A stretch of DNA of 64,000 nucleotides from Fimbriimonadales bacterium (GCA_026129745.1 JAHCHL010000007.1:1-64000); one strand, 5' to 3'; positions 1-64,000 are shown, counted from the first letter of the stretch. Translations and numbers: made by a program. Notes: a model not told the origin generated them from the sequence alone.

Positions 1-484
1 ATACAGCTGATCGACGCGACTTCATAAAGTAGCGCGAATTTCGTTCGACTTGAAAGAAGCCACCTTCGCCATTGTTGACGCGAATGCCGATTTTCGGGTG
101 CTCGATCGTCGACTTCATGTCGGCAATTCTTATGAAAACACCGTACCCACCGATGTTCCATGGAGTGAAACGAATTTTCCATTTGAGCGTCCTTGACGCA
201 CCCATTCGATTCGCTGCGATATCGATCTCGGTGTCGCGAACGACGAAGCCATGCACGATGCTCACCAAATCTTGTGAGCCGACAACCGTTGCGGTCACGT
301 CGATTTGATTAGGGTCGAAAGGGTTGTTCCAAGTTCCGGACAAGTCGAATGTAATCTCAACGGGGGAGAACATTTGCGTCGTCTGGGGAAATTCGACATT
401 CGAGATCTCGAGCGGACCCTCCGAACGAAACGGATACTCTTGGGTCAGAGCGATTGCAATGGCGACGGTTGCCGAAAGGATCAC
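1..484 (-). CDS. Secreted DUF5060 / glycoside-hydrolase-like protein (N-terminal part, truncated by window edge)
   Basis: The minus strand stays open from a GTG at 484 to the window edge (161 codons). The first residues ([15 protein letters not shown]) resemble a signal peptide but lack an N-terminal positive charge. The rest follows the pattern of DUF5060 domains found ahead of cellulase-like TIM barrels: a strand with 'VEITFDLSG', the 'NPFDPN' turn, 'GFVV', 'WKIRFTPWNIGGYGVF' and near the end 'GGFFQVERNSRYF'. The GTG overlaps the TGA of the upstream ABC ATPase (GTGA) and has a GGAGAG ribosome site inside that gene, so translation is probably coupled. A carbohydrate-active secreted protein behind a LIV-type transporter is unusual. 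The catalytic domain, if any, lies outside the window. Confidence 0.72.
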   Translation of the reverse strand, partial: MILSATVAIAIALTQEYPFRSEGPLEISNVEFPQTTQMFSPVEITFDLSGTWNNPFDPNQIDVTATVVGSQDLVSIVHGFVVRDTEIDIAANRMGASRTLKWKIRFTPWNIGGYGVFIRIADMKSTIEHPKIGIRVNNGEGGFFQVERNSRYFMKSRRSAV

Positions 485-1245
485 ACAGGCTCTCCGAGGT
501 ACGCCTCGATCACCTTCGGGTCGTTGCGAATCTCCTCCGGCGGTCCGTGAGCGATTTCCGCTCCGTGATCGAGAACGAATATGCTTTCACATACGCCCAT
601 GACGACTTTCATGTCGTGCTCGATCAAAAGAATCGTTTGCCCGAACTCGTCCCGAAGCCGGCGAATTTGTGCCATCAATCCGATTTTCTCCATTGGATTC
701 ATTCCAGCGGCAGGTTCATCGAGCAGCAGCAATTTCGGCTTCGTCGCCATCGCTCTTGCGATTTCGAGTCGGCGCTGATTGCCGTAGTCGAGATCCCGGC
801 TGCGCGAATTCGCTTCATGGGCGAGTCCGAAGGTGTCAAGCAAGTGCATCGCGTACTCGACGAGGCCCTCCGTTTCGTGTATCGCTCTCGGCATCAGTGC
901 GAGCGCCTCGGGGAGAGTGCTTCTATGTCGCAAAAATCCGCCGACCACTACATTCTCCAAAGCTGAGAGATCGCCAAACAAACGAATGTTTTGGAATGTG
1001 CGGCAGATTCCCTTCGCTGCAATCTGGTGCGGTTTCTTGCCAACGATGGACTCGCCATCGAAAAGAATGTCGCCGGAAGTTGGCCGATAGATTCCCGTTA
1101 TGAGATTGAAGCAAGTCGTTTTGCCGGCACCGTTTGGGCCAATCAGCCCGAACAGCCGACCTTGCGGAACCTCGAAAGACACGTCGTTGACCGCCACAAG
1201 TCCGCCAAATCGAATCGTCGCACGATTGACCGTCAGCAAGTTCAT
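481..1245 (-). CDS. livG: LIV-type ABC transporter ATP-binding protein (LivG-like)
   Basis: This 254-residue cytoplasmic ATPase energises the branched-chain amino acid (or amide/urea) transporter encoded just upstream. Visible motifs are Walker A GPNGAGKT (residues 36-43), a signature region near '[15 protein letters not shown]', Walker B '[10 protein letters not shown]' and the switch histidine in 'LLIEHDM'. The 'AAGMNPME' stretch after Walker B is typical of LivG. I chose the ATG at 1245 because it gives an ATGA overlap with livM and removes a 19-residue leader that does not match the family. It is the last transporter gene before a secreted hydrolase-like gene. The second ATPase (LivF) that normally follows is not present in the window. 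Confidence 0.93.
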
Positions 1246-2654
1246 CCTGCAAGCTCCTTGCTTTTGTGCGGAAGCCCAAATAGCTTTTTGACCCAGTCCC
1301 AACTGAATTCATGGTGTCCAAGTAGACCTTGCGGACGAGTCAGCATAACGACGACGAGCGTTGCTGAGAACAATGGAAACCTTAAGTTTCCGGCTCGATA
1401 ACTGATTTCTCCGAGCAGATTCGACGTGAATGCGTTTGATTGCAGTCCTTGGATCGCCGGATACGTCAATGCGATGATGGCGCCGAAACATAGGACTATC
1501 CAACCAAGTCCCGCGAGATTTGGCATTCTCTTTCGCGTAAACAGCATCGCGCATGCGAGTCCCACTGCTAATACGCTCACACTGAATTGAGTCATCCTCG
1601 GAACTTCCTGTGACCAAATCCAGAAACCCATAAACAGCGCTCCGAGAACACCGACGAGTCCGAAAATCATGAACAATGTCTGGCCTGCGCCAGGAGAGGT
1701 CAGCCTGACGTACCTTCTTGTTTTCGACGAAACAATGAGGACGATCACGACGGAAATGGCAAAGCCAAACACGGCATAGCCTGAAACATCTGGCAAGTCT
1801 CGCAGCGATTCAGGAAGCAAGTACAAGAAGAACCCGGCCAATGCCGCGCCGGTGATGCTACCCGTGCCACCTATGACAACCATTGCGAGAATCAAGAACG
1901 ACTGGTTCATGTCGAACTGCTTTAGCGTAATGAATCCTTCGTAATGGGAAAACAGCGCACCAGCCATTCCGGCAAATGCGGCTCCAAGCACGAACGCGGT
2001 CACCTTGGTGAGCGTCGTATTCACACCCATCGCGCTGGCCGCGAGTTCGTCTTCTCTGACTGCCAAGAATGGAAGGCCGTGCGCAGTCTTTAATAAGTTG
2101 CGGCATACAGCGATCACAAAAATCGCCAGCGCCGCGAACATCCACATCGGAGCAATTTTTAGTGGCGCGTCGCTATTCGATGCGCTGACCGTCAATCCAT
2201 ACGACCCGCCGAGCGATTCTTGCGCCTGAATGATGATTCTTACAATTTCACCGAACCCAAGCGTCACGACAGCAAGGTAGTCTCCTCTCAGTCGCAAAGA
2301 CGGTAGACCGACGACAAACCCAGCCATCGCAGCGGCAACGGCGCCGACGATAATCATCAGCAGCAACCAAACCCACGGCTCGATCGTTCCGGTGCGGTAA
2401 TAGTGTATCGAGACTATCGCGCTCGTGTACGCACCGATCTGATAGAACGCAGCATGTCCAATCGAAAACTGTCCCGTGATACCGTTGATGAGGTTGAGCG
2501 ACACAGCAAGCGTCGCATACAGCAGACCGATTTGAATGAGTCGATTGTCGAGGAAGCCAAGCGCAGGCGAAATCTTTGTCTGCAGAAGCCACAAGAACAA
2601 GATGACTGCGCCAAGGCTCAGCAGTCGCACAAGCCAAATGCGTGCAGTCGTCAT
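1242..2654 (-). CDS. livM: LIV-type ABC permease with extra C-terminal membrane segments (LivM-like)
   Basis: This is an inner-membrane permease subunit of the LIV family, 470 residues, longer than most LivM proteins. The core (about 1-310) has the usual helices and family motifs: '[21 protein letters not shown]', '[19 protein letters not shown]' and '[17 protein letters not shown]'. The closing LivM-like phrase 'LTRPQGLLG' is displaced to about residue 445 by roughly 130 residues carrying three or four additional hydrophobic segments (for example '[18 protein letters not shown]' and '[16 protein letters not shown]'). It overlaps livH upstream and livG downstream by four bases each, so the three are translated as a unit. 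Confidence 0.92.
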
Positions 2655-3694
2655 GCTTTCTCCACCGCCGTCGAACCAAGTAAGCCAGTCGGCTTAAATA
2701 GCAAAACGAAGATCAAGATGACGAAAGCGACGGCGTCGCGATACATGTCATAGCCAGCCCAAACGACCATAAGCTCCGCGACGCCCATCAAGAAGCCGCC
2801 CAGCACTGCCCCCGGAATGTTTCCGATTCCACCCAGGACCGCAGCGACGAATGCCTTGACGCCTGGCAACAATCCATAGTCGGTCTTTAGAGGAGTTCCC
2901 AACGCTGTCGCGTTCATCATCGCCGCAGCGCCCGCCAATGCAGACCCGATGATGAAGGTTATCGTAACGACTTTGTTGACGTCGATTCCCATCAGTGCGG
3001 CAGTGCTGAAATCATGAGAAACCGCTCGCATTGCGCGTCCGGTTTTCGTGCGCGTCACGAACCACCACAGAACGATCATCAAGACTATGGACATTCCGAA
3101 CATTGCAAGCTGTCCACCTGCAAAGGTGAGTTCACCGAACAGCGGCCAGTCGACCTTGATGCGATCGAACGGGTTGACTTGCTCGGTGATGCTTGGCGGC
3201 GGCGAGACTCTAAATACGAGGAGCAAAGACTGCTGTAGAAAGAGGGAAACGCCAATCGCAGTAATGAGAATTGAGATCCGCGGAGCGTTTCGCAGCGGAC
3301 GATAGGCGATTCGTTCGATGGTTACACCTAAAGCGGCGCATACGATCATGCTGCCGAAAATCATCATGGTTAACAGCAGCCAAATATTGATCGAGTTCTT
3401 TTCAAACCAAACTTCGGCTATGTAATAGGCTATGAAAGCGCCGACCATGTAGACCTCGCCGTGTGCGAAGTTGATCAGCCTGAGAACGCCATACACCATC
3501 GTGTAGCCGAGAGCAATCAACGCATAAATGGATCCAAGCTGAACACCATTGATTATTTGCTGATCGAGCAGCCCCCAGTTTCTTGTTTTCAGCCACTCCC
3601 ACATCGGAGGGAACCAACCGAAAACCCATGCCATCAAGACAAACACTGCGAGGGCAGCCAGCCCAAACTTAATGCTTGCTCCTCGGTCGGTCAT
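2651..3694 (-). CDS. livH: LIV-type ABC permease (LivH-like)
   Basis: First inner-membrane permease subunit of the transporter, 347 residues. Family hallmarks are 'GSIYALIALGYTMVYGVLRLINFAHGE' (helix with the conserved FAHGE end; quoted in part as LINFAHGE), 'ERIAYRPLRNAP' and the coupling-loop stretch 'VAAVLGGIGNIPGAVLGG'. An N-terminal extension of about 45 residues with its own hydrophobic stretch precedes the canonical start of the family, giving one possible extra helix. It lies 109 bp downstream of the binding-protein gene, with a hairpin in the gap, and its stop overlaps the livM start (ATGA). Confidence 0.93.
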   Translation of the reverse strand: MTDRGASIKFGLAALAVFVLMAWVFGWFPPMWEWLKTRNWGLLDQQIINGVQLGSIYALIALGYTMVYGVLRLINFAHGEVYMVGAFIAYYIAEVWFEKNSINIWLLLTMMIFGSMIVCAALGVTIERIAYRPLRNAPRISILITAIGVSLFLQQSLLLVFRVSPPPSITEQVNPFDRIKVDWPLFGELTFAGGQLAMFGMSIVLMIVLWWFVTRTKTGRAMRAVSHDFSTAALMGIDVNKVVTITFIIGSALAGAAAMMNATALGTPLKTDYGLLPGVKAFVAAVLGGIGNIPGAVLGGFLMGVAELMVVWAGYDMYRDAVAFVILIFVLLFKPTGLLGSTAVEKA

Positions 3695-3722
3695 CGCGAG
3701 AATGGCCCTCGCAAACGCAGCC

Positions 3723-3755
3723 GCGCAGCCTGCTCACTTTCTGAACAGGCTGCGC
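3723..3755 (-). promoter_or_regulatory. Intercistronic hairpin between the binding-protein gene and livH
   Basis: A perfect 10-bp inverted repeat (GCGCAGCCTG / CAGGCTGCGC) with a 13-base loop lies between the binding-protein stop and the livH start. No T-run follows it on the minus strand. Such hairpins in ABC operons commonly stabilise the upstream message or give partial termination, so that binding protein is made in excess of permease. That role is inferred. Confidence 0.6.
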
Positions 3756-3803
3756 AGATCTGTGCAGTCCTTTGCATCGGTGCAGCAACCAACTTCGTGT
3801 TCG

Positions 3804-5045
3804 TTACTGCTTCTTCGCTGTTAGGATGAGGCCGGCCTTTTGAGCGTTGCCGTCAGGACCGATGGTGATCGATCCGGAGACGCCTTGGAAGTCCTTCGTC
3901 GCTGCAATTGCGTCGCGAATCGACTTTGAGTCGTAGCCGGTTGCTCGCTTCAGCGCGTCGCAAAGAACTGCTGCAGCGTCGTAACCGAGCGCGCCCATCG
4001 CGTTCGCTGGTTCACGTCCAAAACGCTTCTTGAACGCTTCGACGAACGCTTTGACTTCAGGCCTGTCTTCGAGGTTGCTGTAGTGGTTCGAATAGTACGA
4101 ACCGATGATTCCCTCGCCGCCCGCTTGGAGCAGTTCACTGGAATCCCAACCGTCTCCACCAAACATCGGCACATCGAGACCGACATCTCGCTTTTGCCGA
4201 GCGATCGGGCCGATTTCGGTGAAGTATCCAGAGCAGAACAGACCATCCGGGTTCGCGGCCTTGATGTTCGTTAGCTGACCTTTGAAGTCGGTCTGGTCTT
4301 TCTCATAGAACGCTTCGGTAGCGATCTTGCCGCCGAGACTCGTAAAGACAGTCTTGAACGCATCGGATAGTCCAGTTGAGTAAGGCAGCTTCTTGTCGGT
4401 GAGAACTGCGACGTTTCGAAGCCCAAGCTTATCGTATGCGAACTTCGCCATCATCGCACCCTGGAAGTCGTCGGTGTAACAAACTCGGAAAAACATGTTT
4501 CCGATGTTCGCCAAATCGATTCGAGTGGAGCCTGGTGAAATGATCGGAACGCCCTTCTCTTGCGCAACTTGAGCCGATGGAGCAGTCACGCCCGAAGCGA
4601 TCTCACCGAGAATGGCAACGACTTTCCGCTCACCGATGAGTCGTTCGGTTGCGGACTTGCCTTGAGCAGGGTCTCCTGCCGTGTCTTCGACGATCAGCTC
4701 GATTTTCTTGCCGTTTACGCCGCCCGCTGCGTTGAACTCGTCGATGACGAGCCGTGCGCCATTGACCGATTCTTCGCCCCAAGGCTTTTCTGGCCCTGAC
4801 AAGCTTGCAATCATTCCAACGCGAATTGTGTCGCCTTCGGTTACGTTTCCGGCACCGGTTGACGTCGGTCTTACGCTCGACTTTGCGATGCCGGCATCGA
4901 ACCAATCGATCCTCTCATGAGGAACCCACATCGCAGTTGCACCCGTGCCGGTTCCGCCGCCACCGCCGGGATCGTTTGAATCTTTACATCCTGCTGCTCC
5001 GAGCACAGCTCCGGCAAGAGCCAGGATCAACAACTTCTGTTTCAT
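3804..5045 (-). CDS. livK: LIV-type ABC substrate-binding lipoprotein (LivK-like)
   Basis: Extracytoplasmic receptor of the transporter, 413 residues, with the periplasmic-binding-protein type I fold (Peripla_BP_6). The lipoprotein signal MKQKLLILALAGAVLGAAGC gives a lipidated Cys20, followed by a Gly-rich linker. The family stretches 'IRVGMIASLSGPEKPWG', 'GARLVIDEFNAAGGVNGKKI' and 'DTAGDPAQGKSATERLI' are all present. I chose the ATG at 5045 because a GGAGGT ribosome site sits eight bases upstream (5054-5059); a longer in-frame start would put a non-signal leader of 48 residues in front. The ligand cannot be read from sequence: Leu/Ile/Val, amides and urea are all possible for this family. 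Confidence 0.92.
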   Translation of the reverse strand: MKQKLLILALAGAVLGAAGCKDSNDPGGGGGTGTGATAMWVPHERIDWFDAGIAKSSVRPTSTGAGNVTEGDTIRVGMIASLSGPEKPWGEESVNGARLVIDEFNAAGGVNGKKIELIVEDTAGDPAQGKSATERLIGERKVVAILGEIASGVTAPSAQVAQEKGVPIISPGSTRIDLANIGNMFFRVCYTDDFQGAMMAKFAYDKLGLRNVAVLTDKKLPYSTGLSDAFKTVFTSLGGKIATEAFYEKDQTDFKGQLTNIKAANPDGLFCSGYFTEIGPIARQKRDVGLDVPMFGGDGWDSSELLQAGGEGIIGSYYSNHYSNLEDRPEVKAFVEAFKKRFGREPANAMGALGYDAAAVLCDALKRATGYDSKSIRDAIAATKDFQGVSGSITIGPDGNAQKAGLILTAKKQ

Positions 5046-5176
5046 CGACTTACACCTCCGGACCGAGTCAGATTCTCGGGTTAGGGGCGACCGTGCCCCA
5101 TTTTTGTCTGGAATTCGGTGTAGTATAGCGAAAATCCTCCGACTAAACCCGTCATACGGTGGAGCGAGAAACCAAT

Positions 5177-5698
5177 ATGTCCGATACATCAGCCAAGGAA
5201 CTTGTCACTCAGGCCGTCGACCGATTTGAATCCGGAGACCTCGACGGCGCCATCGACCTGGCTCGCCAAGCCATCGATAGCGATAGCCGAAACGCCGACG
5301 GATTTTCCGTGCTCGGAATCGCGCTGGCCCAGGCCGGGCGAGAAGAGGAGGCAACCGAAGCCCTTCAAAGAGCCATTCAAACTTCGCCTTACACGGCATC
5401 TCACTACTACAACTTGGCATTGCACCATTACCACGCCGGGCACAAGAATGACGCGATGTCCATGGCGCAGGAAGCCATTAGAACCGACGGAAAGCACCGC
5501 CGGGCCATTGCTTTGCTTAAGATGCTGGAAGAGCAGACCCATGTGGAAGTCGCGCCATACACGACGTCGCTTGGCGACAACCGTGGCTCGGCGTACCGCT
5601 ATAAGGCTGAAGAGAGCGAAGGAGATGGTGCGGCAGGCAAGAGCGACATCGAAGCTCCGCCGATCCAAGCGCCCGGCGAACAGCCGCCACAGCAGTAA
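5177..5698 (+). CDS. TPR-repeat protein
   Basis: A 173-residue soluble protein made mainly of tetratricopeptide helices: 'ALFESGDLDGAID'-type repeat starts are visible as 'AVDRFESGDLDGAIDLARQA', 'LGIALAQAGREEEATEALQR' and 'LALHHYHAGHKNDAMSMAQ' (about residues 8-125). A charged, Pro-rich tail of about 45 residues follows. The start at 5177 is preceded by a GGTGGAG ribosome site; an in-frame ATG-like start six codons upstream is less likely. It is divergent from the transporter operon and followed after only six bases by a second TPR gene, so the two probably form an operon. TPRs mediate protein contacts; the partner is unknown. Confidence 0.8.
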   Translation: MSDTSAKELVTQAVDRFESGDLDGAIDLARQAIDSDSRNADGFSVLGIALAQAGREEEATEALQRAIQTSPYTASHYYNLALHHYHAGHKNDAMSMAQEAIRTDGKHRRAIALLKMLEEQTHVEVAPYTTSLGDNRGSAYRYKAEESEGDGAAGKSDIEAPPIQAPGEQPPQQ

Positions 5699-5704
5699 CC
5701 TGCA

Positions 5705-6529
5705 TTGATCGATCGAAAAGCCGAATTCATTGAGCAGGCGCGAAGCTGTCTGAAGAATGGGCAATTCGGCGAAGCGGTCGAGTTCGCTCGACAGGCTGTT
5801 GACCTCGACCCAAAAGACCCGGATGCACTGACTGTGCTTGGGGCAGCGCTGAGCCGTTGCGACATGCCAGACGAGGCACAAGAAATGTTCGAGTTGGCAA
5901 TTAGGTTCGAACCTAACAACGCAAAGCGCCGTTACAACCTTGCCGCTCACCTCTATCGTTTCGGTTGGAAGGCCGAGTCGCGCTCAGTACTGAATGAAGC
6001 CATTGCCTTAGACCCTGACTACGGCAAGGCAAAGGATCTGATGCGCCGAATCGAACAAGATCGGTGGCGGCCGCCTGAACTGCGTTACCAGGGCGGCAAT
6101 CCGATCGCCGAGCCGGCAGCTCCGCCCGTTCAGGTGCAACCTGAAGACTATTATCGACCTACGATTGCAACCAAGAAACCGCACCAGATTCAGTTCGTCG
6201 AACGAATGGGCAGATTCTGGGAAGTCGCACTCGTCGCGCTATTCGCGATCAACATGGTTCTTATGATCGTCGAGCTGAGCTATTTGATTAGCAGTCCTCT
6301 GCAAAGCACTTTTGACCGACTCAGTTCAGCGACACTCTACATGCTGTCGTGGTTTCTGCTCACGGGGGCTTGGGTTATCGACTTGATGGACCGGCGGCCG
6401 GCCCAAGCGTACGTAGCGCTTGGCGTGCTGGGCATCCTGTTGCTGTTTCCTGTCTGCCTTATCGCGTTCGTACCCCTTCTGGGTTCGATCATGTTCTTGG
6501 CTTATCTCGTCGGGTCGAGGAGAGAGTAA
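5705..6529 (+). CDS. TPR protein with C-terminal membrane domain
   Basis: This 274-residue protein starts at a TTG immediately after the preceding TPR gene. Residues 1-115 hold three TPR units ('CLKNGQFGEAVEFARQAVDL', 'LGAALSRCDMPDEAQEMFEL', 'LAAHLYRFGWKAESRSVLNE'). A Pro-rich linker follows, and about residue 170 to the end contains three hydrophobic helices ('VALVALFAINMVLMIVELSY', 'ATLYMLSWFLLTGAWVI', 'VALGVLGILLLFPVCLIAFV'). It is probably an inner-membrane protein with cytoplasmic TPRs that works with its upstream neighbour, which has similar repeats and may be a paralogue. Function unknown. Confidence 0.75.
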   Translation: MIDRKAEFIEQARSCLKNGQFGEAVEFARQAVDLDPKDPDALTVLGAALSRCDMPDEAQEMFELAIRFEPNNAKRRYNLAAHLYRFGWKAESRSVLNEAIALDPDYGKAKDLMRRIEQDRWRPPELRYQGGNPIAEPAAPPVQVQPEDYYRPTIATKKPHQIQFVERMGRFWEVALVALFAINMVLMIVELSYLISSPLQSTFDRLSSATLYMLSWFLLTGAWVIDLMDRRPAQAYVALGVLGILLLFPVCLIAFVPLLGSIMFLAYLVGSRRE

Positions 6530-6603
6530 CCCACTAACGCCCATAATTCGTATAATATCGTGAAGATATCTTTGACTTCGGTCACGATTGAGGTGCTCTC
6601 GCT

Positions 6604-7788
6604 ATGCTGATTCTTGCTGCTTTAGCCATTTCCAACACAACCGCTACCGTTTCCGAAAAGGCCTTTGAGGCGCCTTTCAAAATCACCGAACACGCGATCA
6701 TAGTGGATGCCATTGTGAACGGCAAGAAAGCGTCGTTCATGTTCGACACCGGTTTCAGCGGCTACATCACAATCAGCAGCCGGATAGACATGGGCCCACC
6801 GAGCGGCACGATGACACTTCGCGACTTCGTCGGGCAGTTCCAAGTCCCCGTAGTCGACCTTCATACAGTCGAAATGGGCGACCTGAAACTGACCAACCTG
6901 AAAGAAAGAGCAGTCATGATGCCTGGAGGCCGTTACACGGAATCGTACGGCACTCACTGCGACGGAGTTATGGGATTGGCAGTCGTCATCGACTACGTAA
7001 CCGAAATCAATTTTGAAAAGAGCAAGTTTATTTTCCACCCAAAGAGCTTTGACATAACCAAGCGCGTCCCTGACAACAAAAGGACATTCTTAGCAAAATT
7101 GGAGCCGCATGGCGTAGGCTCGCTTGAAATGACTGTCGAAGCAAACGGGAAAGAGCTGATGCTCGCGCTTGACACCGGCAATGCATTCTACATCGCGACG
7201 CACAAGGATGTTTTGGAGCGAGTCGGCCTTTGGAATCCGCGCGATAAACCTAAGCACGTATCCTATTCTGGAGTAGCTTCTGGGGCCGTCGAAAGTTGGT
7301 CGATCTGGGTGCACGACGCCAAGATTTATGGTGTGCCGGTGCCAACTTCCATTTGGAACATCATCGACTTGCCAAGTTCAAGTGCAGAAGGCGATGGAAC
7401 CGTTGGATACGGGTTTTTGAAGAACTTCAACATCATCATCGATTACGAACGCAGGCACGTGTGGCTTGAGAACTTTACGGGGAAGGTCGCGGACGACTTC
7501 GTCGGCGAGACGGGAATGCGTGCGGCGACGAACCGAGACAATCGAGTCGAAGTCTATCACGTTGTTGACAACAGCCCCGCCGAAGCGGCAGGCGTCAAAG
7601 TTGGAGACATTCTCGTTTCGATCAACGGACGCAGCCTGACGACCATTCCGCGACACCAAATCGAAGGAATGCTGACTGGCCCAGTTGGCACGAAGGTACG
7701 GATTGGCGTGAGCCGAGGCGCGAATGTTCAAAACTTCGAATTAGAAAGAAAGGTGCTTGCCAACGGCAAACCTCCAGAAGGCTTCTAA
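6604..7788 (+). CDS. Secreted aspartyl protease-like protein with PDZ domain
   Basis: A 394-residue exported protein. Two Asp-Thr-Gly motifs, D48-T-G ('FMFDTGFSGY') and D190-T-G ('LALDTGNAFY'), lie about 140 residues apart. Such spacing is expected for two retropepsin-like lobes in one chain, a layout seen in bacterial 'aspartyl protease family' proteins. A C-terminal PDZ domain (about 300-380) carries 'NSPAEAAGVKVGDILVSING'. The N-terminus is hydrophobic but short and lacks a basic n-region, so the export signal is only tentative. A GAGGTG ribosome site precedes the ATG. It stands alone between the TPR pair and a small regulator gene. Substrate unknown. Confidence 0.82.
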   Translation: MLILAALAISNTTATVSEKAFEAPFKITEHAIIVDAIVNGKKASFMFDTGFSGYITISSRIDMGPPSGTMTLRDFVGQFQVPVVDLHTVEMGDLKLTNLKERAVMMPGGRYTESYGTHCDGVMGLAVVIDYVTEINFEKSKFIFHPKSFDITKRVPDNKRTFLAKLEPHGVGSLEMTVEANGKELMLALDTGNAFYIATHKDVLERVGLWNPRDKPKHVSYSGVASGAVESWSIWVHDAKIYGVPVPTSIWNIIDLPSSSAEGDGTVGYGFLKNFNIIIDYERRHVWLENFTGKVADDFVGETGMRAATNRDNRVEVYHVVDNSPAEAAGVKVGDILVSINGRSLTTIPRHQIEGMLTGPVGTKVRIGVSRGANVQNFELERKVLANGKPPEGF

Positions 7789-7827
7789 ATCTCTCAAACT
7801 GGCTCCCCGCATCTAGCGCGATCGTGG

Positions 7828-7857
7828 TTGACTTTATAGTAGAATCTTGTCTACTAT
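7828..7857 (+). promoter_or_regulatory. Promoter with palindromic operator-like site
   Basis: A sigma-70-type promoter, TTGACT (7828-7833), 18-base spacer, TACTAT (7852-7857), sits 33 bases upstream of the following gene. A perfect 8-bp inverted repeat (ATAGTAGA, six bases, TCTACTAT; 7836-7857) fills the spacer and the -10 box. This is where a dimeric repressor, or the downstream HTH protein itself, could bind. The promoter match is visible; repression is inferred. Confidence 0.6.
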
Positions 7858-7890
7858 TACATCAACGATCAAAGCGGATGAAGGGGGTTT

Positions 7891-8337
7891 ATGGTGGAAG
7901 TCGGAAACTCGGTTTCGGAAGAAGCCGAGAGGTTGCTCGGGAGTGTCTCTCGAACCCCGGAGCGGCCTCACTATGTCGAGTCGATTTTCGAGAGAAAGCT
8001 TCGGCGGAGCCGGGAGCGGGACAGCAATTGCAAGCCGCATATCGGCGTTCCTTCGGAAGCCACGTTGTATCTTCGCGAGCGTGACTTCGAACGAGTTGTC
8101 GAAGGCGCAGGCCTGACCGAAAAGCAACGGATCGTCTTTTTGGCGCGCACATCCGGCGACACGTGGGAGCAGATCGGACGCAAGCACGGTCACTCGAAGC
8201 AAGGCGCGGCGCAGATTTTTCGCCAAGCGATGAAAAAGGTTCGCGCTCACTTGGCGAACAATCCGTTCCGCGGATTGGCGTCGGTTTATCGTGACGAAGT
8301 GATGCGTTTCGCGCCTACCCGGATCGGCCGCCGATAG
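7891..8337 (+). CDS. Orphan sigma-70 region 4-like HTH protein
   Basis: A 148-residue protein with a sigma region 4-like helix-turn-helix at about residues 70-125: 'VEGAGLTEKQRIVFLARTSG' followed by 'TWEQIGRKHGHSKQGAAQIF' and a helix 'RQAMKKVRAHL'. No sigma region 2 (core-binding, -10 recognition) precedes it; the first 60 residues are charged and low in hydrophobics. It is therefore more likely a DNA-binding regulator than a working sigma factor. A run of G bases just ahead of the ATG serves as ribosome site, with an in-frame GTG next to it as an alternative start. Its last 23 bp overlap the convergent accA gene. Confidence 0.6.
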   Translation: MVEVGNSVSEEAERLLGSVSRTPERPHYVESIFERKLRRSRERDSNCKPHIGVPSEATLYLRERDFERVVEGAGLTEKQRIVFLARTSGDTWEQIGRKHGHSKQGAAQIFRQAMKKVRAHLANNPFRGLASVYRDEVMRFAPTRIGRR

Positions 8338-9316
8338 GGGCTTCGATCTGGACACCCATGTTGCGGTACTTGCGATAGCGGTCCTCGCGGATCTCGTCCG
8401 GGGACATCCTGTCAAGTTCGTCGAATCGGCCAAGGATGGCCTTTTCGACGTTTTCCGCCGTCTCCTTGGGCCCTCGATGCGCTCCGCCGAACGCTTCGGG
8501 CACGATCTCGTCGATCAGACCAAGCTCAAGTGCACTCTGAGCCGTTAAGCGCAAGGCCGCTGCAGCTTTGTCGCCTGCCGCTGCATCGCGCCAAAGTATT
8601 GCCGCGCAGCCCTCCGGCGGAATGACAGAATAAATCGCATTCTCAAGCATAAGCACCCTGCTGCTCGCTCCGATTCCAATCGCCCCCCCACTTCCGCCTT
8701 CCCCAATCACGACGGCGACAGTTGGAACGCCGAGGCTAAACATCTTGAACATGCCGGCCGCGATCGCTTCGCTAATCCCGCGCTGCTCGCTTTCCAAGTT
8801 TGGATCCGCCGCAGGCGTATCGATGAACGAAACAACCGGCAGACCGAATCGATCGGCCATATCGAATAGGCGAATCGCCTTTCGATAGCCTTCGGGCTTC
8901 GCCATCCCAAAGTTTCTAAACTTTCTTTCCTTGAGATCCCTTCCCTTTTGGTGTCCCACAATAACACACGAACGATTGCCAATTTTGCCGACTCCGCCGA
9001 TGATCGCTTTGTCGTCACCGTGGCGTCGATCTCCGTGCAATTCGACCCAATCCGTGACGATATTTCTGATGTAATCCAGAGTGTACGGCCGGTTGTCTGC
9101 CCGCGCGACAAGAACGCGCTCCCACGGGCCGAGCCTCCCGTACTTGACTCGGATGTAGTTGTCTCGCGTCTGCTCGAATTGCTGAATTTGCGCTTCCATC
9201 GCTGCAGCTTTGTCGGGTGGGAGCAACTTCTGCTTTTCGCGCAACTCGGAAATGCCTCGTTCGAGTTCGAGAAGCGGCTTTTCCCACTCCATCCAGGACT
9301 TAGCCATGTTTGCCAC
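8315..9316 (-). CDS. accA: Acetyl-CoA carboxylase carboxyltransferase subunit alpha
   Basis: The AccA half of the carboxyltransferase, which transfers the carboxyl group from biotin to acetyl-CoA to make malonyl-CoA for fatty acid synthesis. The length of 333 residues is normal. The N-terminal helical region 'LELERGISELREKQKL' is followed by the crotonase-like core with 'GDRRHGDDKAIIGGVGKI', 'KPEGYRKAIRLFDMADRFGL', 'FIDTPAADPN', 'GEGGSGGAIGIG' and 'PEGCAAILWRD'. The usual IDTPGA is IDTPAA here. The start overlaps the end of accD by 17 bp (8 bp if the second Met is used), so the subunits are co-translated. Confidence 0.96.
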   Translation of the reverse strand: MANMAKSWMEWEKPLLELERGISELREKQKLLPPDKAAAMEAQIQQFEQTRDNYIRVKYGRLGPWERVLVARADNRPYTLDYIRNIVTDWVELHGDRRHGDDKAIIGGVGKIGNRSCVIVGHQKGRDLKERKFRNFGMAKPEGYRKAIRLFDMADRFGLPVVSFIDTPAADPNLESEQRGISEAIAAGMFKMFSLGVPTVAVVIGEGGSGGAIGIGASSRVLMLENAIYSVIPPEGCAAILWRDAAAGDKAAAALRLTAQSALELGLIDEIVPEAFGGAHRGPKETAENVEKAILGRFDELDRMSPDEIREDRYRKYRNMGVQIEAPIGGRSG

Positions 9317-10097
9317 CTGTGAAATGCGTCACCAAATTGATCAAAGTCGCTCGCACATCCTTTCTTTGGACGACAGCGTCGATCATTCCGTGTTCATATG
9401 CAAACTCGGATGTCTGGAAATTGTCTGGAAGCTTCTGACCACCGCTCGCTTGCGCGGCCACTCTCGCACCTGCAAAGCCAACAAGCGCTTTCGGTTCCGC
9501 GAGAATTACATCCGCCAAGCTAGCATAGGAAGCCAACACGCCAGCCATCGTGGGATCAGTGAAGACGCAAATGTACGGAACGCCTGCATCGTAAGCTTTT
9601 CGACAAGCGGCTGAAGTCTTCGCCATTTGCATCAGCGAAAGCAAGCCCTCTTGCATTCTTGCTCCGCCTGTCGCCGTGAAAATGACCGCGGGGATGCGTT
9701 CGTCAATTGCCGTCTCTAATGTACGGGTGATTTTCTCGCCGGCGACGGATCCCATGCTGCCGCCCATAAACCGAAAGTCTGCGACAGCTGCTGAAACGGG
9801 AAAACCGCCAAGCTTCGCCATTCCGCGAACAACGGAGTCGTTCCTTCCTGTGGATGCAAATCCGCGCGCAAGTTTTTCTGCATACTCCGGAAACTGCAGC
9901 GGATCCTCGGATTTCATATCGGCGTCCAATTCTACGAAGCTGCCTTCATCGAACGTGATTTCAATTCTCTCATCGGCAGATAGCCGGTAGTGATGCCCAC
10001 AATTTGGGCAGACGCGAAGGTTCTTGACGAACTCCTTAGAGAACAGAACCTTCTTGCACCCTTCGCAGCGCAAAAATGCGTCCGGCTTGTTAGACAT
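9300..10097 (-). CDS. accD: Acetyl-CoA carboxylase carboxyltransferase subunit beta
   Basis: The AccD partner of AccA, 265 residues. The N-terminal zinc ribbon has Cys11, Cys14, Cys30 and Cys33 ('RCEGCKK' and 'RVCPNCGHHY'). The crotonase-fold core shows 'VVRGMAKLGGFPVSAAVADF', 'GGSMGSVAGEKITR', 'TATGGARMQEGLLSLMQMAK' and 'FAGARVAAQA'. It sits directly upstream of accA in an accDA operon. A GC-rich hairpin whose 3' arm contains the GGGG ribosome site lies just in front of the ATG, so translation may be tuned. Confidence 0.97.
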   Translation of the reverse strand: MSNKPDAFLRCEGCKKVLFSKEFVKNLRVCPNCGHHYRLSADERIEITFDEGSFVELDADMKSEDPLQFPEYAEKLARGFASTGRNDSVVRGMAKLGGFPVSAAVADFRFMGGSMGSVAGEKITRTLETAIDERIPAVIFTATGGARMQEGLLSLMQMAKTSAACRKAYDAGVPYICVFTDPTMAGVLASYASLADVILAEPKALVGFAGARVAAQASGGQKLPDNFQTSEFAYEHGMIDAVVQRKDVRATLINLVTHFTGGKHG

Positions 10098-10106
10098 AGC
10101 GGCTTG

Positions 10107-10123
10107 CCCCGCCCGGCGCGGGG
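10107..10123 (-). promoter_or_regulatory. Hairpin covering the accD ribosome-binding region
   Basis: On the minus strand CCCCGC, five bases, GCGGGG form a perfect 6-bp GC stem ending 9 bases before the accD ATG. The only G-rich ribosome-site candidate (GGGG) is inside the 3' arm. If folded, it would hide that site. Regulation is an inference from the layout. Confidence 0.4.
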
Positions 10124-10148
10124 ACGATATGTTACTCCAAACAGCCTT

Positions 10149-10592
10149 TCAAGGCAGCATTCTCCACCCGCCGTAGACCAGAAAGGCTGCTAGCAACGTG
10201 AGATTGATCCAGAGAACGGCCCTTGTCGGAGCGATTACTTTGTATCTGAACAGAAACTTTGAACCATAGTACAGCGCGCCGAGCGAAACCCAAGCGAATA
10301 CGAGGGGACCAAACAGGTGCGCTTTGAACGCGAGCGTGAGATCACCGTGAACGATCGCGGAAAAACTCGTCGTCATCCCACAAGTTAGACATGGCTTTGA
10401 ATAGATGGTGAGCCACGGACATGGTGCAAGGCCTAGTTGAAGATGAGTGCCCGTGCCGCTTGGACTTGGAGCCAGATAGATCGCGAACGCAATCACGACC
10501 AGCCAAAGTGAAAACAGCGTCACCTCAACAATCAGATCGCGCCGAGGTACATCTCTGACGATGAACACTTTCGGCGAACGACTCTCATTCAC
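10149..10592 (-). CDS. DUF2752 membrane protein
   Basis: A 147-residue membrane protein. The DUF2752 pattern is clear: 'LGLAPCPWL', then 'KPCLTCGMTTSFSAIVHGDL' (a Cys-Pro-containing site followed by CGMT and an HG motif) and hydrophobic helices at both ends ('VTLFSLWLVVIAFAIYLA', 'LWINLTLLAAFLVYGG'). I chose the GTG at 10592 because it forms a GTGA overlap with the truB stop; longer starts would run up to 85 bp inside truB. It sits between truB and accD on the same strand. The family's function is not known. Confidence 0.78.
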   Translation of the reverse strand: MNESRSPKVFIVRDVPRRDLIVEVTLFSLWLVVIAFAIYLAPSPSGTGTHLQLGLAPCPWLTIYSKPCLTCGMTTSFSAIVHGDLTLAFKAHLFGPLVFAWVSLGALYYGSKFLFRYKVIAPTRAVLWINLTLLAAFLVYGGWRMLP

Positions 10593-11455
10593 CGTTCGCC
10601 TCGTTCCTTTGGTGCGACGCATAGTGGCTGCCATGTGTTTTCGCGGTTCTCTGCAATGGCAAGAAATTCGCATGCGTCGTCGAGAAACACCGCTCGCTTC
10701 TCGGAAGGCAGCTGCAGCAATCGAATTGCTTGGCCATGGCGGATACGCTGCGATTGATCTGCTGTCAGTCGAATCGCAGGAAGCGGTTCAAGCGCGGTCT
10801 CCACTTTGATGACATTACTGAAATCCAATCGATCAAGTGATATCGCGTTTTCAATTGCAAACTTGCCGACTGCAGTTCGACGGAGTGCAGACAAGTGCGC
10901 CCCGCAACCCAACCTTTGGCCAAGGTCATGCGCAAGCGTTCTTACGTAGGTTCCTCCCGAACAAACGATCGATGCCTCAATGACGGCACCCCTATAACTG
11001 TCGATCTCAAAGGAATAAACTTTGACTTTTCTCGTTTCACGCTCGACTTCGACTCCTTTTCGTGCATACGCATACAGCGGTTTTCCTTGCTTCTTCACGG
11101 CACTGAACATGGGAGGTACTTGTTCAATCTCGCCGACGAATTCCGAAACAACGACGCGAACATCGTCAAGCGCGATCCCTTCATGAGGAGCTGCTCGAAC
11201 CGTTTCGCCTTCCGCATCTTGAGTGTTTGTTTCGACACCCAATGTTATTTGCGCCCGATAGACCTTTGGTTCGGTTTCGAGATACGGAAGAACCCGCGTA
11301 GCGTATCCTATTGCAAGCACAAGCACACCCGTCGCCATCGGATCCAAAGTGCCCGCATGCCCTATTCGCTTGATGCCGAGTATCTTTCGCGCTCTGTAAA
11401 CAACATCGTGGGAAGTCATTCCCTGCAGTTTGTCGATGATGGCGAACCCAGTCAT
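10589..11455 (-). CDS. truB: tRNA pseudouridine(55) synthase
   Basis: TruB makes pseudouridine 55 in the T-loop of tRNAs. The protein has 288 residues. The start 'GFAIIDKLQGMTSHDVV' and the catalytic-Asp motif 'GHAGTLDPMATGVLVLA' are diagnostic, followed by 'GEIEQVPPMFSAVKKQGKPLY' (quoted in part: QVPPMFSAVK) and 'CSGGTYVRTLAHDLG'. It lies ten bases downstream of nrnA, the same pairing seen in many bacterial rbfA-nrnA-truB clusters; no ribosome-maturation gene is adjacent here. Confidence 0.96.
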   Translation of the reverse strand: MTGFAIIDKLQGMTSHDVVYRARKILGIKRIGHAGTLDPMATGVLVLAIGYATRVLPYLETEPKVYRAQITLGVETNTQDAEGETVRAAPHEGIALDDVRVVVSEFVGEIEQVPPMFSAVKKQGKPLYAYARKGVEVERETRKVKVYSFEIDSYRGAVIEASIVCSGGTYVRTLAHDLGQRLGCGAHLSALRRTAVGKFAIENAISLDRLDFSNVIKVETALEPLPAIRLTADQSQRIRHGQAIRLLQLPSEKRAVFLDDACEFLAIAENRENTWQPLCVAPKERGER

Positions 11456-11464
11456 CGAAGCACT

Positions 11465-12484
11465 CTAAAGGGCTGCTGCCTCTAAGGACGGCATCAATGC
11501 AGCGATTGCCGACTCGAGCGACGAAGAGAACGTGCAGCCCGCAGCGTTCTTGTGACCGCCACCTTCGAACTTCCTGCAGACCTCCGCGACATCGATGTCA
11601 CCCCGAGACCGGACGCTGACACGGATGCGGTTTGGCAGGTGCTCTCGAAACAATGCAGAAATAACGCAACTGTCCACCTTTCCGACCTCGTTGACGATTC
11701 CTTCAGAGTCTTCATCGGTCGCTCCAACGGATTCGTACTCTTGCAAAGAAAGGGTGCTATAAGCAACTTTGCCGTTGGCGGCAATCCTTAAGTTGTTCAA
11801 GGCAACTCCGAGCAGTTTGAGTGCCGATTCAGGCTTTCTATCCCACACCATTTCGTGTATCAGCGACAGGTTTCCGCCGCGCTGTACTAAGTCCGCCGCC
11901 GCTCTCAAGGCTCGCGCATCGGTATTCTGGAACTTGAAACCACCGGTGTCCGTTGCAATGCCGGTCAGCAAGCACTGAGCGATGTCGGAATCGAATTCAA
12001 AGCCGATCGCTTCCCAAATGTGATAGAGCAGTAAGGCAGTCGCTGCGTAGCTCGAATCGACCACGAGTATGCCATCAGCGACGTCATCGCCAAGTTCATG
12101 ATGATCGACTACAGCGACAGCCTTTGCAAGCGGAATCAAATGCCGTGCATGCGCAAGTCGCCGAGGTGCGCTAAGGTCGACGATGATTGCGAGATCGAAA
12201 TGCTCGATCTCCTTCGGCATGTTCTCAGTGGGCGCATCATCTGGAAACATTTCTCGCGCCGATCGAAACTCTTCCCATCGTGGTAGAAACCGCAAGTTTC
12301 TTGGTACTTCATCTGCACCGATCAGCTCGACTCGCTTACCCTTCTTGGTTAGCGCGATGTACACAGCAATCGCGGATCCGATGGCATCGCCATCTGGATT
12401 GACATGCGGAATAATCACAAAGCTCTCGCCTTGTTCGATGGCGCTTCGCAGCGCCGCCACGCTTGCATCGAATTGGGATGACAC
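11465..12484 (-). CDS. nrnA: DHH-family nanoRNase / pAp phosphatase (NrnA-like)
   Basis: A 339-residue cytoplasmic phosphoesterase that degrades 2-5-mer RNAs and, in related enzymes, 3'-phosphoadenosine-5'-phosphate. DHH domain motifs are 'IIPHVNPDGDAIGSAIA' (metal ligands), 'FDLAIIVDLSAPRR' and 'AVVDHHELGD'. The C-terminal DHHA1 domain ends with 'FEGGGHKNAAGC'. Upstream of truB on the same strand with a ten-base gap. Alternative: a RecJ-like nuclease of other specificity, but size and the GGGH motif favour NrnA. Confidence 0.93.
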   Translation of the reverse strand: MSSQFDASVAALRSAIEQGESFVIIPHVNPDGDAIGSAIAVYIALTKKGKRVELIGADEVPRNLRFLPRWEEFRSAREMFPDDAPTENMPKEIEHFDLAIIVDLSAPRRLAHARHLIPLAKAVAVVDHHELGDDVADGILVVDSSYAATALLLYHIWEAIGFEFDSDIAQCLLTGIATDTGGFKFQNTDARALRAAADLVQRGGNLSLIHEMVWDRKPESALKLLGVALNNLRIAANGKVAYSTLSLQEYESVGATDEDSEGIVNEVGKVDSCVISALFREHLPNRIRVSVRSRGDIDVAEVCRKFEGGGHKNAAGCTFSSSLESAIAALMPSLEAAAL

Positions 12485-12531
12485 CGAATCAACTATACCG
12501 CTTTGAACATCGCGCCACGATCGTGCAGGCC

Positions 12532-13782
12532 TTAGGATCCGCTAAGCTCACCAATTCTCAAGGCCGCGTCCATGTATCGCTTTCTCGCAGTTGCGAAGTC
12601 GATGATCGCATTTGGAAGCGGTTCAGGGGAACCACCGGACTCGGGCACCCATTGATTGATCCATTGGCCCTCCGGATCGTGTGTGTGACCTTGTGCGACA
12701 GGATTGAATATGCGAAAGTAAGGTGCTGTGTCGACGCCAAGTCCTGCGCTCCACTGCCATCCGCCAACATTTTGTGCTGTGTCGCCATCGAGCAGCCAGT
12801 TCTTGAAAACACTCTCTCCCTTTTGCCATGGAACCATCAATATCTTAGCAAGAAACTGAGCTGCGATCATCCGCGCCCTGTTACTGATGAAACCCGTTGC
12901 TCGCAACTCGCGCATCGCAGCGTCGACAACGGGATAGCCCGTTCTTCCTAATCTCCAACTCTCGAAACTCGTTTCGTCATCCTGCCACGGCAAGTTCTCC
13001 CACTTTGGGTCGTACGCCCTTTTGATTAGCGACGGTTGTTGCCAAAGCAGATCCGCCATGAAGTCACGCCAAGCGACTTCAGACATCCACTTTTGATAAC
13101 CGTCGCGATTCATTTCGCGAAGTCTGTGCAATGCGAACCGTGGTGAAAGAACGCCTATCGAAATGTAATGCGACAGCCGAGAACCACCGGAGCCGTCGAG
13201 GCGATTTCGATCGAACTCATATCTTTCCAATCTCGTTTGCGCGAACTCGTCGAGCGCTGCAATCGCGGCATCCTCCCCAGGGTTCGGCAATAAAACGTCC
13301 GACTCGAAGCTCGGTATCTCGCCTTCGCCGATGGTCACCTTCGAGGATGAGAATCGAGCAGGTGCTTCCACTGAAGTTGGGATGGGCAAACTGGACCATC
13401 TCTTGAAATACGGAGTAAAAACGCTGTACCCATGGCCGCCTGGGCGCTGAATCGTCCCTGGCTCGTGAACGTAACAGCCACCGTGCCAGGTCACTCCCTT
13501 GACCTTAGCGTCCCTGGTGCGACCGTAAGGGGTGTAGCTCCGCAGCGCATGGACCTCCTTGGCTTGGATCTCCTTGCAAACCTTTGGAATTTCCACCCAA
13601 GGGACCCCGGATCGTACGATGAGCTTGCCGCCTCGCGTGTGGTACGCCCGACGAAGCGCTCGAACGTTCTCTGCAAACCAAGCTCGCCGCCGGATCGATG
13701 TTGCGTTCAAGATGTTTTCGTCGAGAATGACGACGCCAACGCCATCTGAGTTGGCGACACCTGCGTGGTCATGAAGCCTCAA
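12532..13782 (-). CDS. phr: Deoxyribodipyrimidine photo-lyase (non-canonical or frameshifted start)
   Basis: An FAD-dependent repair enzyme that splits UV-induced pyrimidine dimers. C-terminal FAD-binding motifs are clear: 'SRLSHYISIGVLSPR', 'WRDFMADLLWQQP', 'GRTGYPVVDAAMRELRATG', 'NRARMIAAQFLAK', 'NVGGWQWSAGLGVD' and 'PYFRIFNP'. The given start (TTG at 13782) yields 416 residues but leaves out the conserved first strand. The same frame continues upstream and encodes IVWHRGDLRLHDH from 13803, exactly the family N-terminus, yet no ATG/GTG/TTG precedes it before a stop at 13822-13824. An ATG at 13807 is in the wrong frame by one base. Either an AUC/AUU start or a one-base indel is implied. Confidence 0.93.
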   Translation of the reverse strand: MRLHDHAGVANSDGVGVVILDENILNATSIRRRAWFAENVRALRRAYHTRGGKLIVRSGVPWVEIPKVCKEIQAKEVHALRSYTPYGRTRDAKVKGVTWHGGCYVHEPGTIQRPGGHGYSVFTPYFKRWSSLPIPTSVEAPARFSSSKVTIGEGEIPSFESDVLLPNPGEDAAIAALDEFAQTRLERYEFDRNRLDGSGGSRLSHYISIGVLSPRFALHRLREMNRDGYQKWMSEVAWRDFMADLLWQQPSLIKRAYDPKWENLPWQDDETSFESWRLGRTGYPVVDAAMRELRATGFISNRARMIAAQFLAKILMVPWQKGESVFKNWLLDGDTAQNVGGWQWSAGLGVDTAPYFRIFNPVAQGHTHDPEGQWINQWVPESGGSPEPLPNAIIDFATARKRYMDAALRIGELSGS

Positions 13783-13884
13783 GTCGCCTCTGTGCCAAAC
13801 AATGCATGGGATGATGTTAGTTTAAGATTTCTGATGACCATCGCTTTGTCGTCATGCAGAATATAGTCGTCTCAATCGCATGAA

Positions 13885-14232
13885 CTAGGGCTTGACGTAT
13901 TCTGCAGAAACTTCCGAAGCAATACCGCCTCTAATATTGAACATTCCTCGCACCTCTGCCCATCTCGGCGAACATACTGCGACAAAGTCATCGAGAATTT
14001 GATTGACAACCGCTTCATAAAAAATGCCTTTGTCGCGAAATGAAAAATAGTAAAGCTTTAGCGATTTGAGTTCGACGCACAACTCATCCGGAATGTATGT
14101 CAGAACGATCGTCGCAAAATCAGGCTGCCCTGTCTTTGGACAGACGCTCGTGAACTCATCCGTCGTGTGTTCGATCGTATAATCCCTCTCCGGCTTTGGG
14201 TTGGGAAACGTCTCAAGAATTTCGCGGCTCAT
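13885..14232 (-). CDS. queF: NADPH-dependent preQ0 reductase
   Basis: QueF reduces 7-cyano-7-deazaguanine to preQ1 in queuosine synthesis. At 115 residues from this start it is a compact unimodular (type I) enzyme. The catalytic Cys is in '[14 protein letters not shown]'; the QueF signature '[20 protein letters not shown]' follows. The ATG at 14232 is chosen because an upstream ATG at 14280 would overlap the divergent phosphatase gene and adds residues outside the family pattern. Other queuosine genes are not in the window. Confidence 0.93.
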
Positions 14233-14269
14233 CTCGTCGAATTTACCCTCGGAGTAGACTGGCCACCGG

Positions 14270-14809
14270 ATGGAGATCATCTGGCAATTCGACCATCAGG
14301 TGTTTCGAGCGATCAATCAATCGCTCAACGCACCGGTGCTCGATCCCATCTTCTGGCTGATCACTTCGCTGGGCCTCGGCTGGGTCCAAGTGCTGCTGGT
14401 TGGCACCCTGTTCTTTCGTCCTCACTTGAGGAAGACAGCCTGGGCCGCCCTAATCGCTTTAGGTTTCAGCAGCATAATTCTACATATCATCAAAGCCACA
14501 GTCCACAGACTCAGGCCGACGAATCTACAAGAGACAATCGTCCATCCGCCGGAAACGCCGATGTTGTCAAGCTTTCCAAGCGGACACGCCACGTCCTCAT
14601 TCGCAATCGCGGTGGCCATCGCGATGCTTTGGCCCGGCAATCGGCGACTCGCTGGAGTTTTGCTGATTTCAATGGCAACACTGATCGGAATTTCGCGTAT
14701 TTATCGTGGAGTACATTGGCCAACAGATGTGATTGCCGGTGCGGCACTTGGATTCGCAAGCGGCGCGATTGTCGCTATGATTTTTGGTGGAGTGGACAAG
14801 AAAACATGA
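14270..14809 (+). CDS. PAP2-family membrane phosphatase
   Basis: A 179-residue membrane phosphatase of the PAP2 / undecaprenyl-pyrophosphatase type. The three phosphatase motifs are present: '[11 protein letters not shown]', '[14 protein letters not shown]' and '[16 protein letters not shown]', with hydrophobic helices between. It probably recycles an isoprenoid or phosphatidyl phosphate at the inner membrane. It is divergent from queF. Its stop overlaps the ATG of the following secreted protein (ATGA), suggesting coupled translation with a gene of no obvious related role. Confidence 0.9.
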
Positions 14810-16704
14810 TAGCAATTGTTTTGGCATCACTCTTTCCTATCCAATTGCTTGAGCCTGTTGCGATAATCGAAGGTGGCGTTCAACATGAAGTCAGCGCAAC
14901 ATACGAAAGCGACACATGGTCGTTTGAGTGGAAAGACGGACATTACAGAGTTGCACGCGATCAGTCAAGCTACAAGCTCTCGCCGCCTGCTGAACTGCAA
15001 GTTCTTTTCGTTGCGCCACCTAATTCGCAGCCGGCAAGGACGAACTCGCAACCGAACATTGTCTGCGTCATTTCTGGCGAACTGCATGAAGGGCCAGCGA
15101 ATGCAATTCGATTGCCGGACGGAACGATTTGGTCGTTCGGCGACGCACTGGGCGGAGTCTATTCTTCGGGCGGGCGTTTGATGGTTCGTGCTGAATTTAC
15201 CGAATCCATTAGCGCGCTCTCGATTCGCTCGATCAAGCCTGATCCAATTCCAAGAAAAATTCCCGCGAATGCGAACGCAGTTGCCGCCAGTCTCGCCAGG
15301 TTCTCGGATCATTTTGGAGGCGCCGCCCATTCCGGCGCACCGATCAAGGCCCCCCTGCCTGAATCCGAAGGCGAGGCAGCGGCATTGGCAACCCTCGCGG
15401 CTCTATGCGGCGAGATCATCGAACTTGACGGACCAGCCTGGCAGCCCTGGAAGACTCGGACGGGCCAAGGGTTGCCGAAACTTGCTCGGATCGAAGCGGA
15501 ACCTACTCGAGACGTGCCGGAAATCATCGCCATTCATTCGGCGCAAGGAGGGCTTCAGTCAGTCACTCTCTGCGTTTTCAATCTCTGGGATCGAGTGAAG
15601 TCGGTGCGTATCGACCCTGAGGCGATTGGCCTTCGACCCGCAACCTACGTAGCATTTGATTTTTGGCGAAACAGAAACTTGGGAGCATTCGCAGGGCCGC
15701 TTATCCTGACGTTACCTGCAAGATCGGCAAGAGTTGTCATCATTCGCGAGCAGGAAAACCGTCCGCAATTAATCGGCACCGATGTTCACGTTGCGGGCGT
15801 GTCCCAGCTTTCGCTTCATGAAGAGTGGATTGAAGATTCGCAAAGGCTAAAGTGCTCAGTTCGTGCGCCAAGCGGCAAGCCATTCAACGTGTTCATTTCG
15901 CAAGGTGTAGATCACATATTCGAATCACCTTCGATAAAAGCAATCAGTGGGTCTGCAGCGATTCATTCGAACAATGGATTCTATCGAATAGAACTTGCGG
16001 GGGATGCAGGTGAACTTATCGAATTTGAAGTTAAGTTCGAATCCCATCGTGATTTCATATCAACGAATGCCCTTGACATCACGGCAACCGCCGCAACTCC
16101 TTGGGCCGCAACCTTTACATTGCAGGGTCCGCAGCGCTTCCCAAACGCGGGTTATTATCTGTTCAAAAACGATGCTCTGCTGGGATATTCGGCGGACTTC
16201 GTGCTCTCGGACGAAGAGATCAATCCACTCGCGCACTACTCGTACGTTGCCGTCCCTGTTGGATTTTCCGGCACCCCTGGAGAACCGAAATTCATGACGC
16301 TCAACCCTGGCTGGCCCGTCGACATAGCGCTCCATCGAACGCCTTTCATCGAGTTCGGTCCCAAGTTTGCCGCGCCAAAGATCAATCAAACTTTGATCGG
16401 AGAAACCTTAACTTTAGACGGCTCGCCCATTTCGGGAATGTCCCTGGCGGCCGGAAGCTTTGTGGAGTACATCTTCTCGCGAACATTCGTCTCTCTCGAA
16501 GCAACTGCATTCGGACTCGGCGAAGGTGCGAAAATAAGAATCCTGCTCGATGGCATCGAAGTTTGGAATAGCGATGCCTTGAAGCACGGTGAGCGAAAGC
16601 CATTTAGAATCAACTTGAGCGATGCATATGGGATGAGGATCGAAGTAAGCGGCGGCGATGCAGCATTGCTCACTCCTCAGCTAAGGGCGAAGCCACGTCC
16701 ATAA
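14806..16704 (+). CDS. Secreted protein resembling the C-terminal half of an alpha-galactosidase-like glycoside hydrolase
   Basis: A 632-residue protein, start fixed by the ATGA overlap with the PAP2 gene; the hydrophobic N-terminus [18 protein letters not shown] is a possible signal. About residues 190-235 resemble the end of a glycoside-hydrolase barrel ('AAALATLAALCGEIIELD'). A beta-sandwich-like part follows ('VTLCVFNLWDRVKSVRI', 'YVAFDFWRNRNLGAF', 'LPARSARVVIIRE'), then a segment like those after GH27/36 cores ('QLIGTDVHVAGVSQLSLHEE'). The last 80 residues look like an NPCBM-type carbohydrate-binding module ('VEYIFSRTFVSLEATAFGLG', 'ILLDGIEVWNSD'). The first 160 residues are too short for a TIM barrel. 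Domain names are inferred by eye; catalysis is doubtful. Its end overlaps the convergent CBS gene by 35 bp. Confidence 0.55.
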   Translation: MIAIVLASLFPIQLLEPVAIIEGGVQHEVSATYESDTWSFEWKDGHYRVARDQSSYKLSPPAELQVLFVAPPNSQPARTNSQPNIVCVISGELHEGPANAIRLPDGTIWSFGDALGGVYSSGGRLMVRAEFTESISALSIRSIKPDPIPRKIPANANAVAASLARFSDHFGGAAHSGAPIKAPLPESEGEAAALATLAALCGEIIELDGPAWQPWKTRTGQGLPKLARIEAEPTRDVPEIIAIHSAQGGLQSVTLCVFNLWDRVKSVRIDPEAIGLRPATYVAFDFWRNRNLGAFAGPLILTLPARSARVVIIREQENRPQLIGTDVHVAGVSQLSLHEEWIEDSQRLKCSVRAPSGKPFNVFISQGVDHIFESPSIKAISGSAAIHSNNGFYRIELAGDAGELIEFEVKFESHRDFISTNALDITATAATPWAATFTLQGPQRFPNAGYYLFKNDALLGYSADFVLSDEEINPLAHYSYVAVPVGFSGTPGEPKFMTLNPGWPVDIALHRTPFIEFGPKFAAPKINQTLIGETLTLDGSPISGMSLAAGSFVEYIFSRTFVSLEATAFGLGEGAKIRILLDGIEVWNSDALKHGERKPFRINLSDAYGMRIEVSGGDAALLTPQLRAKPRP

Positions 16705-17077
16705 GCAGCGCTTGCATCAAGTCAACACGCAAAACGATTCCAAGCAGTCGCTCTTGCGAAGTGACGGGAAGAATTGTAACACCTTGACTGAGCATCAAGT
16801 GAAGCGCTTCGGCGATTTCGAGATCAGGCCCCGCGCAAATCGGATGTCGACTTCCGATGTCGACGACTCTCATTTCGGAAAGTCCCGTGATGTCTCCTTT
16901 TTGCAATGCCGCACGGCAAACGTCGCCTTCAGTTACAACGCCGATCGGAGTACGATCCAAATCGACCACGACGAGCGCAGGAAACTGATAAATGTCCATC
17001 TTGTCGACGGCGTCCCGAACCGTCGATTCGACGCCCAATGTGGGAATGTGAACATGCATGACCTCGCTGAGCGTCAT
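16670..17077 (-). CDS. Tandem CBS-domain protein
   Basis: A 135-residue stand-alone CBS pair. The first CBS covers about 1-60 ('DAVDKMDIYQFPALVVVDLD', 'PIGVVTEGDVCRA'), the second about 72-130 ('IAEALHLMLSQGVTILPVTS', 'LGIVLRVDLMQALL'). Such modules bind adenine nucleotides and act as energy or ligand sensors; no effector domain is attached. It lies 14 bp downstream of an unknown gene on the same strand and may be co-transcribed with it. Confidence 0.88.
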   Translation of the reverse strand: MTLSEVMHVHIPTLGVESTVRDAVDKMDIYQFPALVVVDLDRTPIGVVTEGDVCRAALQKGDITGLSEMRVVDIGSRHPICAGPDLEIAEALHLMLSQGVTILPVTSQERLLGIVLRVDLMQALLMDVASPLAEE

Positions 17078-17091
17078 GCCAAGAGCCTACC

Positions 17092-17634
17092 TTATGCTTG
17101 AAAGCCTTGCGACCACTCTTTGGACTCCCCTTCCCATGCCTCTCGAACGAGGTGCAGCGCGAATAAATACGTCTCAAACCCGTCGCTCAACTTCCGAAAG
17201 AGGGTCGCCTCGCTCGCATGATCGCCATGCACAAACGTGCTGACAACGTGATAGCTCTGGCGGCCGAGAGTCACGTGGTCGACCATGCCAGCAGCCTTGC
17301 CTTGCCGCCTTAGGAGCTGGAGATGTTCCGGGAAGGTGCCGCCCCAAAAAAGCACGTAATCACCGATGTGCTTGTGGACTTCGCGCTCTTGTTCAAAGCT
17401 ATCGGCGTTCAGCAGCACATCGCTTTCATTCACCATTTCAACGAGATCCTCCACTGCTGCATTTCGCACATGGAGCACACTCGATTCTGCGTGCATGAAT
17501 TCAGTGATAAGTCCAGCGAGGTAATCCTCGATATCGTGGTCGCGCAGGCCCATCTTCACATGAAGACTGCCGTGCACCAAGCCCCGGAAAAACTCCCGGA
17601 GCGGATGATCGTCGCTAACGCGCCAATGCGACAT
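17092..17634 (-). CDS. Hypothetical protein
   Basis: A 180-residue soluble protein I do not recognise. It is rich in His, Asp and Glu ('SDDHPLREFFRGLVHGSLHV', 'HDIEDYLAGLITEFMHAES', 'FVHGDHASEATLF'), with no signal peptide, membrane helix or known motif. The coding frame is well maintained and it precedes the CBS gene by 14 bp, so it is likely real and possibly in an operon with it. Histidine spacing could suit metal binding, but this is speculation. Confidence 0.65.
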   Translation of the reverse strand: MSHWRVSDDHPLREFFRGLVHGSLHVKMGLRDHDIEDYLAGLITEFMHAESSVLHVRNAAVEDLVEMVNESDVLLNADSFEQEREVHKHIGDYVLFWGGTFPEHLQLLRRQGKAAGMVDHVTLGRQSYHVVSTFVHGDHASEATLFRKLSDGFETYLFALHLVREAWEGESKEWSQGFQA

Positions 17635-17757
17635 CGTCTATCTCGCTCGCTTTCGGCTATGCCGAGATCCGACCCAATCATGGTCTTAACTCTCTTATTC
17701 CACAGCTCGCGTCTTAATTTCGTAGGACGCAGTCGCGGGCGAAATGTTTCGCAAAAC

Positions 17758-18498
17758 TCAATTGCTGATTCCGAGGTCCTCTTCGAATCCAGACATCACA
17801 TTGAACAGGTGCACCAGCTGGGCTGCACCGCACTTGCCGTTTATGTCTGCCAGCACTTGGACTCGCAATAGTCCCAGACCTCCTTCACCTTCTGTGAGTG
17901 CGAGTGCGTACTCGGCATACGGCATTCCTCGTAATTGATCCGGGTTCATGGCGTCGAGTTCCGTCCTTCGCACAAAAAATGAACGGCCATAGGCTTCTTC
18001 GAAAAGTTCGTCGATTTCCTCTGCGTCCATAGGTATGCGAATGGCGGATAGGCATGTCGCGCTGACAACTCCTCCGAGTGCGATCGGATCGCCGGCGCAA
18101 GTTGCGCCATCCGGCCAACCCATCGCTGCTAATGCAGCGTCGACCTCTTCATAGTCCGCATCGAAACTGAACAGAATCGAAGGCCTTTCAACGACTAATC
18201 CCGCTCGGATTAGAGGCCCCAATCCAACAAGGGCGAGCGTGGCAGCCGGTCCAGGACAAGAAGCACGGTCCGCGCAGACTAGGGGATTGTTGTCCATCAA
18301 TTCGACAAGCCCATATGGCCCTTCGATGCTCGGATGAGCGGCCAAAGCTTCCCGAATCCATGATCCCTGCTTGAACTCGATGGACAGGCCATCCGAGTCC
18401 TCGAAGGATTCGACCTCGACGCCAGGATGGACTTCGAGCATCGCATTCAGGGACTCAGGCCCGGATACTCGTGCAGATACAAGTTTGTTTTGTAGCAT
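17758..18498 (-). CDS. Truncated, divergent ArgC-like (semialdehyde dehydrogenase family) protein
   Basis: A 246-residue protein. Residues 62-101 read 'YGLVELMDNNPLVCADRA', then SCPGPAATLALVGLGPLI, which aligns with the ArgC active-site region (YGLPEL... NPGCYPTAA.LAL.PL), with Cys81 at the position of the catalytic Cys. The C-terminus 'INGKCGAAQLVHLFNVMSGF' matches ArgC's DNLVKGA.GQAVQNMN.MFGF. The N-terminal Rossmann NADP-binding half of ArgC (GxSGYxG) is missing: only about 60 unlike residues precede the active-site block. A working reductase is therefore unlikely, and a regulatory or carrier-protein role is possible. It stands 16 bp downstream of a membrane-protein gene. Confidence 0.55.
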   Translation of the reverse strand: MLQNKLVSARVSGPESLNAMLEVHPGVEVESFEDSDGLSIEFKQGSWIREALAAHPSIEGPYGLVELMDNNPLVCADRASCPGPAATLALVGLGPLIRAGLVVERPSILFSFDADYEEVDAALAAMGWPDGATCAGDPIALGGVVSATCLSAIRIPMDAEEIDELFEEAYGRSFFVRRTELDAMNPDQLRGMPYAEYALALTEGEGGLGLLRVQVLADINGKCGAAQLVHLFNVMSGFEEDLGISN

Positions 18499-18513
18499 CA
18501 GGCAATCTCCGTG

Positions 18514-19185
18514 TCAGTTCATCCCGGTGAATTGTTGCACAACAAACCAAACGCGCTCAATGAGCGCAGAAAGCCTCGTCATGACGGTGTTCCCAAAGTA
18601 CGCACCGAATCCGATCATCAGCCAAAACCGTCCACTTCTCGAAATCGCGCGCATTGCCGCTGACTTATGATCGATGCTGAACAGGAAGAAGATCATGACG
18701 CTGATCAGCGCAACCAGAAAAATTGTGTTGTTGATCGACTGCGGAGCCGAAACACTTCCTTCTTGAATGACGATCGGCGACCGAAAAGACGCAGTCACAA
18801 CTGGCATCTGCTGCGTGAATTGGTTCTTGATCGCTTGGCCTGCGCCTGCGCCTATGACAACGCCAAGCACAAGCCGCATCACCCACTCGGTCTTCTTGAA
18901 ATACATCCCATACCAACAAAGTCCAAGCGCGAGCGCAAAGGCTCCACCAACAATGCCTGTCCATGCAATGTCTGCAGACCCAATCGTGGCCAAGTTTTGC
19001 GTCCACGGGTCCCACCATTTGGGCTTCAAAAACTCAAACCAAGAAATCGCGAACGTAAATCCGACTGTAAGGCCAAGCAAGAGACTCTCGCCGATTCGAT
19101 ACACGCGATTCTCTTTCCACAGCAAACTGAGAATCATCAGCACACAAAACGCCGCAATCCAACCGCCGATTTCGGAAACCATCAC
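18514..19185 (-). CDS. Hypothetical polytopic membrane protein
   Basis: A 223-residue inner-membrane protein with about six hydrophobic segments, among them 'IAAFCVLMILSLLW', 'LLLGLTVGFTFAISWFEF', 'IVGGAFALALGLCWYGMYF', 'LVLGVVIGAGAGQAI' and 'TIFLVALISVMIFFLFSI'. No family recognised. Its start overlaps the stop of the next upstream gene (19182-20021), so the two are translated together and probably form a complex. Confidence 0.7.
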   Translation of the reverse strand: MMVSEIGGWIAAFCVLMILSLLWKENRVYRIGESLLLGLTVGFTFAISWFEFLKPKWWDPWTQNLATIGSADIAWTGIVGGAFALALGLCWYGMYFKKTEWVMRLVLGVVIGAGAGQAIKNQFTQQMPVVTASFRSPIVIQEGSVSAPQSINNTIFLVALISVMIFFLFSIDHKSAAMRAISRSGRFWLMIGFGAYFGNTVMTRLSALIERVWFVVQQFTGMN

Positions 19186-20021
19186 GTGTCAACTCTCTTT
19201 CGCTTCGCTTTGACTGCGATTGCACCTATGTTTCCAAGAACGATTGCGACAAGCAAGATGATGTGCCCTGCGGATTGGCCGAGAAGAAAGCGCGTGCCGA
19301 ACTCGGAGACGCCCAGTTGCTGCTCGTACTCTCCGCCGCCCCGCGCCCCCACAAGCATTCCCTTCAGCGTCCCGGCCGTGAAATACGGATAAAGGTTCGT
19401 CGACCAAATCGATGCCATTCCTGCGACTACCGGCACTCTTGCTGCCGCATGGAAATAAGTGAGGTATTCGAGATAGGGACCATACGCGATGTTGACGACA
19501 AGCGCCCAGTCCTCCGCGACTCGAGTTTTTGCAAGCCATCCATAAGCGCTGACAGGTTGTCCGCGATCATCCTCTTTCACCTGAGCCGGAAAGTCCCTTG
19601 CAAGCGCTTCGATTGCGATGCCCTTCGGATCTGGAACCTTGAATCCGAATGAAACCCAGTCCTTCCCATACTCTTTGCCGAACTCGCGTGCAAGACTCTC
19701 GACTTCAGGCTCATAAAACTGCCGACCGGTTTGGATGCCGCTGACGATGACGAATTGAATGTTCTTTCGAAACAAGTGCCGCACCACGCCGCGAAACTGT
19801 GCGCGCAGCTCACCAATCGTTCCTTGGTCCCAATCGCTGTGAATGAGAACTGGCTTCGAGCCGTCGAGTCGTTCGACTTGATCGAAGAATCCGCGCGCTT
19901 CGCTGCTTGGTTCGAGCTTGACAGGCACCCGAATGAATGATGCGAGCACGATGCAAAGCAACAGCGCTCCGTAAAACCAGCGCACGTCGACATTGTCAAG
20001 CTTTGCGAGCAGCCGCGACAT
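19182..20021 (-). CDS. Hypothetical membrane-anchored protein
   Basis: A 279-residue protein with an N-terminal helix ('WFYGALLLCIVLASFI') and a C-terminal helix ('IILLVAIVLGNIGAIAV') flanking a large, mostly hydrophilic domain. That domain has alternating strands and helices ('PVLIHSDWDQGTIGELRAQF', 'IQFVIVSGIQTGRQFYEP'). No known family recognised. It probably pairs with the polytopic protein whose start it overlaps. The domain lies between two helices, so it is likely extracytoplasmic or cytoplasmic as a single loop; which side cannot be told. Confidence 0.68.
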   Translation of the reverse strand: MSRLLAKLDNVDVRWFYGALLLCIVLASFIRVPVKLEPSSEARGFFDQVERLDGSKPVLIHSDWDQGTIGELRAQFRGVVRHLFRKNIQFVIVSGIQTGRQFYEPEVESLAREFGKEYGKDWVSFGFKVPDPKGIAIEALARDFPAQVKEDDRGQPVSAYGWLAKTRVAEDWALVVNIAYGPYLEYLTYFHAAARVPVVAGMASIWSTNLYPYFTAGTLKGMLVGARGGGEYEQQLGVSEFGTRFLLGQSAGHIILLVAIVLGNIGAIAVKAKRKRVDT

Positions 20022-20075
20022 GAAAGTGGTATTCGACGAACGAAGCTACCCTTCCTTCGGTATTCTGCTCTTCCG

Positions 20076-21167
20076 ATGGACGAAAAAGACATCTCCGACG
20101 TTAGAAAGGAGATCGACACGCTGGACGAGCAACTGCTTGAACTGCTCAATAAGCGCGCCGAACTCGCGATCCAAGCTGGCCGCCTGAAAGAGTCTGACGA
20201 TCGGCCGTATTACACTCCAGAGCGAGAGGTCGAAATACATCGCAGGCTGCAAGAAATCAGTGATGGCCCGCTGACACCTTCGCAAATTCGAGCAGTCTTT
20301 CGCGAGATCATCAGCGCAGCACGCAGCCTTGAGAAGACCCTCGATATCGCCTATTGGGGTCCGTCAGGCACTTTCACACACATAGCAGCAATGAAAGGCT
20401 TCGGAACAAGCTCGAATTACCTTTCACAGCCGAGCATAGCCGATGTTTTTCGCGCCGTCGAGAATCGCCAGGCGGACTACGGGGTTGTGCCCGTTGAAAA
20501 TTCGCTCGCAGGCGTTGTTCCACAAACGCTCGATATGTTTCCCCAAACGAACGTTCGCATTTGCGCGGAGATCTATGTGCCCATTGCACATCACTTGCTG
20601 TCTTTCGCATCGAGCCTAATCGACATCGAGAGAGTCTATGCAGGACCCCAACCTCTCGGACAGTGCGGCAACTGGTTGCGAACGAATCTCGCGCATGCAG
20701 AAATCGTTGAAGTGGTTCCGACCTCGTTGGCTGCACAAAAGGCAAAGGAAGATCCAAAGGCTGCGGCCATCGCGAGCAATCTCGCCGCTAAGGAACTCGG
20801 CATGCCGATGCTTGCGCAGCACCTTGAAGACGATCCCCACAATCGCACGCGATTCCTGGTCGTTGGATACAACGAGCCTGCGCCGACAGGCAACGACAAA
20901 ACTTCTCTAATGTTCAACTTGCGGAACAGGCCAGGCGAACTTTATCGAGCATTGGGGGCATTCGACAAGAACGGAGTCAACCTTTCGATGATCGAAAGTC
21001 GGCCCGCCCAACGAGCGACGTTCGAATACATCTTCTATGCGGATTGCGAAGGCCACCATACACAAGCGAATTTGGCCGCCGCGATCCAAGGGCTGAAGGC
21101 GCTTACGCTCGAATGCGTTGTTCTGGGCAGCTACCCTGTTGCCCCGGACGCCGATCCTTACGAGTGA
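20076..21167 (+). CDS. pheA: Bifunctional chorismate mutase / prephenate dehydratase
   Basis: A 363-residue P-protein committing chorismate to phenylalanine. The AroQ-type chorismate mutase occupies about 1-85 ('IDTLDEQLLELLNKRAELA', 'PEREVEIHRRLQEI'). The prephenate dehydratase follows ('YWGPSGTFTHIAAMKGFG', 'YGVVPVENSLAGVVPQTLD', 'HNRTRFLVV', the catalytic Thr of the TRF motif). A C-terminal ACT domain (about 275-355) has 'RPGELYRALGAFDKNGVNLS' and the Phe-binding ESRP motif, so feedback inhibition by phenylalanine is expected. Confidence 0.97.
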   Translation: MDEKDISDVRKEIDTLDEQLLELLNKRAELAIQAGRLKESDDRPYYTPEREVEIHRRLQEISDGPLTPSQIRAVFREIISAARSLEKTLDIAYWGPSGTFTHIAAMKGFGTSSNYLSQPSIADVFRAVENRQADYGVVPVENSLAGVVPQTLDMFPQTNVRICAEIYVPIAHHLLSFASSLIDIERVYAGPQPLGQCGNWLRTNLAHAEIVEVVPTSLAAQKAKEDPKAAAIASNLAAKELGMPMLAQHLEDDPHNRTRFLVVGYNEPAPTGNDKTSLMFNLRNRPGELYRALGAFDKNGVNLSMIESRPAQRATFEYIFYADCEGHHTQANLAAAIQGLKALTLECVVLGSYPVAPDADPYE

Positions 21168-21203
21168 ACCCGATGTCGGTTCGATTACGTATTCACAAAG
21201 GCG

Positions 21204-21656
21204 ATGTCAAAAGAATCCGTCACTGCGGGCGCAGCAGGCGTTGGCCTTCTCGTACTTAGGCTTGGCCTTGGATCCGTCATGTTTGCGCACGGGCTTCAAA
21301 AGCTTGGCGTGTTCGGAGGCGACAGGGACTTGAACACGACCATCCAGCGGTGGCAGGAAGTGCAAGGGATTCCGCCTTGGCTTGGCTATCTGGCCATTAC
21401 TGCCGAAGTCGCGGGGGGCCTCGGGCTGATTATTGGTTTGTTCGGTCGATTAGCCGCCTTCGGCATTGCCTGCACCATGGCTGTCGCCACCTTCAAAGTC
21501 CACTTGCCTAACGGATTCTGGAACTCGGATCGAGGGTTTGAATTCCCCATGATCCTCATGATTGCGGCAATTGCACTGATGCTGACAGGGATGGGCTCGA
21601 TCTCCCTAGACTCGCGAATTGCCAAACGCATGGACAAGACGATCGGCTCAAAGTAG
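21204..21656 (+). CDS. DoxX-family membrane protein
   Basis: A 150-residue protein with four hydrophobic helices in the DoxX pattern: 'LLVLRLGLGSVMFAHGLQKL', 'GYLAITAEVAGGLGLIIGLF', 'AAFGIACTMAVATFKVH' and 'ILMIAAIALMLTGMGSI'. DoxX proteins are small quinone- or redox-linked membrane proteins of poorly defined role. It lies in the pheA to exporter interval with 36 and 30 bp gaps. Confidence 0.88.
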   Translation: MSKESVTAGAAGVGLLVLRLGLGSVMFAHGLQKLGVFGGDRDLNTTIQRWQEVQGIPPWLGYLAITAEVAGGLGLIIGLFGRLAAFGIACTMAVATFKVHLPNGFWNSDRGFEFPMILMIAAIALMLTGMGSISLDSRIAKRMDKTIGSK

Positions 21657-21686
21657 ATTCGAGCCCATCGTGTACACTGCCAACCC

Positions 21687-22559
21687 ATGCGCGGCGAGCT
21701 AAAGGAGCTCTGGAAGTACCGGGAGCTATTGCTGACCTTTGTCGTCCGCGAACTCCGAATCCGATATAAGAACTCTGCTCTCGGATTCTTCTGGTCGATA
21801 CTCAACCCCCTCGTCACCGTGCTCGTGATGACGCTTGTGTTTAAGTACGTGATGGGGCAGCAAGTCCCTAACTACAGCGCTTATGTTCTGGCCGCGTACT
21901 TGCCTTATATGTTCTTCCAATTGAGCCTGATGGACTCTAGTCAGTCTATCCTTCAGCAGATCTCGCTTCTAAAAAAGATCTACTTTCCTCGCGAGATCCT
22001 TCCCATAGGATCCGTGCTTGCCAATTTCACGCACTTCATTTTGGCGATGAGCGTCTTCTTCGCTTACCTGCTATTCGTTTGGATAATGAATCCAGGAGAA
22101 AGCCCATTTCGCGCAACCGTCGTTTGGCTGCCGATGCTGATGCTCATGCAGCTGGCGCTAACATTGGGACTCGCGCTGATTATCAGCGCTCTCAATACAT
22201 TCTATGAAGACGTCAAATATATTGTTAGCGTCGGACTTTATCTTCTGTTCTTCCTTTCACCGATTGTGTACTTTGTCGAACAAGTTTATAACGCGCCCGG
22301 GATTCCAGACGAACATCGTGGAACTGTCTATTTCATCTATAACCTCAATCCGATTGCGATGCTGATGACGGCCTATCGAAAAGTCATGCTCGATCCGCAG
22401 CCAATCGTCATGACTCGCGATGGAAAAACCCATGACGCCGGCGTGCTGCCACTCGATCCAGTGTTGATGACCATTTGCGCCGTCACCTGCTTCGGCACAT
22501 TGATCTTTGGCTACTACCTCTTCAACAAGAAAAAGTGGCAATTCGTGGAGAGACCATGA
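21687..22559 (+). CDS. ABC-2 type polysaccharide exporter permease (Wzm/TagG-like)
   Basis: A 290-residue inner-membrane permease with six helices. Family features are 'YRELLLTFVVRELRIRYKNS' (the amphipathic lead-in helix), 'LGFFWSILNPLVTVLVMTLV', 'YVLAAYLPYMFFQLSL' and a final 'INPIAML'-like region ('NLNPIAMLMTAYRK'). With the ATPase overlapping its stop it forms a two-component exporter for O-antigen, teichoic acid-like or other lipid-linked glycans. No glycosyltransferase cluster is adjacent, so the substrate is unknown. Confidence 0.92.
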   Translation: MRGELKELWKYRELLLTFVVRELRIRYKNSALGFFWSILNPLVTVLVMTLVFKYVMGQQVPNYSAYVLAAYLPYMFFQLSLMDSSQSILQQISLLKKIYFPREILPIGSVLANFTHFILAMSVFFAYLLFVWIMNPGESPFRATVVWLPMLMLMQLALTLGLALIISALNTFYEDVKYIVSVGLYLLFFLSPIVYFVEQVYNAPGIPDEHRGTVYFIYNLNPIAMLMTAYRKVMLDPQPIVMTRDGKTHDAGVLPLDPVLMTICAVTCFGTLIFGYYLFNKKKWQFVERP

Positions 22560-23284
22560 ACGAGTCTGCGATCAGAGTTCGAGATCTTTGCAAAGAGTTC
22601 ATCGTGTCGCACAGCGGATATGCGTCACTGAAAGGAGCACTGCTTTGGTGGCGCAACCGCCATCGAGAACGACTGCAGGCGCTCAAGAATGTTTCACTCG
22701 ATGTCAGGCCTGGTGAGTGTGTTGCGATCGTCGGAAGGAACGGCGCTGGAAAAAGCACATTGCTCAGCATTCTTGCGCGCGTCTATAAGCCGACAAGTGG
22801 CGAAATTGCGCTGTCCGGCCGAGTCGCTCCATTGCTCGAATTGGGTGCAGGCTTTCATCCTGACCTGACTGGTTCAGAGAATGTGGTCTTCAATGGCGTT
22901 GTACTGGGACTTACAAGAAAGCAAGTGGCTGAGCGCATGGAAGAGATTGTCGCTTTCAGCGAAATCGGCGATTACATCGACGCCCCGGTTAGAACGTATT
23001 CAAGCGGCATGCTGCTGCGATTGGGATTTTCAGTGGCCGTTCATGTCGATGCCTCGATTCTCCTTGTAGACGAAGCGCTCGCAGTCGGGGACTTGGAGTT
23101 TCAGCGTAAATGCCTCCAACGTATCTCAGAGTTCAAGCAGAGTGGAGGCGCGATCCTCTTTGTGTCGCACGACATGGCAGCCGTGCGTGAAGCCGCAGAT
23201 CGTGCGATATGGATGCACAAAGGTGCAATCGTAAACGAAGGCGCTACAGAAGATGTTGTCGCGGAATACGAGAATTCATCTTAG
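22556..23284 (+). CDS. ABC-2 type polysaccharide exporter ATPase (Wzt/TagH-like)
   Basis: A 242-residue ATPase starting at the ATGA overlap with the permease stop. Walker A 'GRNGAGKSTLLS', the family-specific 'APLLELGAGFHPDLTGSENV' after the Q-loop, signature 'YSSGMLLRLGFSVAV' and Walker B 'ILLVDEALAVGD' are typical of O-antigen/teichoic acid exporters. It ends soon after the nucleotide-binding domain, so it lacks the C-terminal carbohydrate-binding domain of some Wzt proteins. Confidence 0.93.
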   Translation: MNESAIRVRDLCKEFIVSHSGYASLKGALLWWRNRHRERLQALKNVSLDVRPGECVAIVGRNGAGKSTLLSILARVYKPTSGEIALSGRVAPLLELGAGFHPDLTGSENVVFNGVVLGLTRKQVAERMEEIVAFSEIGDYIDAPVRTYSSGMLLRLGFSVAVHVDASILLVDEALAVGDLEFQRKCLQRISEFKQSGGAILFVSHDMAAVREAADRAIWMHKGAIVNEGATEDVVAEYENSS

Positions 23285-23377
23285 ACGCCCGCTTCTTCGG
23301 CAGGTATATACTGACGCAGTGAACGAGCCTATTATTGGAGGCTTGAGCAAAATGACAAGGAACTGCAAAACCCAGCT

Positions 23378-24805
23378 ATGATGCGCAAAGCCAGTTGGCT
23401 CCTTCTGGCAATCGTTGCGATTGGAACAATCGCATTCTTCTTGGTACGAGATACCGGGCCGCCACAAGTCGAAGTCGGCGTCGTAACCAAAGGGAACATT
23501 GAAACAAGTTACACGGCAGCGGGCGTTGTCAAGGGGCAAACGACGGGACTGTCTCCGAGGGCCGCAGGGACCATTGAGTCTGTCTTGGTGACTGAGGGAC
23601 AGCATGTAAGAAAAGGTGACACGCTGATTCGCCTAAATAGCGCTGATGTCCAGGCAGCTATACGAGAAGCACAAGCGGCGCAACGAGTGACTTCCGAGCA
23701 ACTGAGACAAATCGAAGCCAGACGCGAATCCGCGAAGCGAGAAATCGACGCAAGGATTGCTGCTGCGAAGAAGTCGCTCGCAGTTGCAACGGCCGAACTC
23801 AAACGAGTCATGGCAGGGCCGCAGAGGGAGCTAATACTTCAAGCAGAACAGCGAGTTGAGCAAGCGAGGGCACAAAGAGATCAGCTGCAGTCAGATCTGG
23901 ATCGGGCGAGAAGACTGTTTGCACAAGATGCAATTGCCCGTGCCGAACTCGAAGCAATTGAAAGCAGACTTCGAGCTGCAATCGCTGAAGTTGCAGCCGC
24001 CGAAGCGGCCGTATCTGCGCTCGAGGCGACGCCAACGGCTGAAGAAATGGAGGCTGCCAAAGCAAGCGTTTCCGCTGCAGAAGCGAACGTCAAAGTGGCT
24101 GAGTCCGGAATGGCGCAGTTGGCTGTTTTCGACGCGGAAGTCTATGCAGTGCGTGCCGAAGTCGAAAGAGTGCGCGCGACAATTGAACGCATCAGCCGCC
24201 AGCTTGATGACTTGCATATCAAGGCTCCCACAGACGGCGTCATTGCAAAGATCGATGCAAGGGTCGGCGAATACGCATCCCCGCTAACTCCAGTCATTCA
24301 GTTGTCAGCTTCATCGTCAACTTTTGTCGAAGCGGAGATTGCGGACCAGGACAGCGCAAAAGTCTTTGTTGGGCAAGCGGTCGAAGTCACAACTGCTTCA
24401 CTCCCGGGACGAACGTTTCGTGGCGAAGTAGTGGGCATTGCTCCAGAGGCCGAGATCAAACCCGATGCAGTCATTCGTGTTCGGATCTTGAGAGCGCGCG
24501 TAATAGTCGACGATGCAGAAAGCGTGTTTCGTGTAGGCATGGAAGTCGACGTCAGCGGCATCGGTGTGGCCGCGAAGGACGTTTTGGTCATTTCGAGCGA
24601 CGCCGTATTCATCGACAAATTGGGGACTGCCGTGTGGGTCATCGAGGATAATTTTGCGAAGCTTCGGCGTGTACGGCTTGGCTTTTCAGACTTTGAGCAT
24701 ACAGAGGTTCTCGATGGATTGAAAGAAGGAGAAACCGTGGTAACAGGCGGCAAAGACTTGCTCTCTGACGGAATGAACGTTCAAATTAGACGAGCGCGGA
24801 CATGA
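23378..24805 (+). CDS. HlyD/MacA-type membrane fusion protein
   Basis: A 475-residue periplasmic adaptor anchored by an N-terminal helix ('WLLLAIVAIGTIAFFLV'). A biotinyl-lipoyl-like half ('GVVKGQTTGLSPRAAGTIES', 'VTEGQHVRKGDTLIRLN') is followed by a long Ala/Glu/Arg coiled coil (about 90-275), the second lipoyl half ('IKAPTDGVIAKIDARVGEYA') and a beta-barrel domain. It links the inner-membrane exporter encoded by the next two genes to an outer-membrane channel not found in the window. Its stop overlaps the ATPase start (ATGA). Confidence 0.93.
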   Translation: MMRKASWLLLAIVAIGTIAFFLVRDTGPPQVEVGVVTKGNIETSYTAAGVVKGQTTGLSPRAAGTIESVLVTEGQHVRKGDTLIRLNSADVQAAIREAQAAQRVTSEQLRQIEARRESAKREIDARIAAAKKSLAVATAELKRVMAGPQRELILQAEQRVEQARAQRDQLQSDLDRARRLFAQDAIARAELEAIESRLRAAIAEVAAAEAAVSALEATPTAEEMEAAKASVSAAEANVKVAESGMAQLAVFDAEVYAVRAEVERVRATIERISRQLDDLHIKAPTDGVIAKIDARVGEYASPLTPVIQLSASSSTFVEAEIADQDSAKVFVGQAVEVTTASLPGRTFRGEVVGIAPEAEIKPDAVIRVRILRARVIVDDAESVFRVGMEVDVSGIGVAAKDVLVISSDAVFIDKLGTAVWVIEDNFAKLRRVRLGFSDFEHTEVLDGLKEGETVVTGGKDLLSDGMNVQIRRART

Positions 24806-25509
24806 CAATGCCGATTGTCGAACTGAGGGGGGCGTCCAAAGTTTACGGTAAAGGGGACGTGAAAGTAGTCGCACTGCACGAGACTGATCTGTCGCTCTAT
24901 CTTGGAGAGTTCGTTGTAGTGCTTGGTCCAAGCGGTTGTGGCAAAACGACCTTGCTGAACTTGATCGGCGCGCTTGACCGACCAACATCAGGGGAAGTTA
25001 TTGTGGATGGAAAAAGCCTCGGGGCAATGTCCGAGTCGCAACTCACAAACTTCCGCCGCGAAAAAATCGGATTCATATTCCAGTCCTTCAATCTTGTTCC
25101 GACCTTGACAGCAAAAGAAAACGTGCTGCTGGCGGCAGAGCTGGTGCATGAGCCACATGACGTATCCTCAGTATTGGCGTCAGTAGGCCTCGGTGATCGT
25201 GCAGACCACTTTCCAGGAGAGCTCAGCGGAGGTGAACAGCAAAGAGTCGCGATTGCGCGAGGAATTGTCAAGAACCCACAGATTTTGCTGTGCGACGAGC
25301 CAACAGGTGAGTTGGACTTTGAAACGGGCAGGAAGATTCTTGTAACCCTACACGACCTAACGCATCACCACAACCAATTGGTTGTCATCGTCACACACAA
25401 TACCGCAATAGCGGCATGTGCAGACCGAGTAATTAGACTCAGAAGTGGACAGATTGTCTCCGACGAAAGAAACGATTCACCAACTGATCCTGCTGAAATG
25501 GAGTGGTAA
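24802..25509 (+). CDS. ABC transporter ATPase (LolD/MacB/DevA-like)
   Basis: A 235-residue ATPase of the FtsX-associated class. Visible motifs: Walker A 'GPSGCGKTTLLN', 'RREKIGFIFQSFNLVPTLTA' (Q-loop typical of LolD/MacB), signature 'LSGGEQQRVAIARGI' and Walker B 'ILLCDEPTGELD'. It powers a mechanotransmission-type exporter with the following permease. The start at 24802 overlaps the adaptor gene; a Met two codons later is an alternative. Confidence 0.95.
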   Translation: MTMPIVELRGASKVYGKGDVKVVALHETDLSLYLGEFVVVLGPSGCGKTTLLNLIGALDRPTSGEVIVDGKSLGAMSESQLTNFRREKIGFIFQSFNLVPTLTAKENVLLAAELVHEPHDVSSVLASVGLGDRADHFPGELSGGEQQRVAIARGIVKNPQILLCDEPTGELDFETGRKILVTLHDLTHHHNQLVVIVTHNTAIAACADRVIRLRSGQIVSDERNDSPTDPAEMEW

Positions 25510-25512
25510 GCG

Positions 25513-27909
25513 GTGCTGACTCGAAAGCTGCTTAGAGAATTGCTTGCTCAGAAGTGGCAGTACTCTGCCGTGGTATTGATGCTTGTGCTAGGAGTCGCTT
25601 TCTTCGGTGCATCGTATATTGCATACCAGAATCTTCATTCAAGCTATGAATACTCATATGACTTGCTCGACTTTGAAGATGCAGGCATACGGTTTCATGC
25701 CGCTCCGAAGCGAGCGGTTGATCGTGTCTTGGCTGTTCCCGGAATTGCAGCTGCAGAAGGCCGCATTCAAGAAGATGTCAGTGTCGAGATTCCTGGAACC
25801 GAATCTAAGCGACTGATTGGCCGCATCATCTCTGTTCCAGGAATCGGCGAACCGAGTGTAAATCGATACAAGCTGGAGCGTGGTTCAGGATTCTCCACAG
25901 TTGCCGCACGTGAAGTGCTGCTAGAGAAGAAGTTTGCAGAACATCATCGACTTGAACCAGGAGACTCGATTGAGGTCCATCGGCGAGGTGACAAGGCGAG
26001 GTTTCGCGTTGCAGGAATTGTCAGCAGTCCGGAATACATCTACGTTGTTCAAAGCAAACAAGATCTGTTACCAATGCCAGACACTTTTGGCGTAATGTTC
26101 ATGCCAGAAGACGTGCTCGGTTCGCTTGTCGGCAAGCGCGGACTGATCAACGAAATTCGATTCCGAACGGTTTCTGGAAGGCCAGACGCAAATACTCTCA
26201 GAGCGGTCTCGAACGCGCTGTCTGAATACCGGCCCGAGGATCCTGTCCTGCGCGAAGATCAACCAAGCCACCAACTGTTGACGCAAGATCTCGAGGGCTT
26301 CCGGCTCTACTCCATTCTATTCCCTCTCTTCTTCCTAAGTGTCGCCGCAGTTACAGTGTATGCGTTGTTGCTTCGCCTGGTGAACACACAGCGAACGATC
26401 ATCGGTTTGCTTCGCTCGCTCGGAGTTTCGAGAATCAAGATCGTGTTTCACTATTTGGGCGGTTCGCTGCTCATTGGGTTGGTTGCAGGAGTCATCGTCA
26501 CAGCCGTTGGTCTGTGGCTCTCCCAGGGGCTGACCCGCTACTATCTTGACTTCATCGCAGTGCCGCACATGAAAGTCGAGGCACCAACTGGACCGCTTGC
26601 AGTCGGAATTCTCGCTGGGATTGGTGCATGTCTCATTGCCGGTTTCTTTCCCGCTCGTGCGGCCGCCGCCATTAGCCCTGCCGACGCAATGCGCCAGTTG
26701 CAACCCCAAACAATCGGAGCCTTTCGACTTGACAGACTGTTTCCGAGAGTTCCCCTAATTTGGCGAATTCCGTTTCGAAATGTATTTCGACAGCCAAAGC
26801 GATCGTTGTCCACATTATTTGGAATCGCATCTGGACTCTCATTGATCTTAACTGCACAAGGTTTGCTCGACTCGATGAACGCGGCACTTGATCTTATGGT
26901 TGAAGGAGTGTTCCGAGAAGATCTAAGGCTTGGATTCATTGGGTTCGGCTCCGAGCGCGACGTCAATGCAGTGCGAAGCATGCGAGGGGTGATTTGGGCC
27001 GAAGGCACCCTTGATTTGCCCATGGACTTTCGCCGCGGGGACAAGACGTACACGTCCATCCTGACGGGCATACAACAAGGTGGACAGTTGTTCGGCCTAC
27101 AAGACGAAAACGGCAACAGCGTCGAACTTGGAAAGTCGGGCGCAGTGTTCGGGCCGACTCTGCAAAAGCGGCTCGGGCTTGAGTCGGGCCACAACGTCCT
27201 ATTCTCATTGCCCAAGAGCGAACTCGTTGATGAACCGCAATCGGTTGTTGTTAGAGCTGCAGGATTCAACTGGGAGCCTCTCGGGACTGTCGCCTATATG
27301 CCAAAAGAAGAAGTCTGGCGGCTTTTTAGGAGCGAGCTTTCTCTTCCACCCGGTGCAGTGACCTCCGTTAGAGCCAAAATCCAACCCGAATTCGAAGCAG
27401 AGCTGAGACGAAAGATGGAGTCGTTGCCGAATGCTGGCGCTGTTTTCTCTGTTGGTGATTTGCGCAAGATGATCGACGACTTGACTGATACGTCGGTGGT
27501 CTTCTTCAACATTATGCTGCTATTCGGAGCAGCACTGGCATTCTCCGTCGTTTTCAATATGGTTACAATCAATGTCCTGGAGCGCAGCCAAGAAGTGGCC
27601 ACCATGCGAACCATCGGTATCTCTCACAGGCAAATAATTGGACTCATCACTTTAGAGAACTTCATTCTCGCATCCATTGGTGTTGTTATCGGTCTCCCTC
27701 TTGGAAGACTATTCGTCGAGTACTTCATACTTGCTGCACAGACAGAGGAGCAAATGGAACTCTTCTCAATGCGATTGGTCGTGGAGCCCACTTCTTACAT
27801 CATTTCTGCCGCAATCATCTTCGCCGTTGTATTCCTGTCCCAGTTGCCTTCGCTGCATCACATTACGCGGCTTGATCTAGCAAAGGCCGTAAAGGAGCGA
27901 TCAAGCTAA
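25513..27909 (+). CDS. FtsX-family ABC permease, duplicated domain
   Basis: A 798-residue permease starting at GTG. Hydrophobic helices occur near residues 15-35, in three bundles around 260-385, again near 435, and three near 660-790 ('VVFFNIMLLFGAALAFSVVF', 'LITLENFILASIGVVIGLPL'). Two extracytoplasmic MacB-like core regions lie between them ('LERGSGFSTVAAREVLLE', 'ERDVNAVRSMRGVIW'). Two FtsX domains in one chain mean it could work as a single pseudo-dimer subunit. With the adaptor and ATPase it forms a DevBCA/MacAB-like efflux unit. It ends three bases before the convergent lipoprotein gene, with no room for a terminator. Confidence 0.92.
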   Translation: MLTRKLLRELLAQKWQYSAVVLMLVLGVAFFGASYIAYQNLHSSYEYSYDLLDFEDAGIRFHAAPKRAVDRVLAVPGIAAAEGRIQEDVSVEIPGTESKRLIGRIISVPGIGEPSVNRYKLERGSGFSTVAAREVLLEKKFAEHHRLEPGDSIEVHRRGDKARFRVAGIVSSPEYIYVVQSKQDLLPMPDTFGVMFMPEDVLGSLVGKRGLINEIRFRTVSGRPDANTLRAVSNALSEYRPEDPVLREDQPSHQLLTQDLEGFRLYSILFPLFFLSVAAVTVYALLLRLVNTQRTIIGLLRSLGVSRIKIVFHYLGGSLLIGLVAGVIVTAVGLWLSQGLTRYYLDFIAVPHMKVEAPTGPLAVGILAGIGACLIAGFFPARAAAAISPADAMRQLQPQTIGAFRLDRLFPRVPLIWRIPFRNVFRQPKRSLSTLFGIASGLSLILTAQGLLDSMNAALDLMVEGVFREDLRLGFIGFGSERDVNAVRSMRGVIWAEGTLDLPMDFRRGDKTYTSILTGIQQGGQLFGLQDENGNSVELGKSGAVFGPTLQKRLGLESGHNVLFSLPKSELVDEPQSVVVRAAGFNWEPLGTVAYMPKEEVWRLFRSELSLPPGAVTSVRAKIQPEFEAELRRKMESLPNAGAVFSVGDLRKMIDDLTDTSVVFFNIMLLFGAALAFSVVFNMVTINVLERSQEVATMRTIGISHRQIIGLITLENFILASIGVVIGLPLGRLFVEYFILAAQTEEQMELFSMRLVVEPTSYIISAAIIFAVVFLSQLPSLHHITRLDLAKAVKERSS

Positions 27910-27912
27910 CGC

Positions 27913-28656
27913 CTACTGACACCCATTTGGAGGTGGCGGGGGGGGTTCTATTGTTGGAGTCAGCCTGATTGCGTCGGGCATATTGCTCGTAGAACCATTC
28001 GCAAGCGGAGTGCTCAGTACGATCACCGCGTGACAATTCGTCACGACAGAACTGTAACGAACGCCCCGATAAAGCCACTCCGCATACCAACCTGGCGGCA
28101 TGAGCGCGCGATCAAGATTCACTCTCGTGGTCGTTGTCGGTACCGAAGCAAGGAACGCTCCTGAAGAGTTGGTCGTCGCGCGTCCGACTTCCGTGTTCGT
28201 GTCGTCATAGAAAACAACGATGACTCCGGCAATTCCGTTATTCGAAGACTCGCTTCGAACTGTTCCAGAAATCTTCGCCTGGAATGGCCGCGTTGCGATG
28301 TTCAAGCCCTGAACGACGTGATTGGGCCAAGTCGCGTTCACTCGCGCTGTGCCGACACCGGTCGCATTGAACGATCCGTTTGAATTCAAGGTCCCAGGGC
28401 TGCCCTGGACGTTCGAAAGGTTCCACGTATCCGTCGTCAAAACAAAGCGCGTGAAGTTTGCATCGTAACCCGCCAAAACGAACTGCACGGATGTGCCGAC
28501 ATCGATGTTCAATGGATCTTGACCCGGCAGTTCGACCCTAACCAGCACGAACGTGTTCGGCAATCCGCCGCCACCGCCGCCACCGCATCCGCCATTAACC
28601 ATCAAAGCAGCGACCGCCAGGCAGCATGCGAGCAAAACAACGCGAAGTCCTTTCAA
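27913..28656 (-). CDS. Lipoprotein with Ig-like / carboxypeptidase-regulatory-like domains
   Basis: A 247-residue secreted lipoprotein. The signal ends 'ALMVNGGC' followed by a run of Gly, a common linker in this genome. About 30-125 resembles a bacterial Ig-like fold ('GTSVQFVLAGYDANFTRF', 'GSFNATGVGTARVNATW'). Residues 128-190 resemble a carboxypeptidase-regulatory-like domain ('ISGTVRSESSNNGIAGVIVV', 'TNSSGAFLASVP'). It ends with a Pro-rich tail. No catalytic motif is visible; a cell-surface structural or adhesive role is likely. Confidence 0.75.
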   Translation of the reverse strand: MKGLRVVLLACCLAVAALMVNGGCGGGGGGGLPNTFVLVRVELPGQDPLNIDVGTSVQFVLAGYDANFTRFVLTTDTWNLSNVQGSPGTLNSNGSFNATGVGTARVNATWPNHVVQGLNIATRPFQAKISGTVRSESSNNGIAGVIVVFYDDTNTEVGRATTNSSGAFLASVPTTTTRVNLDRALMPPGWYAEWLYRGVRYSSVVTNCHAVIVLSTPLANGSTSNMPDAIRLTPTIEPPPPPPNGCQ

Positions 28657-28892
28657 ACTTGTCTCCTTGTGGCCTCAGGCGCAGGACCGGATAGGCCGGA
28701 CTCGATTATAGACGTCCGCCGCGCTGGGGCGTGTTCGGCGATTTAGTCGCCCACGAAAGCATCACGCAACCCAAGTCGATCCCGGAATCCTTTGGGAAAA
28801 GAAGTCGGCCATCCAAACAGGTTCTATGTGGGCGCCGGACCGCCAGAACCCGATTTGGCTCATAATCCACAGACGGTAATAGCCTTCCGCAA

Positions 28893-29288
28893 ATGCAACA
28901 CCTCATCACAATTGGTCTCGTCGGGGGAGGCGGCTTTATTGGAGCGAACCTTCGATATTGGATCGGGGGCTGGATTCAGGACCGTTCTGGAATTCACTTC
29001 CCATGGCAAACCCTCTGCATCAACTTATCGGGCAGCTTCTTTCTCGGCCTCTTCTTAGGATTGATGGCTGGCACCAATTGGCATCCGAATTGGCGCCTGT
29101 TCGTTGGAATCGGCATGGTCGGCGGTTATACGACTTACTCGACCTTCGCTTGGGAGTCGCTGTCGCTGCTCTCACGAGGCCAGTATGAGCGAGCTACTTA
29201 CTACTTCTTGGGCAATGCATTCGGGACCATTATCGCGGCGTGGATGGGTCTCGTGCTTGCCAGAGCAATCCTCGGTGGCAGAACATGA
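28893..29288 (+). CDS. crcB: Fluoride channel CrcB/Fluc
   Basis: A 131-residue four-helix membrane protein exporting fluoride as a dual-topology dimer. Diagnostic motifs are 'GGGGFIGANLRYWI', 'PWQTLCINLSGSFFLGLF' (the conserved Asn and Gly) and 'GMVGGYTTYSTFAWES' (the TTYSTF phenylalanine box). Its stop overlaps a DUF190 gene. I looked for a fluoride riboswitch in the 236 bp upstream and did not see one. Confidence 0.95.
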   Translation: MQHLITIGLVGGGGFIGANLRYWIGGWIQDRSGIHFPWQTLCINLSGSFFLGLFLGLMAGTNWHPNWRLFVGIGMVGGYTTYSTFAWESLSLLSRGQYERATYYFLGNAFGTIIAAWMGLVLARAILGGRT

Positions 29289-29623
29289 ACCTTGAAAGCA
29301 AAGGAAAAGCGCTCGTCATCTTTCTCGGCGATTCGGATCGCATTCAAGGCAAGTCCGCCTACGCGCATATCGTCGAACGCGCCAGGGAATTCGGGATGGC
29401 CGGAGCCACAGTAACTCACGGGCAGATGGGATTTGGCGGAAATAGTCGCATTCACACAGCGACGATCCTGCGACTTTCGTCAGACTTGCCTGTTCGAATC
29501 GAGATTTACGACAAGCCGGAAAGGATCGACGCCTTCCTCGCAGAAATCGAATCCGACCTTGGAAACGGCCTCGTCGTAACATGGGATGTCGAGGTCGTTC
29601 GATACAAGCATACTGGCAACTGA
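29285..29623 (+). CDS. DUF190 protein
   Basis: A 112-residue small cytoplasmic protein of the DUF190 family (GlnB-like ferredoxin fold): 'KALVIFLGDSDRIQGKSAYA', 'REFGMAGATVTHGQMGFG' and 'LPVRIEIYDKPERIDAFLAE'. The start at 29285 gives an ATGA overlap with crcB; the pairing of crcB with DUF190 recurs widely in bacteria and suggests a role in regulating the channel. Mechanism unknown. Confidence 0.9.
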   Translation: MNLESKGKALVIFLGDSDRIQGKSAYAHIVERAREFGMAGATVTHGQMGFGGNSRIHTATILRLSSDLPVRIEIYDKPERIDAFLAEIESDLGNGLVVTWDVEVVRYKHTGN

Positions 29624-29691
29624 CGATCCCGGAAACGCTCGGGTCGGACGATTCAGCGAACCCGGAACTTTCCAATTTCGTCATTAGTGGC

Positions 29692-29713
29692 AAACCGGCC
29701 CAGTCGCCGGTTT
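29692..29713 (+). terminator. Hairpin between DUF190 and the M11 protease gene
   Basis: AAACCGGC, six bases, GCCGGTTT form a perfect 8-bp stem followed by one more T, with the GGAGG ribosome site of the next gene two bases on (29715-29719). It may end the crcB-DUF190 transcript or act on translation of the protease gene. The T-run is short. Confidence 0.5.
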
Positions 29714-29726
29714 TGGAGGAAACAGG

Positions 29727-31547
29727 ATGCGTGCAATGAGATTTTTGGCTGTCTCAGCAGCCGTCTTGCTAACGGCCGCCTTGGCTGTAGCCCAATCGCG
29801 AAGTGCCCAGAGACCAACCGTTATCTCTGGAGAGTATATGGAGACGGTGGCGTGCTACATCGACCAAGGTCGCGAAGAAGTGCAACACACGTTGACGCTG
29901 TCGTCGGGTGCGGTCATGAACCTTTCATTCCCTGAAGGCATGGATCACCCGCAGCCAGGCGCTTGGGTCTCGCTACGCGGAATCGTTCGCGATATGAATT
30001 GCGAAGTGATCGAAGTTCTGGAAGAACTGCTGCCTGAGAATGGCAATACGTTGCCAACCGGCGAGCAAAAAATCCTCGTGCTGCTGATCAACTTCCAGGA
30101 CGCACCGACTCAAAACACGACCCCGGGAATCGTCTGGGATCAGTTCATGAACCCGGTCAGCAGCGTGAACCGATGGTTCCAAGAAACCTCCTTCGGAAAG
30201 ATGTGGATCGATGTCGATGTCTTTGGCTGGTACACACTTCCAGTGAACAGAAGCTGTGACCCCAATGGTTGGAGAAATCTGGCAATCCAAGCAGCGTCTC
30301 CACACGTTACTTTCGCCAACTACAATAGGTTGTTCATATTGGTCCCAGGTGGCGGAGGATGCAGTTGGGGCGGCTTGGGAACACTTGGCTTCCAAACGCT
30401 CAATACGCCTCAAGGCCCCTGGCTGACGACGACATCATGGTGCCGATCCGAGTACTACAACGACAACCGCTTGGCCATCGCGATCAGCACCCACGAGGGC
30501 GGTCACAACCTCGCCCAACATCACGCCAGCTCGAGATCCTACGTCGGCGAAACCCTTGGAACATTCGACACCAACGGCGGAGGCGGAACAATGGACGAAT
30601 ACAACGACCGCTTCGACACGATGGGCAACTGGAACCTCGGCGCGTACAATGCACGACACAAAGAAAATCTTGGCTGGTTCGATCCTGGCCAACTCGTCAC
30701 CGTAACGCGAAGCGGTTTCTACACACTGTCTCCGTATACGCTGTACTCGTCGGCGCCAAAAGCGCTAAAAGTGTTCCGTGGATACGGTCCAAGCACTCAA
30801 AGAACTGAGTTCGTCTACTTCGAATGGCGAAGACCGATCGGATACGACACGGACATCAACTACAACAACGGAATCAACTACACCGGCGCGCTCGCGCACT
30901 TCCATTGGAACAACAGCAATACAAGGACGCACTTGCTCGACTTCACTCTCGGCAACAATTTCTTGGACGCCGCATTGCAAGTTGGTCAACAGTGGAACGA
31001 CAACTACCGGCCCATAAGCGTTCGAGTCGTATCGATTGCCGGAAACACAATGACACTCGAAGTGAACATAGGATTCTCCGGCGTCGAGCGGCTGCCGACT
31101 TCGTATACGATTCAGCGCGGCACGCACATCTCAGGGACATTGACCGACGTACACACAAGCAATGACAGTCGTCTGGTCATCCGCGGAGTGCCGCCGTTCG
31201 CGCTCGGCGAATCGGAAGTGATGGTCATCTTCAACGGAACATCGCAAGTCTCGAATCCCGCCGTTATCGGATTCAAACTTGAATCTCACGCAAGCACCGG
31301 CGGCATTCGAAAGATGGTCGAACTTTGGGATTGGAGCAACAGCAAATGGGTGGCAACTGACTACCGCACTGTCTCTTCCGGCACAGACACGATCCAAGTG
31401 TTCGCTGAGGAGAACCTGCAGCGATTCGTCCAATCTGGAACGAATGCAATTCGTGCAAGGGCACGTTTCGACGGCCAGCTCGCATTCGGATTCGGATGGG
31501 AAGCAAGAATCGACCATGCAGTCTGGGAAGTCTTCCCTCGATCATAA
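29727..31547 (+). CDS. Secreted zinc metalloprotease, M11 (gametolysin)-like metzincin
   Basis: A 606-residue exported protease with signal peptide 'MRFLAVSAAVLLTAALAVAQ'. The zinc site HEGGHNLAQHH gives His256, Glu257, His260 and His266 (HExxHxxxxxH) and is followed about 30 residues later by a Met-turn 'FDTMGNW', which marks a metzincin. The layout fits peptidase family M11. Residues 440-606 form beta-rich C-terminal domains with a run typical of cell-surface beta sandwiches ('LVIRGVPPFALGESEVMVIF'). Preceded by a strong GGAGG site. Substrate unknown; secreted protein degradation is likely. Confidence 0.85.
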   Translation: MRAMRFLAVSAAVLLTAALAVAQSRSAQRPTVISGEYMETVACYIDQGREEVQHTLTLSSGAVMNLSFPEGMDHPQPGAWVSLRGIVRDMNCEVIEVLEELLPENGNTLPTGEQKILVLLINFQDAPTQNTTPGIVWDQFMNPVSSVNRWFQETSFGKMWIDVDVFGWYTLPVNRSCDPNGWRNLAIQAASPHVTFANYNRLFILVPGGGGCSWGGLGTLGFQTLNTPQGPWLTTTSWCRSEYYNDNRLAIAISTHEGGHNLAQHHASSRSYVGETLGTFDTNGGGGTMDEYNDRFDTMGNWNLGAYNARHKENLGWFDPGQLVTVTRSGFYTLSPYTLYSSAPKALKVFRGYGPSTQRTEFVYFEWRRPIGYDTDINYNNGINYTGALAHFHWNNSNTRTHLLDFTLGNNFLDAALQVGQQWNDNYRPISVRVVSIAGNTMTLEVNIGFSGVERLPTSYTIQRGTHISGTLTDVHTSNDSRLVIRGVPPFALGESEVMVIFNGTSQVSNPAVIGFKLESHASTGGIRKMVELWDWSNSKWVATDYRTVSSGTDTIQVFAEENLQRFVQSGTNAIRARARFDGQLAFGFGWEARIDHAVWEVFPRS

Positions 31548-31565
31548 GAACTGACTGCACGAGAA

Positions 31566-31595
31566 CCGGCCTTCCGCCATGAAGCGGAAGGCCGG
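31566..31595. terminator. Bidirectional terminator-like hairpin
   Basis: A perfect 12-bp stem (CCGGCCTTCCGC / GCGGAAGGCCGG) with a six-base loop lies between two convergent genes, the M11 protease and the SPFH protein. No long T-run flanks it, so it may work with Rho or as an mRNA end protector for both transcripts. Confidence 0.7.
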
Positions 31596-31607
31596 ACTAG
31601 TTCTGAA

Positions 31608-32519
31608 TTACCGCGCTGCAGCCACCGGCTGATCGCGAAGCAGCGTTCCCAGGTCGATGATCATGCCTTGGCCTCCGCCATAAACGGCAGGTAGTGTTCC
31701 GTTCCACTTTTCGATCCACTCTCTCGCAATGACGAGCGAACCGCCTTGCACTCGCAGCGCTTCCGCATTCAGTTTCGCGGCTTCCGACTTGCCCTCTGCG
31801 ATCGTGATCGCGGTCTGCTTTTCGAGTTCGGCTTTCTGAAGAATGTAGCGTTGCTGTTCGGCTTGCTGCTGCGCAACTTGCTTTTGCTCAATTGCTTTGT
31901 TGAACTCAGGCGAAAAGTCGAAGTTTGTGATTGAAAGACCTGCAGGCTCAACGATGATATTGTAGGCGCCCAGACGCTCCGTGATGTCTTGCTCAACTTC
32001 GGACTTAACTCTGGCGCGTAGCTTGATGAGCTCTTCTGCCGTGTACTGTGCGGTGACAACTTTGATCGACTCTTGTACGGCCGGATCGATGATTCGGGCC
32101 TTATACTCTTTGCCTACGTTGCGATACAAGGTCGCCACTTTATTCGAGTCGATCCTAAAGTTCAGCGCGAGCGTCGTGCTGACGATTTGAAGATCCTTCG
32201 ACGCAGCCGAAGCCTCGCTCTGCTCTTTCTGCGTTCTCACTTCCATCAAAACGACTTCTTGCACAAAAGGAACCACCAAGTGAAACCCTTCTGACTTTTG
32301 CCCCCTGACGGCGCCGAAATGAAGCAAAACACCCTTATAGCCTGCTGGAACGATCACAGCGCAAGCCCAGATCACGCCTCCAAAAAACATGAGTCCGCCG
32401 ATCACCCTGGCAAACCAAGCCGACGGCGCGAGGTTGGTCTTTTCGGAAGTCTGTCTGTTCAAACCGCCGATTACAAAAGACAAGATAAAGATAACGAGAC
32501 CAAAAAGCGCAAGCGTCAT
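31608..32519 (-). CDS. SPFH/prohibitin-family membrane protein
   Basis: A 303-residue inner-membrane protein. Two hydrophobic segments at the N-terminus ('LALFGLVIFILSFVIGGL', 'VIGGLMFFGGVIWACAVIV') precede an SPFH/Band 7 domain (about 55-220: 'VLLHFGAVRGQKSEGFHLVV', 'LRARVKSEVEQDITERLGAY'). A Gln/Glu-rich coiled coil follows ('NKAIEQKQVAQQQAEQQRYI'). The overall pattern matches prohibitin-like proteins that form ring scaffolds and modulate membrane proteases. Convergent with the M11 protease. Confidence 0.9.
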   Translation of the reverse strand: MTLALFGLVIFILSFVIGGLNRQTSEKTNLAPSAWFARVIGGLMFFGGVIWACAVIVPAGYKGVLLHFGAVRGQKSEGFHLVVPFVQEVVLMEVRTQKEQSEASAASKDLQIVSTTLALNFRIDSNKVATLYRNVGKEYKARIIDPAVQESIKVVTAQYTAEELIKLRARVKSEVEQDITERLGAYNIIVEPAGLSITNFDFSPEFNKAIEQKQVAQQQAEQQRYILQKAELEKQTAITIAEGKSEAAKLNAEALRVQGGSLVIAREWIEKWNGTLPAVYGGGQGMIIDLGTLLRDQPVAAAR

Positions 32520-32589
32520 GATGATTCTCCTGTAGAATCACGGACGGACGGGACCCCGGGTTGCGATTCCCCTTAAAGTCTATTCAAGC

Positions 32590-32925
32590 CTAAACAAGTT
32601 CCCAGTGCTCGCTCATCTCGATCAGCTTCTCGACCTGTTCGTAACCATAAACCGGAACGATCGTCTGCAGGCCCTTTTTGAACGGTTTGCCCGACTTGAT
32701 TCCTAACAGCGCGAGCGCTTGCTTGAGTTCTCTCGATGCACTGACTGTCTTGACCGGGAACCTAAATTCATAGCCCTTCTTGTATCGACTCGACGATAAC
32801 TTGGTTTGCTTGTCGAGGCTCCTCCACCTCAAATATGCCGACGTCCCGAGGAGTTTTCGAACAAGGCTTCTGGCCTGGCTTCGAGACATATTCTTGCTTG
32901 ACGCACTGCGAGTTTTCTTCACCAT
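32590..32925 (-). CDS. Small basic hypothetical protein
   Basis: A 111-residue protein rich in Lys, Arg and Ser ('SQARSLVRKLLGTSAYLRWR', 'LSSSRYKKGYEF'), without membrane helix or signal peptide. An alternative start eight codons upstream exists at 32949. I do not recognise a family. A basic N-terminus with a compact C-terminal half could suit nucleic-acid binding, but that is a guess. It lies 144 bp from the divergent gyrA. Confidence 0.55.
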   Translation of the reverse strand: MVKKTRSASSKNMSRSQARSLVRKLLGTSAYLRWRSLDKQTKLSSSRYKKGYEFRFPVKTVSASRELKQALALLGIKSGKPFKKGLQTIVPVYGYEQVEKLIEMSEHWELV

Positions 32926-33068
32926 TTTGGATCTGGAGCAAGTATACATTCAATGGCGAATTGAGGCGGGGATTCGAGCCTCAAAACAGGTAGAATGGAA
33001 GCCTTCCGAAGGACCCATCCGTCACTAAGGATAGGCCCCCCGCTTAGGACCCCAAAGGAGATATTCGC

Positions 33069-35525
33069 TTGCCCGAAAACGAGTCCGTCGTCGAGAAAAC
33101 CCTGATCCATGAGGAGATGTCGCGCTCCTATGTGAACTATGCGATGAGCGTGATTATCGCACGCGCGTTGCCAGATGTCAGGGACGGGCTAAAACCTGTC
33201 CAGAGACGGATTCTCTATGCGATGCTGGAGGGCGGATACACAGCAGACAGACAGCGCACAAAGTGCGCAAAAATTTGCGGCGATACCAGCGGTGACTTTC
33301 ATCCGCACGGCAATGAAGTCATTTATCCGACGCTCGTCAGGATGGCGCAAGACTTCACCATGCGCTATCCGCTCATTGACCCGCAAGGAAACTTCGGAAA
33401 CATCGACGGCGACCCGCCCGCGGCCATGCGATACACGGAAGCGCGGCTCAGCAAAATCGCGATGGAGATGCTCGAAGACATTGAGCGAGAGACCGTCGAT
33501 TGGTCGCCAAACTATTTGCAAACAAAGAATGAGCCGCTGATGCTTCCAGGCAAGTTCCCGAACCTCCTTTGTAACGGTGGAACAGGAATCGCCGTTGGCA
33601 TGGCGACGAATATGCCGCCGCACAACCTGAACGAAGTTGTCGAAGCGATTCTATTGCGTGTCAGAGAGCCTAGGTGCACGGTAGACGAATTGTTGAAAGT
33701 ACTCCCAGGACCGGACTTCCCAACTTACGGCATGATTCTCGGAACCAAGGGAATCAGAAATATGTATGAAACCGGCCGTGGCAGCGTCGTTATGCAAGCG
33801 AAGACCGCGATCGAGCCAACAGAAGGCGGCCGCAGCGTCATCGTCGTTAGCGAAATTCCTTACCAAGTCAACAAGACAACGCTTATCGAACAGATTGCAA
33901 AGATTATTCGCGATAAGAAGCTCGATGCAATCAGCAATGTTGAAGACTATTCCGACCGCCGCGGAATGCGACTCGAAATCTTCGTCAAACGCGAAGGCAA
34001 CCCGAATAAAGCCCTTAACTACCTGCTCAAGCACACTTCATTGAGATCGACGTTCGGCTCGATCATGCTCAGTTTGATTGATGGCGTTCCGCGAGTCGCG
34101 CCGCTCACGCAACTTCTCGACGAATACATCGCGCACCGAAGAAACGTCATCACTCGCAGAACACGATTCGATCTCAATCGCGCTCTCGAAGACGCACACA
34201 TCAGCGAAGGCTATCAGATCGCACGTGCGAATCTCGACGAGATTATCAAGATCATTCGCGCCGCCGAAGATCCGGAAGATGCGCGAAGACAGCTCGTCGT
34301 GCGCTTCGGAATGACGATGTTCCAAGCGAACGTCATCCTTAACATGCAGCTTCGGAGACTTACACGACTGGAGCAGCAGAAACTCGAAGAAGAGTACAAG
34401 AACATTTTGCGAAAGATCGCGAACCTGATGGACATCCTCAGCGATGCAAAGCGTGTCGACAAGATTCTGTGCGAAGAACTCGAAGAATTGCGCAAAAAGT
34501 TCGGTGACGAGCGCAGAACGAAGATCCTCAACGTCGAAGCGGAAGAAATCGGCGACGAAGACATGATCCCAGACGAAGAGGCGATCATCTCGATCAGTCG
34601 CGACGGATACATCAAGCGCATGAGCGTCGACGCGTACCGCGCCCAGCGCAGAGGCGGTAAAGGTGTTGTCGGCACGCAGTTGAAAGCGGAAGACGACGTT
34701 TCGCACCTTTTCCAAGTTTCGACGCACCACTTCATTTTGTTCTTCACAGACAAAGGCCGCGTCTATCGCCTCAAAGCCTACGAAATACCGGAAAGCGGCC
34801 GCTACTCGAAAGGCACGCCTGTCATCAACTACATCCAAATCGAAAGCGGCGAGCGAGTGACCGCTACGCTAAGTGTCAAAGACATCAAGGGCGAAGGCTA
34901 TCTCGTTATGGTTACGCGCCTCGGAGAAGTGAAGCGCACGCCGATTAACGCATTCCAAAACTTGCGCGCAAACGGATTGCGAGCGTTCGACATCGAAGAA
35001 GGCGACGAACTCAAGTGGGTGCTTCGCAGCAACGGCAAACAGGACATCCTCCTGATTACCCGCGAGGGCATGAGCATTCGCTTCAACGAAAAGCAATTGA
35101 CAGGCCGCAGCCGAGCCGCCGGCGGTGTCCGGGGAATCAAGCTTCGCAAAGGCGACGAAGTCGTTTCGGCGGACATCGTCGAAGACGAAGCGCTCAGCGT
35201 GTTGGTCGTCGGAGAGAACGGCTATGGCAAAAGAACGCCGCTCGACGATTACCGCCCCCAAGGCCGGGCCGGAATGGGCATCAAAACGATGAACGTCACC
35301 ACCAAAACAGGCAAAGTGGTTGGCGCCGAAATCGTCAACAACGACGACCAACTCGTCCTGATGACGGAAAGGGCCAAGGCCATAAAACTCAGAATCAAGG
35401 AAATTCGCACGGTCGGCAGGATCGCCCAGGGCGTCAAGCTGATCAACCTCCAGCCCGAGGACAAGGTCAAGAGCATCGCCAGGCTCGTCAAAGACAGCGA
35501 CGACGGGGAAATCGAAGCCGATTAG
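33069..35525 (+). CDS. gyrA: DNA gyrase subunit A
   Basis: An 818-residue breakage-reunion subunit of gyrase, starting at TTG behind an AAAGGAG site. The winged-helix core has catalytic Tyr122 in 'AAMRYTEARLSK', preceded by 'HPHGNEVIYPTLVRMAQ'. The coiled-coil tower and six-bladed C-terminal DNA-wrapping domain follow, and the GyrA box 'QRRGGKG' at about residue 530 identifies it as GyrA rather than ParC. At the positions of E. coli Ser83 and Asp87 it has Glu and Pro, so the usual quinolone water-metal bridge residues are missing. gyrB is not in the window. Confidence 0.97.
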   Translation: MPENESVVEKTLIHEEMSRSYVNYAMSVIIARALPDVRDGLKPVQRRILYAMLEGGYTADRQRTKCAKICGDTSGDFHPHGNEVIYPTLVRMAQDFTMRYPLIDPQGNFGNIDGDPPAAMRYTEARLSKIAMEMLEDIERETVDWSPNYLQTKNEPLMLPGKFPNLLCNGGTGIAVGMATNMPPHNLNEVVEAILLRVREPRCTVDELLKVLPGPDFPTYGMILGTKGIRNMYETGRGSVVMQAKTAIEPTEGGRSVIVVSEIPYQVNKTTLIEQIAKIIRDKKLDAISNVEDYSDRRGMRLEIFVKREGNPNKALNYLLKHTSLRSTFGSIMLSLIDGVPRVAPLTQLLDEYIAHRRNVITRRTRFDLNRALEDAHISEGYQIARANLDEIIKIIRAAEDPEDARRQLVVRFGMTMFQANVILNMQLRRLTRLEQQKLEEEYKNILRKIANLMDILSDAKRVDKILCEELEELRKKFGDERRTKILNVEAEEIGDEDMIPDEEAIISISRDGYIKRMSVDAYRAQRRGGKGVVGTQLKAEDDVSHLFQVSTHHFILFFTDKGRVYRLKAYEIPESGRYSKGTPVINYIQIESGERVTATLSVKDIKGEGYLVMVTRLGEVKRTPINAFQNLRANGLRAFDIEEGDELKWVLRSNGKQDILLITREGMSIRFNEKQLTGRSRAAGGVRGIKLRKGDEVVSADIVEDEALSVLVVGENGYGKRTPLDDYRPQGRAGMGIKTMNVTTKTGKVVGAEIVNNDDQLVLMTERAKAIKLRIKEIRTVGRIAQGVKLINLQPEDKVKSIARLVKDSDDGEIEAD

Positions 35526-35546
35526 ACCAAGGCCCCCAAGCAAATC

Positions 35547-35560
35547 TGCCAGATCTGGCA
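35547..35560. promoter_or_regulatory. Perfect 14-bp palindrome upstream of the PEP-CTERM gene
   Basis: TGCCAGATCTGGCA is self-complementary over all 14 bases and lies in the 127-bp gap after gyrA. A TATACT box follows at about 35591-35596, upstream of a GAGGAG ribosome site. It could be an operator for the PEP-CTERM gene, or a short hairpin at the gyrA 3' end. Role inferred. Confidence 0.4.
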
Positions 35561-35652
35561 CAGATTCAACAGATTTGGAAGAAAATTTGATATACTGCTA
35601 TCGGCTCGGACTCCATGGACCGGGCAAATCTTGAAGAGAGGAGATATCTCTA

Positions 35653-36294
35653 ATGAAGAAAATTCTAGCAATGGCTGGTGTCGCCGCGATCGCGAGCTCT
35701 GCGCTCCCGTTCGTATATGGTGGCCCTGGCGGCGCGATCCCTGACAATATTCCTGCAGGGACCACTTGGTCGGTAAACGTTTCCGGCACCGGGCTTATCG
35801 TTCAGTCAATCGATATGGTCCGCGTCTTCTCAGCGACTCACTCTTGGGTGGGCGACGTGATGATGCGATTTGGTAAGGTCGGTGGACCTGAAGTCGTGCT
35901 GTTTGAGCGGCCTGGTACCGGTGGATTCGGTTCAAGCGCTGACCTGAACGGCAATTACGAGTTCAATGGAACCACCGCAAATCCGACGCTCGCTTCAGTT
36001 GCATCGGGCTTGTCCGGAACGCAAGTCGTACCGCCCGGGCTATATCGCGCAGCCGGCAACGGCGGAACCGGCGCAACAACCGGTGGCAACAACACCATGC
36101 TCTCTGATTTCAACGTGTTCAATGGTGTTGCGCTTGACGGCGACTGGTACATTATCGCTTCCGACCACGCTGGCGGCGATACCGGTGGCGCTGTGTCTTG
36201 GAACTTCGAAGGCACCGCAGTTCCTGAGCCTGCAACGATGGCTGTCATCGGCCTCGGCCTCGCAGCGCTCGCAGCTCGCCGACGCAGGAAGTAA
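35653..36294 (+). CDS. PEP-CTERM sorted exported protein
   Basis: A 213-residue exported protein. A signal peptide (MKKILAMAGVAAIASSALPF) leads into a beta-rich domain of about 150 residues resembling the P-domain of proprotein convertases ('TGLIVQSIDMVRVFSATHSW', 'VGDVMMRFGK', 'GALDGDWYIIASDHAGGD' in modified form). The tail 'VPEPATMAVIGLGLAALA' plus a basic RRRRK end is a textbook PEP-CTERM signal, cut by an exosortase that is not in this window. It is probably an extracellular or surface-matrix protein. Confidence 0.92.
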   Translation: MKKILAMAGVAAIASSALPFVYGGPGGAIPDNIPAGTTWSVNVSGTGLIVQSIDMVRVFSATHSWVGDVMMRFGKVGGPEVVLFERPGTGGFGSSADLNGNYEFNGTTANPTLASVASGLSGTQVVPPGLYRAAGNGGTGATTGGNNTMLSDFNVFNGVALDGDWYIIASDHAGGDTGGAVSWNFEGTAVPEPATMAVIGLGLAALAARRRRK

Positions 36295-36320
36295 TTCCGC
36301 AGTCGACTGAACTCGATACC

Positions 36321-36354
36321 GAATCGGCTGGGACCGCAAGGACCCAGCCGATTC
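36321..36354 (+). terminator. Terminator-like hairpin after the PEP-CTERM gene
   Basis: A perfect 12-bp stem (GAATCGGCTGGG / CCCAGCCGATTC) with a ten-base loop starts 27 bp after the stop codon, followed by ACTTTAACTT. The stem is strong, the T-run weak. It separates this gene from the downstream carboxypeptidase. Confidence 0.72.
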
Positions 36355-36422
36355 ACTTTAACTTCGCACGATAGAACTCGAAAATCCGTCTACAATTCAT
36401 AGCAGTTCGCAGGAGGGCTATT

Positions 36423-37628
36423 GTGCGCAAGCTGTTCGTTCTGTTGTTCTTGGCGGCCTTCGCCGCCAGCCACGCCACAAGCTGGCATCGTGTTTCCGTC
36501 TATGTGGCTGACGACATCCAGGCGCAGCGCGTCTCGGATTGTCCGCTCGGGCTTTTCTCCGAAGACGTGACCCTGGGGATGACCGACCTCATCGTTGGCC
36601 CCCGCGATTGGCCCCAGCTCTTCGCCCTTAACCTTCCCTTCAAGATCGTCTCCCAATTGCCAGACCCCGTCGGCTGGGATAAGCGTTACGGTGGCGGAGA
36701 CGGCAATTGGCACACCGAGTACCTGCGCTACAACGACATCATTCAGGTCTATGAGGGATTCCGTGCCGCAAACCCAAATCGAGTCTCACGCCAGCAAATA
36801 GCGACAAGCTGGAACGGCCGCGCAGTTTACGTTTACCGGTTCAGGCTAACTCCCTACCAAGCCCCCGGTGCGCCGCCGAGGAAGAAGATGATTATCCTGG
36901 GAGGCACACACGCCAGAGAATGGATCAGCCCTGCGGTCACATTGATCCTCTTCGAAAGGTTGCTCACTGAACCGCAATTGAACCCAGTTCTGCTGTCCCT
37001 CGTCGACCAATTCGAGTTCTACTTCGTCCCTGTCCTCAATCCCGACGGCTATGAGTTCTCCTGGACCAACAACCGAATGTGGCGCAAGAACCGCCGCAAT
37101 AACGGCAGCTCGTTCGGAGTCGACCTAAACCGCAATTACCCGAAAGGCTGGGGCGGCCAAGGCAGCAGCGGCAACCCATCTTCAGACACTTACCGAGGGC
37201 CGTCAGTCTGGAGTGAACCCGAAACGGCAGGCCTGAGAGACTTCATCGCTTCGATCGGCGGCGAAGCTTATGGGTTCATCGACTACCACAGCTACGGCCA
37301 AAAGATCCTCTGGCCCTGGACCTATACGACAACCCCGCTGCCTGAACCCGAACGAACCTGGCACTTCAACGCCGGAGCCGCTTATCGCCAAGGCCTCCTC
37401 AACGCTGGCGGCATCAACTACGAACATGGCCAGGCCTCGACGACGTTGTACGTTGCTGGCGGCACGAGCAAGGACTGGGGATGGGACGGCCTTGGCGCAA
37501 TCTCATTCACCGTCGAAATGCGAGACACGGGACAAAACGGATTCTTGCTTCCACCCGATCAGATACTGCCGACCGCTAACGAGAACTGGGGTGGATTCAA
37601 AGCATTTCTGCAGTTTCTCGCCCAATGA
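36423..37628 (+). CDS. Secreted zinc carboxypeptidase, M14 family
   Basis: A 401-residue exported metallocarboxypeptidase that starts at GTG behind a GGAGGG site; signal peptide 'KLFVLLFLAAFAASHA'. The zinc ligands His163 and Glu166 ('GGTHAREWISPAV') and a later His ('FIDYHSYGQKILWPW') are present, as are substrate-binding 'NPDGYEFSWTNNRMWRKNRR' and 'VDLNRNYPKGWG' and the catalytic Glu in 'ISFTVEMRDTG'. A propeptide of about 95 residues precedes the enzyme, as in A/B-type digestive carboxypeptidases. It extends the set of secreted peptidases in this stretch. Confidence 0.95.
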   Translation: MRKLFVLLFLAAFAASHATSWHRVSVYVADDIQAQRVSDCPLGLFSEDVTLGMTDLIVGPRDWPQLFALNLPFKIVSQLPDPVGWDKRYGGGDGNWHTEYLRYNDIIQVYEGFRAANPNRVSRQQIATSWNGRAVYVYRFRLTPYQAPGAPPRKKMIILGGTHAREWISPAVTLILFERLLTEPQLNPVLLSLVDQFEFYFVPVLNPDGYEFSWTNNRMWRKNRRNNGSSFGVDLNRNYPKGWGGQGSSGNPSSDTYRGPSVWSEPETAGLRDFIASIGGEAYGFIDYHSYGQKILWPWTYTTTPLPEPERTWHFNAGAAYRQGLLNAGGINYEHGQASTTLYVAGGTSKDWGWDGLGAISFTVEMRDTGQNGFLLPPDQILPTANENWGGFKAFLQFLAQ

Positions 37629-37684
37629 ATGGATCATCCAGGTAGAATCGGGCGTCTGATCCAGGGAGAGGTGTTCGACCTGTC

Positions 37685-38407
37685 TTGAAGCTTCATCATC
37701 TATTTCTCATAGTCCTGATTCTCGCCGGATTATCGGCTGGCTGCGGTGGCGGCCAGACGCAGGTAAAGATCTACCATAGGTTTACCAACGTCGTGCCTGA
37801 CGTGGCAACTGCCGACTATTACGTCAATGACAGCATCCACACTCCAGCTCTCGCTTACCTGCTTTCCAGCACGTGGGTGAAACTCGAAGACAATGAAAAC
37901 TGGACGTTCTACGATGCATTCGAAGGTGGCACCCAGAATGTGCTTGATTCGATAGCCGTTCAGAAACAAAACAAGACAAGCACACACGTTTTCGCACTGG
38001 GCTTCAAGACTCCCGGAGCCCAGCAACCTGGTGTCCGGCTTGTGCCGGTCACCGTCCAACGCACGACACCGGGCGGATCGAACGCCCGCCTAATCTGGAT
38101 TCACGGCTATATGCGTGCGGCTGGCACTCAAACGCCCAATGTCGACATTTATCGAACCGGCAAAATCGCCCCAGAAATTGAGGACATTGGATTTGGTCAG
38201 ACCCGGGTCGGCTTCCTCGCTGCAGGAACCTACACCATCGACGTTCGAATCGCCGGCGCGCAGTTCGGCAACTTGTTTTCAACCACAAACGTCGTACTCG
38301 AAGCGGGAAAGGTCTACATCGTCCTGCTGAAAGGCGTCGAGGGTGAAGTCGGCCCGCTTGCACCCGCCGTAGTGCTCATCGAAGAAGAAATCAATAACGA
38401 TCCTTAG
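37685..38407 (+). CDS. DUF4397-type lipoprotein
   Basis: A 240-residue lipoprotein starting at TTG. The signal 'FLIVLILAGLSAGC' gives the lipobox Cys followed by Gly-Gly-Gly. The mature part shows two repeats of a beta-sandwich pattern near 'FTNVVPDVATADYYVND' and 'VDIYRTGKIAPEIEDIGF', resembling DUF4397 domains. No enzymatic motif. Probably a surface or periplasmic protein of unknown role. Confidence 0.7.
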   Translation: MKLHHLFLIVLILAGLSAGCGGGQTQVKIYHRFTNVVPDVATADYYVNDSIHTPALAYLLSSTWVKLEDNENWTFYDAFEGGTQNVLDSIAVQKQNKTSTHVFALGFKTPGAQQPGVRLVPVTVQRTTPGGSNARLIWIHGYMRAAGTQTPNVDIYRTGKIAPEIEDIGFGQTRVGFLAAGTYTIDVRIAGAQFGNLFSTTNVVLEAGKVYIVLLKGVEGEVGPLAPAVVLIEEEINNDP

Positions 38408-38431
38408 TCTTCTTGCCGGTACAATCCTGCC

Positions 38432-39145
38432 ATGGCCGTCAGCGAGCACTCGCTTCGCGTCCCTGCGTCGTGCAGACCTGGAGACCACCACAAGACAAAG
38501 CGCGGGACGACGGAAATCGTCGAGGAGTATGTCGAAGGAATCTTCCGACTGCAAGAAGCAATTGGACAAGTGACAACAGGCGAGCTCGCAGATTACATGC
38601 AAGTTTCAGCCGGAAGTGCGACATCGATGGTGAAAAAGCTCCACCAAATGGGACTCGCCAAATATGAGCCTTACAAATCCGTTTCGCTCACAAAGAAAGG
38701 CGAAAGGCTTGCTAAGCAGCTTAGCCGAACCCATCGCATTCTAAAGAAGTTTCTCGTCGATTCTGTCGGATTGCCTTGGAACGACGTGCATGAGCTTGCC
38801 TGCAAACTTGAGCACTACATCGATTCGGATGTCATCGAGATCATGTACGCAAAACTCGGCAGGCCAGAACGTTGCCCGCATGGCACACCCATCAATCTCG
38901 ATGCGCCAGACAACAGCTTCAGACTTGCAGAAGCCGAAGTTGGAGTGCCGCATCGAATTGTGAAGATAACGAACGAGCGTCACGAATTCCTTAAGTTTCT
39001 CGAAGACTTGTCAATGCTGCCTGGTTCGAAGATAAAGATTCTTGAATTATCGCCCATCGACAGTTTGATGCGAATAGAAGTTGCAGGCAAGCCGTTTACA
39101 GTCGGACCAGAAGTCGGAAGACACGTCTGGGTGGAACTCGCGTGA
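38432..39145 (+). CDS. DtxR/MntR-family metal-dependent regulator
   Basis: A 237-residue repressor. A winged helix (about 28-85: 'TEIVEEYVEGIFRLQEAIG', 'GELADYMQVSAGSATSMVKK') leads into the dimerisation domain ('HRILKKFLVDSVGLPWNDVH', 'CKLEHYIDSDVIEIMYAKLG', 'CPHGTPI') and a C-terminal FeoA/SH3-like domain (about 165-237). The Cys, His and Glu ligands of the metal sites are visible in 'ACKLEH' and 'CPHG'. It should bind Fe(II) or Mn(II) and repress uptake genes. Its stop overlaps the start of alanine racemase (GTGA), an unexpected partner. Confidence 0.92.
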   Translation: MAVSEHSLRVPASCRPGDHHKTKRGTTEIVEEYVEGIFRLQEAIGQVTTGELADYMQVSAGSATSMVKKLHQMGLAKYEPYKSVSLTKKGERLAKQLSRTHRILKKFLVDSVGLPWNDVHELACKLEHYIDSDVIEIMYAKLGRPERCPHGTPINLDAPDNSFRLAEAEVGVPHRIVKITNERHEFLKFLEDLSMLPGSKIKILELSPIDSLMRIEVAGKPFTVGPEVGRHVWVELA

Positions 39146-40245
39146 CAACTTACCCACGCACTTGGGCCGAAGTCGATCTCGCTGCAATTAGGCACAACCT
39201 CTCAGAGATACGCTCCGCGCTGGCACCGGAAACGATGATCGGTTTGGTTGTCAAAGCGGATGCATATGGCCACGGACTGATTCCGGTTTCGAGAATGGCG
39301 CTGCGATCGGGTGCCGATTGGGCTTGCGTTGCAACGGTACAAGAAGGTGTCGCACTTAGAGAAGCTGAAATCGACAGCCCAATTCTCGTGCTCGCACCTG
39401 CGCTTGAATTGGAAGCGCAGCAAGTGGTCTTTTACGATCTTCGCTCCCAAATCGAATCGTTCGACATCGCGCGTGCGCTTTCGAAAGCCGCGACCGAACA
39501 AGGCCGTATCGCCAAAGTGCACATCAAAATTGACACAGGAATGAGCAGATTCGGCGTGCAGCCTTCAGAAGCGAAGGAGCTTGCCGTTCGAATCGCTTCC
39601 CTGCCAAACGTCGAAATCGAAGCGCTGTCGAGCCATTTCGCATTTGGTGGTGGACCGCGAGACTACACCGCATGGCAATTCGAGCGATTCCGAGAAGCAG
39701 TGTGCGAAATCGAAGCCGCTGGAATCAAGCCGCGAATTCGCCACATTGGCAACAGCGCCGCAGTGGTTCGTTTCCCAGAATCTCAAATGAACATGGTGCG
39801 AGTCGGCATTCTCGCTTATGGCATCAGCCATGTCGGAGACACTCCGTTAGATTTGCGACCTGCGCTGACTTGGAAGGCGAGGATTATGGCACTGCGCGAA
39901 CTTCCAGCAGGCCGCAAAATTGGTTACAACTGCACCTATGAGACAAGCAGGTCGAGCCGAATTGCGACTCTCGGCGTCGGTTACGGCGACGGGTACCACC
40001 GCGCGCTAAGCAATCAAGGGAGCGTCGTAATCAGAGGAAAGCGAGCGCCTATTCGCGGGCTCGTGTGCATGGACCAGATCATGGTCGACGTAACGGACAT
40101 TCCTGATGCGACCGTTTCTGACGAAGCGATCTTGCTTGGATCAGATATTCCAGCGACTGAACTCGCTGCGCTTGTCGGAACGACTCCGCACGAAATGCCG
40201 ACAAGGATCATGTCCAGAGTTCCGCGAACCTACCGAGGCCAATAA
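39142..40245 (+). CDS. alr: Alanine racemase
   Basis: A PLP enzyme converting L- to D-alanine for peptidoglycan; 367 residues, GTG start overlapping the regulator's stop. The PLP lysine is Lys38 in 'VVKADAYGHG'; 'HIKIDTGMSRFG', 'HIGNSAAVVRF', 'RVGILAYG', the catalytic Tyr region 'IGYNCTYET', 'VGYGDGYHRAL' and 'CMDQIMVDVTDIP' complete the family pattern. Co-translation with a metal regulator implies shared control. Confidence 0.97.
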   Translation: MTTYPRTWAEVDLAAIRHNLSEIRSALAPETMIGLVVKADAYGHGLIPVSRMALRSGADWACVATVQEGVALREAEIDSPILVLAPALELEAQQVVFYDLRSQIESFDIARALSKAATEQGRIAKVHIKIDTGMSRFGVQPSEAKELAVRIASLPNVEIEALSSHFAFGGGPRDYTAWQFERFREAVCEIEAAGIKPRIRHIGNSAAVVRFPESQMNMVRVGILAYGISHVGDTPLDLRPALTWKARIMALRELPAGRKIGYNCTYETSRSSRIATLGVGYGDGYHRALSNQGSVVIRGKRAPIRGLVCMDQIMVDVTDIPDATVSDEAILLGSDIPATELAALVGTTPHEMPTRIMSRVPRTYRGQ

Positions 40246-40247
40246 AC

Positions 40248-40727
40248 ATGAAGAGATCCCTGGTCGTCATTCGTGGCGATGTGACAGGCGCGCTTGGAGC
40301 AATTTGGCTTTACTGGCCAATCTTCTTGTTGTCGAGAAGAAGGCAATTCGGCAAGCAGTATCGCGTGTCCGTTCTCGTTTCGCCTTCGCCGCGGCAGGCG
40401 ATCGAAGCGATCTCAAAGGCCGACGCCGTCGTGTTTTATGGCCACGGCGGGCCAGGCAAAGTCCACCTCACACCGAATTCGAACAAGCAGAACAATCCAA
40501 CTGGCGCTCTTGATGTCGCTTCTGTCAATACTGTTCTCGATATCAGGACTGAACTGGAGAAGGAAGATCTCGACTTTGTTATGATTTCATGTTGCGACAC
40601 GCTCCAGGACCCACATTGGATCGAAGGTTGGCTGAAAGTTGCCAAATCAATCCATGGATACGACGGGCTAACCTACAATTGGAAGCGGCCATTCCACATT
40701 CCACGATTGAGAACGATCACGCGCTAA
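40248..40727 (+). CDS. Small protein with a His...Cys arrangement (caspase-like fold possible)
   Basis: A 159-residue protein, two bases after alr. Residues 57-66 'KADAVVFYGHGG' place a His (His66) after a hydrophobic strand, and 'DFVMISCCDTLQD' places Cys115/Cys116 after another strand about 50 residues later. That strand-His-Gly then strand-Cys order is what caspase-like peptidases (CHAT, C25, clostripain) show, but the protein is too short for a complete fold of those families. A hydrophobic patch near residues 13-29 is not a clean signal. Function unknown; the resemblance is by eye only. Its end overlaps the convergent gene by four bases. Confidence 0.45.
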   Translation: MKRSLVVIRGDVTGALGAIWLYWPIFLLSRRRQFGKQYRVSVLVSPSPRQAIEAISKADAVVFYGHGGPGKVHLTPNSNKQNNPTGALDVASVNTVLDIRTELEKEDLDFVMISCCDTLQDPHWIEGWLKVAKSIHGYDGLTYNWKRPFHIPRLRTITR

Positions 40728-42793
40728 TTTTTGTCGACGACTTCGAGCAAGACGGCGAGCGGAACGGCGCCTTCGATTGCAGGCTGGTCAAAAGTGGCGA
40801 CTTTGCGAAGCAGGCCCGCTCGATACGCTTCGATCACAACTTTTCTAAAGGGTGCGATCTTATCGTCGCCTGGACTCCGGGCGAACAGCTCAGGTGAGAA
40901 TGCGTACGCAATTTGCAGTGCTTGTTCCCTGCCACCGATAACGCTCTGATCGTAATTCAAATAAACGTGCGTCGTTTTCAACTTCGCAAGCGCATCGATC
41001 AATTGTTCCGGCTTGCTGATATCGTTCCATGGAATCAACAAACTGAAACCCGGAGACGCCCAATAGTATTCGACGTCCAGATAGAATCCTCTGACCTCGT
41101 CGAGAAGCGCAACCCGCATCTCAGGTTGAGCTCGCGCCATTTCATTGATGAACGCCGTCGCTTCCCAGAATGGAAACCGACGCATCGGACCGCCACCGAA
41201 GTCGCCGCCGGACAAGTACGCCGAATCGGGTTTGCCACTCGATACGAATTTGATCGCGTTTCCAAATTCGCTCGTCGCACCAGGCACGAACAACGTGTAG
41301 ACTCCCGCGAACCAAAAGAACGTGAAAGCGGATTGGATTCCAATCGCCGCAATGGCGATGCTTTTGAATGGGAGCTTTGAGATGGCTCCTCCTAAAAGGA
41401 ATGCGCCAGGAACCATGAGCGCTATGATGTATCGCGACTGCTGAGTCAGATAGAACCAACTGAGCAAGCAAATGAATATCGCCAAGACACAAAAGGCGTG
41501 CTCTTTTCGCATCCTTCCGCTAAAACACCACAGCAACATCGAAAGCGCCAGCAGCCCCCCCATTGCTCCCCAAAACGCGCCGCCATTGATTTGCTTGTGC
41601 GGCTGAACAGCCAAAGCAGTGATCGCACCAGGAATCACCAATGGGTGCTTGCTCTTTCCGTCCGCGCCCTTGTAGGCTTCTTGGTATTCGCTCCCGTCGA
41701 ATGTCCAAACGCCGAAGGTCTTTTGTTCGGTCGCGTATGCGTGAGCCATATCTTGAGTCCAGTCGCTTCCACCAAACACGCTATAGAAGAACGGATAAAC
41801 CGGGTTGCCAGTATTGATCACGTTCCGCAAATACCAAGGACTCGCAACGACCAACGCAATAACAACAATCGATGCACTCGCCATAGCGGATTTGCGCGTA
41901 GATCTGCCGAATAATCCAACAAGCAAGAGTGCGGCAACGATTGCGAACGCGACTTGAAAACCGGTGTACTTCGTCGCGAGCGACAGGCCCAAAATAACGC
42001 CGGCTAAGTACAGCCACTTCTTTTCGCTGTCTGAAACGTATAGCGCCGTCAAGACGATCGCAGCGCCTCCATAAAAGCCGTGAATGACGTCTTGATACGC
42101 GGTTCCTGGCTCCCATAAAGTTACGGGAACGCAAATGAATGCGAGTGCAGACCATAGCCCGGCTATTTTTCCGAACTTGTGCGCGACCAATCCGCCGACT
42201 CCAAGGCATGCGAGAATCGCAAAACACCAAGCGATCATCTTTGCGCCCGCTTGTCCGCCAAACTCTAATCCCCAGATATAAAGCATGTTGACGGTCGCAG
42301 GGATGTTGCTGTGATTCATCCAAGCGAGATAACTGACTTTGCCTTCGAGAAGCCAGATCTTACTCATGGCCAATTGATGGCTCGTCGTGTCCCAATCTGC
42401 TCCGGCACTCGGCGTAAACACAGCGGGAAGACGCAACAGTAAGAACAGAACGATTATAACGACGATGATTCTCGTTTGAGAATCCGTTCCCTCTTTTGGG
42501 CTCAAGTCGTTCCGATGCTTCAAAAGTCCAAAACCGCCGACCGCAACCCAAACAACTGCACCAACATAAAAGAACCAGGAATGCGCGAACGTACCTGCCA
42601 ATCCGGCTAAGAAAGTCAATAGTCCAATCGCGCCCAGTCCGATTGCACCCGATAGTCCCCAAACTGCGGAAGCTGGTATCCCCCTGACCCAACGGCCGAT
42701 GAGCAATGCGCCGATTCCAACCGCGAAGAGCGTTCCAAGCAAGCCGAAGAGAACAGCAGCGACCGGCACGCTCTCAAATCGATACTCGCCCAT
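40724..42793 (-). CDS. Polytopic membrane protein, dolichyl-mannosyltransferase-like (GT-C type)
   Basis: A 689-residue protein with about twelve hydrophobic helices and a C-terminal soluble domain (about 525-689). An early extracytoplasmic loop contains 'GADWDTTSHQLAMSKIW', similar in position to the Asp-containing loop of GT-C glycosyltransferases (PMT/ArnT) that use polyprenyl-phosphate sugars. Helices include 'FGLLGTLFAVGIGALLIG', 'LYLAGVILGLSLATKYTGF' and 'AILLVGLFG'-like segments. A hydrolase or transporter role is less likely. Acceptor and donor unknown. Confidence 0.68.
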   Translation of the reverse strand: MGEYRFESVPVAAVLFGLLGTLFAVGIGALLIGRWVRGIPASAVWGLSGAIGLGAIGLLTFLAGLAGTFAHSWFFYVGAVVWVAVGGFGLLKHRNDLSPKEGTDSQTRIIVVIIVLFLLLRLPAVFTPSAGADWDTTSHQLAMSKIWLLEGKVSYLAWMNHSNIPATVNMLYIWGLEFGGQAGAKMIAWCFAILACLGVGGLVAHKFGKIAGLWSALAFICVPVTLWEPGTAYQDVIHGFYGGAAIVLTALYVSDSEKKWLYLAGVILGLSLATKYTGFQVAFAIVAALLLVGLFGRSTRKSAMASASIVVIALVVASPWYLRNVINTGNPVYPFFYSVFGGSDWTQDMAHAYATEQKTFGVWTFDGSEYQEAYKGADGKSKHPLVIPGAITALAVQPHKQINGGAFWGAMGGLLALSMLLWCFSGRMRKEHAFCVLAIFICLLSWFYLTQQSRYIIALMVPGAFLLGGAISKLPFKSIAIAAIGIQSAFTFFWFAGVYTLFVPGATSEFGNAIKFVSSGKPDSAYLSGGDFGGGPMRRFPFWEATAFINEMARAQPEMRVALLDEVRGFYLDVEYYWASPGFSLLIPWNDISKPEQLIDALAKLKTTHVYLNYDQSVIGGREQALQIAYAFSPELFARSPGDDKIAPFRKVVIEAYRAGLLRKVATFDQPAIEGAVPLAVLLEVVDKN

Positions 42794-42808
42794 CGAACGA
42801 TTATGCGC

Positions 42809-43615
42809 CTATCGCCTGGGGTCGTTGGGAATCCTCGCCTCTCCCCACAGCTCGAGCAGTCCGTTTCGGCTCTTCAGTTCACTAATGTGAAACGCGCCGA
42901 AAAGTCGTAAGTCGGCGTCGATGTCCAGAATTGGATTCAGGCTGTCCAAAAGAATTCTTCCGGATCCGTCCAGCGGCAGGCGTCCGTCAAGCAGCATCCA
43001 TGCGTCTTCGAGCCAAAGTTCGACGCCGTTCTTTGGAACAAGCCTTGCACTAACATAGAACTCAGTTGAGAACAGCAAAAAGTCGCCTTTGCCTTCGACG
43101 TAGACCTTGTCGTTCTCCAACTTGACTGAAACGGTCTTGATTTCACGATACTTGTGAAGAATGAAACGCTCCAAGGCAGTCGCGTTCATGCGCACATATC
43201 CCGGGCCGACGCCTGACTTGCTGAGCCTGATCTTCCCCTCCTTCCGCGCAAGCCCGAAATCGTAGCGGCAGTCGACGATGGTCGCGGAGAGTTCTTCAAC
43301 GCCAAGCGCACGCAGATTAAAGTTCAACAGCGACAGCCTGAGGGTTCTGATGTAGCCCGTTTGGGCACGATCGGGCTCTGTAAACAACGGCAAACCTGAA
43401 ACCGAGAAGTCGCTCGCCAGAATCGAAACATCATGCAGCCGCCCAGATGCACCGCCGAAAATGCCGTCGATGTCCGCCTTGACCTTCACCGACTTTTCGT
43501 CGCCCTGAAGATGGGAAGCCAATTCGCTGGCGGCAAGCCGCTCGAACCTGCCAACCTCCGATTCGACCGCGTACCCAGCCAGGGCGCCCAATCCTGCCAG
43601 AAGTAGCGGTATCAC
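42809..43615 (-). CDS. DUF2993 (LmeA-like) protein
   Basis: A 268-residue protein with an N-terminal hydrophobic stretch ('MIPLLLAGLGALAGYAV') and a body matching DUF2993: 'SEVGRFERLAASELASHL', 'VKVKADIDGIFGGASGRLHD', 'IRTLRLSLLNFNLRALGVEE' and 'RMNATALERFILHKYREIKT'. LmeA of mycobacteria, in this family, acts in lipoglycan metabolism in the envelope, probably in lipid or glycan binding. It is 15 bp upstream of the glycosyltransferase-like gene on the same strand, so both may serve envelope glycan synthesis. Confidence 0.78.
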   Translation of the reverse strand: MIPLLLAGLGALAGYAVESEVGRFERLAASELASHLQGDEKSVKVKADIDGIFGGASGRLHDVSILASDFSVSGLPLFTEPDRAQTGYIRTLRLSLLNFNLRALGVEELSATIVDCRYDFGLARKEGKIRLSKSGVGPGYVRMNATALERFILHKYREIKTVSVKLENDKVYVEGKGDFLLFSTEFYVSARLVPKNGVELWLEDAWMLLDGRLPLDGSGRILLDSLNPILDIDADLRLFGAFHISELKSRNGLLELWGEARIPNDPRR

Positions 43616-43699
43616 TTCGCCACCGTCCAGGGGATAGAATCGTAGAAAGAGTGGCCGGTACCCACACCGGCATTTTAGCGTCCGATCGCCACAAATGAG

Positions 43700-44743
43700 A
43701 TGAACATGATTTCAGACCTGAAGTCCTTGCACGAATCCCACCGAGCAACCTGGAATGGAGACCTCCCGGCCGACTATGGCTCGGCAGACGCGGAATACCG
43801 CCTCCTGAGAGAGTCCTGCGGATGGATCGACTTCTCGAACGTTGGGAAGGCCATTCTCACGGGAGAAGACAGAAAAGGCTGGCTCCAAGGCCAAATCACT
43901 CAGGACTTACGAAACTTCGGTGATGGGACCTACGCCCAGGCCTGCATCCTGTCGCCAACTGGGCAGATCGTAGCGGACATAGGGCTTTGGGGACTCGGCG
44001 AAGAATTCGCGATGCTGCTTCCGTCGACGTCTGCCGAAGCCGCCCTGAAAAGGCTGCGACAGATGCTGATCTTAGAGGATGTAAAAATCGAGGAACTGAC
44101 GAGCAGCCACGGACTGATTTCGATTCAGGGACCGACAGCTTCCGAGATCCTCGGCGACAGAATCGAACTGCCACGGCTCAGCGCAGGCGTCGTACAGCTC
44201 AAGAAGGGCGAAGTCCGTCTTTTGCGGCACGACCGCTCGGGGATGGGCGGATGGGACTTGCTCTTTCCTTCCGAATTGGTCAAAGACGTTGTCAAGATTC
44301 TGGACGGCATCGAACCCGTTGGCTACAGCGCATGGAACGCGGCACGAATCGAAGTCGGAATCCCAGTCTACGGCCAGGACATCGACGAACGAACGCTCGC
44401 GATGGAGATGGGGCCTGACTTCATCTCACGCACGATCTCGTTTGACAAGGGTTGCTACACCGGACAAGAGATCGTGCAGCGAATCCATGCTCGCGGACAC
44501 GCGAACCGCAGTTGGGTTGGGCTTATTGCAGAAGACGAATTTGCGGCGGGCGCTAACGTCTCGCACCCGAACCGCGAGGACGCCGGCAAAGTAACGTCGT
44601 ATGCCAACTCCCCAGACTACGGCCCGATCGGAGCCGCAATGATCCGAGCGGAAGTCGCGCGCGATGGCGATATCGTCTCAATACAGACTGACAAAGGCCC
44701 CATCAGCGCAGAAGTCGTCATCATGCCGATCCGGCAAGTCTAA
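43700..44743 (+). CDS. ygfZ: Folate-binding YgfZ/GcvT-like protein
   Basis: A 347-residue protein with the GcvT fold: 'CGWIDFSNVGKAILTGEDR', 'GWLQGQITQDLRNFGDGTYA', 'LSPTGQIVADIGLW'. The YgfZ signature KGCYTGQEIVQR (with the reactive Cys) at about residue 250 identifies it as the iron-sulfur-assembly/repair tRNA-like folate protein rather than true aminomethyltransferase. No other glycine-cleavage gene is nearby. Two in-frame Mets (43700, 43706) are possible starts. Divergent from the DUF2993 gene. Confidence 0.9.
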   Translation: MNMISDLKSLHESHRATWNGDLPADYGSADAEYRLLRESCGWIDFSNVGKAILTGEDRKGWLQGQITQDLRNFGDGTYAQACILSPTGQIVADIGLWGLGEEFAMLLPSTSAEAALKRLRQMLILEDVKIEELTSSHGLISIQGPTASEILGDRIELPRLSAGVVQLKKGEVRLLRHDRSGMGGWDLLFPSELVKDVVKILDGIEPVGYSAWNAARIEVGIPVYGQDIDERTLAMEMGPDFISRTISFDKGCYTGQEIVQRIHARGHANRSWVGLIAEDEFAAGANVSHPNREDAGKVTSYANSPDYGPIGAAMIRAEVARDGDIVSIQTDKGPISAEVVIMPIRQV

Positions 44744-44746
44744 GGC

Positions 44747-45004
44747 TTACTTCTCGTCTGGGTCTCTTCGCTCTACGACAATCGTACAGTCCGTCGCCAA
44801 TGCCGCGAGTGCGCCGATCGCCGCCCATATGGGAAGCAGTGCGACGCCAACTACGCCAATCGTCAATGGCACTTCCATTAGCGTGTCGCCCTTCTCATTC
44901 TTGATGATGATCCGGCGCACATTTCCCTCATGGACCAGTTCCTTCACCTTCGCGAGGAGGTTGTCGCCAGAGACCTTGAATTCTTCAGACTGCTTATCGG
45001 GCAC
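44747..45004 (-). CDS. DUF4342 protein
   Basis: An 85-residue protein with a helical N-terminus ('EEFKVSGDNLLAKVKELVHE'), a charged central strand ('NVRRIIIKNEKGDTLMEVPL') and a C-terminal hydrophobic helix ('GVVGVALLPIWAAIGALAAL'). This is the DUF4342 layout, thought to be a small membrane-associated protein. It ends four bases beyond the convergent ygfZ stop. Its start is 30-50 bp from the groES promoter region. Confidence 0.8.
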   Translation of the reverse strand: MPDKQSEEFKVSGDNLLAKVKELVHEGNVRRIIIKNEKGDTLMEVPLTIGVVGVALLPIWAAIGALAALATDCTIVVERRDPDEK

Positions 45005-45037
45005 CTACATGGGTTCTTCTCCCGCAACTCGCGCTCC

Positions 45038-45060
45038 TGCTTCGATGTATAATCGAAGCA
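45038..45060 (+). promoter_or_regulatory. groESL -10 box embedded in a second palindrome
   Basis: A consensus TATAAT (45048-45053) lies within a perfect inverted repeat TGCTTCGAT, five bases, ATCGAAGCA, ending exactly where the CIRCE element begins. Anything bound to the palindrome would occlude the -10 box. A good -35 is not evident upstream. The two adjacent dyads suggest double control of groESL; the protein binding the second is unknown. Confidence 0.6.
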
Positions 45061-45087
45061 TTAGCACTCTAACCACTCGAGTGCCAA
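45061..45087 (+). promoter_or_regulatory. CIRCE operator (HrcA site)
   Basis: TTAGCACTC, nine bases, GAGTGCCAA matches the CIRCE consensus (TTAGCACTC-N9-GAGTGCTAA) at 17 of 18 arm positions. It lies between the -10 box and the groES start. HrcA binding here represses groESL until heat stress. Confidence 0.95.
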
Positions 45088-45112
45088 TCCAGTTCTTTGG
45101 GAGTTTTTTGAA

Positions 45113-45463
45113 ATGAAGATGAAACCTCTTCACGACAGGATCATTGTCAAGCCTTCGGAGAAAGAAACGGTCACCGCTTCGGGCATCGTTCTGCCCGACT
45201 CTGCCCAGGAGAAGCCGCTCCGCGGAGAGGTGATCGCGGTCGGCCCAGGCAAGCAGCTCGACAACGGAAAGGTTGTGGAACTCGAAGTCAAAGTCTCCGA
45301 CATCGTCCTGTATGGAAAGTACTCAGGCACCGAAGTCAAAGTCGATGGGCAGGATGTCGTCATTCTGCGTCAAGACGACGTGCTTGCGGTCATCGACGGC
45401 GGATCTGCAAAACCTGCGTCGAACGACAAGAAGGCGAAAGCGCCGAAGAAGGGCAAGAAGTAA
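45113..45463 (+). CDS. groES: Co-chaperonin GroES
   Basis: A 116-residue heptameric lid of the GroEL chaperonin. Clear motifs: '[20 protein letters not shown]', '[20 protein letters not shown]', '[20 protein letters not shown]' and 'QDDVLAVID'. The C-terminus is extended by about 20 residues rich in Lys, Ala and Gly ('[11 protein letters not shown]'), which most GroES proteins lack. It is followed directly by groEL (TAATG overlap). Confidence 0.97.
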
Positions 45464-47067
45464 TGGCAGCCAAGTCACTCAAGTACGGAATGGACGCCCG
45501 CGCAGCTATCCAATCGGGCGTCAACAAAATGGCGGATGCATTGCGCGTAACGCTTGGCCCACGTGGTCGTACGGTCGGTATCGACAAGAAGTTCGGTGGC
45601 CCGACTCTCGTCGACGACGGCGTCACCATTGCGAAGGAAATCGAACTCGAGGATCGATTCGAGAACATGGGTGCATTGCTGATTCGCGAAGTCAGCAGCC
45701 GAACCAACGACCAAGCCGGCGACGGAACGACGACCAGCGCCATTCTCGCGCAAGCGATTCTCAACGAAGGAATGCGAAGCGTCACCAGCGGGTCGAACCC
45801 GATCGCGCTCAAGCGTGGAATCGACAAAGCGGCCGACGCAGTCGTCGAAGAATTGAAAAAGCAAAGCCGAAAGCTGAAAGGCGTCGAAGATGCAATCAAA
45901 GTTGCGACAATCTCCAGCAAAAACGACGACATCGGACAGAAAGTTGGAGAAGCGGTCTACAAAGTGGGACTCGATGGAGTTGTCACGGTCGAAGAAGGAA
46001 AGAGCATGGAGACAATCGTCGAAGAAGTTGAAGGACTTCGCTTCGACAAGGGCTATATCAGCCCTTACTTCGTGACGAACGCGACAAGCATGGAGGTCGT
46101 TTACGAAGATCCTCTCATCCTCTTCTATGAAAAGAAGATAAGCAACGTCCCTGACTTGCTTCCTTTCCTGGAGAAGGCCGCGCAGACAGGCAGACCCGTC
46201 ATCATCATCGCCGAAGATGTCGAAAGCGAACCGCTCGCGATGCTTGTGCTAAACAGAATCAGAGGCGGATTCCGATGCGCAGCGATCAAAGCTCCTGGTT
46301 TCGGCGATCGCCGCAAGGCGATGCTCGAAGACATGGCGATTCTGACTGGCGGAAAAGTCGTCAGTGAAGAGCTTGGCATGACTCTCGAAAATGTCGCAAT
46401 GGACATGCTTGGAAGCTGCCAGCGAATCGTCGTCACTCGTGAGCACACAACAATAGTCGGCGGCAAAGGCAAGAAGTCCGACATCGACGGCAGAATCAAG
46501 CAAATCAAGCAACAGATCGAAAAGGCTACGAGCAACTACGACAAAGAGAAGCTTTCCGAGCGTCTCGCCAAACTCGTCGGAGGAGTCACGGTCATCAAAG
46601 TCGGCGCAGTCACTGAATCGGAAATGAAGGAGCGCAAGGAGCGAATCACGGACGCGCTCAACGCTACAAGAGCAGCCCTCGAGGAAGGCATCGTTTCCGG
46701 CGGTGGATTGGCTCTATTGCGTGCATCGAATGCGATCGACAAGGTGAATCTCCACGGTGACGAAGCAATTGGTGCAACCATTCTCAAACGGGCGCTCGCA
46801 GCGCCGCTTAGAACCATTGCGGACAATTCTGGTGTCGAAGGCAGCGCAATCGTAGAAAGGGTTCGCAAGCAATCCGGAACAGTCGGATTCGATGCGGGAC
46901 AACTTAAGATCCATGATCTGATGGCCGCTGGAATCATCGACCCAACCAAGGTTGTCCGACTTTGCTTGCAAAACGCTGCATCGATCGCGGGACTGTTGCT
47001 AACGACGGAAGCCGCAGTCGCGGACGTGCAGGAAGACGACGTTCCACACACACCACCTGCATACTAA
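45463..47067 (+). CDS. groEL: Chaperonin GroEL
   Basis: A 534-residue ATP-dependent folding chamber. Starts at the TAATG junction with groES. Nucleotide motif 'QAGDGTTTSAILAQAIL' and equatorial, intermediate and apical regions are of normal order ('GPRGRTVGIDKKFGGPTLVD', 'VVTVEEGKSMETIVEEVEGL', 'AIKAPGFGDRRKAMLEDMA', 'GIVSGGGLALLRA'). It ends in 'EDDVPHTPPAY' and lacks the Gly-Gly-Met repeat tail typical of the cavity floor. Confidence 0.97.
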   Translation: MAAKSLKYGMDARAAIQSGVNKMADALRVTLGPRGRTVGIDKKFGGPTLVDDGVTIAKEIELEDRFENMGALLIREVSSRTNDQAGDGTTTSAILAQAILNEGMRSVTSGSNPIALKRGIDKAADAVVEELKKQSRKLKGVEDAIKVATISSKNDDIGQKVGEAVYKVGLDGVVTVEEGKSMETIVEEVEGLRFDKGYISPYFVTNATSMEVVYEDPLILFYEKKISNVPDLLPFLEKAAQTGRPVIIIAEDVESEPLAMLVLNRIRGGFRCAAIKAPGFGDRRKAMLEDMAILTGGKVVSEELGMTLENVAMDMLGSCQRIVVTREHTTIVGGKGKKSDIDGRIKQIKQQIEKATSNYDKEKLSERLAKLVGGVTVIKVGAVTESEMKERKERITDALNATRAALEEGIVSGGGLALLRASNAIDKVNLHGDEAIGATILKRALAAPLRTIADNSGVEGSAIVERVRKQSGTVGFDAGQLKIHDLMAAGIIDPTKVVRLCLQNAASIAGLLLTTEAAVADVQEDDVPHTPPAY

Positions 47068-47077
47068 ACAGATAGAA

Positions 47078-47103
47078 CGGTCGGCGCATGACTGCGCCGA
47101 CCG
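47078..47103 (+). terminator. Hairpin after groEL, followed by C7A9 tract
   Basis: CGGTCGGCGCA, loop TGAC, TGCGCCGACCG form a perfect 11-bp stem ten bases after the groEL stop. A homopolymer pair of seven C and nine A follows at 47113-47128. On the plus strand there is no T-run, but on the minus strand the complementary T9G7 precedes the stem, between it and the convergent pseudopilin gene. Confidence 0.75.
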
Positions 47104-47135
47104 ATACATCATCCCCCCCAAAAAAAAATCAGTTG

Positions 47136-47468
47136 TTATTGCTCAGGATGCGGATGCTCCGCAAGGCTGCAACTCGAAAGTGTGCCGATTGTGCCGTAGT
47201 CGTAAGTTCCACTCATTGGACATTGCGGATTGCCACGAATGTAAGGTGATATGTCGCTAAACGCAACAGGCGTTCCGTTCGACAGTCGCATCTCAATGGC
47301 GAGCTGAACTTTCGCTGAATCGAACTGACGAAGATTGCTCTGGCATGTTCGAAGCGCAGACTTTCTTCGCGCCGTCATCATCTGCGGCAATGCGATCGAA
47401 ATCAGAATGCCAATGATCAGAATCACGATCATGATTTCGACAAGTGTAAATCCACGTTTGGCTTTCAT
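47136..47468 (-). CDS. Type II/IV pseudopilin (prepilin-type N-terminus)
   Basis: A 110-residue prepilin-like protein. The cleavage/methylation site 'KRGFTLVEIMIVILIIGILI' (G-F-T-L-V-E with Glu5 and the hydrophobic helix) is followed by a short globular part ('SALRTCQSNLRQFDSAKVQL'). The ATG at 47468 is preferred because a GGAG site lies nine bases upstream; a start six codons earlier is possible. It belongs to the DUF1559/GspG-like small pseudopilins found in many copies in such genomes. Its secretion or pilus genes are not here. Confidence 0.88.
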   Translation of the reverse strand: MKAKRGFTLVEIMIVILIIGILISIALPQMMTARRKSALRTCQSNLRQFDSAKVQLAIEMRLSNGTPVAFSDISPYIRGNPQCPMSGTYDYGTIGTLSSCSLAEHPHPEQ

Positions 47469-47602
47469 GCGTCTTTTCTCCAACATGTGGCCTCATGGAC
47501 GGGAGTCAAGTCCGGGCGGCGGCTAGGACCCAACCCCGCGTCCACTGCCTTATTCCACGCGAATTGAACGCTTAACCTGAAACTCTTACCGGGCATTCGA
47601 TC

Positions 47603-48796
47603 ATGCGGTACTCTCACTTTGTGCACGACTCAACGCTCGACGCAATGTGGCGCGAGCACTTCTCTGGAAAGCCAACTCTGTTCGCGTCTGCGCCGGGAAG
47701 AGTCAATCTGATTGGTGAACACACCGACTACAACGAAGGGTTCGTCTTTCCTGCCGCAATCGATCGCAGAACGAACGCTTTGCTGAGAACAACTGCCGGC
47801 TCCTTTCGTGTGCTGTCGAATCAAGCTGGACCGTCCGCGCAATTCTTCCCGGGAGAAACTGTCAAAGGTCGAAATTGGGCGCGATACGCTGCTGCTTGCG
47901 CCAAGAGGCTCCAAGATCATACTGGCGAAACTCCTCCGGCCCTCGAAGGAGTGCTGAATTCGCACATCCCGTCAGGATCGGGCCTGAGTTCGAGCGCTGC
48001 CCTCGACCTGTGCTTCCTTACCGCATGGAACGAACTTTGCCGATACGGATTCACACCCAAACAGCTCGCCCTCATGGCGGCTGAAGCGGACAATCTATAC
48101 GTTGGCGTTCAATCCGGGATCATGGATCAAATGGCGTCTGCTTTAGGAGAAGAAGGCAAGGCGCTTTTCATCGACACGCGATCTCAAGAATACTGGGCGC
48201 ATAGCCTTCCGCCAGGAATCGACATCGCGATTCTCGACACTCGCAAACCGCGAGCTCTCGCTGCCTCTGCCTACAACGACCGAGTCCGAGAATGCAAGCA
48301 AGCGGTCGATGCCATTGTCTTGCACGATCCTGCCGTCAAGTCGCTGCGCGATGTGACCCTCGACCAAGTTGAATCTGCTGAAATGAACGAAGTGGTTCGA
48401 AAACGCGCACGCCACGTTGTTTCGGAAAATGCGAGGGCGATTGCATTTCGGGACGCGCTCGAATCCAGCAACTTGCCCGCTCTCGGCAGACTCGCGAGGG
48501 AGTCCCATGAGAGCCTGCGAAACGACTATGAGGTTTCCTGCCGCGAACTCGACGCCATGGCGCGAGCAGCGTGGAACGCACCCGGGTGTGTGGCGGCCCG
48601 CATGACGGGAGCGGGATTCGGCGGATGCTGCGTCGCTCTTGTTGTTTCAGACCTCTATCTGGAATTTGAGGCATCCGTTCGGGCGTCATATGGAATGTAC
48701 GGCTACCGAGAGCCCGCGCTTTTCAGGACATCGGCCGCCCAGGGGGGCCTGGCAATCATACTGGGGAACCATTCCCAGGAACTATCGTCGGAATAA
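47603..48796 (+). CDS. galK: Galactokinase
   Basis: A 397-residue GHMP-family kinase that makes galactose-1-phosphate. Motif 1 'APGRVNLIGEHTDYNEG', the ATP-loop 'IPSGSGLSSSAALDLC' and motif 3 'ARMTGAGFGGCCVALV' are complete, with the catalytic Asp in 'GIMDQMASALG'. galT/galE are not adjacent. The first 15 residues may be longer than necessary; the start at 47603 lacks a strong ribosome site. Confidence 0.96.
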   Translation: MRYSHFVHDSTLDAMWREHFSGKPTLFASAPGRVNLIGEHTDYNEGFVFPAAIDRRTNALLRTTAGSFRVLSNQAGPSAQFFPGETVKGRNWARYAAACAKRLQDHTGETPPALEGVLNSHIPSGSGLSSSAALDLCFLTAWNELCRYGFTPKQLALMAAEADNLYVGVQSGIMDQMASALGEEGKALFIDTRSQEYWAHSLPPGIDIAILDTRKPRALAASAYNDRVRECKQAVDAIVLHDPAVKSLRDVTLDQVESAEMNEVVRKRARHVVSENARAIAFRDALESSNLPALGRLARESHESLRNDYEVSCRELDAMARAAWNAPGCVAARMTGAGFGGCCVALVVSDLYLEFEASVRASYGMYGYREPALFRTSAAQGGLAIILGNHSQELSSE

Positions 48797-48941
48797 ACGG
48801 AGTTCACGTTTCGACCGAGAATCTGGAGGAAAGCCGCCGTCATCGGATTCAGGGAATTGATGGCCCGTAGATGACGGTCCGAACTCGAAAGTATAGAAAT
48901 TTGTGGCCGCGCGTCTCAGATTTCTTCCGAAGTATGGAATG

Positions 48942-48982
48942 ACCCCTTCAGGCGGCAAGTCCAGCCAACTGGAGCGAGGGGT
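48942..48982 (+). promoter_or_regulatory. Nested hairpin covering the ribosome site of the LuxR-type gene
   Basis: ACCCCT (48942-48947) pairs with AGGGGT (48977-48982), enclosing a second hairpin TCCAG-CCAA-CTGGA (48960-48973). The GGAG and AGGGG ribosome-site candidates both fall in paired arms, five to fourteen bases before the ATG. A switch between open and closed forms would control translation. The pairing is visible; regulation is inferred. Confidence 0.45.
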
Positions 48983-48987
48983 GAATC

Positions 48988-49263
48988 ATGGCAATGCCTA
49001 CGTCTAGAATGGAGTCGAACGGACGTCCCGTTCGCCTCACCAAGAGAGAGATCGAAGTTCTATCGCTGATTGCGCAAGGCTACAGCAGCAAGGAAGCCGC
49101 TGAGCATCTGTTCGTTTCTAAGCGAACGGTTGACTTCCATCTCGCCAACATCTATGGAAAGCTGCAAGTGAACAACCGCGTCCAAGCGTTTCGCGCCGCG
49201 ACGCGACTCGGCTTGATTCCTTTCGAGCCAACGTTCAGCAGCCACTCCGGCGGCGAGTCGTAG
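48988..49263 (+). CDS. LuxR-type HTH regulator (minimal)
   Basis: A 91-residue protein that is almost entirely a LuxR/NarL helix-turn-helix: 'LTKREIEVLSLIAQGYSSKE', 'AAEHLFVSKRTVDFHLANIY', 'GKLQVNNRVQAFRAATRLGL'. No receiver or ligand domain is attached, so it must be controlled by level or partner. A strong terminator follows. Target genes unknown. Confidence 0.9.
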   Translation: MAMPTSRMESNGRPVRLTKREIEVLSLIAQGYSSKEAAEHLFVSKRTVDFHLANIYGKLQVNNRVQAFRAATRLGLIPFEPTFSSHSGGES

Positions 49264-49283
49264 GGCTCTTAGCAAACGATCTC

Positions 49284-49326
49284 GGCGTGGCGACCCAATC
49301 GGGTCGTCACGCCATTTTGGTTTTTT
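49284..49326 (+). terminator. Rho-independent terminator after the LuxR-type gene
   Basis: GGCGTGGCGACCC, loop AATC, GGGTCGTCACGCC form a 13-bp stem with one G-U pair, followed by ATTTTGGTTTTTT. This is the best classical terminator in the window. The T-run lies 11 bp from the end of the convergent S41 protease gene. Confidence 0.92.
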
Positions 49327-49336
49327 AGAGTCGTCC

Positions 49337-50572
49337 CTAAGCAGCCTTCAGCCAATCCGGAACAAGCGATTTCGCTTTCATGAGTTCGATCGCCTTCGCG
49401 ACGGCAGGATCAGGGTTGCCCGATTGCGTGACTTCGGCATCCGGAACAACCGGATTCCTTTCGAGCCTGACGCCCTTCGCGGTCACATAGTCGTTGACCG
49501 GATACTGAAGTTGGAACCCATGTGGCAACCGGCCGAACACCGAAGCCAACACCGCGCCAGCAGTTCGCGTACCCACGATAACCGCATTGCCTTGCTCTTT
49601 CAAGGCAGCAGCAGCGATTTCAGATGCGCTCGCAGAACCCCTGTTGACTAACACTGCGATCTGGCCTTTGAACGCCTCCGTCTTTTGCTCACGGGTTCTC
49701 ATCTTCTGGTTCGACCACTCAGCGATTGCGAATACATCCGACGGGTCTTTTCCTGTTTCCCGCGCATATCGGTCGGCAACTTGACGAGAAACGAATGTTC
49801 CGATCACCGTGTTGTTGGGAAGCAAGTGGCTGAGAAAGTGATTCAAATTGTTCACCGCGCCACCGCCGTTGCTGCGCAAGTCGATAATCAGCCGTTTCGC
49901 CTTCGCTGCTTCTGCAAACAGCTTCTCAAGGTTTTCGCGCCCATATCCCACATTGAAAGTGAACACTCTCAGAATGGCGGTTTCATCATCGATCCATGTC
50001 AGAGTCTCTGGGCGAACCGTCGAGAATCTCCTTCTCTCCACTTGGACGACTTCGATCCTGCCATCCGCGCGCTTGATCTTGAGTTCGACCTTCGTGCCTT
50101 CATCGCCGTCGAGCGTCGTGTCCTCTTCGACAGGCTTGCCATCGACTTCGATTATCACATCGCCAATTTGCAATCCTGCTTCCTTGGCCGGTCCATTGTC
50201 GCTAACGGCGCGCACAACCAATCCCTCGTCCTCTTTGCGAACGGTTGCGCCGACACCGATTGTCGAAGTCTGCGTTCGCTGAATCGCCGCCCGCGGAGTA
50301 ACAAGTCGAATGTGGCTTGCGCCGAACTCTCGAAGCGCACGGTTGATTGCATTGGTGAAAGCGGGTATCTCGGTCGCTTCGTCGACCGCTGCCTGTTGTT
50401 TCTCAATAAAGCTCGGCCACTTCGAAAAGTCCATGCCCGGAACAAAGGCCCGAGTCGTGACAAATTCCTCCACGGCTTTCAAAACCTCGGCCTTTTGCTC
50501 CGCCGATATCGGTTGCCCAAACGCAAATCCAGCCGCGAGAACGGCTGCGAAGATTCCAATGAGTCTTCTCAT
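49337..50572 (-). CDS. S41 family (C-terminal processing-type) protease with PDZ domain
   Basis: A 411-residue exported serine protease starting at the ATG that begins a clear signal peptide (MRRLIGIFAAVLAAGFAFGQ); longer in-frame starts add a non-signal leader. PDZ domain about 125-195 ('NGPAKEAGLQIGDVIIEVDG'), followed by the S41 core with 'LIIDLRSNGGGAVNNLNHFL' and the catalytic Ser in 'LVNRGSASASEIAAAALKEQ'; the Lys is in 'NAVIVGTRTAG' context. It may process envelope or secreted proteins. Confidence 0.9.
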   Translation of the reverse strand: MRRLIGIFAAVLAAGFAFGQPISAEQKAEVLKAVEEFVTTRAFVPGMDFSKWPSFIEKQQAAVDEATEIPAFTNAINRALREFGASHIRLVTPRAAIQRTQTSTIGVGATVRKEDEGLVVRAVSDNGPAKEAGLQIGDVIIEVDGKPVEEDTTLDGDEGTKVELKIKRADGRIEVVQVERRRFSTVRPETLTWIDDETAILRVFTFNVGYGRENLEKLFAEAAKAKRLIIDLRSNGGGAVNNLNHFLSHLLPNNTVIGTFVSRQVADRYARETGKDPSDVFAIAEWSNQKMRTREQKTEAFKGQIAVLVNRGSASASEIAAAALKEQGNAVIVGTRTAGAVLASVFGRLPHGFQLQYPVNDYVTAKGVRLERNPVVPDAEVTQSGNPDPAVAKAIELMKAKSLVPDWLKAA

Positions 50573-50624
50573 GAAATCCTGTACGGAGTTGGATCCCCCT
50601 GTGTTCCCCTCAAATCGAAGCAGG

Positions 50625-50668
50625 CGGCCGCCGAAGACCAGTCCGCGATCCTGATCTGTCGGCGGCCG
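50625..50668 (-). terminator. GC-rich hairpin between the cupin and S41 genes
   Basis: CGGCCGCCGA and TCGGCGGCCG, separated by 24 bases, form a perfect 10-bp stem between two minus-strand genes. No T-run follows. It may mark the 3' end of the cupin message or protect it. Confidence 0.45.
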
Positions 50669-50679
50669 GATAAGAGCAA

Positions 50680-51159
50680 TTAGCGCCCTTTGGCGTAGTC
50701 GATCATGCCCTGGAAGTCCACAACGACCACAGGTTCGTCTCCAATGACCCATGCGTCATGGCCCGATGGCAGCAATGAAACGTCGCCGGGTCTGCAGTCG
50801 AACGTCGTTCCGTCGTCCATCTTCACCCGTAGGACGCCGGCAACGTGATACTGGTAGTGCGGTGCCTCGCAGCTCTTCGTGTGAACGAGCGGTTGGACCG
50901 ACTCAGACCACTTCCAACCGGGTTCAAAGACCGCTCGGCCGATTGTTGCGCCGCCGACTTTGATGAGTTCCAGCCGGCCCTTTGGGAACTGGCGCACTTC
51001 ATCCGGCTTGCCGAAGCTCTTGTACTCTGCCTTAGGCTTGGATTGCGCCTCGGTTGCTTGGTGCGAACTGGCCGGGCTGAAGGGAGCCGCCAGCGCCACT
51101 GCTATCAACGCTGCCGCAATCGCTCCCACCGCTATTTTCAACGTCACTGTCTTACTCAT
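50680..51159 (-). CDS. Exported cupin-domain protein
   Basis: A 159-residue protein with an N-terminal hydrophobic segment ('LKIAVGAIAAALIAVALAAP') and a cupin domain: 'GATIGRAVFEPGWKWSESV', 'CEAPHYQYHVAGVLRVKMDD' and 'CRPGDVSLLPSGHDAWVIGD'. Metal-binding His candidates are H and H in 'APHYQYHVAG'. The ATG at 51159 follows a GGAGGAA site; upstream starts run into the promoter. It is divergent from an HxlR-type regulator, which probably controls it. Confidence 0.85.
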   Translation of the reverse strand: MSKTVTLKIAVGAIAAALIAVALAAPFSPASSHQATEAQSKPKAEYKSFGKPDEVRQFPKGRLELIKVGGATIGRAVFEPGWKWSESVQPLVHTKSCEAPHYQYHVAGVLRVKMDDGTTFDCRPGDVSLLPSGHDAWVIGDEPVVVVDFQGMIDYAKGR

Positions 51160-51187
51160 GACTGTTCCTCCAATCTTTGATACTCGT

Positions 51188-51231
51188 CGGCCCTTTGGGC
51201 CGGATAATAAAGAGTGTGGCAAGACAGTCAG
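51188..51231 (-). promoter_or_regulatory. Promoter and short dyad of the cupin gene
   Basis: On the minus strand CTGACT (51231-51226), a 16-base spacer and TATTAT (51209-51204) form a sigma-70-type promoter. A perfect short dyad CGGCCC-TTT-GGGCCG (51188-51202) sits at the expected transcript start. This is a likely operator for the divergent HxlR-type regulator or a 5' leader hairpin. Confidence 0.55.
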
Positions 51232-51263
51232 CGGAATGCAATACATAACCGGAAAGTCGCTTA

Positions 51264-51292
51264 TTGACTTTTTTGTCACCATGCAATATCAT
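51264..51292 (+). promoter_or_regulatory. Promoter of the hxlR-type gene
   Basis: TTGACT (51264-51269), an exactly 17-base spacer and TATCAT (51287-51292) give a near-consensus sigma-70 promoter 29 bp before the ATG. An AGGAG ribosome site follows. Confidence 0.7.
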
Positions 51293-51321
51293 GGCAACGA
51301 GTTATTCTTAAGGAGCAGTTC

Positions 51322-51645
51322 ATGGAACCTGAAACCGCGTTTGAGCGCATCGCCCAATTAATCGGTTGCAAGTGGTCGGTACGCATTCTTGTTTCACTCA
51401 GTTCCGGCGTCACCCGACCAAGCCAAATACTCAAACAAGAGGATGGGCTTTCTGCGAGAGTCATGCACCGCTGCCTCAATCGAATGGAAAAGGACGGCTT
51501 ATTGCAAAAGACCGTACTTCCTGAAGTTCCGCCGCACACCGAGTACGAACTAACCGACCAAGGTCACGAGTTTGTGAAGTTGCTAACTACGGTGCGAGAT
51601 ATGGCCACACAATGGAAAGGAACGCAGCGACCAGTAAAACTGTAG
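51322..51645 (+). CDS. HxlR-family transcriptional regulator
   Basis: A 107-residue winged-helix regulator: 'IAQLIGCKWSVRILVSLSSG', 'RPSQILKQEDGLSARVMHRC', 'LNRMEKDGLLQKTVLPEVPP' and 'EYELTDQGHEFVKLL'. These are the HxlR (MarR-like) hallmarks, a Cys near the N-terminus possibly acting as redox sensor (Cys16 in 'IGCKWS'). It is divergent from the exported cupin gene, sharing a 162-bp control region. It ends five bases before the convergent AI-2E-family gene. Confidence 0.92.
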   Translation: MEPETAFERIAQLIGCKWSVRILVSLSSGVTRPSQILKQEDGLSARVMHRCLNRMEKDGLLQKTVLPEVPPHTEYELTDQGHEFVKLLTTVRDMATQWKGTQRPVKL

Positions 51646-51649
51646 CGAC

Positions 51650-53011
51650 TTAACTTTGATGCCTTGATGGAATCCGTGGCAAGTCGAGTTCGCCAGATTG
51701 AGTCGTCGTCGTGTAACGAATCAATCGATCAAGAATCACTTTGATTGTTCCGGCGATCGGAAACGCGAGAATCATTCCGAGCAGTCCGAACAACGCTGCA
51801 CCCGAAAACACCACGAAGAAGCTAACAATGGGATGCAAGTCGACTGACTTCCCAACGATATTAGGGTGAATCAGCATATCCCAGCAAAGGCCAACAGCTA
51901 TGAAAGCAACGACGCAGATAATTGCATAATACGTTGGATCGCCCAAGTTTACAAATAGCACGTGAGTGTTTCCGCTCGATATCGCGGCTAAGAACAGCAG
52001 CGCGGCGGATATCCAGTTTCCAATGTAAGGAATCAAGTAGAAAACGCCGAACAGTAATGCCAAGAAAATAGCGAATGGCACTCCTAGAATCGACATCAAA
52101 ATCGCCATCACGGTGACATAGAGCGCGATGCTCGTCGTCAGTCCTCGCACATAGGATCCCATCACCATGCCGATATCTCCGAGTAAATCGGTTGCCGCAG
52201 GACGAATTGCTGGCGGAATCCAAGTGACGAATCGCCTTCTGAAGTTGTCGTAATCGAACAAGAAAAACAAAGTCAGTATCGGCGTGAAGATGATAAAGAT
52301 GATCGACGAAGTCAAATAAGTGAAGATCGCTTGGGCGCCACCGAATGCGCTGCCGATAAATCCTTGAATCGAACTCTCAATTTGCGAGCGTATTTGAAAC
52401 TTCTCATCCGCTTCTTCAACCGATGTTGGCAAACCAACTCGTTCCAACCAGCCCTTGTTTCTCGCAAAGAACTGATCGACGACGCCGGGTCGATTGAGAT
52501 CGTCCCATTGCGACAGTATTTGGGAACGCGACAAGGGCACTTCATAGGTGCGCAAGGACGAATCCATCTCACGGAAGAACGGTGCGAAGTAAGCATCGCT
52601 CTTTGTGGGATCCGCGAGCCAAGCTTTTAGGTCGATGGCATTGGACGGATAGTTGTTATTCCTGAGTTGTCGCTCGACATTCGGATCACCGAGAAAGCGA
52701 ATGAGTGGGCCAGGCAAGACTGTGTCGTATACGTAGCCAGTCGCTACCTCTTGGATTTCACCCAGCTGAGCGGCCGCTCTCGGAGCGACAAAGGCCACCG
52801 CAGTTCCAACGACCGTAAAAAATCCAATGAATACGATCCAGACAGCAGCCCAGCGCTTGAATCCGCGCTTGCGCAACGTGCGGATCAGCGGATCGACGAT
52901 CGCCGACACGATCATGCCGACGATGAAAGGCAATAGAATCGAGCGTACTGCGTACAAGAACGCCACGACGACCGCTACGATCGCCAGCCACAGCAGTACT
53001 CTCGATCCCAT
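51650..53011 (-). CDS. AI-2E family transporter (PerM/YtvI-like)
   Basis: A 453-residue membrane protein of the AI-2E exporter family with about seven or eight helices. Motifs at the N-terminus ('RSILLPFIVGMIVSAIVDPL', 'LRKRGFKRWAAVWIVFIGFF') and C-terminal ones ('LFGVFYLIPYIGNWISAALL', 'LHPIVSFFVVFSGAALFGLL', 'GMILAFPIAGTIKVILDRL') are typical. An unusually long hydrophilic insert (about 85-215) sits between helices 3 and 4. Substrate unknown; the family also includes Na+/H+ antiporters. Confidence 0.88.
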   Translation of the reverse strand: MGSRVLLWLAIVAVVVAFLYAVRSILLPFIVGMIVSAIVDPLIRTLRKRGFKRWAAVWIVFIGFFTVVGTAVAFVAPRAAAQLGEIQEVATGYVYDTVLPGPLIRFLGDPNVERQLRNNNYPSNAIDLKAWLADPTKSDAYFAPFFREMDSSLRTYEVPLSRSQILSQWDDLNRPGVVDQFFARNKGWLERVGLPTSVEEADEKFQIRSQIESSIQGFIGSAFGGAQAIFTYLTSSIIFIIFTPILTLFFLFDYDNFRRRFVTWIPPAIRPAATDLLGDIGMVMGSYVRGLTTSIALYVTVMAILMSILGVPFAIFLALLFGVFYLIPYIGNWISAALLFLAAISSGNTHVLFVNLGDPTYYAIICVVAFIAVGLCWDMLIHPNIVGKSVDLHPIVSFFVVFSGAALFGLLGMILAFPIAGTIKVILDRLIRYTTTTQSGELDLPRIPSRHQS

Positions 53012-53032
53012 TAAGAGCCTATCGGCAAGGGT

Positions 53033-53269
53033 TTACGCGCCGGCTTCGTCCGAACTGGCGCTGCCGATGGCGACTTTGCCTTCCTTTCGATGCTTAGCCC
53101 ATTCCGTAACCTTGTGCTTAAGCTCATCGAACTTGTGGGCGAGATCTTCTCGCGTCTCCGCTCCGGACTTTGGAGCAAGCAACAGGCCAGCGGCCGCGCC
53201 GACGAGGGCGCCAAGGCCAACTCCGGCAAGGAAGTACAGCATCACATTCTTATCGTGTTGTTCTGACAT
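53033..53269 (-). CDS. YtxH-domain small protein
   Basis: A 78-residue protein with a glycine-rich hydrophobic helix ('VMLYFLAGVGLGALVGAAAG', 'LLLAPKSGAETREDL') followed by charged helical residues. This is the YtxH pattern of stress-induced small membrane proteins. It is flanked by genes for similarly small membrane proteins on the same strand, stop to start one base apart from the next one. Confidence 0.85.
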   Translation of the reverse strand: MSEQHDKNVMLYFLAGVGLGALVGAAAGLLLAPKSGAETREDLAHKFDELKHKVTEWAKHRKEGKVAIGSASSDEAGA

Positions 53270-53677
53270 TTATTTCTCCTCCGCCGATTCATCGGCGGGC
53301 AAAGCTTTGGTTTCCCCAGACTTCTTACTCCTTACTACCCCAAAAACGCCCATTGCGAGTCGGATTGCGTCCATCCAGAGCGGCGTTGTGGGCTTCTGGA
53401 ACACCCTGGCAAGCTCCGAAACCGCCTTGACGACAGGCTCGGCCGCAGCGAGAGTCCCTGTCGCAGTTTCGGCCAGTCCGTCGATTCTCTGTACCGCCTT
53501 CCTTGCTTCACTAAGTGTTGCCTGTACGTCTTGCGTTACCAATTTGTCGACGTGAGCCACCAACTCATCGACCTTCTCGCCCGTCGTAGCGAGTCTGCTC
53601 AACAGGACTGACATTACGATGAGCAAGAGCACGAGCAAAACCGACTGAACACTGAGCAATATGATATATGGGTCCAT
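53270..53677 (-). CDS. DUF948-like membrane protein with coiled coil
   Basis: A 135-residue protein with one N-terminal helix ('IILLSVQSVLLVLLLIVMSV') followed by a coiled coil ('DELVAHVDKLVTQDVQATLS', 'EARKAVQRIDGLAETATGTL') and a short C-terminal domain ending 'MGVFGVVRSK'. This resembles DUF948 general stress proteins. It lies between YtxH and another small coiled-coil membrane gene. Confidence 0.72.
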   Translation of the reverse strand: MDPYIILLSVQSVLLVLLLIVMSVLLSRLATTGEKVDELVAHVDKLVTQDVQATLSEARKAVQRIDGLAETATGTLAAAEPVVKAVSELARVFQKPTTPLWMDAIRLAMGVFGVVRSKKSGETKALPADESAEEK

Positions 53678-53701
53678 AGCGGCTGGGAATCTCGGAACAG
53701 C

Positions 53702-54064
53702 TTAACCTTCGACGCCCTTATCCGAACTCCTGCTGGATTCTCGCGGAGGTGCCGCCTCGGAGAATTTAGAAACGATCTCGACCAATTTGGGCAGATAGTC
53801 AGCCCAACCGTCAACACGCGACGCGACATCGACTTCAGGCTCTCTCTTTGGCGGTACAAGTCGATCGACATGACGGCTGATTGATTGGGCTGCATCGAGT
53901 GTTGGCACGACTTCGCGCTCGGCCATGTCTTTGATCTGTTGTTCAAGTCGTGCAATGCGATCCTGGGTGTTGGCAAATTGCTTGGCGAGTTGAACTGCTT
54001 TGAAGACCAGCGCGGCACCAACTGCCGCTGTCAATACCGCCAACCCAATTGCCAAATACTCCAT
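53702..54064 (-). CDS. Small coiled-coil membrane protein
   Basis: A 120-residue protein with an N-terminal helix ('YLAIGLAVLTAAVGAALVFK') and coiled-coil region ('LAKQFANTQDRIARLEQQIK'). It resembles the next gene in layout but not closely in sequence, so the two could be relics of one family. Its start overlaps the stop of mnmA by one base. Function unknown. Confidence 0.68.
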   Translation of the reverse strand: MEYLAIGLAVLTAAVGAALVFKAVQLAKQFANTQDRIARLEQQIKDMAEREVVPTLDAAQSISRHVDRLVPPKREPEVDVASRVDGWADYLPKLVEIVSKFSEAAPPRESSRSSDKGVEG

Positions 54065-55134
54065 CAGGCGCCTGACCCCATGATCGTGCCCCCTGCGATT
54101 ACACTCTCACCTCGATAGAAAACCGCGGTTTGTCCGGGCGTGACGGCGCGCACAGCTTCATCGAATACCGCCTTTGCAGGTGATCCAGGATAAAGCGTCG
54201 CTTTGACAGGGTGCATGTTGTATCGGATTTTTCCCATGACGCGAATCGGTGCATTTGCAGAGAGCACGACGTCGTCAAACAAAACTTCCTTGCGCAACAA
54301 GTCTTCATCGGAACCGACGACGACACGATTCGACCTTGGCTCCACGCGCAATACGTAAATCGGCTTGCCCTCGACATTAAGTCGCAAACCGCGCCGCTGA
54401 CCAACCGTGTACAGTGCGACGCCCCCGTGTTCGCCCAAAACCTTTCCGGACGCGTCGACAATTTCGCCACGTTCCAAGGACTCCGGCCTCGACTTCCGCA
54501 AGAACTCGCGATATCCTCCTGCCTCGCTAACGAAACAAATCTCTTGCGAATCCGGCTTCGACCATACAGAAAGTCCGAGTTCTTTTGCGATTTGCCTCGT
54601 CTCGTGCTTGCTTGGAAGTTCTCCCAATGGAAACCTTGTTCGACGCAGTTGCTCTTGATTCAACATGTAAAGCGCGTAGCTCTGATCCTTTTCCTTTGAT
54701 CGCGCGCGAAGCAATCTCCACCTGCCGTTGTAATTGCGAACGCGTGCGTAGTGGCCTGTCGCTAAGAACTCACATCCGATCTCGTCCGCTTTCTTCATCA
54801 ACAAATCGAACTTTACGTGACGATTGCATTCGACGCACGGGTTTGGCGTGCGACCCGACTCATATTCGTCGAGAAAATGATCGATTACCGTTTGGCGAAA
54901 CTCATCGCGCATATTGACGACGTAATACGGAATGCCCAGCTTGCCGGCAACCCGACGTGCGTCTTCAACCGCTCCTAATGAGCAACAGCCAGAATGCCGA
55001 GGGTCCGTCTGACTCTCTTGCCATATCTGCATCGTTACGCCGACTGCTTCGTACCCGCGACGAACCATCAGGGCGGCGACCACGCTTGAGTCCACCCCGC
55101 CGGACATCGCAACGAGCACTCGGCGCTTCGACAT
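54064..55134 (-). CDS. mnmA: tRNA 2-thiouridylase MnmA
   Basis: A 356-residue tRNA-modifying enzyme making 2-thiouridine at position 34. The PP-loop 'AMSGGVDSSVVAALMV', catalytic Cys 'NPCVECNRHVKF', second active-site Cys 'DSQEICFVSEAGG' and 'GEHGGVALYTVGQRRGL' are all present. The C-terminal barrel ends 'PGQTAVFYRGESVIAGGTI'. It is co-directional with the small membrane protein genes downstream. Confidence 0.97.
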   Translation of the reverse strand: MSKRRVLVAMSGGVDSSVVAALMVRRGYEAVGVTMQIWQESQTDPRHSGCCSLGAVEDARRVAGKLGIPYYVVNMRDEFRQTVIDHFLDEYESGRTPNPCVECNRHVKFDLLMKKADEIGCEFLATGHYARVRNYNGRWRLLRARSKEKDQSYALYMLNQEQLRRTRFPLGELPSKHETRQIAKELGLSVWSKPDSQEICFVSEAGGYREFLRKSRPESLERGEIVDASGKVLGEHGGVALYTVGQRRGLRLNVEGKPIYVLRVEPRSNRVVVGSDEDLLRKEVLFDDVVLSANAPIRVMGKIRYNMHPVKATLYPGSPAKAVFDEAVRAVTPGQTAVFYRGESVIAGGTIMGSGA

Positions 55135-55149
55135 TACTTTCAGCCGAGT

Positions 55150-56292
55150 TTACCGGGCAGGGCCGCTCCGTCTCTGGATCTCACGATCAGACAAGAGGGT
55201 CTCGATCCCATCGCCCGTCGACGAAAGAAATGAGCCGTCCGGATATCGCACATACCAAGTTGGCGTAACGCTCACTTCGAGCTTATAGCCATCGAGACGA
55301 TCGCGATGAACCGACTCTGCAAACGGCTGTCGCAACTCTTCTGAAGTTAGTAACGCCATCGCTTCCCCACTGTCCAACCCGATCGCGGCAAGCAACGCAG
55401 TCATATCTTCGGGGCTCGACAAATCCTGGTTTTGCATCATCGCGTCGGCGAATTCCCAAAACTTGCCTTTCGACTTTGCATACTCGGCAAAGATCGCCGC
55501 TGTCCCGGAATTCGGATGTGTTCCCAAAAGCGGGAAGTGCCTAAAGACCAACCGTATCTTGCCTTTCAGCCTCCCTTCCATCTGTTGCTTGACATACATA
55601 TGATTGCGACCGCAGCTGGGACAGTGCATGTCCGAAAACGCGACGATGACGATCGGCGCATCCTCAGGTCCAATCGACGGACTGTCAGGCCGCACCAGTT
55701 GAACGTCTTCCGCGGGCTTGACATCCACGACTTGCATCCCAACGGTCGCGCTCTCCTTGGCGGCTATGTATCCCCACGCTCCCGCACCGCCCATTGACAA
55801 GACCGCAAAAACTCCCAGGGCAGCCATCGGCAAACCTGTCGCTCCGGATTCTCTGCGCGAAATCTGACCGGCAGTCTGTGCCACAAACGCCAAAAGCATG
55901 ATTACTCCGCTCGCCCAACACCAAATGCAAACAGCCTGCACCTCCAGCGAGGCGTGAACAAGCAAAAAGATGCTCGCGACAGTCCCAGCCCCGAGCAAAC
56001 CCCACACCGCGCTGCCAAGCCTCGCTGTGGCAGAAACGCCCTTTGACTCCCGAACGATCGCCAAAATGGCTACAAGAACATACAGGGCTGCACCAATAAA
56101 AGCCGTGGGTATTCCGGCAACCTTCGCCCACGGGCTTTTCGCGACCTGATCGCAACCCGACACGGCCCCGGCCGCCACATCTCCACAAGGAATGCTCGCT
56201 TCGAACAGGTGAAACATCCCAATGATGAGCGCGACCGCGCCCCCTGCACATGCGAGAACAAAGACGATCCGGTTGACGATATCTGGCCTCAT
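55150..56292 (-). CDS. VKOR-DsbA fusion: disulfide-forming quinone reductase and thioredoxin-fold oxidase
   Basis: A 380-residue membrane protein that couples disulfide formation to quinones. The VKOR domain (about 1-140) has four helices with loop cysteines Cys36 and Cys47 ('SIPCGDVAAGAVSGC') and the active-site pair Cys122/Cys125 ('VCIWCWA'). After one more helix, a DsbA/thioredoxin-like domain (about 205-365) has Cys224-Pro-Ser-Cys227 ('DMHCPSCGRN') and cis-Pro in 'SVTPTWYV'. The fusion makes a self-contained oxidative folding system. Found in a region with many secreted Cys-bearing proteins. Confidence 0.93.
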   Translation of the reverse strand: MRPDIVNRIVFVLACAGGAVALIIGMFHLFEASIPCGDVAAGAVSGCDQVAKSPWAKVAGIPTAFIGAALYVLVAILAIVRESKGVSATARLGSAVWGLLGAGTVASIFLLVHASLEVQAVCIWCWASGVIMLLAFVAQTAGQISRRESGATGLPMAALGVFAVLSMGGAGAWGYIAAKESATVGMQVVDVKPAEDVQLVRPDSPSIGPEDAPIVIVAFSDMHCPSCGRNHMYVKQQMEGRLKGKIRLVFRHFPLLGTHPNSGTAAIFAEYAKSKGKFWEFADAMMQNQDLSSPEDMTALLAAIGLDSGEAMALLTSEELRQPFAESVHRDRLDGYKLEVSVTPTWYVRYPDGSFLSSTGDGIETLLSDREIQRRSGPAR

Positions 56293-56400
56293 TGCAAGCC
56301 GCTATTCTGACGGGACTTCAGACCCGTTCGCATCCTACCTATCCACAACAACGAAACACGCCCAAAGATTCCGCGTCGAAGTAACTGCGCATGTCCTCCA

Positions 56401-56482
56401 GGGGTCGAGGCAAACCCAGCCTCCGCGAGGCTCCCCGACCCCTCTCCATCTTCAAGGCCGGTCAATAGTGGCGACCGGCCTT
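56401..56482 (+). ncRNA. Candidate structured RNA (two adjacent hairpins)
   Basis: Between divergent genes, a nested structure is visible: GGGGTCG (56401-56407) pairs with CGACCCC (56436-56442) around an inner hairpin AGCCTC-CGC-GAGGCT (56418-56432). Twelve bases later AAGGCCGGTC (56454-56463) pairs perfectly with GACCGGCCTT (56473-56482), followed by T. The second resembles a short terminator. Because neighbours are divergent, neither hairpin terminates them. It could be a small RNA gene or a 5' leader element of the downstream amidase gene. No known RNA family recognised. Confidence 0.4.
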
Positions 56483-56524
56483 TACCATAGGTTGACAACT
56501 TCCCCCTCCCGCGACCTCTACAGC

Positions 56525-56989
56525 ATGTCGATGAGGAGAACGATGGTTTTGGTCGCCAAACAGGAACTGGAGGCGGGAGCAAAGGAGATTGGAGGCAACA
56601 ACCAAGGCCCCTTTGTAGAGAAGTACCTCAATCCAAGCGGAATCCGCCCCCCGCAGCCTTGGTGCGCGGCATTTGTCTCATGGTGCCTGCGCGAATCTGC
56701 AAGGATCAACCGCACTATGCCACCCCTCCCCTACTTCATCCGAGCAAGATCCTTCTATCGAGACGGCTTATCGCGGGGTCTGCTCGCGAAAGACCCGCAG
56801 CCCGGCGACATTGTCGTTTGGTGGCGAGGCAGAAAAGACGGCCCGCTCGGCCACGTCGGAATCGTCGAGCTGCGCCATGGTCAATGGATCCAAACGATCG
56901 AAGGAAATCGAACCACCAAAGTCGCCCGGTTCACCTACGACCTTGGCCGAATGCCCCGACTGCTCGGCTTTGTTCGTATTCCGGGCTAA
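56525..56989 (+). CDS. CHAP-domain protein (cysteine amidohydrolase/peptidase)
   Basis: A 154-residue protein that is one CHAP/NlpC-P60-type domain. The catalytic Cys is Cys47 ('WCAAFVSWCLRESAR'), the His is His110 ('PLGHVGIVE') and an acidic/Asn partner is in 'TIEGNRTTKVAR'. CHAP proteins cleave peptidoglycan peptides or amide bonds. The ATG at 56525 is chosen because it starts the domain; upstream in-frame Met at 56222 would overlap the divergent gene. No signal peptide, so it may act in the cytoplasm or be exported otherwise. Confidence 0.88.
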   Translation: MSMRRTMVLVAKQELEAGAKEIGGNNQGPFVEKYLNPSGIRPPQPWCAAFVSWCLRESARINRTMPPLPYFIRARSFYRDGLSRGLLAKDPQPGDIVVWWRGRKDGPLGHVGIVELRHGQWIQTIEGNRTTKVARFTYDLGRMPRLLGFVRIPG

Positions 56990-57143
56990 GACATCGGTCT
57001 TATCGGGCGCAAACTGCCTATTGCAATCAAGATCGTGTACGCGATCGACTGCATCCTCACGGCAACCAAAGAGGAGACGCCGGCATTCCGCTGACTAACC
57101 GGGAAGACTTTGTAAGGTTGTTGGTTCATCTCAACCCATGCTT

Positions 57144-57180
57144 TTGACAATACTTCACAACGTTCCTACAAGACTTGTAG
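57144..57180 (+). promoter_or_regulatory. Promoter with dyad upstream of the ECF sigma gene
   Basis: TTGACA (57144-57149), a 17-base spacer and TACAAG (57167-57172) form a plausible promoter about 110 bp before the gene. The -10 box is inside a perfect odd palindrome CTACAAG-A-CTTGTAG (57166-57180). A second, ECF-like element (GGAACC at 57218-57223, then GTTGA at 57241) lies closer to the gene and could allow autoregulation. The 56990-57281 gap holds no convincing gene. Confidence 0.45.
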
Positions 57181-57281
57181 AACATATACAGTTATTGACG
57201 ATTATCCTCGAACACCAGGAACCTCCGAGACGTCAAACTTGTTGACAGTTACGGACGCCCCCACAGGGCGCAGGAGACACG

Positions 57282-57893
57282 ATGAGCACCCAAACAGCCA
57301 GCCTCGACTTTCGCCAGAGTCCCTCCTTCGAGGAGCTGATGCAAAGGACCTACAAAAAGGTCTACAACATGGCCTACAGGCTATCCGGCAACGCCACCGA
57401 CGCCGAAGACCTGACCCAAGAGGCCTACTTCCGAGCATTGAGGAGCTTCGACACCTACGAAGGAGACAAACCCTTCGAGAACTGGATTTTCCGCATCCTC
57501 TCTCGGCTCTTCCTCGATCTTCTCCGATACCGCAAGCGAAGAGTTACCACAGTCAGTTACGACGCGCCGATCCCCCAAGAAGGCGAAGACAACCTCTACT
57601 TCGACAAAGCCGACGACATGCCAAATCCCGAAGAGAACTTATTCAGCGCAATTGTTGGCGAACAAATGGAAGCCGCCCTCAAAACGCTCTCTCCCGATCA
57701 GCGCCTGATCGTCCTGCTCGCCGACGTCGAAGGAATGCCCTACAAAGACATCGCCGACATCGTCGGAGCGCCGATCGGAACGATCCGCAGCAGACTGCAC
57801 AGAACCCACAAAGCGCTGCGCCGCGCGCTTCTCAACTGGGAAAAAGCGAATCCTAACCACATCGGAAACTTAAAGCTCTGCGGAGCGATATAG
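57282..57893 (+). CDS. ECF RNA polymerase sigma factor
   Basis: A 203-residue group IV sigma factor. Region 2 (about 18-88: 'YKKVYNMAYRLSGNATDAED', 'LTQEAYFRALRSFDTYEGDK', 'NWIFRILSRLFLDLLRYRKR') and region 4 (about 125-180: 'MEAALKTLSPDQRLIVLLAD', 'EGMPYKDIADIVGAPIGTIR') are both complete. It is about 20 residues longer than the typical ECF at the linker. No anti-sigma gene is adjacent; the following gene encodes an AlkD-like glycosylase after a terminator, so control must come from elsewhere. Confidence 0.95.
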   Translation: MSTQTASLDFRQSPSFEELMQRTYKKVYNMAYRLSGNATDAEDLTQEAYFRALRSFDTYEGDKPFENWIFRILSRLFLDLLRYRKRRVTTVSYDAPIPQEGEDNLYFDKADDMPNPEENLFSAIVGEQMEAALKTLSPDQRLIVLLADVEGMPYKDIADIVGAPIGTIRSRLHRTHKALRRALLNWEKANPNHIGNLKLCGAI

Positions 57894-57928
57894 TCTCAAT
57901 GTGAGTTTGTGATAACTCATCTCATCTC

Positions 57929-57954
57929 CCGGCTGGGGCGACTGCCTCGGCCGG
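57929..57954 (+). terminator. Rho-independent terminator after the ECF sigma gene
   Basis: CCGGCTGGGGC, loop GACT, GCCTCGGCCGG form an 11-bp stem with two G-U pairs, followed by CTTGCTTTTGC. The stem starts 35 bp after the stop codon. Confidence 0.8.
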
Positions 57955-58035
57955 CTTGCTTTTGCAGCTATGCTCAAGTTACGGTAATCTTCCCGAAGCG
58001 TTGGTAGACATCCAAGCCGGGTGGAGAATTACAGC

Positions 58036-58677
58036 ATGACTCTATCGAATCAAGCCAAAAACCTTGTCACTAATCTATCGAACGGAAACGTTCTGATGGG
58101 CGACATCCGAAAGCATGCGGGCGCCATCAAGAAAGACCACGAGCTCGCCATGGAACTTTGGTCGGCCGGCCAGTACTTTCCACGCCTCCTCGCAACACTC
58201 ATCTTCGACAACAAACTCATCACGGAAGATGTGGTCGACCAACTGTTGTCGGACATGATGCAGCACGACTCGCAAGAACGCAATCAGATTGCGGACTGGT
58301 TCATGGCAAACCAACTCATAAAAAATAAAAACCTGGCTGCGCTGATGACGACATGGGAGAAAGCGGAGAATCCGATCAAGCGACGCTTGTTCTGGTACCA
58401 CCAAGCGCGATTGCGATGGACAGGCAAAACTCCCCCCGGCAACACGGATGCGCTGATGGAATCTCTCGAAAAGAACATGGCGACCGAAGACCCGGACGTG
58501 CAATGGACGATGAACTTTTGCGCAGGCTGGATCGGCATTCATGAGCCGAAGTACCGATCGAGATGCATCGAACTCGGGGAGAAGTTGGGACTCTATAAAG
58601 ACGAACGCGTCCCCAAAAACTGCACGCCATCCTACCTGCCAGAATTCATCCGAATCGAAGTTGCGAAGAGGGCGTGA
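58036..58677 (+). CDS. DNA alkylation repair protein (AlkD-like)
   Basis: A 213-residue HEAT-repeat-like protein of the DNA alkylation repair family, which removes 3-methyl- and 7-methylpurines. Typical stretches: 'LAMELWSAGQYFPRLLATLI', 'DWFMANQLIKNKNLAALMTT', 'LFWYHQARLRWTG', 'WTMNFCAGWIGIHEPKYRSR', 'LGEKLGLYKDERVPKNCTPS'. The ATG at 58036 is preferred because a GGTGGAG site lies 11 bases upstream; a GTG five codons earlier is in frame. It is just outside the A/T-rich insertion. Confidence 0.88.
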   Translation: MTLSNQAKNLVTNLSNGNVLMGDIRKHAGAIKKDHELAMELWSAGQYFPRLLATLIFDNKLITEDVVDQLLSDMMQHDSQERNQIADWFMANQLIKNKNLAALMTTWEKAENPIKRRLFWYHQARLRWTGKTPPGNTDALMESLEKNMATEDPDVQWTMNFCAGWIGIHEPKYRSRCIELGEKLGLYKDERVPKNCTPSYLPEFIRIEVAKRA

Positions 58678-58871
58678 TCTGTTGCAGGAGAACCGCTTAG
58701 CATCACGGCAATTAGATTGGAACCCGGGATATTCGTGCACCTGCAGGTCCTCGTATGTACAGGCGGTCGTGAAGCATTTCGGGTACTAGCCCACATCATA
58801 AAGGGGGTTAGACGCCCATAGCCAACGGAACATTCCGGGAAAAGACAAAAATTCCCATCTGTGCGGTGTGC

Positions 58872-58899
58872 TTGCACTGGCTTAGAGACATGACATAAT
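58872..58899 (+). promoter_or_regulatory. Promoter of the GHKL ATPase module
   Basis: TTGCAC (58872-58877), a 16-base spacer and CATAAT (58894-58899) form a sigma-70-type promoter about 55 bp before the ATG. An AGGGGG ribosome site follows at 58942-58947. The module thus has its own promoter. The 58678-58953 gap holds nothing else recognised. Confidence 0.65.
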
Positions 58900-58953
58900 A
58901 TGCGAATAGCCGGGCAACCGGTTTAGCGAATTTTTTGTAATAGGGGGAAACAC

Positions 58954-60903
58954 ATGCCCGATTGGGAGGAAATGCCGGTTGACATTGCGCGCTTCATCGC
59001 GCAGCAGTCGGCACAAACGATAAAGTGCCCTTTGGATGCCATCGTAGAGCTTGTTACGAATTCGGATGATGAATTCAGGAGATCGGGACGGGAAGGAGGA
59101 GAAATTGTATTGCACTACGTTCGCGATGGAGACGGAAACTGTCGCGAGATACGTGTTCTCGATAACGCTGGAGGGATGACTCGGGACCAATTGGATGTCG
59201 CAACAACTTTTGGGCGTGAGTCAAGCCATTTTAAGACTACCAAGGGCGTTCGCGGTTTCTTTGGTAGAGGGCTTAAGGAAGCGCTTATAGCATTGGGCGA
59301 AGGAGATATCATAACCCGAAAACACGATCAGGTCTTGCGAACCTCGATAAAACAAGATAGCCAGGACATTGCTCCAAAAAGATTGGTCCCGGAGGAGGTT
59401 AGTCTCAACGAAGCCGCGAGTTTAGGATTAACCTTCGATGGCACACTTGTCGTCATTAGAACCCTTGATCGCGCTGGTGCGAAGCGAATTGTGCCAGAAC
59501 CTGACAAGTTCCTGAACCTAACTGCAAATCATTACGCGCTCAGAGACATTTGGGAACGACGTACAGGCAGACTGACTTACAAATCAGAAAGACGAACGGG
59601 ACGCGACAGGAAGACATTAACTGTTATCAAGTCAAATCAACCCGTAGCTATTCGGCCGGAAAAGCCTCTAATGGAAAAGTGTGCTGAAGAAAGGATTCAT
59701 CTTCAAGCAAGCAAATTCATTGATATCGCAATTTACGAATCCAAGAATCAGTTAACAGGTAAGGGCGACGAACCCGACTCTTATGCAGGAATAGTAATCA
59801 AGAGTGAAGGTGTTCCGCTTGAGAAGCGAGCTTTCTTGGAAGCCAGACCAGGCTCTTGTTACTTCTCCGGAATTGTAGAAGCTCCATTTATCGCTAAAAA
59901 CCTTCGCAACGATGACAGTTCCATGCTGCAGGCGAACAGGAGCGGTTTGGATTGGCGTACAACATCCTGCAGAGAACTAGCTGTCACGATAGAGAAAACG
60001 CTTGCACCGTTGATTACTGAAAAGGAGGCGCAACTTGCTGGCTCGAAGATTGATAGGGACCCCGACCGAACCAGCAAGTTGAAGAGAGACGCGGAGTTTT
60101 TGAATAGGCTTGCGAAACAACTTGGAGCGCAGCTACAGCCAGGACTTGAGGGCGGTACAGATCTCGAACCAGTTCCGCTCGCCGATCTTGCTATCCGACC
60201 TCTCTTCTGCAACATGCCACCAGGTGCTCAAAGAAAATTTAAGATCTATTGTCCAATCTCCAACCTTCCCAGCAATACCAAGATCGAACAAGGATTTGTA
60301 GTACTGACCGGGGTTGATGGAGAGGCTTCTGCACACTTGCCAAGTGTTGATGATGAAGTTACGCTAACCCGCGATCCTGTAAGAAGAGACATTTTGAGTG
60401 GAAATGTTACTGTCGTTGTTCCGAATGAAGCCCAATTGGGGTCCTATTGGATTTTATCTGCAGTTTCCGAGAGTTCGCGAGCCGTCGCAGAAATAGTTTG
60501 CGCAGAGCCAGGTAAATCCAATAGAAATAAGGATCCAGGCTCCCCTCGCGGCGGCATTTTCGAACGGATTGAACCGGACTTATCGCCTGATCCGACTCAA
60601 AGGGTTTGGTATGACCCTGGGACAAGGGTCCTCCGAATCTATGTTGAATTCCCGACATTGAAGCGAACGCTTGGCTACCCTGACGCTTGGCTTACGAGCG
60701 AAGCAGCGAAAACGCTATATGTCGAACTTCTTGCTGAGGGATTGTGCCGGACAGTTGTTTTACGAGATATTGAGAGAGGAGCGTTGGAGTATGGCGACAC
60801 CCCTGAGGCAGCCGCAGCAAGTTCATTTGCTCACATAGACAAACTACGCCGAAAGTGCGTTAAAGAAATTTATGACTACGTCACACGACAGTATGGAACG
60901 TAA
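58954..60903 (+). CDS. GHKL ATPase (MORC/MutL/Hsp90-like) of a putative two-gene module
   Basis: A 649-residue cytoplasmic protein with an N-terminal GHKL ATPase domain. The N-box has Glu32, Asn36 and Asp39 ('AIVELVTNSDDEF'), motif G1 is Asp70 in 'VLDNAGGMT', and the lid/G2 is 'KGVRGFFGRGLKEALIALGE' (98-106 Gly pattern). About 225-400 looks like the S5-type transducer seen in GHKL enzymes ('SSMLQANRSGLDWR'), 425-515 is beta-rich, and 550-649 is a C-terminal domain with 'RVWYDPGTRVLRIYVEFPTL' and a helical end. This order resembles prokaryotic MORC-like ATPases found in defence or modification islands. Codon use is more A/T-rich than neighbours. Function unknown. Confidence 0.72.
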   Translation: MPDWEEMPVDIARFIAQQSAQTIKCPLDAIVELVTNSDDEFRRSGREGGEIVLHYVRDGDGNCREIRVLDNAGGMTRDQLDVATTFGRESSHFKTTKGVRGFFGRGLKEALIALGEGDIITRKHDQVLRTSIKQDSQDIAPKRLVPEEVSLNEAASLGLTFDGTLVVIRTLDRAGAKRIVPEPDKFLNLTANHYALRDIWERRTGRLTYKSERRTGRDRKTLTVIKSNQPVAIRPEKPLMEKCAEERIHLQASKFIDIAIYESKNQLTGKGDEPDSYAGIVIKSEGVPLEKRAFLEARPGSCYFSGIVEAPFIAKNLRNDDSSMLQANRSGLDWRTTSCRELAVTIEKTLAPLITEKEAQLAGSKIDRDPDRTSKLKRDAEFLNRLAKQLGAQLQPGLEGGTDLEPVPLADLAIRPLFCNMPPGAQRKFKIYCPISNLPSNTKIEQGFVVLTGVDGEASAHLPSVDDEVTLTRDPVRRDILSGNVTVVVPNEAQLGSYWILSAVSESSRAVAEIVCAEPGKSNRNKDPGSPRGGIFERIEPDLSPDPTQRVWYDPGTRVLRIYVEFPTLKRTLGYPDAWLTSEAAKTLYVELLAEGLCRTVVLRDIERGALEYGDTPEAAAASSFAHIDKLRRKCVKEIYDYVTRQYGT

Positions 60904-61507
60904 AGAACTGATAAGACTATCATTGGATGAGCTCGTCATGATTTGTGCAAGTGAGCTGGTCGCTAGCAGCACAAAGTTCGCCTTTGAGGATCTTGTTGCA
61001 ACTTGCTTCAACCGGTTTCCAGAAAAGTTCGGACTACCAAGTTATCCACAATGGCCGGATTCTGCACGTGTGAACAAGTGCTGGCTTCGTTGCAGGTCCG
61101 ACCGAGGTTGGCTGCGAGGAAGTTCGAAATCAGGATTCCAGCTGACTGCAGCAGGTAAGGAGGCGGCTGAATGTGCGAAGGCCAAACTTGCGGGCGAATT
61201 AGTGCCTACCAAGACCAAGTTTAGTACAACTATAAGTGACGCTTGTGAAAAGAACTTAGCCAACATCAGAGACTCTATCGGTTTTCGACGCTACCAGAGC
61301 GGCGATAGAGCCATTGAGCGAGAGCAACTAATGGCAAGTGTGGCAGGAGGTATGGATATGCCGCGCCGCCTTGCCAGGTCCGCTCTAAGATCAGCTCAAA
61401 ACTGCGCAAAGCGGGCAGGCGACGCCGAGGTTCTACTGTTTCTGCGCTTTTGTGAAAAGACTTTGGACCTTTCACGACCATGGTCTTCCAAGACCAAATC
61501 AAAATGA
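60872..61507 (+). CDS. Winged-helix-like partner of the GHKL ATPase
   Basis: A 211-residue protein whose first 32 bp overlap the ATPase gene (11 bp if the second Met at 60893 is used), so translation is coupled. Residues 15-95 fit a winged helix: 'LDELVMICASELVASSTKFA', 'FEDLVATCFNRFPEKFGLPS', 'YPQWPDSARVNKCWLRCRSD', 'RGWLRGSSKSGFQLTAAGKE'. A second helical domain covers about 130-205 ('ALRSAQNCAKRAGDAEVLLF', 'LRFCEKTLDL'). I do not know a characterised family. It probably binds DNA or the ATPase. Confidence 0.6.
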   Translation: MTTSHDSMERKELIRLSLDELVMICASELVASSTKFAFEDLVATCFNRFPEKFGLPSYPQWPDSARVNKCWLRCRSDRGWLRGSSKSGFQLTAAGKEAAECAKAKLAGELVPTKTKFSTTISDACEKNLANIRDSIGFRRYQSGDRAIEREQLMASVAGGMDMPRRLARSALRSAQNCAKRAGDAEVLLFLRFCEKTLDLSRPWSSKTKSK

Positions 61508-62035
61508 CAAACCAATTACTCGCAACTCGTTTCCATGCCCTATACGCATCGATTACTGACCTCGGGAAACAACCTGGTTTTTGACGGTGAGCCAACACGG
61601 TAATCGAAGATCATTCCGAACCGTCCATGCCCAGTTGACTTTCGCAAGTTTCGAGACCTTTAACACAGAAACCGTATGTCCCAAAGTGACCAGAAAACGC
61701 CCATTCCGACCATGCTCCCATCACCAAACCACTCTCCCAATAATGGCAGTGCTTTCGGTGACGGCGGTGACGAGTTAACAATTCAAGTTCAAATCTGGCC
61801 AATGAAAGAACAAACAAAAAAGAGTGCGGTGACGAGCACACGATCCGACCTGCGAAAGAAGCCAATGCATCCGAAAACGATCGTCAACCAGAGAAACACT
61901 CGGAAACCAAAAAACGGCGAAAACAGCGGTGATGGCGGTGACGCCGGTGACGCGAGGACATTGGCCACCCGGACCGCCAGTGCGACCCCCTCGGCTATAA
62001 TTCCATAAAGCAAACACAACGAACAGGAGCCAGCC
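61508..62035. repeat. Non-coding stretch with clustered GGTGACG repeats
   Basis: 528 bp with no convincing gene; short open frames on both strands lack ribosome sites and family motifs. A 9-base unit GGTGACG(G/A/C)(C/G) occurs at 61757-61774 (two copies), 61828-61836 (one) and 61928-61954 (three, one with a T), spaced about 60-90 bp. A weak inverted repeat CGATTAC / GTAATCG is at 61550-61606. TATAAT at 61996-62001 may be the -10 box of hpd. The stretch bounds the A/T-rich insertion and could hold a vanished gene or regulatory array. Confidence 0.5.
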
Positions 62036-63121
62036 ATGAGCGACAGTTTTCCCATCCGGAAAGTCGACCACTTGAAGTTCTATTGCGGCAACGCCAAGCA
62101 GTCGGCCTACTGGTATCACAAAATCTACGGATTCGACATCACGGCCTTCACGGGCCTCGAAACAGGCAATAAGGACGAGAGCGGCTACCTCCTCTCCCAA
62201 GGGGATGTCCGGCTCTTCCTCGCCTCTCCCCTCAAGCCGGGCCACCCAGCGGGGCCTATGATCGGCGTCCACGGTGACTTCGTCCGCGACCTCGCCTTTG
62301 AGGTCGATGACGTCGACCACGCCTTCAAAACAGCCGTCGAACGCGGCGCCGAGCCGTCCTACGAGCCGATCACGCTCGAAGACTCATTCGGCAAAGTCCG
62401 AATGGCCGGAATCAAAACCTACGGCGATGTGATCCACTCGTTTGTGAATCGCGATCAGTTCAGCGGCCCATTCCTGCCAAAGTTCCAGCCAAAGAACCTA
62501 AAGGGCGATGGAATCGGACTCGAATACGTCGACCATGTCGTCGGGAACGTCGAGCTGAACCAAATGAACTATTGGGTCAAATGGTACGAGGACGTTCTCG
62601 GCTTCTCATTGCTCGCGACCTTCGATGACAAAGACATCAGCACCGACTACACAGCGTTGATGTCGAAAGTGATGCAAAGCGGAAACGGCAGAGTTAAGAT
62701 GCCAATCAATGAACCCGCCGAAGGAAAGAAGAAGAGCCAAATCGATGAGTACCTTGAGTTTCACGGCGGCCCTGGTGTGCAGCACATCGCGCTCCATACC
62801 CAAGACCTGCCCCATACGATTCGAGAACTCCGGGCAAGAGGCCTCGAGTTCCTTCAAGTACCTCTGACTTACTACGACACCGTCTACGAACGTGTCGGCA
62901 AAATCGACAACACACTCGAAGAGCTTGCAGAACTTGGAATCCTCGTCGACCGCGACGATGAAGGCTATCTGCTCCAGCTCTTCACCAAGCCTGTCGAGGA
63001 CCGGCCAACGCTTTTCTTTGAATTCATCGAAAGAAACGGCGCAAAGTCGTTCGGAAAAGGAAACTTCAAAGCGCTGTTCGAAGCGATCGAAAGAGAGCAA
63101 GCGCTCCGAGGAACGCTCTGA
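62036..63121 (+). CDS. hpd: 4-hydroxyphenylpyruvate dioxygenase
   Basis: A 361-residue Fe(II) enzyme that turns 4-hydroxyphenylpyruvate into homogentisate, step two of tyrosine catabolism. The two vicinal-oxygen-chelate halves are visible; iron ligands are His in 'EYVDHVVGNVEL', His in 'GPGVQHIALHTQDL' and Glu in 'LFFEFIERNG'. A GGAGCC site lies six bases before the ATG. It is followed by a terminator-like hairpin and a fumarylacetoacetate hydrolase gene for the same pathway. Confidence 0.97.
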   Translation: MSDSFPIRKVDHLKFYCGNAKQSAYWYHKIYGFDITAFTGLETGNKDESGYLLSQGDVRLFLASPLKPGHPAGPMIGVHGDFVRDLAFEVDDVDHAFKTAVERGAEPSYEPITLEDSFGKVRMAGIKTYGDVIHSFVNRDQFSGPFLPKFQPKNLKGDGIGLEYVDHVVGNVELNQMNYWVKWYEDVLGFSLLATFDDKDISTDYTALMSKVMQSGNGRVKMPINEPAEGKKKSQIDEYLEFHGGPGVQHIALHTQDLPHTIRELRARGLEFLQVPLTYYDTVYERVGKIDNTLEELAELGILVDRDDEGYLLQLFTKPVEDRPTLFFEFIERNGAKSFGKGNFKALFEAIEREQALRGTL

Positions 63122-63137
63122 GCCTTTTCGACGATAC

Positions 63138-63172
63138 AAATCGAACGCCGAGAACAAATCGGCGTTCGATTT
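63138..63172 (+). terminator. 14-bp perfect hairpin between hpd and the fumarylacetoacetate hydrolase gene
   Basis: AAATCGAACGCCGA, a seven-base loop and TCGGCGTTCGATTT form a perfect 14-bp stem, followed by CTTTTCATT. It ends 14 bases before the next start codon and occupies the place where a ribosome site should be. It could end the hpd transcript or control read-through into the next gene. Confidence 0.78.
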
Positions 63173-63185
63173 CTTTTCATTCAAT

Positions 63186-64000
63186 ATGAAGCTCTGCAGA
63201 TTCAGACTCCACGACGATCCGACGCCACGATCCGGCCTCTTCCATGACGGACACTATTACGAAACTGACGGCCAACAGCCCATCGGAATCTACAAACCAG
63301 ACGACGTAACGTTGCTTGCGCCGATCTCTCGCCCACCGACGATCCGCGACTTTATGTCATTTGAACAGCACGTTCTGAATACTCGCAAGAAGTTTGGACG
63401 CGAAGGCGTGCAAAGAGAGTGGTATGAAGCGCCTGCCTACTTCTATCTCAATCCATTGACGATTTACGGACCAGACGAACCTGTCGAAAAGCCATCATTC
63501 ACAGACGAATTCGACTTCGAGCTGGAAGTCGCCGTGGTAATCGGTGCATCAGGAAAAGACATCGAAGTCGAAGAAGCCGACTCCCACATTCTCGGCTTTA
63601 CAATCCTAAACGACTGGACCCTTCGCGACGTGCAGCGCCGCGAAGCGCGAACAGGTCTCGGCTACGCGAAAAGCAAAGACACGGCAACGTCGATTGGTCC
63701 ATATCTGGTCACGCCAGATGAACTCGAAAGCAGAATCATCTCAACGGACAACGGTGCGCATTACAACCTTGAAATGAAAGTGATTTTGAATGGTGACCTG
63801 ATTGGCGGTGGCAACCTGCGCGACATGCATTGGACTTTCGCCCAAATGATTTCGCAAGCTTCAAAGTCTTCCCTGGTTTCGGTCGGCGATGTCATCGCAA
63901 GTGGAACCGTTGGAACTGGAAGCCTGCTGGAGCACGAGCGAGGCTACCTAAAGCCAGGCGACGAAGTTGTTTTGCAAGTCGAACGACTCGGCGAACTGCG
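63186..64000 (+). CDS. Fumarylacetoacetate hydrolase family protein (C-terminus beyond window)
   Basis: An open frame from ATG 63186 to the window end (271 codons). The FAH fold is clear: 'TIRDFMSFEQHVLNTRKKFG', 'FDFELEVAVVIGASGKDIEV' (metal ligands), 'ILGFTILNDWTLRDVQRREA', 'GYAKSKDTATSIGPYLVT', 'GDLIGGGNLRDMHWTFAQMI', 'GTVGTGSLLEH'. Following hpd, it is probably the last step of the homogentisate pathway. There is no ribosome site before the ATG; the perfect hairpin lies there instead. Homogentisate dioxygenase may follow. Confidence 0.9.
   Translation, partial: MKLCRFRLHDDPTPRSGLFHDGHYYETDGQQPIGIYKPDDVTLLAPISRPPTIRDFMSFEQHVLNTRKKFGREGVQREWYEAPAYFYLNPLTIYGPDEPVEKPSFTDEFDFELEVAVVIGASGKDIEVEEADSHILGFTILNDWTLRDVQRREARTGLGYAKSKDTATSIGPYLVTPDELESRIISTDNGAHYNLEMKVILNGDLIGGGNLRDMHWTFAQMISQASKSSLVSVGDVIASGTVGTGSLLEHERGYLKPGDEVVLQVERLGEL

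Follow-up and report, generated by a model that had tools for sequence, protein, structure and literature searches.

Two overlapping genes on one strand of the window (the whole 64,000-nucleotide stretch of Fimbriimonadales DNA analysed) encode a 649-residue GHKL ATPase and a 211-residue partner, and the two are deduced to form one real, conserved two-protein system. This deduction is strongly supported by the adjacency of the two genes in 36 loci and by the co-divergence of their products. Lateral acquisition of the segment that carries them is strongly supported as well, by empty sites in three same-family genomes and by absence from 100 relatives. The system is apparently undescribed and probably recognizes or controls foreign DNA. 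Our preferred reading, to which we assign a probability of roughly 0.5, is that the pair is a horizontally mobile, ATP-gated DNA clamp that is steered by a DNA-binding partner and used against foreign DNA.

The features of the locus are listed in the table. The first-pass annotation had described an A/T-rich segment holding a GHKL ATPase gene overlapped by a partner gene, with an AlkD-like gene upstream and tyrosine catabolism downstream. The open reading frames, the overlap, the AlkD-like gene, the HPPD gene downstream and the AGGGGG site were all found as described; the promoter that had also been claimed was not borne out, as a consensus promoter scan gave no sigma-70-like site before the ATPase gene. 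The GC content of the pair is 0.491 versus a contig mean of 0.544, lower than in all 2663 stretches of the same size outside the insert, and the two genes together take the lowest and second-lowest GC3 values among the 82 genes of the 142-kb contig. By its composition the segment is foreign. Scans of the 64-kb window with Rfam and for tRNA genes were empty. Short repeats of the CGGTGACGG type were seen at 61756-61952, in the non-coding tail that follows the partner gene and precedes the HPPD gene.

Table. Features of the locus, with positions counted from the first nucleotide of the window
Feature	Position	Strand	Evidence or remark
Laterally acquired segment, flanked by the ECF sigma-factor gene (to 57893) and the HPPD gene (from 62036)	57965..62000		boundaries +/- ~50 bp
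Terminator-like hairpin after the sigma gene	57929..57954	+	similar hairpin after the sigma gene in G001
AlkD-like HEAT-repeat gene, inside the same insert	58021..58677	+	PF08713, 1.9e-6
AGGGGG, possible ribosome-binding site	58942..58947	+	sequence reading
MORC-like GHKL-S5 ATPase gene	58954..60903	+	ORF, Pfam, AlphaFold2, Foldseek, alignment
N-box, residues 32-39 (E32, N36, D39)	59047..59070	+	invariant in 33/33
DNAGGM motif, residues 70-75	59161..59178	+	D70, G74 invariant in 33/33
ATP-lid glycine motif GVRGFFGRG, residues 98-106	59245..59271	+	G101, G106 invariant; G104 in 31/33
R329, end of the S5-like domain	59938..59940	+	invariant in 33/33
Predicted beta-sandwich, Ig-like by strand order, residues 413-516	60190..60501	+	DSSP on model; alignment
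Predicted C-terminal domain of two long helices, residues 538-647	60565..60894	+	DSSP on model
32-nt overlap between the ATPase and partner genes	60872..60903	+	ORF coordinates
Partner gene, 211 aa	60872..61507	+	ORF, profile search, AlphaFold2, alignment
Predicted winged-helix domain of partner, residues 18-106	60923..61189	+	AlphaFold2, alignment
Predicted C-terminal helical domain of partner, residues 123-197	61238..61462	+	AlphaFold2

The pairing of the two genes was established from homologous loci. One full-length homologue of the ATPase, in genome G207 (30% identity, 5e-70), is adjoined by a homologue of the partner (29% identity, 4e-25). Single-sequence scans of the genome and viral collections found nothing; an alignment of the window and G207 ATPases was needed, and with it 80 loci were recovered, among which partner genes were found with a profile grown from the window's partner. 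A partner gene lies next to the ATPase gene in 36 non-redundant loci, on the same strand in all of them and overlapping or within ~40 nt in nearly all (in one, L062, the ATPase is split into two ORFs). The named phyla represented among these loci number at least 18, including three archaeal ones. Since they were retrieved via the ATPase, the partner was also sought independently, and this less biased test, covering 291 genomes of the phylum, gave four partner homologues, all of them adjoining an ATPase gene. The distances between ATPases correlate with those between partners (Mantel r 0.89, with a maximum of 0.25 over 5000 permutations). The partner usually comes first; it is second in the window and at L031, an archaeal locus, and as the order is swapped there and the pairing is kept, the linkage has survived a change of order. 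The proposal of a two-gene module was upheld by these data, and the partner is linked to the ATPase in other genomes. Solitary GHKL ATPases of ~630 aa make up a sister clade that has no partner and few defence neighbours (L037-L096, e.g. L039:9926-11827) and occurs in Marinobacter, Arthrobacter, Sulfurovum, Peptococcaceae and others.

The foreign origin of the segment, as first proposed, held, but the segment proved larger than the stretch first delimited. The gap between the sigma-factor and HPPD genes is 4142 bp in the window versus ~100-143 bp in three same-family genomes (G001, G002 and G003), and on the basis of this comparison the AlkD-like gene, missing from all seven same-family genomes, was counted in the insert, giving an extent of about 57.96-62.0 kb. 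The hairpin after the sigma gene was taken to lie beyond the insert or at its margin, because a similar one follows the sigma gene of G001. The exact ends could not be placed, the relatives being too diverged. No homologue of the ATPase was found among 100 relatives; matches were obtained in 6 of 291 genomes of the phylum, with the partner present in 4 of those 6. The ATPase tree distributes the same-phylum members (the window, G207, G201 and G246) and a Nitrospirota-labelled record (L032) over different clades; the branch of the window is long and its exact placement unsure. The empty sites and the absence from relatives thus favour acquisition over vertical inheritance with housekeeping neighbours, in agreement with the GC3 extremes. 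The two 600-bp flanks of the window pair share no repeat of 10 nt or more that would mark a target-site duplication, and the insert has no recombinase gene.

A hint of movement of the pair elsewhere comes from G207, where it sits inside a DNA methyltransferase-HNH gene (L008:8694-12568, on contig G207:C7). The two halves of the split methyltransferase align to residues 229-270 and 274-451 of one uninterrupted homologue, and a 13-bp direct repeat (CATATAGATTGTT) is present at both junctions. The gene interruption together with the repeat suggests that the pair can move as a unit. A second candidate for a split methyltransferase, at L027, was dropped because its pieces seem to be two different enzymes. 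G207 also holds ~20 copies of a dispersed ~40-bp repeat, frequently close to the end of a contig or upstream of a gene, which is possibly a small mobile or promoter-bearing repeat; one copy (L008:8954-8993) marks the left end of the inserted pair and a 16-bp remnant the right end. The pair family was not found in the plasmid and phage collections by tblastn with three queries, and one IMG/VR contig carries the pair. Such absence is unusual for a mobile defence system and is a mild argument against a typical one, even if uncultured lineages supply most of the members.

The ATPase gave a Pfam match to HATPase_c_3 (1.1e-6) above the cut-off, that to HATPase_c being below its own. The GHKL motifs claimed from the first reading (N-box, DNAGGM and lid) are intact, the lid fitting GxxGxxGxG, and E32, N36, D39, D70, G74, G101, G106 and R329 are invariant in all 33 pair-linked homologues. 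These features place the protein in the GHKL superfamily. From the invariance of the catalytic residues E32, N36, D39, D70 and R329, an active ATPase is likely, and R329 is a candidate gamma-phosphate finger. The AlphaFold2 model (pLDDT 81) consists of GHKL, S5-like, helical, beta-sandwich and C-terminal helical parts, named from the order of strands and helices in the model. Longer family members carry extra sequence at the beta-sandwich region in the alignment, and the C-terminal two-helix domain is a putative dimerization region. The check for a MORC, MutL or Hsp90 fold came out for the MORC type: the best Foldseek matches were MORC3 (4.7e-11) and SMCHD1 (6.7e-11), followed by Hsp90 proteins, over ~400 columns. 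The predicted order of a GHKL domain followed by an S5-fold domain is that of the MORC/paraMORC radiation; within the ATPase module the closest structural matches are eukaryotic MORC3/MORC2 and SMCHD1. Ig-like repeats are also present in SMCHD1. The pair differs from these eukaryotic proteins in its low identity (~15%), in that no CW zinc finger or hinge was found, and in having its winged helix in a separate protein.

The window partner matched no Pfam family. Its AlphaFold2 model (pLDDT 88.7) shows a winged helix followed by a helical bundle, which is consistent with the winged-helix-like character originally suggested. The archaeal Pfam domain HVO_A0261_N, which we take to be a winged helix, matches 7 of 35 members of the partner family and weakly supports the assignment. 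Foldseek matches were weak (best E 0.011) and were to the winged helices of MukF, MarR and MntR. A family signature, FP..F.L..YPxWPDS, precedes the third helix of the winged helix.

None of the models in PADLOC, NCBIfam and Pfam names the pair, and a search of largely open-access literature gave no description of it; within these bounds the suggestion that the module is undescribed is supported. Its carriers are mostly metagenome-assembled genomes, so it may have been overlooked. PADLOC and NCBIfam gave only insignificant matches, and the sole model responding to the window protein was that of MzaB, also a GHKL ATPase, from the Mza anti-phage system. Mza is a multi-gene system, and membership in it was rejected on a score of 12.7 bits against a cut-off of 850 (E 0.056 and 0.029). 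MzaB-like GHKL proteins (2e-18 and 1e-17) were observed in two genomes of the same phylum, at L012:8814-10670 and L011:6199-7998.

Broadly, the ATPase is one of the MORC/paraMORC kind. Prokaryotic MORC and paraMORC1-5 ATPases have been placed by prediction in restriction-modification systems since 2008, and the DNA looping proposed for them there is, by analogy, the nearest precedent for the pair (Iyer, Abhiman, Aravind 2008, PMC2292703). Like those families, the pair has an N-terminal GHKL and S5-type module, is patchy and laterally mobile, and occurs near methyltransferase and restriction genes. The MORC family proper was rejected because the S5 motif GhXhhpXXRhl is present in 0 of 33 members. 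A further sequence pattern, used as a test of family membership, occurs in only 5 of 12 members examined and is not an aligned conserved site. Unlike paraMORC3, the pair ATPase has no nuclease extension: Pfam did not match the DUF4263 restriction-endonuclease-fold domain of paraMORC3 and type I-D Shedu in 35 members. Nor did it match a fused TIR in these 35; in paraMORC4 the TIR is fused or adjacent, and with the genes adjoining the pairs covered as a tally of the top 25 families, the separation from paraMORC4 is tentative. The comparison concerns paraMORC3 and paraMORC4, whereas paraMORC1 and paraMORC5 are marked by a family-specific C-terminal extension (HxH in paraMORC5). The dedicated winged-helix partner is a feature of the pair not described for MORC or paraMORC in the sections consulted (PMC2292703). 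A GHKL ATPase proven in phage defence, VcSduA of type I-D Shedu, is a single protein with a DUF4263 nuclease domain (PMC12137116), which was not found in the pair. Membership among the HEF_HK two-component-like elements (PMC8011034) was likewise rejected, as HEF_HK and Response_reg_2 were not matched in the Pfam scans, and these scans revealed no nuclease, TIR, HEPN, STAS or receiver domain in either protein.

The neighbourhoods of the pair are in part consistent with a putative defence role. Homologous loci include an Hma helicase with a DUF1156-type methyltransferase (L072), a DUF1156-type methyltransferase with a probable Hma (L054), a nearby type IIG enzyme (L036), a gene for a type III modification enzyme immediately following the pair (L020) and, by motif, DGQHR/DndB-like genes (L031 and L083). 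Such genes accompany part of the loci and speak for the defence module originally proposed; against it stand the lack of a third conserved gene at the pair loci and the fact that no methyltransferase, restriction, Hma or DndB-like gene was seen inside the window insert. N6_N4 methyltransferases account for 7 of 135 flanking proteins, and the methyltransferase family occurs at 10 of 36 loci, most loci having no methyltransferase within 7 kb. Matches to PADLOC families numbered 203 in the flanks of the pairs versus 36 in those of the partnerless sister clade, which gives a direction rather than a measured enrichment: redundancy of the models makes the counts non-independent, and the control set differs in phylogeny. 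A leave-one-out methyltransferase count gave 9/35 versus 0/49, a comparison biased by queries drawn from pair loci, for which the PADLOC control is the fairer, also imperfect, counterpart.

The module itself is an observation; its defence role and mechanism we infer as follows. The ATPase would dimerize via its C-terminal helices, and ATP binding would close its heads into a clamp around DNA. C-terminal dimerization and ATP-driven head closure are known for MutL, Hsp90 and MORC proteins. The winged helix of the partner would bind DNA or a DNA-bound feature while its helical domain would load or position the clamp. The target, foreign or wrongly marked DNA, would be trapped, looped or silenced, or else passed to a nuclease of the host or to a restriction system nearby, the hand-over being proposed because neither protein has a recognizable nuclease domain. 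As a tentative extension, possible though doubtful, the pair may be a widespread, as yet unnamed immune module of bacteria and archaea in which a MORC/SMCHD1-like clamp silences or compacts invading DNA without a nuclease, as a prokaryotic counterpart of eukaryotic MORC silencing. The pair bears on how eukaryotic silencing ATPases originated from prokaryotic MORC-type ATPases. As a minimal, two-gene version kept across many phyla, it is well suited to finding out whether a MORC-like clamp suffices to block foreign DNA. If correct, the preferred reading adds a type of defence missed by current tools because most carriers are uncultured.

The methyltransferase, type IIG, type III and Hma neighbours, and the MTase-HNH gene surrounding the pair in G207, could instead point to accessory subunits of restriction-modification, in which the ATPase would loop DNA between recognition and cleavage sites, the partner would give specificity, and nuclease and methyltransferase would come from whatever system is at hand. 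This is unlikely, as the neighbouring systems vary by locus and are missing from most, the window genome has its only two N6_N4 methyltransferase genes on other contigs, and the pair in G207 disrupts the methyltransferase gene instead of completing an operon. On mechanism, the main alternative is regulation in the manner of CapK/CapS, a GHKL and winged-helix pair found beside immune operons (PMC13373217), with a GHKL kinase or switch releasing a winged-helix repressor from nearby immune promoters. The weak resemblance of the partner to MarR/MntR-type regulators and its first position in most operons would fit. A STAS domain is present both in CapK, an HTH-STAS-GHKL kinase, and in CapS (PMC13373217); the pair has an N-terminal GHKL and no STAS or HEF_HK domain in the Pfam scans, so that membership was rejected. 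No conserved downstream target operon was seen, and the N-box E-N-D pattern, the S5-like domain and the invariant R329 were deemed to fit ATPases of the gyrase/MutL/Hsp90 type. Such a combination is the pattern of these ATPases and not of kinases, and the regulatory reading is considered quite unlikely.

The AlkD-like gene in the same insert raises the idea of a MutL-like surveillance pair acquired with a glycosylase gene as an accessory to DNA repair. This was judged improbable since no AlkD-like gene clusters among the neighbours of the other 35 loci, and the patchy distribution is unlike that of repair genes. A functional link of the pair to AlkD was rejected on the same ground, AlkD not being a conserved neighbour. 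Least credible of all is a selfish or toxin-antitoxin-like element that serves chiefly to maintain itself. The two overlapping genes are mobile, have inserted in G207 into a gene with a target-site-like repeat, and have PIN-domain toxin-like genes next to three members; neither protein has a toxin-like domain, the insert lacks a recombinase gene and the PIN genes are not conserved neighbours.

Two sets of genes adjoining individual pairs were recorded. The PIN-domain genes lie directly upstream of the pair at L068:8866-9282, L028:3354-3752 and L029:1464-1862. In two distant loci, a common gene of ~340 aa lies directly upstream of the partner (L045:360-1376 and L009:989-2050) and is possibly an occasional third component.
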